A stretch of DNA of 37,448 nucleotides from Chthoniobacterales bacterium (GTDB taxonomy: Bacteria; Verrucomicrobiota; Verrucomicrobiia; Chthoniobacterales; UBA6821): NCBI GenBank assembly GCA_019747895.1, contig JAIEQF010000041.1, forward strand, positions 1 through 37,448. The letters are read 5' to 3'. The notes below the pieces were generated by a model that saw only the letters and a list, made by a program, of their open reading frames with translations, was not told the DNA's origin and did no database searches. How positions within the stretch are numbered: position 1 is the first letter of the stretch; each line of letters starts with the position of its first letter. Shown here piece after piece: positions 1-37,448 of this stretch. Both the position numbers and the translations under genes were made by a program.

Positions 1-22
1 CGAAAAAAACTCTAAACTTTAA

Positions 23-167
23 TTAATCCCATCCCTTAACCGGACACCTGTCGCTAACCGGACACCTGACCTTATTTTAGATGCCCCTATTGCTGATGGC
101 AGCGACATGACGTATCGAAATTTTTTAGAAGAAAACGCTTACGTTGTAAACTTCCGGAAGACAGCTT
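23..167 (+). pseudogene. possible C-terminal gene remnant
   Basis: An open frame without a start codon runs from an in-frame stop at 20-22 to TGA at 165-167. Its last part (DGSDMTYRNFLEENAYVVNF) reads like real protein, while its first part is made of a duplicated 18-bp unit read as NRTPVANRTP. This could be the tail of a decayed gene whose upstream part is interrupted or lies outside the window. I do not recognise the family, and chance coding-like composition is possible. Confidence 0.25.
37..72. repeat. tandem 18-bp direct repeat
   Basis: Two copies of the unit TAACCGGACACCTG start at 37 and 55, a period of 18 bp, with near-identical spacer bases. The unit is not seen elsewhere in the window. 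It may be an end of a mobile element or an internal duplication in a gene remnant; the left edge of the window prevents a decision. Confidence 0.6.
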
Positions 168-222
168 GAGATTGGCTGATTTTAAAAAAGGCTGATTTTT
201 TACCAATCATCTGAATCACTAG

Positions 223-699
223 TTACTTTTCACGCAACAGGATTTGCATGATGTCCTTTGCATCATGAGCATTCGTCAGGGCTTCACGCGTCACGCGATC
301 ATTGAGAAACTTAGCAATGGCTGAAAGAGTTTTGAGATGCGTCTGAAACTGATCGGAAGGAACAAGAAAGAGGACGACAAAATGGACTGGTTTGTCATCG
401 AGCGATTCAAATTCAATTCCTGTTTGAGAACGTCCAAAAGCAACAATAATTTTATCCACAGCTTCTGAGGAGGCGTGGGGAATAGCCACTCCAAAGCCAA
501 TACCCGTACTCATGGTTTCTTCGCGATGAAAGAGCGCGGCAAGAATGTTCTCTTTTTCTTTTTTAGGAAGGTGACCACCTTCTGCTAAAAACGAAACAAT
601 CTCTTCAATGGCTTGCCACCTCTCAGTAGCAAGCATGTTAGGAATAATCTGACCTTCTGAGAGCAATACTCCCAGTGTCTCTGAAGATTGGGATGTCAT
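223..699 (-). CDS. ptsN: PTS EIIA (fructose/nitrogen type, PtsN-like)
   Basis: This is a single-domain EIIA protein of about 158 aa, of the PTS_IIA fructose/Ntr family. The phospho-accepting histidine is His75 in the motif GVAIPHA, and the typical ETMSTGIG segment precedes it. Stand-alone EIIA proteins of this type usually act as phosphorylation-dependent regulators and not in sugar uptake. No EIIB or EIIC gene is present here, which agrees with a regulatory role. I chose the ATG at 699; a GTG one codon upstream (702) is also possible. It lies about 30 bp downstream of tsf on the same strand and may be the last gene of the ribosomal/RNA polymerase block. No Shine-Dalgarno sequence is visible. 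Confidence 0.85.
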   Translation of the reverse strand: MTSQSSETLGVLLSEGQIIPNMLATERWQAIEEIVSFLAEGGHLPKKEKENILAALFHREETMSTGIGFGVAIPHASSEAVDKIIVAFGRSQTGIEFESLDDKPVHFVVLFLVPSDQFQTHLKTLSAIAKFLNDRVTREALTNAHDAKDIMQILLREK

Positions 700-729
700 C
701 ACATTTTTGAAAATCTTATCAAACGAAGC

Positions 730-1329
730 TTATAAGCTAGAAACGTCTTCCCCTACCATATAGCGAGTAAAACGTCGAATGATAATATTTTCACCAAGTT
801 CTGTGATTTTGGAGGAAACATAATCCTTAATAGTCAAGTCTGGATTCTTCACAAAGGCCTGTTCCATAAGGCAAATCGTGCTATAAAATTTATCCAACTT
901 ACCATCAACAATTTTTTCCACAATGGCTTCGGGCTTTCCTTTTACTTGCTCGCAGTAGATGGCTCGTTCTGCTGCAACAAGCTTAGAATCGACTTGCTCA
1001 CGATTCACTACGATCGGATGACTTGCGGCAATCTGGAGGGTGATGTCTTTGACAAAATCACGGAAGATCTCGTTCTTAGCGACAAAATCTGTTTCACAAT
1101 TGATTTCGACAAGAACGCCAACTTTGCCTTGCAAGTGAATATAGGAAGCGATAACCCCTTCTTTCGTCGCGCGAGTTGCTTTTTTATCTGCGCTTGCAAT
1201 TCCTTTTGCACGGAGAATCGCTTCTGCTTTTTCAAAATCGCCTTCTGCTTCTTGGAGCGCACGTTTGCAATCCATCATTCCGGCATTTGTTTTTTCACGG
1301 AGTTTCTTAACTAAATTAGGGTCTATCAT
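730..1329 (-). CDS. tsf: translation elongation factor Ts
   Basis: EF-Ts exchanges GDP for GTP on EF-Tu. The N-terminal UBA-like domain (about residues 1-45) is followed by the signature TDFVAKN at residues 80-86 within the EF-Tu-contacting core. At 199 aa it is the short form, like those of Thermus and actinobacteria, and it lacks the extra subdomain of the ~280-aa proteobacterial type. It follows rpsB at a 68-bp gap, the usual rpsB-tsf pairing. The gap contains a heptamer repeat array that ends three bases before the ATG, so there is no Shine-Dalgarno sequence. Confidence 0.97.
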   Translation of the reverse strand: MIDPNLVKKLREKTNAGMMDCKRALQEAEGDFEKAEAILRAKGIASADKKATRATKEGVIASYIHLQGKVGVLVEINCETDFVAKNEIFRDFVKDITLQIAASHPIVVNREQVDSKLVAAERAIYCEQVKGKPEAIVEKIVDGKLDKFYSTICLMEQAFVKNPDLTIKDYVSSKITELGENIIIRRFTRYMVGEDVSSL

Positions 1330-1332
1330 AAC

Positions 1333-1367
1333 AGGCTAACAGGTATCAGGTATCAGGTTTCAGTGAA
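1333..1367 (-). repeat. heptamer array A1, upstream of tsf
   Basis: Read on the minus strand, units CCTGAAA, CCTGATA, CCTGATA and CCTGTTAG follow one another at 7-8 bp spacing. The array continues as CCTGTT directly into the tsf ATG at 1329. It occupies the place where a ribosome binding site would be expected. Confidence 0.85.
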
Positions 1368-1397
1368 GGAAGTTGAAGTAAGGAACAGCCTTGTGTA

Positions 1398-2165
1398 TTA
1401 AGCCTCGACGACGACCAATTCTTCTTCTACAAGGACGATCGGCTCCGGAGAAGCTTCAGGAAGGGCCATTGGCATTTGCTGACGACTGCCGCGTCCTGCC
1501 AAGATTCCATCTACTAGCTTTTGGAGAATAATACGAATGGCGCGAATAGCATCATCATTACCTGCAATAGGATAATTAACAACCTCTGGATCGCTATTGG
1601 TATCAACAATGGCAACGATAGGAATACCGAGGCGACGAGCTTCAGCGACGGCAATACTCTCTCGAACAGTATCAATAATAACAAGTACGTCAGGAAGTTT
1701 TTCCATCGTTAGCACTCCACAAAGATTTTTACGAATCTTTGTTGCTTCGCGACGCAGGGCACTTGCTTCTGCCTTGTTAATTCTGTTAAAGCCAGGACTC
1801 TTTTCGAGCTCTTCAAATTCACGAAGACGCTTCACACTCTTGCGAATAGTTACTAAGTTCGTCAAGGTGCCTCCCAACCAACGCTGGTTGACATAAAATT
1901 GTCCACACGCTTCTGCTGCCTCTTTGACGGCTTCTTGAGCCTGTTTCTTGCAACCTACAAAAAGGATTTTTCCACCTTGCTGTGCGGTCTTCGAAAGAAA
2001 ATTGCCAGCATCTCGAAGTTGATCAATCGTTTTTGAAAGATCGATAATGTAGATGGAGTTTTTTTCCTCGAGAATAAAATCCTTCATTTTTGGATTCCAG
2101 CGTTTTGTCTGGTGTCCGTAGTGGACACCAGCTTCGAGTAGTTCGGTCATGATTTCAACAGACAT
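1398..2165 (-). CDS. rpsB: 30S ribosomal protein S2
   Basis: S2 is a late-assembling protein of the 30S subunit. The 255-aa product starts MSVEIMTELLEAGVHYGHQT and carries the family signatures for S2 (HYGHQTKRWNPKMK near the start; VIIDTVRESIAVAEARRLGIP in the second half). Length is normal, with a short acidic/hydrophobic tail. It lies 39 bp downstream of rpoC and upstream of tsf on the same strand. Placing rpsB-tsf directly behind rpoC, instead of rpsL-rpsG, is a notable arrangement. The upstream 20 bases contain no Shine-Dalgarno motif. Confidence 0.98.
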   Translation of the reverse strand: MSVEIMTELLEAGVHYGHQTKRWNPKMKDFILEEKNSIYIIDLSKTIDQLRDAGNFLSKTAQQGGKILFVGCKKQAQEAVKEAAEACGQFYVNQRWLGGTLTNLVTIRKSVKRLREFEELEKSPGFNRINKAEASALRREATKIRKNLCGVLTMEKLPDVLVIIDTVRESIAVAEARRLGIPIVAIVDTNSDPEVVNYPIAGNDDAIRAIRIILQKLVDGILAGRGSRQQMPMALPEASPEPIVLVEEELVVVEA

Positions 2166-2204
2166 GAGAAAGTAAGTGAGTGTTTATTGTGATGTGATGT
2201 AAAT

Positions 2205-5200
2205 TTAAACTTCTCCCGTTTCAGGAGGGTTTGATTCAGAGGAAGCATCTTGCTGAGAAGCTCCAAGAAGAGCTAGATCAAAATTTCTATTTTGTTTAAA
2301 GCCTGTACCAGCAGGGATCAGATGTCCCATGATGACATTTTCTTTAAAGCCACGAAGGCGATCAATCTTACCAAGAGTTGCGGCTTCTGTTAAGACACGC
2401 GTGGTGTCTTGGAAGGAAGCAGCAGAGATAAAGCTGTCGGTTTCCAAAGAGGCTTTGGTGATACCAAGTAAAACAGGACTTGCTTCAGCTGGCTTACCAC
2501 CTTTTGCAGTAACCTGAGCGTTTTCTTTTTCAAACTCGAGACGATCGATTTGATCTCCCCAGAGGAAAATAGTATCACCAGGTTCTGTAATTTTTACCTT
2601 GCGGAGCATCTGTCGAATGATGATCTCAATGTGCTTGTCATTGATTTCAACACCTTGGAGACGATAAACCTCTTGAACTTCGTTGAGAAGATGTTCTTGT
2701 AATTCTTGAGGTCCGCAAACTTCTAAAATTTCATGTGGTACAACAGGACCTTCAGTTAACTGCTGTCCCTTCTTTACAAAGTCACCTTTGAAAGCAATGA
2801 GGTGCTTCGAAAGCGGAATGAGATGCTCCTCCTCAACGCCAGTTTGTGGATCCTTGACAATCAGTTTGCGTTTACCGCGAACAGTACCGCCAATATCAAC
2901 AACACCGTCAATGCGGGCAATTTCACACGCTTCTTTTGGACGGCGTGCTTCAAAGAGTTCTGCAACACGAGGAAGACCTCCGGTAATATCTTTGGTCTTT
3001 GCAATCTTACGTGGTGTTTTAGCCAAACGTTGTCCCGCTTCGACATGGTCGCCATCCTTGATTTCCAAGTGAGCTCCAGCAGGAATCGAGTAGCTAGCAA
3101 TAATTTCTTTTTTGGCATCAACGATCACAAGCTGTGGATGAAGATCCTCTTTATGCTCGATAACCACTGTTCCCATGATACCAGTCTCTTCATCGACCTC
3201 TTTACGGATCGTAACACCAGGAATCATATCACGGAACTCAGCTTTTCCTGCGCGCTCTGTAATAATTGGAACGTTGTAAGGATCCCATTGAACAAAGGCA
3301 ACTCCTTTCTTAATGGAAGCACCATCAGCAAGAGAAATCACGGAACCAACAACCACGGCATGACTTTCTAATTCTCGACCATCTTTGCCATAAATACCGA
3401 TGCTTCCGTTTTTGCTCAGAACAATAAAGGTCCCATCCAGCGCCTCTATGGTCCGCAGATCGTTGAAGCGAATAGTACCTTCATTTTTTGCTTTGATGAT
3501 CGGCTGCTTAAATGTTTGACTTGCGGTTCCTCCAACGTGGAAGGTACGCATGGTAAGCTGAGTACCAGGTTCACCGATACTTTGAGCAGCAATGATTCCA
3601 ACTGCTTCACCGTGAGCGATCATTTCGCCATTGGCAAGATTGCGACCATAGCACATCGCACAAGCCCCACGCTTGCTTTCGCAAGTTAAAACGGAGCGAA
3701 TCTTGAGTTGTTCGTGACCGATCTTCGCAAGTTGAGCGGCAATTTCCTCATCGATGAGTTGATTGACCTTAAGAATTGGTTTGCTTGTAATAGGATCTTT
3801 GACTGTCTCGCAACTGACGCGCCCGACAATACGAGTTGTCAAGTTCACCACTTCTTCGTCGCCTTCATAAATAGGGCGAACCACAATGCCATTGACAGTT
3901 CCGCAATCATCTTGAGTGATGATAACATCTTGGGCTGCATCAACGAGCTTGCGAGTCAAGTAACCAGAGTCTGCCGTTTTAAGAGCAGTATCCGAAAGAC
4001 CTTTACGAGCACCGTGAGTTGAGGTGAAGTATTCCAATACCGTCAGTCCTTCACGGAAATTCGAAAGAATCGGTTGATCGATAATTTCGCCTGATGGTTT
4101 GGCCATCAAACCACGCATTCCAGCTAGCTGAGTCACCTGAGTCCGAGTACCACGAGCTCCTGAGTCAACCATCATGAAGACAGGGTTCATCGTTTTCTGA
4201 CCATCATTATATTCGAGCGCACGGAAAACGGCGTTGGAAATCTCTTGACCAGCATGAGTCCAAGTATCTTGGACTTTGTTTTTCCGCTCACCTTCGGTGA
4301 TGATACCTCGACGATACTGCTTTTGAACTTCTGCAATCTGCTTCTTAGCAATCTCAATCAGCGTGACCTTTTCTTTTGGAATAATCATGTCGTTGATACC
4401 AACGGAAGCACCAGCTCTTGTCACTTCACGGAAACCAACTTCTTTGAGACGATCAAGCGTTTCAACGGTCCGTTGTTGCCCAACAGCTCTGTAACAATGC
4501 CAGATGATGTCACTGAGTTGTTTTTTCCCAGCAACTTTATTATAAAAGCCCAATTCTTTTGGCCAAATTTCATTGAAGACTACGCGTCCTGCTGTTGTTT
4601 CAATAACCGCAAGCTCGCTATTTCCATAGACAGTGGCAACACCACGATCAGGATTTTGGAGACGAATCCGCGTGTGTACCGTAATGGAACCTTCGCTGAT
4701 GGCCATTTCGACTTCTGAGGCAGAAGCGAAGAGAGGCATACGCTCTTCTTTTGTCCCAGCATCAATACGAGGAACATAGGTCAAGTAGTAACAACCGAGT
4801 GGAATATCTTGTGATGGATTCGTAATTGGTTTTCCACTGGAAGGTGAGAAGATATTATTAGGAGCCAGCATCAAGGTGCGAGCTTCTAATTGAGCTTCTA
4901 CAGAAAGCGGAACGTGAACAGCCATTTGATCACCGTCAAAGTCAGCATTATAGGCCGTACAAACGAGTGGGTGAACACGAATAGCTTCTCCCTCGATTAA
5001 GATCGGTTCAAAAGCTTGAATTGAAAGTCGGTGCAATGTTGGAGCACGGTTGAGGAGCACAGCGTGACCGCGCGTGACCTCTTCCAAGATATCCCAAACT
5101 TCAGCCGTTTGGCGTTCAATGAGTTTTTTAGCGCTACGAACGGTATGAACATAGCCAAGCTCTTTGAGGCGCCGAATAATGAAAGGTTCAAAAAGAACAA

Positions 5201-6323
5201 GTGCCATCTTCTTGGGAAGACCGCATTGGTTGAGTTTCAATTCAGGCCCAATCACGATAACAGAACGACCTGAGTAATCGACACGTTTACCAAGCAAGTT
5301 TTGACGGAAACGACCACTCTTTCCCTTGAGCATATCACTCAATGATTTTAGAGGGCGGTTCGCAGCTCCTGTCACAGCGCGGCCATGACGACCATTATCA
5401 AAAAGAGCATCGACCGCTTCTTGGAGCATGCGTTTTTCGTTACGAATAATGACCTCAGGAGTCTTGAGCTGGAGCAATGTTCGAAGACGATTGTTCCGAT
5501 TAATGACACGACGATAGAGATCATTCAGATCGGATGTAGCAAAACGACCTCCCTCTAAGGGAACGAGAGGACGAAGGTCTGGAGGAATGACTGGAAGTAC
5601 ATTCAAGATCATCCATTCAGGCCGTGTCTTGGAATTGAGAAATCCTTGAACGAGCTTCATCCGCTTTGTCAATTTCTTGCGAATTTGTTTGCTCTTCGTC
5701 TGAGTCATCAGCTGTTCAATGACAGTTTGCTCTTTCATGAGATCCATTGATTCCAGCAATTTATGGATTGCTTCGGCTCCCATACCATAGGTGAAGTCTT
5801 CTCCATACTGATCTTCTGCGTCACGGAATTCACTCTCCGTTAGGAGCTGTCCGCGCTCAAAAGGCGTCTTGCCTGGATCAATCACGACATAATCTTCATA
5901 ATAGATAATCCGCTCCAATTGACGTCCCGTCATATCGAGCATCAATCCAATACGAGAAGGCATGCACTTATAAAACCAGATGTGAGTTACAGGAACAGCA
6001 AGTTCAATGTGGCCCATCCGTTCGCGACGAACACGACTCAATGTGACTTCAACGCCACAACGATCACAAACAACATTCTTATGCTTGATGCGCTTGTACT
6101 TTCCGCAAGAACATTCCCAGTCACGCGTTGGTCCAAAGATACGTTCACAGAACAATCCTCCTTTTTCCGGCTTAAAAGTACGATAGTTGATGGTCTCAGG
6201 ATTTTTTACTTCCCCTTTACTCCAAGAGCGCATCATTTCTGGCGAGGCAACAGTAATCTGTACTTCGTCAAAAGATGTGTCATTGGGGTTTCCCAACAAA
6301 TCGGTCATTTCTTGTTCAATCAT
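2205..6323 (-). CDS. rpoC: DNA-directed RNA polymerase subunit beta'
   Basis: This is the largest RNA polymerase subunit, 1372 aa, and looks complete. The N-terminal zinc site uses Cys71, Cys73, Cys86 and Cys89. The catalytic magnesium-binding NADFDGD motif lies near residues 457-463. A second zinc site is formed by a DCGT cysteine near residue 808 and the [11 protein letters not shown] cluster near 879. The C-terminal part contains the [16 protein letters not shown] segment typical of the family. It is 59 bp downstream of rpoB and co-directional with rpsB. No inserted domains, frameshifts or missing catalytic residues were noticed. Confidence 0.99.
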
Positions 6324-6382
6324 AGCTAAGCTTTTTGTAATCGTTTTAACTTATCAATCTATTCTGGAAATATTCTGGGCCA

Positions 6383-9300
6383 CTAGGCCATCTCGATGAA
6401 GGTGCGAGCATGCTCTTTACCACCGACATCAACATTAAGGCAAAGTCCTTGCATTTCTTTAATGAGAACGTTGAAGGATTCAGGAATACCTGCTTCCAAC
6501 GAGTTGTCACCTTTGACAATGCTTTCATAAATGCGCGTTCTTCCTTGAACGTCATCTGACTTCACTGTGAGCAATTCTTGCAAGGTATAGGCCGCACCGT
6601 AAGCTTGAAGTGCCCAGACTTCCATCTCACCAAAGCGCTGACCGCCATATTGCGCCTTACCACCAAGTGGCTGCTGAGTGACTAAGGAGTAAGGACCAAC
6701 AGCACGAGCGTGAATCTTATCAGCAACCAAGTGACCAAGCTTAAGCATGTACATGATGCCGACGACAACTTCTTGATCAAACGGTTCTCCGGTGAGACCG
6801 TTGTAGAGTTTTGATTTTCCGTTTTCTTGAATCCAAGAGAAACCTTCCTTCTTGCTGGCATCTTTGAGATATTTGCGAATGTCTGCTTCAGCGATACCGT
6901 CGAAGACCGGTGTGGCAACTTTAAAGCCGAGTGCTTTAGCTGCAATACCAAGGTGTGTTTCGAGTAGCTGACCAACGTTCATACGACTTGGAACACCAAG
7001 AGGATTGAGAACGATGTCTACAGGCGTTCCATCAGCCAAGTAAGGCATATCTTCTTCTGGCACAATCTTTGCGACAACACCTTTGTTACCGTGACGTCCT
7101 GCCATTTTATCTCCAACGCTCAACTTGCGCTTGCTGGCGACATAGACTTTTACTTGTTTGATGATACCAGGATCAACATCATCACCACTCTCAATGCGTC
7201 CTAAATTTTCATCTTTTTCATTTTGAAGATCAGCAAAGCGATGCTCAAACTGGCCGATGATTTCTCGAATTTTATTTCGGATTGGACTTGGGTCGATCTC
7301 AACGTGATCATAGACGCTTGCTAATTTACGCAGAAGCATCTTGGTGATCTTGCGATTTGCAGGAATAATAATCTCGCCGGTCTGTCCATTGACAACATCA
7401 AGCGGAATCTTTTCGCCTAAGAGAACGTTAGAAAGAGCCTCAGTGAGGAGCTCATGAAGTTCTTCTTTCCGTTTTTTGTATTCTTCTTGGATCAACTTAA
7501 ACTGACGCTTTGCTTCAACCGGAGTAATTTTGAATTTAGCAACCTCTTTTTTAGAAGAGACACGCACATCCATCACAATTCCATAAGTTCCCGATGGAAC
7601 AGTCAATGAAGTATCACGAACATCAGCTGCCTTTTCACCAAAGATAGCGCGAAGGAGTCGCTCTTCAGGAGCTAATTCCGTTTCGCTCTTTGGCGTGATC
7701 TTTCCAACAAGGATATCACCAGGTTTTACCTCAGCTCCAATGCGAATAACGCCATCGACCCCGAGGTTTTGCAACGCTTCTTCACTCACGTTAGGAATGT
7801 CGCGTGTGATTTCTTCAGGGCCGAGCTTGGTATCACGAGCACCGATTTCAAATTCATCGATGTGAATGGAAGTATAAATATCTTCCTTCACTACTCGCTC
7901 TGAAATCATGATGGCATCTTCAAAGTTATAACCATTCCAAGGCATGAAGGCGACAAGCACGTTACGTCCCAATGCCAACTCTCCTTGCTCTGTGTTAGGA
8001 CCATCAGCTAAGACATCTCCTATCTTCACAGCTTGACCCTTTTTCACAATCGGATGTTGATTGATGCAAGTGCTGCTGTTGGAGCGCATGAATTTTCTCA
8101 ATTCATAAACATAGACTCCATTTTCAGGATCGTTCTTAACTTTTTTCTTACCTTCAGGAAGAAGTCCATTTTTCGTAATGATAATACGAAGGGAATCAAC
8201 AGAAGCTACTTTACCATTGGATTCCGCAAGGATGACAGCCTTAGAATCACGAGCAACGCGGCCTTCTAAGCCGGTACCAATGATAGGTGCCTCCGAAACG
8301 AGCAATGGAACACCTTGACGTTGCATGTTCGAACCCATGAGAGCACGGTTAGCATCATCATGTTCCAAGAATGGAATCAATCCAGCAGCTACGGAAACAA
8401 GTTGCTTTGGCGAGACATCCATGTACTCGATTTTATCGGGCTCTACTTCGACGTAATCTCCACGATAACGTGCCAACACGGCATTTCCTAAGAAACGACC
8501 TTTGGCATCAATGGTTGAGTTAGCTTGTGCTACATAATAGTTTTCGTCCTGATCTCCAGTTTGATAAACAATATCATTCGTCACGCATCCTTTGACCACT
8601 TTGCGGTAAGGAGTTTCAATGAAACCAAAATCATTGATCCGCGCATAAGTACTCAACGAGCTGATCAGACCGATGTTTGGACCTTCTGGCGTCTCAATCG
8701 GACAAATACGTCCATAGTGAGAAGGATGAACGTCGCGGACCTCAAAGCCAGCGCGTTCACGGCTGAGACCTCCAGGTCCGAGAGCGGAAAGACGGCGTTT
8801 GTGGGTCAACTCGGAAAGAGGATTAGTTTGATCCATGAACTGACTCAACTGAGAGCGTCCAAAGAAATCACGCACCACAGCACTGAGCGACTTAGGATTG
8901 ATCAACTTCTGAGGTGTGATGTGGTCAACAGCAGGATCATAAAGAGCCATCCGTTCGCGAACGAGACGCTCGGTACGAGAAAGGCCAACGCGACATTGAT
9001 TGGCAAGAAGTTCACCAACCGTACGCACACGACGACTACCGAGGTGATCGATATCATCAATCATTCCTTCACCACGGCGCAATTTAAGAAGGTAACGAAT
9101 TGCCTCGACGATATCTTCCTTGCAGAGCAAACGATCATCGCCTCCGGTCTTAACACCGAGCTTCTGCTGAATTTTGTGACGACCCACACGCCCTAAATCA
9201 TAACGTTTAGAATCAAAGAAAAGACGCTTCAACATGCCACGGGAATTCTGAACCGTTGGAGGATCTCCAGGGCGAAGTTTGCGATAGATGTCTTTGAGAG

Positions 9301-10180
9301 CTTCATCTTCATCATGAGCAGGGTCACGACGGAGCGACTTCATGATGGTGTCATCTTCTTTAATATCGACAACTTTAACAGTCGTGACTCTCGCATGGAG
9401 AAGATCGCGGATAACAGCAAGAGTTAGCGGCTCAAAAGCGCGAGCTAAGATCGTTTCTCCCTCGACATAATCTTGGAGCAGCACCTTCGTAGCCAACTCT
9501 TCTTCATCAAGCTTTGCAGTCAACTTGAGATCTTCAATCTTATAGAACAAAGCAGCTACTTCTTCATCCGTCGGGTAACCTAGTGCACGAAGGAAGGTTG
9601 TTGCCAAAAATTTGCGACGACGTTTGCGACGATCGAGATAGACGTAAAGAAGATCGTTTGTGTCGAATTGAATTTCAATCCAAGATCCACGATCAGGAAT
9701 AATCCGAAAACCTTGCAATAGCTTTCCGTTTAAATGAACATCCGTTTCAAAACTAATTCCTGGCGAACGGTGCAGCTGACTGACCACAACACGCTCAGCA
9801 CCATTAATGATGAACGTTCCTTGTGGTGTCATCAATGGGATTTCACCCATGTAAACTTTTTCTTCCTTCGCTACTTTTTCATCCTTGTAACGGAAGGTCA
9901 CATAAAGAGGAGCGCTGTAAGTCAACCCTTCAAGTTGAGACTCAACAGGTCCAATTTTAGGTTCATCAAGTTGATAACTAACAAAATCAAGATTCGATTT
10001 TTCTTCAAATCCATAGATCGGAAAAAATTCACGAAAGACTGCTTGCAGACCGACGCTGCGACGCTTGAGAGGGTCAACCCCTTTTTGAAAAAATTCGTCA
10101 TAAGACTTAATCTGAAGTTCGATTAAGTTAGGTGGATCAATAACCTCGTGAAGTTTTCCAAATTGAATGCGTTCTGACAT
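6383..10180 (-). CDS. rpoB: DNA-directed RNA polymerase subunit beta
   Basis: The RNA polymerase beta subunit, 1265 aa, is complete. The motif [19 protein letters not shown] lies at about residues 126-144. The rifampicin-binding cluster [20 protein letters not shown] lies near residues 443-465, with the usual D, H, R and S positions intact, so no resistance substitution is apparent. The N-terminus ([15 protein letters not shown] ... [12 protein letters not shown]) resembles PVC-group sequences as I remember them. A 291-bp gap with three hairpins separates it from rplL upstream, a common place for transcript processing or attenuation in this operon. Confidence 0.99.
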
Positions 10181-10261
10181 AGATCGAATGTGTCGCTAAG
10201 CGTTTTTGAGAATGCTAAGATTTTGGAAAAATTTCCTCAACCATAGCAGAAAGTTCATATG

Positions 10262-10281
10262 CCGTTATCATATAATAACGG
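10262..10281 (-). promoter_or_regulatory. hairpin H3, rplL-rpoB gap
   Basis: The inverted repeat CCGTTAT/ATAACGG has a 6-nt loop and is A/T-rich. It is the hairpin nearest to the rpoB start. Role not known from sequence. Confidence 0.5.
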
Positions 10282-10315
10282 TTGACTGACGGAGTAACTT
10301 AATGAAAAGACGGAA

Positions 10316-10348
10316 ATTCCGAGCAGCTTTTTACAAGGAGCTCGGAAT
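10316..10348 (-). promoter_or_regulatory. hairpin H2, rplL-rpoB gap
   Basis: A 9-bp perfect inverted repeat (ATTCCGAGC/GCTCGGAAT, arms at 10316-10324 and 10340-10348) has a 15-nt loop. In the minus-strand transcript it is followed by TTTCCGTCTTTTC, a weakly U-rich tail. This could be a partial terminator (attenuator) ahead of rpoB. Confidence 0.55.
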
Positions 10349-10415
10349 ATTGCCAACAATTAAAAAGAGGGATACAGAGTTTTGACAAAGTAGGGTTGAT
10401 TAATATACGAGAATC

Positions 10416-10456
10416 TAGTTGCCGTGTCAATGAGAGATTCAAAAACACGGCAACTA
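10416..10456 (-). terminator. hairpin H1 directly after rplL
   Basis: A perfect 12-bp inverted repeat (TAGTTGCCGTGT/ACACGGCAACTA, arms at 10416-10427 and 10445-10456) with a 17-nt loop starts 16 bp after the rplL stop. No U-run follows, so it may be an RNA-processing or 3'-end-protecting structure rather than a complete intrinsic terminator. In E. coli the rplL-rpoB gap holds an attenuator and an RNase III site; the same idea here is inference. Confidence 0.6.
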
Positions 10457-10471
10457 AGAAAATCGATATTC

Positions 10472-10849
10472 TTATTTGATGGTAACCTTAGCTCCAGCAG
10501 CCTCGATCTTTTTCTTGATCTCTTCTGCTTCTTCTTTAGTTGCACCTTCTTTAAGAGGTTTAGGAGCGCTCTCAACAAGAGCTTTTGCTTCAGCAAGACC
10601 TAATCCTGGAACAGCAGCACGAACTTCTTTGATCACACCAATTTTGTTACTACCGACTTCAGTGAGGATAACATCAAAAGTTGTTTTTTCTTCAACAGGA
10701 GCAGCAGCAGCGGCGGCACCAGCAGCAGCAACAGCAACAGGAGCAGCAGCGCTGACACCCCATTTTTCTTCGAGGGCTTTGACGAGTTCTGCAATTTGAA
10801 GAACGGTAAGATTGCTGAGTTGATCTACGATAGCTTGATTGTCTGACAT
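10472..10849 (-). CDS. rplL: 50S ribosomal protein L7/L12
   Basis: L7/L12 forms the ribosomal stalk that recruits translation GTPases. The 125-aa product has the N-terminal dimerisation region (to about residue 35), an Ala-rich hinge (about 36-55) and the C-terminal factor-binding domain with KIGVIKEVR and [13 protein letters not shown] placed the start at [10 protein letters not shown], because the ten upstream codons in frame do not fit the family. rplJ lies upstream and rpoB downstream, both on the same strand. Confidence 0.97.
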
Positions 10850-10877
10850 AATTTTATTGGGACTGTGATGCTGTCGC

Positions 10878-10919
10878 ATTCTGAAGCTTCAGAATATTTG
10901 AGAGTGGCAGCTACCACTC
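10878..10919 (-). promoter_or_regulatory. paired palindromes in the rplJ-rplL gap
   Basis: The 192-bp gap between rplJ and rplL holds a perfect 18-bp palindrome (ATTCTGAAGCTTCAGAAT, 10878-10895) and next to it a 6-bp stem (GAGTGG/CCACTC, 10902-10919). In RNA both would form hairpins shortly before the rplL start. The gap is long for this gene pair, which suggests separate control of rplL dosage. That is inference; no U-run marks a terminator. Confidence 0.5.
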
Positions 10920-11041
10920 CGACATACATCGTGTTAGTTTGTTGGCATCACTCGCTACCAAAAGGCATCGAGCGAAAATTGTTTGTGCGGAAGTTAAAAG
11001 TTAATATAGGGGTTAATATTGATGGAATAAATAAAGGAAGC

Positions 11042-11551
11042 TTATTCGGCCTTCGCTTTGGCAGCAAGAACCCGTGCCAAGCTGGCTCCTGGCTCGTTGA
11101 GCGTACGAACGAGTTTTGTTGCCGGCATGAGCAACAAGCCCAAAAGTTGAGATTGCAAAACCTCTTTCGATGGCAACGCTGCCAATGCCATGATTTGATC
11201 AACAGACAAGATCGCATTATCCAAAATACCAACACGAACCGTTGGCTTCTTGAATTCGGCAGCAAATGTTTTAATCGCTTTAGCAGTAGCACAAACATCT
11301 TTCTCTCCGGTAACGAGGGCCGTTTGCCCAGCTAAGTGCTCATCAAGAGCAACAAGGCCGGCATCTTTTAAGGCACGCTTCAAAAAAGTATTTTTAACAA
11401 CAGAACATTGAGAGCCAGCCTCAGTAAGGCGTTTTCTTAATTCTGCAAAATGAACGACATTCATGCCGCCATACTCAATTAGAATCAAGAACGGAGCAGC
11501 ATTCAGCCGCAATTTGATATCATCAACAATGGTAGATTTCTCGGGACGCAT
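11042..11551 (-). CDS. rplJ: 50S ribosomal protein L10
   Basis: L10 anchors the L7/L12 stalk on the large subunit. The product is about 169 aa, starting MRPEKSTIVDDIKLRL; an in-frame ATG 13 codons upstream would overlap the end of rplA and does not match the family. The core (FLILIEYGGMNVVHFAELRK ... VVKNTFLKRAL) is typical. It begins 7 bp after the rplA stop, so rplA-rplJ are probably co-translated. The C-terminus is the Ala/Lys-rich helix that binds L7/L12 dimers. Confidence 0.96.
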   Translation of the reverse strand: MRPEKSTIVDDIKLRLNAAPFLILIEYGGMNVVHFAELRKRLTEAGSQCSVVKNTFLKRALKDAGLVALDEHLAGQTALVTGEKDVCATAKAIKTFAAEFKKPTVRVGILDNAILSVDQIMALAALPSKEVLQSQLLGLLLMPATKLVRTLNEPGASLARVLAAKAKAE

Positions 11552-11558
11552 AAAATTA

Positions 11559-12266
11559 TTATCGTGCTTGTTTGAGGAAAGGAGCTGCATCTATACGCAG
11601 GCCAGGAAGCATGGTTGCTGCCAAGGTAACGGCCTCGACAAAAGATCCTTTTGCCGTAGCTGGACGTGATTTGATGACGGCCTCAAGGACAGCGGCAGTG
11701 TTTTCTGTTATCTGTGATTCTGAGAATGAAAATTTTCCAACAGGAACGGCAACATTTCCATTTTTGTCGAGTTTGAATTCAACACGACCTGCTTTCACTT
11801 CACGCACGGCTTGCGCTGTGTCATCGCTGACAGTTCCAGTTTTAGGATTAGGCATGAGCCCGCGAGGTCCAAGAACTTTACCCAACTTTCTAACTTCAGC
11901 CATGGCAGCTGGCGTAGCAATAGCAACATCAAAATCTGAAAAGCCAGCTTGGCATTTTTTGATCATCTCTTCAAAACCGACATGCTCGGCACCCGCTTCC
12001 GTAGCGGCTGTAGCGGCAGCACCTGTAGCAAAGACGAGAACGCGCACATTTTTACCACTTCCGTGAGGAAGAGGACAAGTGCCACGAACCATCTGATCAC
12101 TTTGCTTAGGATCCACACCAAGTCGGATGGAAAGCGCTACGGTCTGGTCGAACTTTGGCACAGGCATCGACTTGAGAACCTTTACAGCATCACTTAAAAG
12201 ATATTTTTTTCCGGCCTCAACGAGGGCGGCTGCTGCGTTATAACGTTTGCTATGTTTCTTATTCAT
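11559..12266 (-). CDS. rplA: 50S ribosomal protein L1
   Basis: L1 forms the mobile L1 stalk at the E site and often represses its own operon by binding the leader. The 235-aa product is of normal length and contains the L1 signature region (VLGPRGLMPNPKTGTV) near residues 130-145. It sits 55 bp downstream of rplK and 7 bp upstream of rplJ. No Shine-Dalgarno motif precedes the ATG. Confidence 0.98.
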   Translation of the reverse strand: MNKKHSKRYNAAAALVEAGKKYLLSDAVKVLKSMPVPKFDQTVALSIRLGVDPKQSDQMVRGTCPLPHGSGKNVRVLVFATGAAATAATEAGAEHVGFEEMIKKCQAGFSDFDVAIATPAAMAEVRKLGKVLGPRGLMPNPKTGTVSDDTAQAVREVKAGRVEFKLDKNGNVAVPVGKFSFSESQITENTAAVLEAVIKSRPATAKGSFVEAVTLAATMLPGLRIDAAPFLKQAR

Positions 12267-12321
12267 GTTGGGGTGCAGTGCTAACGATGATGAATCTCCT
12301 GCTGTTTAGTTTCAGTTAAAA

Positions 12322-12747
12322 TTATCCTTCAATTTCAATACCCATCTGACGCGCTGTACCACAAAGAGTGCGGAAAGCAGCCTCTTCAGATTTGGCATTC
12401 ATGTCTTGGATTTTAATTTTTACAACATCCATCACTTGCTTCTTAGTAAGCTTAGCAACTTTTGTTTTGTTAGGTTCTTTGGAACCTGAAGCAATACCAG
12501 CTGCTTTTTTCAAAAGAATGCCGGCTGGAGGAGCTTTGGTGATAAAAGTGAAACTCTTGTCTTTATAAACAGTGATCACCACAGGCAAAATATCACCCGC
12601 TTGTTTTTGTGTGGCAGCATTAAATTCTTTGCAGAATGCCATGATGTTGACACCCTGTTGACCAAGGGCCGGTCCGACCGGAGGCGCTGGATTAGCGGCC
12701 CCAGCTGGAATTTGCAATTTGATAGTACCTACGATTTCTTTAGCCAT
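12322..12747 (-). CDS. rplK: 50S ribosomal protein L11
   Basis: L11 forms the GTPase-associated centre with 23S rRNA. The 141-aa product shows the N-terminal proline-rich segment ([20 protein letters not shown], about residues 15-34) and the RNA-binding C-terminal domain. It is the first gene of the minus-strand block. Upstream is the divergent mscL instead of nusG, so this operon starts at rplK and its promoter must lie in the 155-bp gap (12748-12902). I could not pick a convincing -35/-10 pair there. Confidence 0.98.
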
Positions 12748-12865
12748 GGAACTTGAGTTGCTTCGTGAAAATAAAATCGCCAGAGTTCGGCGAAAAAGGA
12801 AAGTGAGTTTGCCTCACGATTGCTGACATGGCAAGATCTTTTTTAATATTTCTGAAAGAATTTTT

Positions 12866-12900
12866 CCTGTAACCTGTACCCTGCAACCTGTAACCTGCCT
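12866..12900 (+). repeat. heptamer array A2, upstream of mscL
   Basis: Five consecutive 7-bp units read CCTGTAA, CCTGTAC, CCTGCAA, CCTGTAA and CCTGCCT. The last ends two bases before the mscL ATG, leaving no room for a Shine-Dalgarno sequence. This is the cleanest array in the window. Confidence 0.9.
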
Positions 12901-12902
12901 TC

Positions 12903-13328
12903 ATGACACCTCGCCTCCTCAAAGAATTTAAAGATTTCATCTCCCGCGGCAACATGATCGATCTTGCCGTTGGAATTATTATCGGCGCTGCGTTTGGAAA
13001 AGTTGTGAATTCCTTAGTTAACGATCTTGTGATGCCACCTATTGGACTTCTTTTAAAAGGAATCAATTTTCAAAATCTTTTTTTCGCACTCAACGGCCAT
13101 CATTATGAAACTTTAAAAGCAGCACAAGAGGCTGGAGCAGCAACGATCAACTATGGCAACTTTATTACCACGGTCATCGAATTCCTGATCATCGGAGCCT
13201 CTGTTTTTGGGCTTGTACGAGTCATCATGATCCTGCGTATTAATGCATCCCTCACTGCTCCTCCAAACAAAACGGAACAACTGCTCACAGAAATTCGGGA
13301 TACACTGCAACAACAAAAAGAAAATTAA
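12903..13328 (+). CDS. mscL: large-conductance mechanosensitive channel
   Basis: MscL is a homopentameric inner-membrane channel that opens under membrane tension during osmotic downshock. The 141-aa product has the conserved N-terminal amphipathic helix and first membrane segment (FKDFISRGNMIDLAVGIIIG, about residues 9-28, then AAFGKVVNSLVNDLVMPPIG), a periplasmic loop, a second membrane helix (about 84-106) and a cytoplasmic C-terminal helix. It is divergent from rplK and convergent with the next gene; the two stop codons share four bases (TTAA). The heptamer array A2 abuts the start. Confidence 0.97.
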   Translation: MTPRLLKEFKDFISRGNMIDLAVGIIIGAAFGKVVNSLVNDLVMPPIGLLLKGINFQNLFFALNGHHYETLKAAQEAGAATINYGNFITTVIEFLIIGASVFGLVRVIMILRINASLTAPPNKTEQLLTEIRDTLQQQKEN

Positions 13329-14233
13329 GGCTGAGGAAAAGAAGCAAAATCAATAAAATCGTCAATTTGAGCAGGTCGGAAATACTCTACACCCGGAATA
13401 ACAATAATATGTTTTGGAGTACCGGGATATAAGGAATCACTTTTTTGATCAGGTAAAGCAAAGAGGAAATTACCATCTCCAGACCCAATAGCATTGACCA
13501 TATCTGCAAGGATAAAGAAACTTTTCCCTGCAACGGAATCAGGAGAATCACTCTTCATTTTTTCTAGTGTTGCCCAATTGGAACCTGCACAAATTTTTTC
13601 TGCGATATCAGCTGCTGTTCCAAAAGTAGAAGAAAATTGGTAACGTGAATAAAATAATCCGCATTTTGTGTTGGCGTCATTAGCGTCTTTTTCATTCAAA
13701 GTGTCATTGAAAACATTGATATAATCACAGAGTTCTTGAACAGTTGGATTTTGTCTCCATTGATTAAATTGCTGCTGCACTTCTTGAGAAGAAACGGCAT
13801 CAATAATAACGTTTTCACATTTTGGATTCACGAAGTAACTGTGATAATAAGGCTGAGGTCCAGCCCATATGACCATTCCACTGCAGGGAGGAAAAAAAAC
13901 ACCAGGTTGTTGATAGTGTTCTGTAGAAGTAGAAAGATGAATGCAACTTTCATCACTGCCCTCATCCATCAACGCTTTGTCATAGTAGTCGATACGTGGT
14001 GCTGTTGGATAATTGATATAGAAAGATTTTTCAGAATAAGAAACATTTCTTTCCTTCGTATTTAAAAAAGCAACATACTCCTCCACGATGACGGGATTGT
14101 CAGCACTTCCAATTGAAAACTGATTAGAAGTGCCAACGTGCTTAACTGGCCCAGATTCTTGAGCAGGAGGATTTGACACTTGGGCCAAAAGAAGAGAAGG
14201 GCAACACACAAGGAGGAAGAAGTATTTTTTCAT
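13325..14233 (-). CDS. secreted protein, possible DsbA-like thioredoxin fold without CXXC
   Basis: The 302-aa product begins with a signal peptide (MKKYFFLLVCCPSLLLAQ), so it is probably exported to the periplasm. The segment IGSADNPVIVEEYVAFLN (about residues 42-59) resembles the start of DsbA/thioredoxin-fold proteins (GxADAPVxIVEYxDFxC). Near the end, GTPKHIIVIPG resembles their cis-proline region. The redox CXXC expected right after the first segment is missing; the next residues are TKERNVSYS. Six other cysteines are scattered through the mature part. I infer a degenerate, non-redox or structural relative; the family assignment is uncertain. Its 3' end overlaps mscL by 4 bp. Confidence 0.6.
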   Translation of the reverse strand: MKKYFFLLVCCPSLLLAQVSNPPAQESGPVKHVGTSNQFSIGSADNPVIVEEYVAFLNTKERNVSYSEKSFYINYPTAPRIDYYDKALMDEGSDESCIHLSTSTEHYQQPGVFFPPCSGMVIWAGPQPYYHSYFVNPKCENVIIDAVSSQEVQQQFNQWRQNPTVQELCDYINVFNDTLNEKDANDANTKCGLFYSRYQFSSTFGTAADIAEKICAGSNWATLEKMKSDSPDSVAGKSFFILADMVNAIGSGDGNFLFALPDQKSDSLYPGTPKHIIVIPGVEYFRPAQIDDFIDFASFPQP

Positions 14234-14383
14234 ATATTTTGAGGGCTCTTGTAAACCAACAGCGTCAGTTTTTCAATTCTATTATTGCGTTGTGAAAATT
14301 ATTTTTGAATTAACAAAAATGAAGAACAGTTGATGGATAAATTTTTGTTGCCTTTGTTAAATTTAAAAAATGACCCAGCTCTT

Positions 14384-14411
14384 CCTGTAGCCTATAGCCT
14401 ACAGCCTATTT
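14384..14411 (+). repeat. heptamer array A3, over the chrA stop
   Basis: Units CCTGTAG, CCTATAG, CCTACAG and CCTATTT follow at 7-bp spacing. The CTA inside the last unit is the complement of the TAG stop of the minus-strand chromate transporter gene, so the array reaches into the coding end. Confidence 0.85.
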
Positions 14412-14972
14412 TATCACCAACCAACTCACCACTCCCGCAATTACCATGATCAGCACGGGATTGAGTTTGGTGTAAAGCAGCAGCATAAGCGCGATGAATG
14501 CCATCACCCCTGTGATCCAATCAGCAATAGCGGTCTTGGCAACAGTATAAGTCGCGGCAAGAATCAAGCCACAGGTAATTGGCATCAAGGCTTTCTCGAT
14601 GGCGACTTGCCAAGGCGCACCCCTCCACTTCTCCCAAAAATGAGCGGCAACGAGCAGCACGATCGAACTCGGAATAAAAATAGCAAAAATAGAAATGATC
14701 GCTCCAACAATAGCTGCATGAACAACAAAGTGATTACCCAAAAAACCTGTTGCTTTGATTCCAATGAGCTCAACGATTAACGTTGTAGGACCAGGCCCTG
14801 CCTTACTCAAACTAAAACAATCCACAAATTGTTCACTCGTTAGCCAATGATATTTTCCTACGGCAACCTGCTCCAATGTTGGCAGAATGGTGTTTCCGCC
14901 ACCAAAAGCAGAAAGGGAAAGCGACGAAAATAATTTCGCCAGCGTTAGATAAATAGAAACAAGTGAAGTCAT
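14406..14972 (-). CDS. chrA: chromate-type transporter half, second subunit
   Basis: This CHR-domain membrane protein of 188 aa contains the motif AFGGGNTILPTLE (about residues 21-33) and the later SKAGPGPTTL segment, followed by hydrophobic helices. The family exports chromate and possibly other anions. Long members are fusions of two CHR domains; here the halves are separate genes, as in the short-chain CHR pairs, which probably form a heterodimer. Its ATG overlaps the TGA of the upstream half by 4 bp (ATGA), typical of translational coupling. The stop codon lies within heptamer array A3. Confidence 0.88.
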   Translation of the reverse strand: MTSLVSIYLTLAKLFSSLSLSAFGGGNTILPTLEQVAVGKYHWLTSEQFVDCFSLSKAGPGPTTLIVELIGIKATGFLGNHFVVHAAIVGAIISIFAIFIPSSIVLLVAAHFWEKWRGAPWQVAIEKALMPITCGLILAATYTVAKTAIADWITGVMAFIALMLLLYTKLNPVLIMVIAGVVSWLVIK

Positions 14973-15571
14973 GGCTTATCGATCCCTTCTTGATCAGCTG
15001 TAACCTGTCTTGGCCGATAATACCAAATCGCCAACGGAGCCATGATGAGGATGGCGTAAGGAATGGAAAGGTGTCCCTTTTTTATTAAAAAAAATGTCGC
15101 CAGAAAAATGACGATATCAATTTTGTTTTTGAGTGATTCTCTTGCTGATTCAACAAACATACTTGCCATCAAACCACAGGCCACAGCAGCAACACCTTTA
15201 AGAATGGACTCCATGGCAGGCAATGCCCCAAAGGTGAAATACAAATACCCAACAAGAAAAGTAAAAATTGCTGGCGGAGCAATCAAGCAGCTGAGCCCCA
15301 CGACCACGCCCCTTGGTCCACAAAGATGATTTGCAATGTAGAGCGAAATGCCAACAACATTGGCCCCCGGCAGAGCTTGACTCAAAGCCAGCCCAGGAAA
15401 GAATTCTGCGTTGGTCATCCACTTTTTATTTTCCACAATAATGCGCCGAACATAAGCCGTTAAGCCTCCACCAAAGCTTGTCGCCCCAATAAAAAGAAAT
15501 GTCTTTGCAAGCTGGCGCAGAGAAACTTTTTTTTCTGACAAGGTCGTTGGTACTGAAATCTCTTTTTCCAT
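14969..15571 (-). CDS. chrA: chromate-type transporter half, first subunit
   Basis: This CHR-domain protein of 200 aa has TSFGGGLTAYVRR (about residues 36-48) and ALSQALPGANV (about 68-78), the equivalents of the FGGP and PGP motifs of ChrA, and several membrane helices. It is the upstream member of a coupled pair with the gene at 14406-14972. The substrate cannot be told from sequence; chromate resistance is only the family name. The phospholipase D-like gene ends 9 bp upstream, so the three genes may form one operon. Confidence 0.88.
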   Translation of the reverse strand: MEKEISVPTTLSEKKVSLRQLAKTFLFIGATSFGGGLTAYVRRIIVENKKWMTNAEFFPGLALSQALPGANVVGISLYIANHLCGPRGVVVGLSCLIAPPAIFTFLVGYLYFTFGALPAMESILKGVAAVACGLMASMFVESARESLKNKIDIVIFLATFFLIKKGHLSIPYAILIMAPLAIWYYRPRQVTADQEGIDKP

Positions 15572-15580
15572 TTGCGCTCT

Positions 15581-16588
15581 TTAAATTAATGGCAATTCTT
15601 TTTTGCTTTCAGCTTTTTTCTTGGCTTCGTGTTTCCTTAAATCTTTCTCAATCCCTTCATCAGAAAGATCCATCCTTTTGGAGTTTTCCCAATCTACTTG
15701 AAATATTTTCACTAAACGGCTGATCAAAATTGGATCTTCAAAACGAATTCCCAGCTCGCGCCTTTCATTAAAACATTTTGGATAAAAATTGAACGAACTG
15801 AGAAGAGCCCTCTCTTCATCAGCAATCATGAGCTTAGCGTGAAGATGGAGTCCACGAAGTTTGTGAATGTGAATACCGAGATCTTCGAGCAACCTCAATC
15901 CCGCAATGCCCTCGGTGCGATAAAAATCGCGCAGCGAATGAATCGATAATGCCATGGCATGAACTTTAACATCATGTTTAGCTCGGGCCTCGACAAGAGC
16001 CTCAATCACGGGCGTATCGACATATTTTTCATGCTGCACATAAAGTGTTTTTTTGGCAGAACGAATAAAATGAATCACCTCTTCGCGTGAACGTCCAACA
16101 CTCCAGATCAATGGAGAATTCACAGGGCTAGTAAAGTCAGCACGTTGCCAATCTCCTTCAAAACAGTCAGCTACTTCTTTCACCTCTTCAGGCACCGTTG
16201 TCACCAAGGCATAATCACGCGTCTCGCCAAAATATTTCGGCGCCCAATTCAGCGACATGATAAAAGCCGTCTTCTTATCGATCACCATTGATTTTTCATG
16301 CGTGATGGGAAATTGCGGATTCGTTTCCTGGACTGGAACACCCTCTTTTTTAAAGAAAGCAAAAGCTTCGTCATTGTCGTGCTCTCCGGTAAAACGAGAA
16401 GGATTGAGCATCACGCGAACCTTCACTCCTCGTTGATGTGCATCGACAACTTCTTTCAACAACCGCGGTTCCGTGAACTGAAACATTTTAATATCGAGCG
16501 CCTCAGTGGCTGACCGCAGGGCCTCTTGAAAAGGCTCTATGCCGTCATCAGGAACAACAATTAAACGATGGGAATTTTCCTGTGTCAT
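15581..16588 (-). CDS. phospholipase D-like protein with two HKD motifs
   Basis: The 335-aa product has two PLD half-domains. HKD motif 1 is HEKSMVID (His97, Lys99, Asp104) and motif 2 is HAKLMIAD (His250, Lys252, Asp257). Both are followed by the usual S-x-N segment (MSLN and SSFN). The two histidines would form a covalent phospho-enzyme for hydrolysis or transfer of phosphodiesters, for example phospholipids (cardiolipin-synthase-like) or DNA. No signal peptide or membrane segments are obvious, so it is probably cytoplasmic or peripheral. The C-terminus is a charged Lys/Glu-rich tail. It lies just upstream of the chromate-transporter pair on the same strand. Confidence 0.85.
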   Translation of the reverse strand: MTQENSHRLIVVPDDGIEPFQEALRSATEALDIKMFQFTEPRLLKEVVDAHQRGVKVRVMLNPSRFTGEHDNDEAFAFFKKEGVPVQETNPQFPITHEKSMVIDKKTAFIMSLNWAPKYFGETRDYALVTTVPEEVKEVADCFEGDWQRADFTSPVNSPLIWSVGRSREEVIHFIRSAKKTLYVQHEKYVDTPVIEALVEARAKHDVKVHAMALSIHSLRDFYRTEGIAGLRLLEDLGIHIHKLRGLHLHAKLMIADEERALLSSFNFYPKCFNERRELGIRFEDPILISRLVKIFQVDWENSKRMDLSDEGIEKDLRKHEAKKKAESKKELPLI

Positions 16589-16626
16589 GTTCCGTATATT
16601 TTTACAAAAAAGAAATGAAATACATC

Positions 16627-17688
16627 TTAGAAATTATCTCGCGCGTGCTTCAAAAAATTTTGATGCAAGTTAACAGGACTACTCAGATTTTGAGCAATCT
16701 TTTGATTAAGTTTATCTATGGTCTCTTTTTGCACAAGCATTGCTGCTCGAAGAAATAGAATTATTTTCTCGTTTTTTTCTGCCAATACCAAAAGAGATTT
16801 AGCGGATGAAAGCCTCGTCTTCCATTGTTCATGAGAATGCTTGAGTTTAGCAAAAGAAGCCTGATCTTTAGCTATAGCAAAAAGTTGTTGATAGATTTCT
16901 AAGGCAAATTTTTGACAATCACTATCAATATTTTTTTGAAATTCTGCCGTCGTAAAATGACATAATGAAGGATCAATAAAATTGGCGCCGTAGTTTTTTA
17001 AACGGTCTTCTTCAATCTCCAACTTCAAGACATCAGCTATTCGCTTGATCTGAGAAGTTGGATGTTTTAACAGCTCGTTATAGTCTACCAAAATTCGTTC
17101 TTCCCCCTCTGAGCCATCAAGGCAGCCTAAAAGAGAAGCAATCCACATCCAAAAATATTTTTCATCGCACTCACTATGTTCTTCACAAAAATGATCAAAT
17201 GCCTTCATTCTCATAGAAGCACGATCAAATACCTTCATAGAAGCAACAGCACTCATAGGATTTCTTAGAGCAATCACAAATGAAATAGGTACATCACATG
17301 CTTTAAAAATCCTTTTCCAAAAAGGAAGTAAGATAGAAAATCGAGGATCCTTGATCCCAAGTGGCTGCTGTAACCGCAAGAGTTTTGCTAACATCAAATC
17401 CACTCCCTGCTGCAAAAATCCCTTCTCACATAAAAAGTCGGTCTCTGCTTGAGAAAGTGACAAGGTGCTCCGACAACGCTTATTCAAAGAACTTAACGCC
17501 ACAATCACTTTCTTGTTAAATTGATGAATCTCTAAATCTTCCCAATATCCTTTTTTATTAAAAGAATTGAAAGAAGTGTGTGCCTGGTCTACCACTGACA
17601 CTCCCATTGATTCAAGCCCCTTCGCGATAGCGCTTGTTCCACTCCTACGAACTCCAAGAACGACAATGATACGTCGATGGTTCTTCAT
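16627..17688 (-). CDS. sulfotransferase-like P-loop protein, copy 1
   Basis: The product is about 353 aa starting MKNHRRIIVV. A P-loop GVRRSGTSA (residues 12-20) matches the 5'-phosphosulfate loop of the sulfotransferase fold. KDPRFSILLPFWKR and ALRNPMSAVASM further on resemble the conserved core and the 3'-phosphate-binding R...S motif. The family moves sulfate from PAPS to sugars, lipids or other acceptors; the acceptor is unknown here. A longer reading would start inside tRNA-Arg and is rejected; ATG at 17694 is an alternative start. It is clearly paralogous to the gene at 21586-22563. The C-terminal ~100 residues are helical and probably not catalytic. Confidence 0.75.
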   Translation of the reverse strand: MKNHRRIIVVLGVRRSGTSAIAKGLESMGVSVVDQAHTSFNSFNKKGYWEDLEIHQFNKKVIVALSSLNKRCRSTLSLSQAETDFLCEKGFLQQGVDLMLAKLLRLQQPLGIKDPRFSILLPFWKRIFKACDVPISFVIALRNPMSAVASMKVFDRASMRMKAFDHFCEEHSECDEKYFWMWIASLLGCLDGSEGEERILVDYNELLKHPTSQIKRIADVLKLEIEEDRLKNYGANFIDPSLCHFTTAEFQKNIDSDCQKFALEIYQQLFAIAKDQASFAKLKHSHEQWKTRLSSAKSLLVLAEKNEKIILFLRAAMLVQKETIDKLNQKIAQNLSSPVNLHQNFLKHARDNF

Positions 17689-17749
17689 TAGCATAGCAAG
17701 ATGCAACAGTTCATGTTGAGGACAGGATGAAAGCAATGAATAAAAACTG

Positions 17750-17823
17750 TGCACTCGGCGGGGGTCGAACCCACAACCTCTGCCTTCGGAGGGCAGCGCT
17801 CTATCCAATTGAGCTACGAGTGC
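17750..17823 (-). tRNA. tRNA-Arg (anticodon CCG)
   Basis: On the minus strand this folds as a full cloverleaf of 74 nt. The acceptor stem is GCACTCG/CGAGTGC with discriminator A, the D stem GCTC/GAGC, the anticodon arm CTGCC-CTCCGAA-GGCAG with anticodon CCG, and the T arm GTGGG-TTCGACC-CCCGC. The 3' CCA is not encoded (genomic CAG follows) and must be added after transcription. It reads the CGG arginine codon. Confidence 0.96.
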
Positions 17824-17896
17824 ATAAAATGAGGCAGTAAGAATGTAGCCGTAAATGAGACAAAGAAAAACAAAGAAATTAAAAAATGATTTGCCC

Positions 17897-17956
17897 GAAT
17901 GCCGTTAAGTTAATAGCGATCTGCAATGAAACATCCGGATTAACTTAATGCCATTC
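17897..17956. repeat. 18-bp imperfect inverted repeat
   Basis: Arms at 17897-17914 (GAATGCCGTTAAGTTAAT) and 17939-17956 match in 16 of 18 positions across a 24-bp centre. It lies just downstream of the small gene at 17974-18186 and could be its transcript-end hairpin, although no U-run is present. The right arm and centre contain the complement of TTAATCCGGAT, which recurs near 20440. Confidence 0.6.
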
Positions 17957-17973
17957 AAGCCTGCCCGCTATTT

Positions 17974-18186
17974 TCAAGTGGTTCCTTGCTTCATTAACTC
18001 CATCCATTCCAAAACGAAAATCTCATTACATTTTTCTTTGATAGGAAAAACAAAGACGGTTTCTGTCAAAGAAGATTCAATGAGTGCACCATCAAAATTA
18101 ATGCTGAGAAGTCTCACTATGAGACGAAGAGTATTCGTATTATAATCAAATCTAAAACGCTCTAGATCGGATAAATTACCACTCAT
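17974..18186 (-). CDS. small protein of unknown function, coupled to the exported protein
   Basis: A 70-aa open frame begins inside the last codons of the upstream gene: the bases GATGAGTGGTAA hold both the ATG of this frame and the stop of the 732-aa frame, an 11-bp overlap. The product (MSGNLSDLERFRFDYN...) alternates polar and hydrophobic residues as in a small beta-rich protein and has no signal peptide or membrane segment. I do not recognise it. The overlap suggests translational coupling with the 732-aa gene and hence a related role. A C-terminal piece of that gene displaced by a frameshift is the alternative. Confidence 0.5.
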   Translation of the reverse strand: MSGNLSDLERFRFDYNTNTLRLIVRLLSINFDGALIESSLTETVFVFPIKEKCNEIFVLEWMELMKQGTT

Positions 18187-20374
18187 CTTCTGTATCTATT
18201 CTCATATCATTATAAACATGAGGCAATTTAGAAAGCCTCCAAACAATGGAATTCTTGAGCTGATAATTGCCTGCTTGTAGAGCTCTTTTGGCTTCTGCTT
18301 CTAGTCTCTCCTTTAAACTGCTTGTATAAAAAAATCTTTCATTGTTTCTTAACATAGCACTTTTAGGAGAAATCTCATACCCATCTATCTTCTCACCTTC
18401 AAGCACTCTTTGAGCAGCATCAGCATAATCCTCTGCTATCCTATCATCTGCTAATATTGCTGCTGCATCTTGAGGAGATGGCTCTGTTTTTCTTTTTCGA
18501 TAAGCAGCAATGGCATAAAGTTCGCCAGCTTGCCTTAATTTTAGTGATTCAGGGTTGTCTATTGGCATAAGACTTCCAAAAGGACCAACTTTTTCTAGAA
18601 AATGATTATTAGCTTCAAACGCGCTCCGCATCAACAAGATAACTGATTTCAAGTGATAAGAAGTCACATCTGGGTTGGCTTGATCTCGTACTACCCTGCT
18701 TAATTCCATCATAGCTGATCGAACTCTTCCCACGCCTACAAAACCTAGTATTTTTTCTCTGAGAAATTCTTGGCAATCAAGCAAACGGATATTATCGCCT
18801 GGGGAGCGAAATAACTTCCTTGCTTTGTTCAGGGCCTCTGGAATCTCTAGAAATGTTACCTCACTAAAATCAGCTCTATAATCATCAATAAAATTATTCG
18901 CTATATTTAAAAATGAATAACCACTCTTTATTGTACCTTGTGCAAAAATTTTTCTATTCCTTAAATCATCATCCGGAGAGTAGCACGAAGTAACCATATC
19001 CATGCTCAAAAACAGAGCCATGAATTGCAACCTTGTGTTGAGCTCATCTAGCTTAGAGCCATCACAACCTTGTTGCTTCTCTAGTTTTGTTAATTTTTGT
19101 GACACTCTCTGAAACTTAAAAGCAATCTTTTCACAAAAAAAACGGAAAATATTTTTTTCTAATTCTAGTTTAGCTTCTTCTAACGAGCTTCCTTCTTGAA
19201 TAATAATGTAAGATTCATTTTCATCGATGAGTTGCTTCACAGCATTGTAATCAATCCCCACTTCTTCCATTCCATCCGCTCCATATAGTCTCTTAAGAGG
19301 ATCGAAACCCGGCATCATGCTCTCTTTGATACGAACTTCGACATCTGAAGTAGACAACCATTCTACCATGGATGGGAGGCCTAAAACTTTTTCTGCTCTT
19401 TGGTTCGGTTGTTTCGTTGTCAGTAGAAACTCTTTTTGAATGACTTTTAATCTATCTAATAAATTTTCTCTGTTTTGATAATTTTCTTTTACCTTCGAGA
19501 TTGCTGTTGATTTATCTATTGTTCCTAAGCTAACAATCCATTCCAAATTTTTGATTTTATCAAGAACTGCTGATTGGCCTTGATTTGAAGTGGCTTTTTT
19601 AAACTCTTCCAACAGCTTTGTCGCTTTAGGATCAGGAGAAGAAAAAAAGTTGAACAGCGATCCAAAAAGAGAAAGAGGATGAGCAATTGGCTGAATCTTT
19701 GCTGCAGTCTCTTCTGCTAGTTTCAAAGGCTCTTTCTTTTTTCTTGCTTCATCAACAAGATAATTAATGCGATGGACACTTTCAATATCTCTGAGCTGTT
19801 GTTTCAAATATTCCTCTCTTTTTGCATAGGCTTTTGCCCTTAATGAGCCTGCATCCATAGCGTTCCCTTGAAATTCTAAATCTCTAGCCCTTGCCAAGTC
19901 CTCTTCAAAAGGCCCTCTCACATCTTCAGGAAGAGTTGAAATGAGATCTTTTTTAAATGCCAATAATTGATCGCAGGAAAGAGAGGCTGCTTTTTGATCT
20001 ACAATCTCTGCAGCAATAGTGGGATAATCTCTTCCTACTCTTTCTAATGTTTTTCTTAATCGTTCTGCAGCACTCTCTCCAGGCACATTCTCAAGGGATT
20101 GAACAGGAACTCCGGCGAAACCACCACTCGGTTGGCCTTCCTCTTCTTTCATTTCATGCGGTCCAGCGCCGGCTCCTACGACTAATCTTTCTTCAAAAGC
20201 ACTGGATGTATCTCTTACAGTATATCCATTTTTATTTTCTGGAATAGTAAAGCTATGAATTTCCTTTTTTCCTGGCACTACTTTTGCCCTCATCGGCCAA
20301 GCAGAAAGAGACGTTTGAAGGAGAAGCAAAAATAGAAATAAGTAGAATAGTCTGGAGACAGTAAAAGTTTTCAC
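18176..20374 (-). CDS. large exported alpha-helical protein of unknown function
   Basis: The 732-aa product starts at GTG (20374). The GTG start is needed to include a clear signal peptide: a basic head, a long Leu/Phe-rich core (LFYLFLFLLLLQTSLSA, about residues 9-25) and a cleavage site after LSA. The mature protein is rich in Glu, Lys, Leu and Ala and looks largely alpha-helical, with a Gly/Pro-rich linker near residues 67-95. No catalytic motif or known domain was recognised. It lies alone between sulfotransferase-like genes and murI, followed by a coupled small gene. Lineage-specific secreted proteins of this kind are frequent in PVC bacteria. No Shine-Dalgarno motif precedes the start. 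Confidence 0.75.
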   Translation of the reverse strand: MKTFTVSRLFYLFLFLLLLQTSLSAWPMRAKVVPGKKEIHSFTIPENKNGYTVRDTSSAFEERLVVGAGAGPHEMKEEEGQPSGGFAGVPVQSLENVPGESAAERLRKTLERVGRDYPTIAAEIVDQKAASLSCDQLLAFKKDLISTLPEDVRGPFEEDLARARDLEFQGNAMDAGSLRAKAYAKREEYLKQQLRDIESVHRINYLVDEARKKKEPLKLAEETAAKIQPIAHPLSLFGSLFNFFSSPDPKATKLLEEFKKATSNQGQSAVLDKIKNLEWIVSLGTIDKSTAISKVKENYQNRENLLDRLKVIQKEFLLTTKQPNQRAEKVLGLPSMVEWLSTSDVEVRIKESMMPGFDPLKRLYGADGMEEVGIDYNAVKQLIDENESYIIIQEGSSLEEAKLELEKNIFRFFCEKIAFKFQRVSQKLTKLEKQQGCDGSKLDELNTRLQFMALFLSMDMVTSCYSPDDDLRNRKIFAQGTIKSGYSFLNIANNFIDDYRADFSEVTFLEIPEALNKARKLFRSPGDNIRLLDCQEFLREKILGFVGVGRVRSAMMELSRVVRDQANPDVTSYHLKSVILLMRSAFEANNHFLEKVGPFGSLMPIDNPESLKLRQAGELYAIAAYRKRKTEPSPQDAAAILADDRIAEDYADAAQRVLEGEKIDGYEISPKSAMLRNNERFFYTSSLKERLEAEAKRALQAGNYQLKNSIVWRLSKLPHVYNDMRIDTEDEW

Positions 20375-20783
20375 GCTGAAAACCTAAGCTATTCTTATCG
20401 CTATTCAAGTTATAACTTGAGATAAACTCGTGCCGTCAATTAATCCGGATATTCATGGTGATTCCTTGCAAGGCGCCGTGAAATACGATTTAACAGTTTC
20501 ACTTCATCTGCAATACTGTTCTCGATGTAATTTCCCAATAGATATTTGCCATCACCAACAAACTAATTCAACATTAGCAACAATAACTCTCTATTTTATC
20601 ATCATTTTTTGTTTCCGTTCATCTCTTTGGATAACAAAGAAGTTTGCTTCGCTTGAGCCTGTTAGAAACTCTAAAGAGGAATAATTTCGCAGAGAGAACT
20701 TGGTTGGCAGAGTGAATGGATCCAAAACTTTTACCCATCGCGGAACACAACAATGTCAATCACCATTTTTGATCAGCAATATC
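20375..20783. other. 409-bp divergent intergenic region
   Basis: This gap separates the minus-strand exported-protein gene from plus-strand murI and must hold both promoters. It contains a perfect 16-bp palindrome (20405-20420), a copy of TTAATCCGGAT near 20440 shared with the opposite flank of the exported-protein gene, and the small palindrome CCTTGCAAGG near 20464. The plus-strand open frame at 20430-20684 is not convincing as a gene. Confidence 0.5.
20405..20420. promoter_or_regulatory. perfect 16-bp palindrome, possible operator
   Basis: TCAAGTTATAACTTGA is fully symmetrical and lies 30 bp upstream of the GTG start of the exported-protein gene. Its size and A/T-rich centre suit a dimeric repressor site. 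No regulator is encoded nearby, so this is inference. Confidence 0.4.
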
Positions 20784-21623
20784 ATGAACAGCAACACTCT
20801 TCCTTCTTCAAACTCCCTTCTTCAACCTTCTGCTCCTATTGGCGTCTTCGATTCAGGCATTGGAGGATTAACAGTGGTTGCAGCGTTACAAAAGCTGTTA
20901 CCTCACGAAAATATTCTCTATATAGGTGATACGGCACGCGTCCCCTACGGTGGAAAAAGCCAGGAAACAGTAATGCGCTACAGCCAAGAAATTGTTGATT
21001 TACTATTACAACGTGGATCAAAATTAGCAGTGGCAGCTTGCAACACAGCATCAGCATTAGCTGTTCCCACATTAAAAAATTTTTATGCCATTCCGCTGCA
21101 CGGTGTCATTGAATCAGGCGCTGCTGCTGCTATAAAAACAACGCGCTCTGGCAAGATTGGTGTTATCGGCACCAAAGCAACCATTAGAAGCAACGCCTAT
21201 CATCAAGCCATTGATGTTCTCGACCCGCATCTCACGATCATCTCTCAAGCATGTCCATTGCTTGTACCGTTGATTGAAGAAGGATGGATCGAAGATGAAA
21301 TCACCGATTCCATTTTGCATCGTTATCTCGATCCAATCTTATCACAAGGAATCGATACTCTTGTCCTCGGCTGCACTCATTATCCGCTGCTCAAAAAACG
21401 AATCGCAACCATCGTTGGTCCTGAGATCACCTTGGTTGATTCAGCAGAAAATTGTGCCCTCGACATTAAGTCTCTCTTGGCAGAAAAAAATTTAGCAACA
21501 ACAAACAAGGACAAAGGAAATCTTAACATTATTCTCACGGATCGCTCTGAAGGCTTCTTGAACCTGGCTGCAGAGCGGCTTCATCTCATCGCAGATTCTT
21601 TGGAAACGATCTCGTTTCATTAA
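20784..21623 (+). CDS. murI: glutamate racemase
   Basis: MurI interconverts L- and D-glutamate for peptidoglycan. The 279-aa product begins MNSNTLPSSN; the family core starts at IGVFDSGIGGLTV (about residues 19-31). Both catalytic cysteines are present: Cys86 in AACNTASA and Cys197 in LGCTHYP. The substrate-binding GDTARVPYGGKS is at about 48-59. An in-frame TTG at 20700 would add 28 residues unlike the family and is rejected. The gene is convergent with the second sulfotransferase-like gene, and their 3' ends overlap by 38 bp. Confidence 0.96.
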   Translation: MNSNTLPSSNSLLQPSAPIGVFDSGIGGLTVVAALQKLLPHENILYIGDTARVPYGGKSQETVMRYSQEIVDLLLQRGSKLAVAACNTASALAVPTLKNFYAIPLHGVIESGAAAAIKTTRSGKIGVIGTKATIRSNAYHQAIDVLDPHLTIISQACPLLVPLIEEGWIEDEITDSILHRYLDPILSQGIDTLVLGCTHYPLLKKRIATIVGPEITLVDSAENCALDIKSLLAEKNLATTNKDKGNLNIILTDRSEGFLNLAAERLHLIADSLETISFH

Positions 21624-22563
21624 TTTTATTGCGGTACACAAGAACTGCGGCTTGCAATAACAGAATCGTTTGTTCGTTTTTTTCCGTCATCATCAAAAGC
21701 GGCTCAACAGCTGCAACAGCAGCTTTCCACTGTTCAAAAAAAGGTTGGGGCTGATCACAAGAAATCTGATCTCGAGCTACCAAAAGAAGCTGTTTATAAA
21801 TTTCTAAAGCTAGTTCTTGATCATGAGTTAAAATATTTTTTGGAGTCTCATGTTTTCCAAAGTGACACAATGCTAGATCGATGAAATCAGCGCTATATTT
21901 TTTCAGCAAATCTTCTTGAACCTCCAAATTAAAAGCAGTGGCTATCCGTTTGATTTGAACAGCTGGTTGTTTTAAGAGCTCATTGTAGTCAACGACAATC
22001 CGCTCTTCTCCCGCTGTGCTCTCAAGACACCCCGCAAAAAAAGAAATCCATGCCCATAAAAATTTTGCATCGTGAGTATTGATCGGTTCACAAGCAGTCC
22101 CAAAGGCCTTCATTGAACCAATGGTGCTGAGCGGATGCCTTAGAGAAATAACAAAAGAAACTGCCAGATTGTATGTTTTAAAAACTCTTTTCCAAAAAGG
22201 AAGCAAAATAGAAAAACGAGGATCCTTGAGCCCAAGTGGCTGCGACAACACGGAAAGTTTTGACAATAATAAATCGGCTCCCTGTTTTAAAAATCCCTTC
22301 TTACATAAAAAATCAACCTCTTTTTCAGAAAGCGGAAGAATGCTCCGCCAGCGATTCTCCAAAGGCTCTAAGGCGCCTATCAAGCGCATATTGAAATCAT
22401 GAATTTCTAAATCCTCCCAATATCCTTTTTCATTAAAAGAATTAAAAGGTGAGTGCGCCTGGTCTACGATCGACACCCCCATCGCCTCAAGCCCCTTTGT
22501 GACGGCGCTTGTTCCACTCCTACGAACTCCAAGAACGATGATGATGCGTTGATGATTCTTCAT
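21586..22563 (-). CDS. sulfotransferase-like P-loop protein, copy 2
   Basis: This 325-aa product begins MKNHQRIIIVLGVRRSGTSA and aligns with copy 1 (16627-17688) over its whole catalytic part. Shared blocks include the P-loop at residues 12-20, KGYWEDLEIH, KDPRFSILLPFWKR, a SLRHPLSTIGSM equivalent of the 3'-phosphate site, and EERIVVDYNELLKQP. I judge the pair to be well over half identical by eye. A longer start 11 codons upstream exists, but the paralog supports MKNH. The gene lies antisense to and overlaps the end of murI. Duplicates around tRNA-Arg, the exported protein and murI suggest a local duplication followed by insertion or rearrangement. Confidence 0.75.
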   Translation of the reverse strand: MKNHQRIIIVLGVRRSGTSAVTKGLEAMGVSIVDQAHSPFNSFNEKGYWEDLEIHDFNMRLIGALEPLENRWRSILPLSEKEVDFLCKKGFLKQGADLLLSKLSVLSQPLGLKDPRFSILLPFWKRVFKTYNLAVSFVISLRHPLSTIGSMKAFGTACEPINTHDAKFLWAWISFFAGCLESTAGEERIVVDYNELLKQPAVQIKRIATAFNLEVQEDLLKKYSADFIDLALCHFGKHETPKNILTHDQELALEIYKQLLLVARDQISCDQPQPFFEQWKAAVAAVEPLLMMTEKNEQTILLLQAAVLVYRNKINETRSFPKNLR

Positions 22564-22926
22564 GAGATAAAGACTCTCTTTATACCCCGACAGCATTTCG
22601 CTCTAACAGTAATAGCAGATCCAAATATAGTCAAATTACTTAGAAATTACAGGGAAGAACGCAGGAATTTTTAGAAAAGGTCAGGCCGAAGACCGAGCGC
22701 TATCTAAACGATAACGTGACGTGATGAGAACGCAGTCTTTTCCTAAAAAGGACAAGTCAGTTGCTTGTAAGTTCTAAGTAATTTGACTATAAATAGCAAA
22801 CTGCGTTGGAAATTCGCTGAGGTGGATGAAGTACAAGGAACCTCGGAGCGCAGGAGCTGAGCGTATATGTAATATGTGAGGCGACGAGCACCGGAGTGAC
22901 GCCGTAGTTCGCCGCCTCAGTAAAAT
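22564..22926. other. 363-bp intergenic region made mostly of repeat elements
   Basis: No gene is seen between the second sulfotransferase-like gene and pnp. The region is filled by MITE copy 1 (22626-22791) and a second, different palindromic element (22810-22928) that reaches the pnp stop codon. Confidence 0.8.
22626..22791. mobile_element. MITE copy 1 (166 bp, 25-bp terminal inverted repeats)
   Basis: The element begins TATAGTCAAATTACTTAG and ends with the inverted complement. The 25-bp terminal repeats differ at one position in this copy. It is 166 bp long and matches copy 2 (25606-25771) at all but five positions by direct comparison. It has no open frame. The ends are 5'-TA...TA-3', compatible with TA target duplication as in IS630/Tc1-mariner elements, so it is probably mobilised in trans. 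Confidence 0.88.
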
Positions 22927-22928
22927 TT
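22810..22928. repeat. second palindromic element at the pnp 3' end
   Basis: The outer imperfect inverted repeats at 22810-22825 and 22912-22928 pair as AAATT..CTGAGG.GG. Inside lies a 10-of-11 stem (22877-22887 with 22909-22919) that would form a strong G/C-rich hairpin after pnp. The right end overlaps the pnp TAA. It may be the pnp terminator, or another small repeat element inserted at the stop codon. Confidence 0.55.
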
Positions 22929-25062
22929 ACAACGTAGTTTGAGCTGCTGCCTGATCCCGGTCTTTCAGTGCCGCCTTGCGGCTGAGTTTCACGCGACCTT
23001 TGTCGTCAACGCCGATGCATTTGACCCAGATGAGTTCTCCTGTCTTAACGATATCTTCAACTTTGTTGACACGCATGTCAGCAAGTTCTGAAATATGACA
23101 GAGTCCATCTTTGCCAGGAAGCACTTCAACGAAGCAACCAAACTCTTTAATAGAAACAACGGTTCCTTGATAAAGCTCACCAATGGAAATTTCCTTGGTC
23201 ATTCCTTGAATAATTTCTTTCGCACGACGGAGACTCTCACCATTGCTGGAGTAAATGTTCACGGTACCATCATCTTCGATGTTAATCTCAGCGCCGGTTT
23301 CAGCAACAATTCCTTTGATCGTCTTACCACCAGGTCCGATGAGAAGACCAATCTTATCAACAGGAATCTTTAGACTCTCAATGCGAGGCGCATACTGACT
23401 CATCTCGCCGCGAGCAGCTGGGAGCGTCGTTGCCATGTGTTGCAAAATGAGATCCCGATTATGACGAGCGTCAGCAATAGCTTCTGCCATCAATTCATGA
23501 CTGATACCAGCGAGCTTGAGATCGAGTTGGAAACCAGTCACACCTTCGGAAGTTCCACAAAGCTTGAAATCCATATCACCAAAGTGATCTTCGGATCCGA
23601 TAATGTCGGTCAGCATCGCATAACGAGCGATTTTTCCAGCATCGTTATTTTCGGTAACAAGTCCGACAGAAATTCCAGCGACGGGGCGCTTGAGAGGAAC
23701 ACCTGCATCCAGCAAGGCAAGAACACCACCGCAAACAGAAGCCATCGATGTGGAACCGTTGGATTCCATGACTTCACTGGTGATACGAATCGCATAAGGA
23801 AAGTCTGCTTGTGATGGAAGCACTGGGAAAATCGAGCGCTCTGCAAGAGCACCATGCCCTACTTCGCGACGGCTTTTTCCACCAAAACGACCTGTCTCAC
23901 CAACACTAAATGGAGGGAAGTTGTAATGGAGCAAGAACCGTTTGGTGTTTTCACCACCACCGTAAGCGTCGATCGTTTGACCTTCATCGACTGTTCCAAG
24001 CGTCACCAAAGCGAGTGCTTGCGTCTCTCCACGTTGGAAGAGAGCCGATCCGTGTGTGCGAGGAAGCACACTGGTTTCACTGGAAAGAACACGGAGTTCT
24101 TTCAAACCACGACCATCACATCTCTTTTGACGATCCAGGATGCTAACACGAAATGCTTTTTTCTGGAGATAATCAAATGCTTGAGAAATTTCAAAAGAAG
24201 TCGCTGCTGGAAATTTTTCAAGAACAGCCACACGAACTTCTTCTTTCAAGGCTCCTACTGCTTTTCCACGAGCTACTTTGCCTGAAGTGTAAAGAGCACC
24301 TTCGATGCGATCGCCAGCAACTTGGTAAGCTACTTCCAAAAGAGCATCGCTCACATTCATGAGCGGCACTTCTCGTTTTTGTTTTCCAACCTTAGCAACA
24401 AGCTCTTGTTGAGCCGCAATAAGAAGAAGGACACTTTCGCGAGCCACATCAAGAGCCTTGATAAATTCAGCCTCAGGAAGCTCATTAGCAGAGCCCTCAA
24501 TCATGATGACTTGTTCGCCATCACCAACGTAAACGAGATCAAGATCGCTCTGCTCCCGCTCGGCATGAGTTGGATTGATGACAAACTCACCACCAACACG
24601 TCCTACACGCACTGCTCCGATCGGACCAGCAAAAGGAATATCGGAAACAGCTAAAGCGGCCGATGCACCATTGATGCTCAAAATATCAGGATCATTTTCT
24701 CCATCAGCACTGAGCAAGATACTGATGATTTGAGTGTCGTAAAGATAGCCTTTTGGAAAAAGAGGACGCAGAGGACGATCGATCATCCGGCTGGTGAGAA
24801 TTTCTTTTTCGCTCGGAGCACCTTCGCGCTTGAAGTAACCGCCAGGAATTTTTCCAACAGCAGCAGCTTTTTCTTTATAGTCAACGGTGAGAGGGAAAAA
24901 ATCTTGCCCCTCTTTCATGGTGGTAGCACTGACCGCGCTGGTCATGACAACGGTGTCAGCAGAGCTAACAACGACAGCACCGTCAGCAAGTTTGGCAATT
25001 TTGCCAGATTCAAAAGTAATGGGTGAACGACCGACATTTGCGGTCACAGTATAAAAAGACAT
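22927..25062 (-). CDS. pnp: polyribonucleotide nucleotidyltransferase (PNPase)
   Basis: PNPase degrades RNA phosphorolytically from the 3' end and belongs to the RNA degradosome. The 711-aa product has two RNase PH-like domains (about residues 1-220 and 300-540) joined by the helical domain. A KH domain follows with IGPGGKTIKGI near residue 562, and then an S1 domain (about 620-690). Length and domain order are normal. The protein ends in a short tail after the S1 domain. It follows rpsO on the same strand, the usual arrangement, with a 202-bp structured gap. The gene pair is flanked by two MITE copies. Confidence 0.98.
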   Translation of the reverse strand: MSFYTVTANVGRSPITFESGKIAKLADGAVVVSSADTVVMTSAVSATTMKEGQDFFPLTVDYKEKAAAVGKIPGGYFKREGAPSEKEILTSRMIDRPLRPLFPKGYLYDTQIISILLSADGENDPDILSINGASAALAVSDIPFAGPIGAVRVGRVGGEFVINPTHAEREQSDLDLVYVGDGEQVIMIEGSANELPEAEFIKALDVARESVLLLIAAQQELVAKVGKQKREVPLMNVSDALLEVAYQVAGDRIEGALYTSGKVARGKAVGALKEEVRVAVLEKFPAATSFEISQAFDYLQKKAFRVSILDRQKRCDGRGLKELRVLSSETSVLPRTHGSALFQRGETQALALVTLGTVDEGQTIDAYGGGENTKRFLLHYNFPPFSVGETGRFGGKSRREVGHGALAERSIFPVLPSQADFPYAIRITSEVMESNGSTSMASVCGGVLALLDAGVPLKRPVAGISVGLVTENNDAGKIARYAMLTDIIGSEDHFGDMDFKLCGTSEGVTGFQLDLKLAGISHELMAEAIADARHNRDLILQHMATTLPAARGEMSQYAPRIESLKIPVDKIGLLIGPGGKTIKGIVAETGAEINIEDDGTVNIYSSNGESLRRAKEIIQGMTKEISIGELYQGTVVSIKEFGCFVEVLPGKDGLCHISELADMRVNKVEDIVKTGELIWVKCIGVDDKGRVKLSRKAALKDRDQAAAQTTL

Positions 25063-25072
25063 AGTATTTAGT

Positions 25073-25091
25073 GGCGTTGTTAAACAACGCC
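25073..25091 (-). promoter_or_regulatory. near-perfect palindrome in the pnp leader
   Basis: GGCGTTGT and ACAACGCC pair around a TAA loop, 10 bp before the pnp ATG. In E. coli, pnp is autoregulated through a leader hairpin cut by RNase III. A similar role here is possible but unproven. Confidence 0.45.
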
Positions 25092-25092
25092 T

Positions 25093-25120
25093 TAATGGGT
25101 AAAAGGTAAAGAGTAAAGGG
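25093..25120 (-). repeat. heptamer array A4, in the pnp leader
   Basis: Four 7-bp units read on the minus strand as CCCTTTA, CTCTTTA, CCTTTTA and CCCATTA. It points toward pnp and is separated from the start codon by the palindrome at 25073-25091. Confidence 0.7.
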
Positions 25121-25133
25121 TCCTGAGACTTAA

Positions 25134-25159
25134 TTTTCTAAGTAATTTTTCTTAGAAAA
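25134..25159 (-). promoter_or_regulatory. 9-bp stem hairpin in the rpsO-pnp gap
   Basis: TTTTCTAAG and CTTAGAAAA pair perfectly around an 8-nt loop. The segment TTCTAAGTAATTT in it also occurs in the MITE terminal repeat, so it could be a relic of an element. With the stem AGTTCGTA/TACGAACT at 25208-25232, it makes the rpsO-pnp gap highly structured, which suits processing between the two genes. Confidence 0.45.
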
Positions 25160-25264
25160 AGAGAGCACTAGAAGGGAATGGAGTTTTCTCGAGCGATACT
25201 GCTCTAAAGTTCGTAGAATTTTTTTACGAACTAACTACCATCAAAAACTAGCATTGTTCTAACT

Positions 25265-25522
25265 TTACTTACGTAAGTTGAGTTTTTGAAGCAGCGCTTG
25301 ATAGCGTTCGTTCGCAGTGCGCTTGACATAATCAAGCAAACGACGGCGTTGAGCCACGAGTGCCAATAATCCACGGCGCGAAGAATGGTCTTTTGCATGA
25401 CCTTTCAAATGCTCCGTGAGAATAGCAATACGTTGGGTTAAGTTAATAATTTGAACATCGGCGCTACCGGTGTCCTTTTCGTGCAGCCGAAGTGCTGCGG
25501 TTTCTGTATCAGTTATCGTCAT
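25265..25522 (-). CDS. rpsO: 30S ribosomal protein S15
   Basis: S15 binds the central domain of 16S rRNA early in assembly. The 85-aa product starts [20 protein letters not shown]; an in-frame ATG 16 codons upstream makes the protein too long for the family (usually about 89 aa). Diagnostic features are the DTGSADVQI helix, the [20 protein letters not shown]-binding segment and the closing NLRK. It is transcribed before pnp. MITE copy 2 lies about 80 bp upstream of its start and may influence its promoter. Confidence 0.96.
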
Positions 25523-25605
25523 ATTATTTTTGTAGTCGGGAACTATCGCACAGAACGACTCACTTGACAAGAAGAAAGAATAAAAAGACTGAAGGCTATC
25601 TTAGT

Positions 25606-25771
25606 TATAGTCAAATTACTTAGAAATTACAGGGAAGAACGCAGGAATTTTTAGAAAAGGCCAGGCCGAAGACCCAGCGCTATCTAAACGATAACGTGAC
25701 GGGATGAGAACGCAGTCTTTTCCTAAAAAGGACAAGTCAATTGCTTGTAATTTCTAAGTAATTTGACTATA
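25606..25771. mobile_element. MITE copy 2 (166 bp, perfect 25-bp terminal inverted repeats)
   Basis: Same element, same length and same orientation as copy 1. The terminal inverted repeats are a perfect 25-bp match in this copy. Only five internal or terminal substitutions separate the copies, which indicates recent spread. Together the two copies bracket rpsO-pnp as direct repeats. Confidence 0.9.
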
Positions 25772-25790
25772 AAAACAAAGAAACGACTTT

Positions 25791-25818
25791 TTGAATCCAC
25801 TGTTTATTGTGTTAGCAT
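25791..25818 (+). promoter_or_regulatory. candidate valS promoter
   Basis: TTGAAT (25791-25796) and TAGCAT (25813-25818) are separated by 16 bp, four of six matches each to the sigma-70 boxes. The surrounding ~38 bp is nearly identical to a segment at 32972-33009. Transcription would start near 25825. Confidence 0.4.
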
Positions 25819-25852
25819 ATTAACCTTTAAACTTTGCTTTTTTAGTCTTCCA

Positions 25853-25868
25853 CCTTTAGCCTTCAGCC
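25853..25868 (+). repeat. heptamer array A5, upstream of valS
   Basis: Units CCTTTAG and CCTTCAG followed by CCG end three bases before the valS ATG. It is the shortest of the arrays, with a looser CCTTTAA unit at 25824. Confidence 0.65.
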
Positions 25869-25871
25869 GTT

Positions 25872-28556
25872 ATGTCTACGTCTGAAATTTCCAAAGCCTA
25901 TACCCCTACTGACGTTGAGCCTCTCTGGTATCAGCGTTGGTCCGATGCTAATTGTTTTCATGCTGATGAAAAATCATCTGCCCCTGCTTTTTCTATCGTC
26001 ATACCTCCACCAAATGTCACCGGCGTACTCACGCTGGGGCACGTCCTCAACAACACGCTGCAAGACATCTTGGCTCGACGCGCACGCCAAACGGGCCACG
26101 AAGTCCTTTGGCTCCCTGGCACGGATCATGCAGGCATCGCGACACAGACGGTCGTTGAACGCCAATTGCGCAAGGAAGAAAAGAAAACGCGCCATGATTT
26201 AGGACGCACAGCTTTTCTTGAAAAAGTTTGGGAATGGAAAGAAAAACATGGCGGCATCATCCTCGAACAGCTCCAACGACTCGGTTGTTCCTGCGATTGG
26301 AAGCGCGAGCGCTTCACGATGGACGAAGCTTATGCCAAAAAAGTTCAAGAGACTTTCGTTGACCTACACCAAAAAGGAATGATCTATCGCGGCAAGCGGA
26401 TGGTCAATTGGTGTCCTGTCTCCCACACCGCGCTCAGTGATGAAGAAGTTATTCCCAAAAAACAAAAAGGAATTCTTTATCACTACAAATTAGAAATCGT
26501 AGAACAGCCTGGCACCTGGCTAGAAATCGCCACCACCCGCCCCGAAACCATCATGGCTGATGCGGCTCTGGCCGTGAACCCGAACGATCCACGCTATGCC
26601 GCATTCATTGGAAAACATGTTCGCCGCCCATTAGGACCTCTAGCTGAACTGCCGATTGTTGGAGATGAAGCTGTCGAGATGACTTTTGGTACAGGCATTC
26701 TCAAAGTGACTCCAGCTCATGACAAAATCGACTATGAAATTGGAATGCGCCATCAACTTCCGATTATCGATGTTCTCAATTCCAATGGCACGCTCAACGA
26801 ATTCGCTGGTGAAGATTTTGCTGGCCTCGATCGTTTTGAAGCACGCGTCAAAGCCGCAGAGCGCCTACGCGAGCTCGGCTTGCTCGTGAAAGAAGAGCCT
26901 CATGAAAATAACGTCGGCTTTAGCGAACGAGCTGATGTTCCCATTGAGCCACGCTTGAGCGAGCAATGGTTTTTGCGTTATCCAAAAACCAAAGAAGCTC
27001 GCGAGGCTGTCCAACAACATCTCATTCGTTTTTTTCCAGAGCGTTGGGAAAAAGTTTATCATCATTGGCTCGAGAGTATTCAAGACTGGTGCATCAGCCG
27101 CCAGCTTTGGTGGGGCCATCAGATTCCCGCGTGGCATTCGGCAGATCATGCTGAAATCAAAGTGCAACTCGAATCTCCAGGCGCAGGCTGGAAACAAGAT
27201 GAGGACGTTCTTGATACTTGGTTCTCTTCGTGGCTCTGGGCGCATGAGACGATGGATGAAGCGACGCGGAAAAAATTCTATCCAACAACCGTTCTTGTCA
27301 CCGGTCCTGACATCATCTTTTTTTGGGTTGCCCGCATGATCATGGCAGGGCTCGAGTACACTGGAGAACTTCCTTTCCGTGATGTCTATTTCACCGGCAT
27401 CATCCGCGACAAACAAGGCCGTAAGATGTCCAAGAGTCTCGGCAATTCCCCCAACCCACTCGACTTGATTGCAACTTATGGCGCTGATGGATTGCGCTTC
27501 GGCATGATGAGGATCGCTCCCAACGGTCAAGATATTCGATTCGACGAACAACAGATCGTAGAGGGACGCAATTTTGCCAACAAACTTTGGAATGCTGCAC
27601 GCTTCCGTGAAATGCAGGAAAATGAAGAAGAATTAACCGCAAAGAACGCAAAGAGCACAAAGAAAAAATGCAAAATTAATCTTTCGCAATATGAACTTCC
27701 GGAGATTGCCGTCACCCTTCTGGCTCAATTTGATGAGATGCATACGTCTTTGCGAAAGGCTTATGCTGAATATCGTTTTCAAGAAATTGCAGGATTGCTC
27801 TATGATTTTTTCTGGGGCGACTATTGCGACTGTTTCATTGAGGCCGCAAAGCCGACACTCAACGGTAATGATGAAAAGGGAAAAGCTGCAATCCTTGCAA
27901 CGATGGATACCGTTCTCTCAGGGTTTTTGAACTTACTCCATCCGCTGATGCCACACATCACAGAAGAACTCTGGGAGCGCCTGGGATTCAAAACCTCATC
28001 AGGATTTGAAGATCGCTCTAATTTCTTGCTCTACTCAGCGCCTCCTCAAGAAAAACTTTTAGCGCATCTCTCTGCAGAAAAAATCGACACTGCAAAAAAA
28101 ACTACGCTTCAACTTTATCAAGTCATTCACGCTGCACGTAATCTTCGCAGCGAATGTAAAATCAACGCCAAACAAGCAATTGATTTTCTCATCACTCCAA
28201 AAGATTCGGAAAAACCGTGGACTCCAGAGCAGCTTGAAATTTTTGCTGCTTTGGCACGTGGGAAAAATGTTGCTCTTTTTTCTGGCACCCTTCCTAAAGA
28301 AAGTGCTTCTGTCGTGACGGATCTCGGAACAATCACGATCCCGCTCGAAGGCCTGATTGACCCGAAAGCAGAAAAACAACGCCTCAGCACGGAAATTAAA
28401 AATGTAGAAAGCGAGCTGATCAAAGTTCGGGCCAAACTTAGCAATGCTGCTTTTGTTGAAAAAGTTCCCACTGCAGTTCTTCAAGAACATCGCGATCGCG
28501 AAGTCCGCTGGCAAGAGCGCCTTTGCTCACTACGAGCTATGTTGGGAAAATTATAA
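25872..28556 (+). CDS. valS: valyl-tRNA synthetase
   Basis: ValRS charges tRNA-Val and proofreads threonine. The 894-aa class I enzyme has PPPNVTGVLTLGHV (about residues 45-58) with the HIGH-like motif written TLGH, so the first His is Thr. The editing domain follows in the middle (TTRPETIMADAALAVNP), then KMSKS at 518-522, the anticodon-binding domain and a C-terminal coiled coil (from about residue 820). Residues 589-597 (TAKNAKSTK) are encoded by three copies of a 9-bp repeat within a variable loop after LWNAARF. No Shine-Dalgarno sequence is present; heptamer array A5 abuts the ATG. It is convergent with the PIN gene, overlapping by 6 bp. Confidence 0.97.
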   Translation: MSTSEISKAYTPTDVEPLWYQRWSDANCFHADEKSSAPAFSIVIPPPNVTGVLTLGHVLNNTLQDILARRARQTGHEVLWLPGTDHAGIATQTVVERQLRKEEKKTRHDLGRTAFLEKVWEWKEKHGGIILEQLQRLGCSCDWKRERFTMDEAYAKKVQETFVDLHQKGMIYRGKRMVNWCPVSHTALSDEEVIPKKQKGILYHYKLEIVEQPGTWLEIATTRPETIMADAALAVNPNDPRYAAFIGKHVRRPLGPLAELPIVGDEAVEMTFGTGILKVTPAHDKIDYEIGMRHQLPIIDVLNSNGTLNEFAGEDFAGLDRFEARVKAAERLRELGLLVKEEPHENNVGFSERADVPIEPRLSEQWFLRYPKTKEAREAVQQHLIRFFPERWEKVYHHWLESIQDWCISRQLWWGHQIPAWHSADHAEIKVQLESPGAGWKQDEDVLDTWFSSWLWAHETMDEATRKKFYPTTVLVTGPDIIFFWVARMIMAGLEYTGELPFRDVYFTGIIRDKQGRKMSKSLGNSPNPLDLIATYGADGLRFGMMRIAPNGQDIRFDEQQIVEGRNFANKLWNAARFREMQENEEELTAKNAKSTKKKCKINLSQYELPEIAVTLLAQFDEMHTSLRKAYAEYRFQEIAGLLYDFFWGDYCDCFIEAAKPTLNGNDEKGKAAILATMDTVLSGFLNLLHPLMPHITEELWERLGFKTSSGFEDRSNFLLYSAPPQEKLLAHLSAEKIDTAKKTTLQLYQVIHAARNLRSECKINAKQAIDFLITPKDSEKPWTPEQLEIFAALARGKNVALFSGTLPKESASVVTDLGTITIPLEGLIDPKAEKQRLSTEIKNVESELIKVRAKLSNAAFVEKVPTAVLQEHRDREVRWQERLCSLRAMLGKL
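27637..27663 (+). repeat. nonamer array inside valS
   Basis: Three 9-bp units, CCGCAAAGA, ACGCAAAGA and GCACAAAGA, lie in frame within valS and encode Lys-rich residues. Related sequence occurs at 32891-32918 and, inverted, at 34565-34622. A 9-bp unit keeps the reading frame at any copy number. Confidence 0.75.
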
Positions 28557-29009
28557 TCCGAAAGGAACTTTCAAGCCTTCTGCATAAGCTAACTTCTTTT
28601 GATGAAGATCAAAAGTTAAGAATTCTTTAACTCCCAAATGAAGCGCTGTTGCCACATGAAGAATATCTGCAAATCTAAACCCCTCTTTAATAGTGTAAGT
28701 TTTGCTTAACCTCTCAGCAACATAATGAACCTCTGCCCAATCAACGGGAATAGATTGAATAATGCCAGCCCCTAAATCTGATTGTAAATCTTGCAACATC
28801 TTCTCCCCCTCCTCTCTGGAATATCCCTTGGTTCTATCTTTCTCATGCAATCGAATCTGAAAACGAACTGACTGACGAAATTCAAATAATAACAGCGAAG
28901 AGACATTCAACCCCTCTTCTAACTTATTCATATAAGTATCTGCATGACGTGAACTCATCTCTCTACGATAAAGAGCACACAGAAAAGATGTGTCCGGAAA
29001 ATGACTCAT
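28551..29009 (-). CDS. PIN-domain toxin (VapC-like ribonuclease)
   Basis: The 152-aa product starts MSHFPDTSFLCALYRRE. The acidic PIN residues are visible: Asp6 in PDTSF, Glu43 in LFEFR, Asp115 in FADILHVATAL and Asp134 in LTFDLHQ. These would bind metal for single-stranded RNA cleavage. The start is chosen because it lies 7 bp after the stop of the upstream antitoxin gene; a longer frame would overlap that gene. The target RNA is unknown. The 3' end overlaps valS by 6 bp, convergently. Confidence 0.87.
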   Translation of the reverse strand: MSHFPDTSFLCALYRREMSSRHADTYMNKLEEGLNVSSLLLFEFRQSVRFQIRLHEKDRTKGYSREEGEKMLQDLQSDLGAGIIQSIPVDWAEVHYVAERLSKTYTIKEGFRFADILHVATALHLGVKEFLTFDLHQKKLAYAEGLKVPFGL

Positions 29010-29016
29010 GATATTT

Positions 29017-29274
29017 TTAATCTTCTTCTCCAAGTTCATCCCGTCTGAGAGCCTCAACTTCTTGAGGGGTAAAAACACGTCCTTTCCAAATGGCTTTTCG
29101 TCGAGCTGCAAAATCAGGCTTTTTTAATTTTTGCGAAGTTGAAGCATTTTTAAAGCTTGTTAGCAAAGCAATCGACTCTCCACGTTTTTTAATTTGGATC
29201 GACTGCCCCTCTGCTAACCATGCTTCTAATTTTGAAAAATTGTTTCTTAAATCTCTTAATGGAACCACGATCAT
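29017..29274 (-). CDS. Phd/YefM-type antitoxin
   Basis: The 85-aa product begins MIVVPLRDLRNNFSKLEAWL, matching the Phd/YefM N-terminal DNA-binding fold, followed by GQSIQIKKRGESIALLT. The C-terminal half is charged, as expected for the toxin-neutralising tail. The PIN toxin gene follows after 7 bp. A near-perfect palindrome lies 2 bp before the ATG, which suits autorepression by the antitoxin or the complex. Confidence 0.85.
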   Translation of the reverse strand: MIVVPLRDLRNNFSKLEAWLAEGQSIQIKKRGESIALLTSFKNASTSQKLKKPDFAARRKAIWKGRVFTPQEVEALRRDELGEED

Positions 29275-29276
29275 GG

Positions 29277-29309
29277 GGACATATTATGTCCACTCTTTCT
29301 ATTTCCCAA
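29277..29309 (-). promoter_or_regulatory. toxin-antitoxin promoter and operator
   Basis: The operator-like palindrome GGACATA-T-TATGTCC (29277-29291) sits 2 bp from the antitoxin ATG. On the minus strand it contains the -10-like TAATAT (29281-29286), preceded by a 17-bp spacer and TTGGGA (29304-29309) as a possible -35. Transcription would begin at or near the start codon, giving a leaderless mRNA. Repressor binding would cover the -10 box. Confidence 0.6.
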
Positions 29310-29414
29310 GCTTTTTGTTGATATTTTCTCTGCTTATCCATTCCCATGAACAGAAGGATCTGCTTTCACTGCTTTTTTGAGCTCATTTTTCTAAAAAACG
29401 CTTTTATTTGACCT

Positions 29415-29594
29415 ATGGCTTCGTTTGTTGATGGGGGTGCTATGATCTATCCTGGAAAACAGCCTTGGCTATTTTTATTAAATCATACTTATAGCCAGCA
29501 GGTTGTTGTTGATTTTAGGGGCCCTATCATGGTCAGACTTCAGTTTCTTCTCTGTAGTAATGGTGCTAAATTTTCTCCAAAAAGAGGAAAATGA
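29415..29594 (+). CDS. possible 59-aa protein
   Basis: An ATG-started frame encodes MASFVDGGAMIYPGKQPWLF and ends at the TGA directly abutting the stop of the minus-strand gene at 29595. Composition is protein-like, but there is no ribosome binding site, signal peptide or recognised family. It could equally be a chance frame. Confidence 0.25.
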   Translation: MASFVDGGAMIYPGKQPWLFLLNHTYSQQVVVDFRGPIMVRLQFLLCSNGAKFSPKRGK

Positions 29595-30014
29595 TCAGCA
29601 AAGGGGGCTGCATTCCAGCGCCTTTTCAAGACGAGTTTCTAGCGAAGGAAAAATATCAGGATGAGCCAAAAGCTGGTGGCAGAGTGGCTTGATTCGCGTC
29701 TCTTGCCACTGCTGCAAATTTGATGAGGCTTTAAGAAGTTCTGGGTTGGCAATGTAACCTACTCCTATTAACACAGCTTTAGCTGCCCTCCATGCTGTCG
29801 CCTTCCAAGTGCGCTGTCTTATTTTTTGAGAACGCTCCAAAGACGAGCTTAAAATCTTCTGATCTTGATTTTTTTTATTCTCCCCAGAACCAGGAAAGTC
29901 GGTCCGGCCTAACTGCTCGGTTAAGATCGCCCCGCTTATAATACGCGCTCGATCGCCACCTAAAATAATATATTCTTGAGTCAAGTTGAGTATTCTTTGA
30001 CTAACTCTTTCCAT
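29595..30014 (-). CDS. unknown protein, third gene of an overlapping set
   Basis: The 139-aa product starts MERVSQRILNLTQEY. I chose this ATG because GAGGAG lies at the right distance before it, one of the few clear Shine-Dalgarno sequences in the window. The start overlaps the end of the upstream frame by 14 bp. The protein is basic and mostly helical, with a hydrophobic Ala/Gly patch (WRAAKAVLIGVGYIA). No family is recognised. Its frame is the same as that of the first gene in the set, which leaves open that all three are pieces of one frameshifted gene. Confidence 0.5.
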   Translation of the reverse strand: MERVSQRILNLTQEYIILGGDRARIISGAILTEQLGRTDFPGSGENKKNQDQKILSSSLERSQKIRQRTWKATAWRAAKAVLIGVGYIANPELLKASSNLQQWQETRIKPLCHQLLAHPDIFPSLETRLEKALECSPLC

Positions 30015-30396
30015 AAAGCTCCTCAACCTGAACAATTTTTTCAGCCACTTGTTGGCATGCTGCTGCTATAGTAAGATATTCATCTGATTGAGGATGATCT
30101 ACTGAAGCAGCTTCATAAATATTTTTCCTTTTATTCCAATCATTTTTTTCTAGATTCGCTTTCTTCAGAAAATCAATAACTTGGTCTTCTTCTAGGTCTA
30201 AATGAACGGGATCAACAGCCTCAAGATGGATTCGCTCTTGTTCCCAAGCAATAATAGCAACTCCTGCTTGATGGAGGTCTTTTTGCGGAAAAAATATTTC
30301 GTCTTTTCCGTTATCAATTGAGATCAACTGATCACGAGCATTAATAAAGCTTCCTCGAGCTTCTGAATCACTTGAGTCATCAACCGCACTGACCAT
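30001..30396 (-). CDS. unknown protein, second gene of an overlapping set
   Basis: The product is about 131 aa if it starts at MVSAVDDSSD, where AGAGGG precedes the ATG at a suitable distance; an ATG six codons upstream is the alternative. It is acidic and helical with no recognised motif. It overlaps the first gene by 73 bp and the third by 14 bp. Either this is a translationally coupled trio, or the frame continues the first gene after a frameshift: the sequence becomes protein-like from about FINARDQLIS, just where the first frame ends. Confidence 0.45.
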   Translation of the reverse strand: MVSAVDDSSDSEARGSFINARDQLISIDNGKDEIFFPQKDLHQAGVAIIAWEQERIHLEAVDPVHLDLEEDQVIDFLKKANLEKNDWNKRKNIYEAASVDHPQSDEYLTIAAACQQVAEKIVQVEELYGKS

Positions 30397-30956
30397 TCTT
30401 CCCTCTTCTTCCATTGCTTTGCCACATTGAGGAGTCCTCCGCTAATGGTTTTTCCTTCGAGTGCTGGAATCTTGTCTGTGGCAGCAAGAAGACCAGCGAT
30501 GAGTTCTTGATACGACTCCATTGGAAATTGTGCCATCATCAATGCCAACGCGCCTACAACAGAATTTTTAGCAGTATCAACAACCTCCTTCGTGCGAATC
30601 AACGGATATTTGAAATGAGTTTTTAAAAGACGGAAATGAATTTTTTGACCTGGCTTGGGACCAACTGTTTCAGAGGCTTCAACGACAGTGGCTCCTGGAA
30701 ATTCGCGCAATTCTTCTTCCGAAAGTTTATTCAGCGGCGCAGGAAGATGTACTGGGGCCAGGACTGTTGTTCGAGCGACCTGCCTCGGTTGCCCTAAAAA
30801 ATTTTTAGAAACATCTTGATGCACTGCTACTCTTTTTTGCGAGCCATGAAGCCCTTGATGCTTCCATGTAGTGAAGCTAATGGCGGCTGTGGCAACACAA
30901 AGCGAACCGATTTTAAGACTGCGAGAAATAGGGGGGATCATAAAAAAAACCGTCAT
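30324..30956 (-). CDS. unknown exported or membrane-anchored protein, first gene of an overlapping set
   Basis: The 210-aa product has an N-terminal hydrophobic stretch (SLKIGSLCVATAAISFTTW, about residues 13-31) after a short basic region, which could be a signal peptide or a single membrane anchor. A Pro-rich stretch and a helical C-terminal half follow. No family is recognised. It is divergent from manC with only 76 bp between the two starts. The last residues (LEEALLMLVIS) overlap the next frame, and a frameshift cannot be excluded. Confidence 0.55.
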   Translation of the reverse strand: MTVFFMIPPISRSLKIGSLCVATAAISFTTWKHQGLHGSQKRVAVHQDVSKNFLGQPRQVARTTVLAPVHLPAPLNKLSEEELREFPGATVVEASETVGPKPGQKIHFRLLKTHFKYPLIRTKEVVDTAKNSVVGALALMMAQFPMESYQELIAGLLAATDKIPALEGKTISGGLLNVAKQWKKREEWSVRLMTQVIQKLEEALLMLVIS

Positions 30957-31032
30957 GGTAATTTTTTTCCTGATGAAGCAAATGAAACAGTTCTTTGTTT
31001 TCTTTTAAACTCAACATGGCATCCTTAACGCG

Positions 31033-32163
31033 ATGAGCTTTAATCAATCCTCTAACCTCCAGCCTCCAGCCTCCATCCTTACTGCTGTCGCTCCTATTGA
31101 TCGCCTATTTATTTTCATCATGGCAGGAGGAAGTGGCGAACGCTTCTGGCCGCTAAGCAGGATTCACACTCCCAAACATCTTTTGAAGCTGCTTGGAAAA
31201 AAAACCTTGCTCGAACAAACGCTAGAACGTTTTGAGACCATCGTTCCGCCAGAGAGAATTTTTGTACTCACGAATGAGGCTCAACATGCCGTAACACTTG
31301 CCGCTCTCCCCAATCATCCTCCCAAAAACATTATCGCTGAACCAGCTAAGCGCGACACGGGACCTGCAGCGGCTCTAGCGACAGCAGTTGCCTTGCGCCA
31401 ACAAGAGAATGCCATCATAGGACTCTTCCCTGCTGATGCCATGATTCATGATGTTGCAACTTTTTGTCATCAACTCTTAGAAGCCACGCATACTGCAGCA
31501 GAGCATCCTGCATTAATAACTTTTTCTATTAAACCCAGTCATCCCTCAACAAGTTTCGGATACCTGGAGCTTGGAGAAAAACACGAGGCTCCTCATGCAA
31601 AGCAAACTTGCTTTCAGAAAGTCCATCAGTTTGTTGAAAAGCCACACCTCACGAAAGCTGAAGAATTTTTTAGCGGTCAACGTCACGGATGGAATGCAGG
31701 CATGTTTCTCTGGCAAGCGCAATCATTCTTAGAAGAATGCCATCGTCAACAACCAGAATTAGCTTCTTTCATCGAACGATTTTCGACGGAGACCTCTCCT
31801 GAAAAATTATTACAGCGCGATTTTGCTCAACTCCCAAAAATCTCTGTCGACTACGCGATCATGGAAAAAGCCAAGCATGTAATTGCTGCCATCGCTGAAT
31901 TCGACTGGGATGATGTGGGGCATTGGACAGCCCTTCCAAAACATCTTGGCATGGATGCGAAAGGAAACACCGTCCAAGCTTCTGCAGAAAAAATTCTCCT
32001 TCACGATTCAACTAACAACATCATTGTCTCCAAAGGAAAAACAGTGGCCCTTTGCGGCGTCACCGATCTCGTTGTGGTCCAGACCGAGGATGCCATCCTC
32101 ATCTGCCACCGCGACGCCGTAGAGAATATCAAGAAGCTACCGGTTCCTGATGAGTTGAAGTAG
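31033..32163 (+). CDS. manC: mannose-1-phosphate guanylyltransferase
   Basis: The enzyme makes GDP-mannose from mannose-1-phosphate and GTP for polysaccharide or glycoconjugate synthesis. The 376-aa product has the nucleotidyltransferase signature MAGGSGERFWPLSR (residues 30-43), EPAKRDTGPAAALA, the FVEKP sugar-binding motif and EFDWDDVGHW near the end. It is the short, single-domain form without a C-terminal isomerase domain. The N-terminus is unusual: residues 6-17 are encoded by a heptamer array. No other start codon lies between the array and the essential LFIFIMAGG strand, so the array is probably translated. Confidence 0.93.
   Translation: MSFNQSSNLQPPASILTAVAPIDRLFIFIMAGGSGERFWPLSRIHTPKHLLKLLGKKTLLEQTLERFETIVPPERIFVLTNEAQHAVTLAALPNHPPKNIIAEPAKRDTGPAAALATAVALRQQENAIIGLFPADAMIHDVATFCHQLLEATHTAAEHPALITFSIKPSHPSTSFGYLELGEKHEAPHAKQTCFQKVHQFVEKPHLTKAEEFFSGQRHGWNAGMFLWQAQSFLEECHRQQPELASFIERFSTETSPEKLLQRDFAQLPKISVDYAIMEKAKHVIAAIAEFDWDDVGHWTALPKHLGMDAKGNTVQASAEKILLHDSTNNIIVSKGKTVALCGVTDLVVVQTEDAILICHRDAVENIKKLPVPDELK
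31049..31083 (+). repeat. heptamer array A6, inside the manC 5' end
   Basis: Units CCTCTAA, CCTCCAG, CCTCCAG, CCTCCAT and CCTTACT are in perfect 7-bp register. They start 16 bp after the manC ATG and read as SNLQPPASILT. Confidence 0.88.
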
Positions 32164-32166
32164 ATT

Positions 32167-32817
32167 TTAAAAACTCAATTTCTGCCCTTGAGATACTTCC
32201 CAAGCCTTCCGCTGTTCAGGCGTGAGAACTTTCAGCATCTTGGCGCCATGAGCCTTTCGATTTTTGCGAAGCGCTAAGATTTGCTGATGATAACTCATTT
32301 TTCCTTGATCAGCGCGCAAATCAATATCCATCGCTTTGCTATAAGAATCTTGATGAATCTTCTCAATTTTTTGTTTCTGCTCTTCACTCAATCCTAAAAG
32401 TTTTTGCTCTGAAGGAGCTATCAGTAAAGCCCCACCTAAGACTTGCCGTTCAACCTCGCGCAGACGACGACGCTGAATAGGAGTGAGCACATCCATAGCG
32501 CGTTGGTTATAAGAAACAGAAAGTTGCTCTAATTTTTTCTGAGCCTGGGCTAGTTCAGCAGGAGTCTGATGATGCATCTTCATCAGTTTTATTGCTGCCG
32601 CACGATAGTCACTCCGCAAACCTGCGATGACACTTTTTTGAAGTGAGGTGAGGTGCAAATCTTTGCTCACATGATCAAGACTAATCAAAATTGGAAGTGA
32701 TCCAGGGTTCTCCCGAACCGGCATGGCAGCTTGCTTTGGAGCTGACGTTGCAGCATAGGAAGCACCAAGAGCGAGGAGAAACAATGCGACGACAAGACGA
32801 GATGTTAATGATTTCAT
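32167..32817 (-). CDS. periplasmic LTXXQ-motif protein (Spy/CpxP-like)
   Basis: The 216-aa product has a signal peptide (MKSLTSRLVVALFLLALGASYA) and a mature part that is helical, basic and rich in Gln. Four LTXXQ-type motifs are visible: LTSLQ (56-60), LTPIQ (111-115), LSEEQ (143-147) and LTPEQ (198-202). In Spy and CpxP this motif marks small periplasmic chaperones or envelope-stress sensors. Here it is longer than Spy (about 160 aa) and looks like a duplicated unit. The stop codon lies 4 bp from the end of manC, which is convergent. Confidence 0.75.
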   Translation of the reverse strand: MKSLTSRLVVALFLLALGASYAATSAPKQAAMPVRENPGSLPILISLDHVSKDLHLTSLQKSVIAGLRSDYRAAAIKLMKMHHQTPAELAQAQKKLEQLSVSYNQRAMDVLTPIQRRRLREVERQVLGGALLIAPSEQKLLGLSEEQKQKIEKIHQDSYSKAMDIDLRADQGKMSYHQQILALRKNRKAHGAKMLKVLTPEQRKAWEVSQGQKLSF

Positions 32818-32890
32818 GGATTAAAAGTGGATAAAAGCTACTGTTCCGATAGAGGATTTTTGAAAACTTTGCAATAAAAAAAGTTGAATT

Positions 32891-32918
32891 ACCACAAAAG
32901 AACGCAAGGAATGCAACG
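32891..32918 (+). repeat. degenerate nonamer run
   Basis: ACCACAAAAG, AACGCAAGG and AATGCAACG follow each other behind AATT, the same layout (AATT-ACC-CAAAG) as the nonamer run in valS and the one at 34565. Confidence 0.55.
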
Positions 32919-32926
32919 TTCAAAGA

Positions 32927-32954
32927 CTGAAGGCTGAAGGCTGAGGGCTGAAGG
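32927..32954 (-). repeat. heptamer array A7
   Basis: Four units read on the minus strand as CCTTCAG, CCCTCAG, CCTTCAG and CCTTCAG. It faces the LTXXQ gene, whose start is about 110 bp away, so it does not abut a coding end. Confidence 0.88.
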
Positions 32955-32971
32955 TTGTGATTACTTAAAGG

Positions 32972-33014
32972 CAAAGAAATAATTTTTTGAATCCACTGTT
33001 TATCATGTTATCCT
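32972..33014 (+). repeat. duplicate of the valS promoter-like segment
   Basis: About 34 of 38 bases match 25776-25813, including TTGAAT (32987-32992) and, 16 bp on, TATCCT (33009-33014). As before valS, a heptamer array follows downstream (33042). Here no plus-strand gene follows; transcription would run antisense into xseA. Confidence 0.6.
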
Positions 33015-33041
33015 TTTTGATATGGTTTTTTCTTCCTTTCG

Positions 33042-33069
33042 CCTTCAGCCCTCAGCCCTCAGCCTTTTT
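33042..33069 (+). repeat. heptamer array A8, over the xseA stop
   Basis: Units CCTTCAG, CCCTCAG, CCCTCAG and CCTTTTT. The complement of the first units provides the last codons and the TGA stop (33045-33047) of xseA, read as RLRAEG and stop. Confidence 0.88.
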
Positions 33070-34538
33070 CTTTCTTCCGCAACAACATCAACACTCCCAT
33101 CGCCAAATTGAATTGAGAGCAACTCTCCGATGTTGACTTGCGCAGAAGAAGCAATGACTTTTCCTTTTTGATTACGAGTGATGGTGAAGCCTCTCGACAG
33201 GGTTGCTTGGGGACTCAATGCCGTCAGTGATGCGCGGAGACGCTCGTATTGAGATTGCAAGCGGTGTTGTTGATAAACCATCTGCTGTGTCAACTGGCGC
33301 TGCAATGCTTTTTGTTGATGAGTTGCCTGTTGAAAAAAAGACCATGGATGATGGCGACCCAGTCGTGAGGCCATTGTCTTCGATATCGCTTTCACCTGCT
33401 CGCATCGATGGCGCAAGGTTGTATCTAGCGTTTTTTCCCAATGATCCAAATTTTGTTGTAACTCCCAACAGCGTCGCTCCGGTTCTCGAAAAAGAGAGGC
33501 TGCTTTCGCTTGGTCCCATCGATGAAGAAGGTGCGCATGCTGCAAGAACACTTCTCGCTGCAGACGCTTCACCAGCAAGCCAACACTTTCTAACAGACTA
33601 ACTCCATCAGCAGCCAAGAGCTCTGCAGCGGCACTCGGGGTTGGAGCGCGAACGTCCGCGACAAAATCGCAAATGGTGTAATCAATTTCATGCCCCACCG
33701 CACTCATCACAGGAATGCGGCTAGCCACGACAGCACGAGCCACTATTTCTTCATTAAACTCCCACAAATCTTCCAAGCTACCTCCTCCTCGCGTCACAAC
33801 GATGACATCAACTGCCCCAATGTTGGAGACTCCAGGTGAAAATCCTTCAATAGCACGAGCAATTTCTTCTGAAGCACCTCGTCCTTGTACCCGCACCGGT
33901 GCAATCACAATCTGTAGGCCAGGATGCCGTCGATAAAGCACATTGAGAAAATCAGCGATCGCGGCTCCTGTTGGCGAAGTCACTACTCCAATGCGTTGAG
34001 GAAAACGAGGCAACGGCCGCTTTCGTCCTGGCTCAAAAAGACCTTCCTCCGCCAACTTCTGTTTGAGCGCTTCAAACCTTGCTTGCAAAACGCCAACACC
34101 ACGTGGCTGAATCACATGCACCATAAGTTGATACTGACCTCGCGGTTGATAAACTGTCACCGTTCCGTGGATCTGCACAGCAAGCCCATCTGCAAGTCGC
34201 AAAGAAGAAAGAGGGAGGGCCGCTGCCGTACGCGCAAAAAGAACACAAGCAATCTGAGCATGGGCATCCTTTAAGGTGAAGTAATGATGCCCTGAAGATT
34301 GCAATCGATAATTAGAAATTTCTCCCTCGATCCAGACTTCACCAATCTCTCCTTCCAATAAAGTGGCGACACGACGCGTTAGTTCCGTCACGCTCAGTAT
34401 TTTTGGCGCAGCTGCAGCCAGCAAAGAAGAATTCAATGTCTCTTCTTTTTTTTTGCTTTTCGTTGAAATTTTTTTTACAACACGCGTTCCCAGTTGTTGC
34501 GGCTCGCTGAAAAAACTGAGCTCGGTTTGTTGCGTCAT
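33045..34538 (-). CDS. xseA: exodeoxyribonuclease VII large subunit
   Basis: XseA is the catalytic subunit of ExoVII, which degrades single-stranded DNA in repair. The 497-aa product has an N-terminal OB fold (VTELTRRVATLLEGEIGEVWIEGEIS from about residue 50, then SGHHYFTLKD), the catalytic core (RIGVVTSPTGAAI, TRGGGSLEDLWEFNEE, PVMSAVGHEID) and a C-terminal coiled coil. A ~40-residue Lys/Ser-rich N-terminal extension precedes the OB fold. The small subunit gene xseB is not in the window. The C-terminal six residues come from heptamer array A8. Confidence 0.95.
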   Translation of the reverse strand: MTQQTELSFFSEPQQLGTRVVKKISTKSKKKEETLNSSLLAAAAPKILSVTELTRRVATLLEGEIGEVWIEGEISNYRLQSSGHHYFTLKDAHAQIACVLFARTAAALPLSSLRLADGLAVQIHGTVTVYQPRGQYQLMVHVIQPRGVGVLQARFEALKQKLAEEGLFEPGRKRPLPRFPQRIGVVTSPTGAAIADFLNVLYRRHPGLQIVIAPVRVQGRGASEEIARAIEGFSPGVSNIGAVDVIVVTRGGGSLEDLWEFNEEIVARAVVASRIPVMSAVGHEIDYTICDFVADVRAPTPSAAAELLAADGVSLLESVGLLVKRLQREVFLQHAHLLHRWDQAKAASLFREPERRCWELQQNLDHWEKTLDTTLRHRCEQVKAISKTMASRLGRHHPWSFFQQATHQQKALQRQLTQQMVYQQHRLQSQYERLRASLTALSPQATLSRGFTITRNQKGKVIASSAQVNIGELLSIQFGDGSVDVVAEERKRLRAEG

Positions 34539-34561
34539 TTGGTTTTAATTAAAATTTAAAG

Positions 34562-34624
34562 GAATTCACCACAAAGAAAACAAATGTCGCTTTAGCGACG
34601 TTGTGATCTTTGTGGTAAATTCTT
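34562..34624 (-). terminator. large hairpin after the aminotransferase gene, made of inverted nonamers
   Basis: Outer arms ACCACAAAGA and TCTTTGTGGT (34567-34576 and 34607-34616) pair, with a central perfect stem GTCGC-TTTA-GCGAC (34585-34598). Both arms are nonamer-type sequence facing inward. It begins immediately after the stop of the DegT-family gene, so it may end or stabilise that transcript before xseA. Confidence 0.6.
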
Positions 34625-35860
34625 TTATTTTGCAAGCGCTTCTGCAATCGCTGCAACGACAGCTTGAATTTCTTCCGGTTTCAACTCCGGAAAAATCGGC
34701 AAGGCAAGCGTCTCTTGCGCTGCTCTCTCTGACTCTGGATAAGCTCCTGGCTTATGCCCGAGGTAGGTGAAACATTCTTGCAAGTGGAGTGGCACTGGAT
34801 AATAAATCGCATAGCCGATCTGATTTTTGTTGAAGTGCGCTATGATTTTTTCGCGTTGTGCTACGGCTTCATCTCCGAGAATGCGAATCACATACTGATG
34901 ATAAATATGATGGTTTTTTAAGCCGCTCGCAGCCCAAGGCTCTGCGGGCAAGGCAAGGCGATCTAGCAAGCCAGCCTTGGTAAAGGCTTCTTTGTAAATG
35001 GCTGCATTTTTTTGGCGCTGTTCATTCCATTGCGACAAAAAGGGAAGCCTGGCTCTTAAAACAGCTGCTTGAATTCCATCAAGTCTAAAATTACCACCAA
35101 CGACTTTGTGATAGTAGCGCTCTTCCATGCCATGATTACGAACGATACGCAGCTGCTCTGCCATCTTGGGATCAAGACAGGCAACCAACCCAGCATCGCC
35201 AAAGGCCCCTAAATTTTTTGTCGGATAAAAACTGACAAACGACATTTCGGCAATCGCACCTGCCTTCTTCAGACCTTCCTTGCTCGGATAGTCAGCACCA
35301 ATCACCTGCGCTGCATCTTCGACCACTGTTAGTCCATACTCTTGAGCCAATGCCATGATGGCATCCATATCACAACACGTTCCAAAAAGATGAATGGGAA
35401 TGATCATCTTCACGCGATTTCCTTTAGCTGTTCGGAGTGTGCCATTGGCTTCACGTTTGAACGATGCAAGAATGATTCGCAATTTTTCGGGATCTATCAT
35501 GTATGTCTTGGAATCGATATCACAAAAGACGATCTCCGCTCCCATGCGATGCACACAGGACGCTGTCGCAAAAAAAGTATATGGCGTCGTGATCACAGCA
35601 TCACCAACGGTAATATTTTTTGCAATCAGGATTGCTAGAAGCCCATCTGTCCCAGAGGATACCCCCACCGCATGCGCCTTGTTATCAAAACAAGCAGTTT
35701 CCATCTCCTGCTCTAAAGCAACTGTTTCTTTTCCAAGAATAAATTGTTGATGGTCTAAAACGCGCTCAACAGCTACTTTGATGGAAGCTGTGAGTTCAGT
35801 GTTTTGGCTCTGACGAGACAGATCGAAGAGAGGGATAGGCTGAAGGACATCCGATGACAT
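34625..35860 (-). CDS. DegT/DnrJ/EryC1/StrS-family aminotransferase
   Basis: This is a PLP-dependent sugar aminotransferase-type enzyme of 411 aa. The N-terminal region IPLFDLSRQ and GVSSGTDGLLAIL binds the cofactor phosphate. VVEDAAQVIGA holds the ring-contacting Asp, and the PLP lysine is in SFYPTKNLGAFGDAG near residue 215. Members make amino-sugars for surface polysaccharides. No neighbouring dehydratase or glycosyltransferase shows the exact substrate. It lies 6 bp downstream of the four-helix-bundle gene and may be co-transcribed with it and pal. manC, 2.5 kb away, is another polysaccharide-precursor gene. Confidence 0.92.
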   Translation of the reverse strand: MSSDVLQPIPLFDLSRQSQNTELTASIKVAVERVLDHQQFILGKETVALEQEMETACFDNKAHAVGVSSGTDGLLAILIAKNITVGDAVITTPYTFFATASCVHRMGAEIVFCDIDSKTYMIDPEKLRIILASFKREANGTLRTAKGNRVKMIIPIHLFGTCCDMDAIMALAQEYGLTVVEDAAQVIGADYPSKEGLKKAGAIAEMSFVSFYPTKNLGAFGDAGLVACLDPKMAEQLRIVRNHGMEERYYHKVVGGNFRLDGIQAAVLRARLPFLSQWNEQRQKNAAIYKEAFTKAGLLDRLALPAEPWAASGLKNHHIYHQYVIRILGDEAVAQREKIIAHFNKNQIGYAIYYPVPLHLQECFTYLGHKPGAYPESERAAQETLALPIFPELKPEEIQAVVAAIAEALAK

Positions 35861-35866
35861 AATAAT

Positions 35867-36235
35867 TTAAATTGAAGATGATAATTTGTGCAGGGATCTT
35901 TTAAGAGAATAAAGAACTTTTTCAGCCTCTACTATTTTCAAATGACATTTCAAAAAATCTTCCTCACTTAAATATCCTAATCGTTTTGCCAGACTTAACT
36001 GATAGCCAGCTTCTCTCAAAGAAGCATAGGCTATGCCTAAAAATCGGATGTATTCTTGTTGGCTTTCTCGAGCACAACCTTCAACAATATTAGAAGGAAC
36101 TGAAATTGCTGCCCTACGAATTTGAGCAGTTAATCCATAGAGTTCTTCCTTTGGAAAAGTTTTTGTTACTTGATAAATCAGTAAAACAACGTCATCCGCT
36201 AGTTTAAAAGCATCGAGCTTGGAATAGTCACGCAT
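35867..36235 (-). CDS. four-helix-bundle protein (S23/IVS-type family)
   Basis: The 122-aa product starts MRDYSKLDAFKLADDVVLLIY and contains AQIRRAAISVPSNIVEGCAR (about residues 42-61), the signature of the four helix bundle protein family first seen in 23S rRNA intervening sequences and related to the Avd accessory proteins of diversity-generating retroelements. No reverse transcriptase or variable repeat is nearby, so a retroelement role is not supported here. Its molecular role is unknown. A purine-rich GAAGGAAG precedes the start at about 10 bp and is the complement of heptamer array A9. It sits between pal and the aminotransferase gene. Confidence 0.88.
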   Translation of the reverse strand: MRDYSKLDAFKLADDVVLLIYQVTKTFPKEELYGLTAQIRRAAISVPSNIVEGCARESQQEYIRFLGIAYASLREAGYQLSLAKRLGYLSEEDFLKCHLKIVEAEKVLYSLKRSLHKLSSSI

Positions 36236-36246
36236 CGAAAAATCTT

Positions 36247-36282
36247 CCTTCAGCCTTTAGCCTTTAGCCCTCCAGCCTTACT
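36247..36282 (+). repeat. heptamer array A9, over the pal stop
   Basis: Units CCTTCAG, CCTTTAG, CCTTTAG, CCCTCCAG (8 bp) and CCTTACT. The TTA in the last unit is the complement of the TAA stop of pal. Confidence 0.88.
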
Positions 36283-36778
36283 TAGTGATCCCGAACTCCG
36301 CACGACGGTTCTTGGCCCACGCGGCCTCGCTGTTAGCAGGATCTGCAGGCATCTCTTTGCCAAAGCTGACTGTTTGAACTTTATTAGCCGAAGCGCCTTT
36401 AGCAATCAAAGCCTCACGCACGGCTAAAGCGCGGCGCTCGCCAAGACTGCGATTGTACTCTTCAGTTCCGCGATTGTCAGTAAAACCAGCAACGATGACG
36501 GTCTTGCCCGAAGCACGAACGCTTTGTGCCACAGCAGCAACTTTCTGTTGCTCCTCGGCACCAACAGTTGTGCTATCAAAGGCAAACTGAACCGGCGCAA
36601 ATTCAGAGCGATTGACATTAGCACCCATGAAATTGGCGCCTTCAGAGCGCTCGGTTAATGGCGTTCCGCTCACATAGTCACCATCAATACCAGCGGATTG
36701 TTTATTTTTTTTGTTAGCACAAGCAGGAAGCAACGCGGCAACAAGAATCAAAGAGAAAAGAGAGTATTTATTTTTCAT
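36278..36778 (-). CDS. pal: peptidoglycan-associated lipoprotein (OmpA C-terminal domain)
   Basis: The 166-aa product has a lipoprotein signal peptide with lipobox LLPAC (Cys20) and an OmpA-like domain (about residues 60-166). The domain includes VQFAFDSTTV, VAGFTDNRGTEEYN and LGERRALAVREALIAKG, the residues that bind peptidoglycan diaminopimelate. Pal ties the outer membrane to the wall together with the Tol system; no tol genes are in the window. Its presence implies a Gram-negative envelope. Confidence 0.93.
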   Translation of the reverse strand: MKNKYSLFSLILVAALLPACANKKNKQSAGIDGDYVSGTPLTERSEGANFMGANVNRSEFAPVQFAFDSTTVGAEEQQKVAAVAQSVRASGKTVIVAGFTDNRGTEEYNRSLGERRALAVREALIAKGASANKVQTVSFGKEMPADPANSEAAWAKNRRAEFGITK

Positions 36779-36822
36779 TGTGGGGAGAGTCTCTCACAAA
36801 CTATAAAAAAAGACGAGTCATT

Positions 36823-37302
36823 TTACTCAACAACAGTCACCGTCACATGACCCAAGAGATGATTCCGCGTATAACAGCCAGGTGCCTGAAAAATTCCATC
36901 TGCAAAACTAATATCAAAAGAATCAACTCCTGAAGCTACGATATCAAAATGAAAATCAGCAAACTGATTCAAATCACTCTCTGGATCTTTAGCTTGTAAT
37001 GTGCTTAATTTCTCAATATCAGCCATCGTGCCATTGTTAATCGTATAATCATAAGCCTTAATATAGCTATAAAACCCGTGAGTCTTTGGTGTTTCAATCA
37101 CAAGTTTGTCACCGACAGCAAGCCTGATGTTGTTATCAGGAATCACCGTATTGTCGGCACAGTTTACGAGGCAGCAGTGCTGATCATACTCCTGCTCTTG
37201 AGGTTCCTTTCCGTTGGCATCAACAAATTTCACAATTTTAACGGCCGCATGGAGCTGCAAGCTAAGAAACAAGGCAACAATAGGGGTAAGAATATTTTTC
37301 AT
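36823..37302 (-). CDS. secreted protein of unknown function
   Basis: The 159-aa product starts MKNILTPIVALFLSLQLHAA, a typical signal peptide; 29 additional upstream codons in frame would hide it and are rejected. The mature part has an early HCCLVNC cysteine cluster and one more Cys near the end (APGCYTRN), so disulfides are likely. The repeating beta-type pattern (KLVIETP, HFDIVASG, GHVTVTVVE) suggests a small beta-sandwich with some likeness to cupredoxin-type folds. A copper ligand set is not evident, and this is a guess. It is transcribed toward pal, 44 bp upstream of it. Confidence 0.6.
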   Translation of the reverse strand: MKNILTPIVALFLSLQLHAAVKIVKFVDANGKEPQEQEYDQHCCLVNCADNTVIPDNNIRLAVGDKLVIETPKTHGFYSYIKAYDYTINNGTMADIEKLSTLQAKDPESDLNQFADFHFDIVASGVDSFDISFADGIFQAPGCYTRNHLLGHVTVTVVE

Positions 37303-37448
37303 AGGTAGCAAAAAATACTCTGCTTTTTCTAAAACGCAAATTTTTTTCAGAAAAAATATTCCAAGAACCTCTAAATAGACTCTGTCCAAGCGAGTTTGGA
37401 GCTAGATTTTAAGAGGGTTTGAGGGTTGAAAAAAGATGGGCATAAGCA
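37303..37448. other. right edge of the window
   Basis: No gene is seen. The segment GAGGGTTTGAGGGTTG near 37415-37430 is a repeat with an 8-bp period and may be a worn heptamer-type array. Confidence 0.3.

Follow-up and report, generated by a model that had tools for sequence, protein, structure and literature searches.

Why short tandem repeats between genes should end just where coding begins or stops is the question raised by this locus. The stretch of DNA analysed here, called the window (37,448 nt), is contig C35 of a 2.06-Mb Verrucomicrobia MAG of 55 contigs (G000). By its RplK, G000 falls within the Verrucomicrobia close to Chthoniobacterales/Spartobacteria MAGs, with 98% identity to a Verrucomicrobia MAG. 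It was originally predicted from the window that arrays of a heptamer beginning with CCT are anchored to start and stop codons with a fixed polarity, the 3' edge meeting starts on the same strand and stops on the opposite one, and that they may mark either growth tolerated only up to the coding limit or a binding site linked to gene borders.

Heptamer arrays at gene borders

The six contacts named in the original prediction are all present in the window. Three of them are with start codons: the minus-strand array CCTGATACCTGATACCT (1341..1357) lies 11 nt before the ATG of tsf (730-1329, minus strand, Pfam EF_TS), a GYAA-type array of 5 units that follows a T-run (12866..12896, plus strand) lies 6 nt before the ATG of mscL (12903..13328, plus strand; MscL channel, Pfam MscL 5.9e-42), and a two-unit array (25853..25866, plus strand) lies 5 nt before that of valS (25872-28556). 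The others are with stop codons. The final CTA of an ATAG/ACAG-type array (14384..14407, plus strand) is the TAG stop of a chrA half gene on the opposite strand, whose stop thus lies inside the array (14406..14972, minus strand, Pfam Chromate_transp 2.7e-33). A TCAG-type array (33035..33062, plus strand) runs over the stop of xseA at 33045-33047 and gives that gene (33045-34538, minus strand, Pfam Exonuc_VII_L) its last codons and its TGA, and a TCAG/TTAG array (36247..36269, plus strand) is separated by 8 nt from the stop codon of 'pal' (36278-36778, minus strand), which belongs to the OmpA family. A CCTCCAG array that is open in both directions (31049..31079, plus strand) is found near a nucleotidyltransferase gene, either 40 nt before the called start or inside the longer frame of that gene. 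chrA consists of two half genes (14406-15571) with a 4-nt overlap, and a lone leftover heptamer, CAGGTTACAG, sits within the end of the upstream half. An Rfam search of the window returned tRNA only and no known RNA family at the arrays.

The same contacts were examined in a 797-kb sample of G000, made up of the window and the first 40 kb each of contigs C36-C54, with C55 masked. Gene calls, and with them the gene starts, come from a simple hexamer model written for this analysis; many of the called starts are backed by the same ATG in alignments with sister genomes. An array was defined as at least 3 heptamer units fitting CCT-N-Y-A-R (CCTNYAR), and the null model was random placement of the array within the same spacer (2000 runs). 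Across the G000 genome, the pattern (CCTN4)3CCT has 249 matches compared to 3 for the reversed control pattern, and a pattern-blind period scan of G000 gave 7 as the main tandem period (50 of 60 arrays). The sample holds 90 CCTNYAR arrays, dominated by the GYAR (52), YCAG (18) and AYAR (17) types and 3-8 units long, and 69 of them are intergenic. When these 69 arrays were compared with the null model, a coding border lay no more than 15 nt from the 3' edge in 39, whereas 9.2 ± 2.5 were expected and random placement reached 20 at most. The 5' edge was that close to a border in only 3 (9.1 expected), and the nearer border was the 3' one for 59 arrays (binomial P = 1.4e-9). Contact was seen for 30 of the 52 start-facing arrays, with a distance mode of 6 nt, and for 9 of the 17 stop-facing arrays; convergent spacers are nearly without CCT arrays (1/69). 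Border contact was replicated in two sister genomes, G002 (~80% identical to G000; 12/27 arrays, 3.9 expected) and G005 (~90% identical; 10/15, 2.4 expected), in stretches chosen around GYAA arrays and not by gene distance.

Chance as the origin of the pattern is ruled out by the 249 versus 3 matches and by the random-placement test. Enrichment at the border and orientation bias both hold across the 797-kb sample, so the outcome that was to speak against the original prediction, namely that neither would be seen genome-wide, is not what was found.

Inverted arms, recurring cores and turnover between sister species

All 13 pairs of neighbouring arrays separated by less than 400 nt point outward, and each of the 12 pairs that could be classified has a single heptamer type (P = 5e-5 for the type match by itself). 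Paired arrays are inverted arms that flank a spacer of 58-334 nt, which gives the terminal inverted repeats and the short non-coding core that characterize a MITE. The xseA locus is the complete two-armed case within the window: a left arm of TCAG type (32927..32954, minus strand) and the right arm of the same type that overlaps the xseA stop enclose a core of 80 nt (32955..33034, plus strand). The fixed polarity of the arrays is due to this inverted symmetry of outward arms. The possibility of an isolated start-codon motif is weakened by the stop-facing arrays and the inverted pairs. No clear partner arm was found for 48 of the 69 intergenic arrays, and a degenerate outward unit was detected at the opposite border for 16 of 41 unpaired arrays, compared to 124 of 774 array-free spacers (16%; difference P = 9e-4). 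Contact at the 3' border was found in both groups, in 8/21 paired arrays (1.5 expected) and 31/48 unpaired arrays (7.6 expected).

Such symmetry is not confined to CCT heptamers. The 435 spacers with a length of 50-700 nt were each compared border to border, and at an inverted repeat score of at least 14, 71 spacers (16%) carried inverted repeats across both borders, versus 1.7% of controls that paired the borders of different spacers. Other arms in this comparison were the 9-mers CACAAAGAA and GATGGAAGG and the heptamer GTAAYGR, which makes the CCT arrays just one of several kinds of end. Spacers between inverted 9-mer arms of the CACAAAGAA or GATGGAAGG families include 34539-34624 of the window, C45:11831-11994, C39:21433-21594 and others. 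These 9-mer arms are nearly perfect over up to 40 nt and occur in convergent spacers as well.

Which arm touches a coding end depends on its reading frame content. Read in reverse, CCTATAG, CCTACAG, CCTTCAG and CCTTTAG contain stop codons and CCTGYAA and CCTCCAG contain none; because 7 and 3 are coprime, the stop triplet of a heptamer recurs in every frame once per 21 nt. The stop contacts of an arm type are explained by the stop codons that its heptamer carries on the reverse strand. ATAG and TCAG arms supply or adjoin stops (-8 to 14 nt, with one at 26). At a GYAA arm, the gene either reads through the arm to a stop immediately after it or has already ended 11-33 nt before reaching it, and CCTCCAG arrays occur inside genes. 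At starts, SD-like motifs precede ~11% of called genes and 0/31 array genes, and a T-run precedes GYAA arrays. Start contact may be tolerated because this organism seldom uses Shine-Dalgarno sites, in which case translation could proceed despite an arm at -6; the clustering of start contacts at 6 nt would be only partly explained in this way.

The cores between the arms recur. An ATAG-type core of ~85 bp, taken from the ATAG pair at C52:9724-9809, was matched 14 times in G000, 13 times in G002 and twice in G005, and had no match in the three remaining species of the genus. In most complete copies, heptamer arms join the core at precisely the same positions and the surrounding sequence is unrelated, and many copies are nested between the arms of a second, 9-mer family (ATTCACAGGGATGGAAGCGATGG). 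At C45:32250-32525 and in about nine similar copies, an ATAG-type element is central between two GGGATGGAAG-family 9-mer arms. The TCAG-type core of xseA is found at five or more loci (xseA, valS, C47, C50 and C51) and also in G005. The valS copy (25772..25852, plus strand) has the two-unit array before valS as its right arm. Dispersal of one core in unrelated surroundings is thus a second MITE feature of these spacers. A separate 166-bp repeat with 20-nt inverted ends TATAGTCAAATTACTTAGAA (22626-22791 and 25606-25771 of the window) is present in 23 full, nearly identical copies in the 797 kb and also in G005 and G001; it is a typical MITE, and one copy cuts the left side of the element before valS.

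Orthologous junctions in G005 and G002 were retrieved via 90-nt tags of 48 border genes. At many of them the whole spacer differs between sister species, and unit number also differs between orthologues. The array at C52:38647 is identical in G002, and the G002 orthologue of mscL has two degenerate units directly before the ATG. Presence and absence at one site between close relatives, a third feature of MITEs, was seen at two junctions: at C52:29281, G000 has ~68 extra nt with an array where the genes overlap in both sisters, and the chrA halves overlap in G000 and have an ATAG element between them in G002. C52:29281 is the clearest empty site, where no target-site duplication is visible and a right arm alone is present; the element boundary is ambiguous because the ends are tandem arrays.

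Five spacers changed the type of both arms together between sister species. The change is from ATAG to TCAG at C40:31488-31738, where the interior is partly conserved, and from GYAA to TCAG at C46:27001-27184 and near C52:17114-17294. C53:39146-39358 has TCAG arms in G000 and GYAA arms in G002, and the arms of C48:12685-12935 are GYAA in G000, TCAG in G005 and ATAG in G002, although its interior is homologous in all three species. Several of the switched spacers sit between divergent genes. A motif, GCCGAAGGCCTTACTTTGA, adjoins heptamers of ATAG or GYAA type at 13 of 14 places (9 arms classed automatically, the other 4 being degenerate ATAG arms judged by eye), and genome-wide matches to it add arms of TCAG and AAACTC type.

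Exact CCTGYAA arrays were found in three of the six species of the genus and, among ~380 other genomes of the phylum, in two with one array each, so they represent a recent and local expansion. The loci of RplK relatives hold few arrays. Many G002 contigs (C50, C55, C151, C208, C212, C219 and others) stop 200-400 nt short of the start of the orthologous gene, which looks as though assembly breaks off at these spacers.

A proposed MITE-like element and the competing explanations

Based on these data, each array is probably an arm of a MITE-like intergenic inverted-repeat element, small (about 60-330 nt) and without coding content, whose arms are exchangeable. The arms would be short tandem arrays with the CCT strand outward, each reaching one flanking gene whatever the direction of that gene. 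The recurring cores and the presence or absence of elements between sister species suggest that the elements spread to new gene junctions, presumably by transposition, and insertions within genes would mostly be lost, which would leave the survivors between coding limits. A gene running into an ATAG or TCAG arm would be closed by the TAG or TGA of that arm, and GYAA arms, being open backwards, would be read through to a near stop or placed past an existing one. The same core occurs with different heptamers and both arms of a spacer change together, probably through recombination or fold-back copying between the arms. A regulatory function is not required by this model, and we infer that the elements may have no such role. 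They are best filed with MITE-like extragenic elements as a variant, not as a proven MITE.

This changes how the original prediction is to be read. Border enrichment and polarity stand, but the arrays, rather than being independent marks at codons, form the outward-pointing arms of inverted-repeat spacers whose cores recur. The suggestion that growth is tolerated only up to the coding limit survives insofar as frame content decides which array may touch or overlap a coding end, but not in the sense of arrays seeded independently at codons. None of the evidence supports a binding site tied specifically to gene borders.

Some observations do not sit easily with the element model, among them the majority of arrays (48/69) without a clear partner arm and the absence of a visible target-site duplication at C52:29281. 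Start contacts cluster at 3-9 nt, which is tighter than plain insertion and purging predicts, and an ordinary MITE does not change its arms over a conserved interior. Insertion confined to tiny gaps would account for only some of the cases; array-free spacers have medians of 88-230 nt by configuration, and the element-poor G001 is no more compact (60 kb examined). A search for an autonomous partner with heptamer ends, made with PF01797 only, found two genes, neither with heptamer ends. The arms stay matched while their family differs between sister species, and it is conceivable, though we hold it tentatively, that some process copies or swaps both arms of a spacer in concert, in which case the whole gap between coding regions would be one mobile module in many families (7-mers and 9-mers). 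To our knowledge, such a concerted-arm mode of intergenic DNA turnover has no description in bacteria.

The tight contacts 3-9 nt before the ATG could also reflect control of translation or transcription, in which a ribosomal or RNA/DNA-binding protein binds arrays before the start and the stop contacts are by-products. The T-run ahead of GYAA arrays, the lack of SD sites in array genes, the near absence of arrays from convergent spacers (1/69) and the array at C52:38647, identical in two species that are ~80% alike, are all consistent with such a site. However, orthologous genes freely lose or replace the array, its type at the same gene differs by species, and the functions of neighbouring genes are mixed. 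Stop-facing arrays share the polarity and arrays form inverted pairs with shared cores, and we consider a control site to be quite unlikely. Mutation in place is somewhat less doubtful, though still not probable; here slippage would extend arrays up to the coding limit, template switching during replication would copy one arm onto the other, and no element would move. This would explain how both arms switch over a conserved interior (C48:12685-12935 and partly C40:31488-31738), and the array types are linked by single-base steps and vary in unit number between orthologues, but it does not explain why the same cores are found at unrelated loci or how whole spacers are gained or replaced, and arrays hold at 3-8 units in the sample.

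The replacement of whole spacers could instead come about when strains exchange them through homologous recombination, with the flanking genes as anchors and the arrays only marking alternative spacer alleles. The complete spacer differs at several loci whose flanking genes are ~90% identical, as such exchange would predict. It covers turnover, but not the origin of the outward arms, the recurring cores or the nested arms, and as a full explanation it seems about as doubtful as mutation in place. In co-directional spacers, complementary arms lie at the stop of one gene and the start of the following one, which would also fit an RNA stem. Paired in the mRNA, the arms would either draw these two codons together (translational coupling) or serve as terminators. 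Such a stem is very improbable. Symmetry and joint switching are also found in the divergent spacers C53:39146-39358 and C46:27001-27184, the arms of which are never in one mRNA; with several switched spacers flanked by divergent genes, the switching of arms cannot be put down to pairing within a single mRNA. Additionally, convergent spacers, the expected place for terminators, contain hardly any CCT arms.

Relation to known repeats and implications

The nearest report concerns TAACTGA heptamer direct repeats in marine Beggiatoaceae, for which a regulator binding site was proposed (MacGregor 2015, PMC4679880). Those repeats are mostly of 2-6 units, intergenic and in forward orientation, ending a few nt from a start codon, usually without an SD; a few face stop codons, overlap is limited by the stop codons of the unit itself, and a single inverted repeat is reported in the parts of that study drawn on here. 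A forward array ending a few nt before the start is common to both systems. However, the CCTNYAR system differs in having several families of heptamers, inverted arms on both sides, recurring cores, frequent stop-facing arrays and arm switching between species. The unit TAACTGA is also not matched, being CCTNYAR here with a minority AACTGYN family in the genome.

BrickBuilt of Porphyromonas gingivalis is a minisatellite-containing MITE with 23-nt repeats inside, small inverted ends and a distance of 49-591 nt from genes, and its segments are reported to hold promoter elements with bidirectional activity (PMC4596501). It resembles the spacers described here as a small intergenic inverted-repeat element with tandem repeats, but in this organism the element terminates in the tandem heptamers themselves, many of which reach a coding border. 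Bacterial MITEs as a group (PMC10969869) are likewise short, non-coding, present in many copies between genes and bounded by inverted ends, whereas the ends here are heptamer or nonamer arrays that are exchangeable on one core. REP elements and their RAYTs (PMC3733652) are similar in being extragenic inverted repeats near gene ends, and Y1_Tnp genes are found here as well, but the present elements are not short, tagged palindromes of 20-40 bp. The two Y1_Tnp (RAYT-like) genes of G000 (C18:9475-9786 and C47:619-954) are flanked by GGGGTC-type repeats. A RAYT link was rejected, as the flanks of both genes are without CCTNYAR arrays. The heptameric G-rich repeats of Xanthomonas and Nostoc (PMC4692102) and the cyanobacterial STRR also form abundant intergenic heptamer arrays; the G-rich unit is G4-forming, whereas CCTNYAR lacks a G-run and is marked chiefly by the pairing of outward arms.

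Heptamers at start codons have so far been explained elsewhere as binding sites, and the data presented here give them a different reading, in which the presence of an inverted partner should be checked first. Whether such arrays are regulatory or selfish is testable through comparison of orthologous gene junctions. The results also suggest that much of the intergenic DNA in this genus consists of short mobile segments, replaced from one close species to the next as far as the coding limits, and that the position of a gene's end can be set by such a segment.
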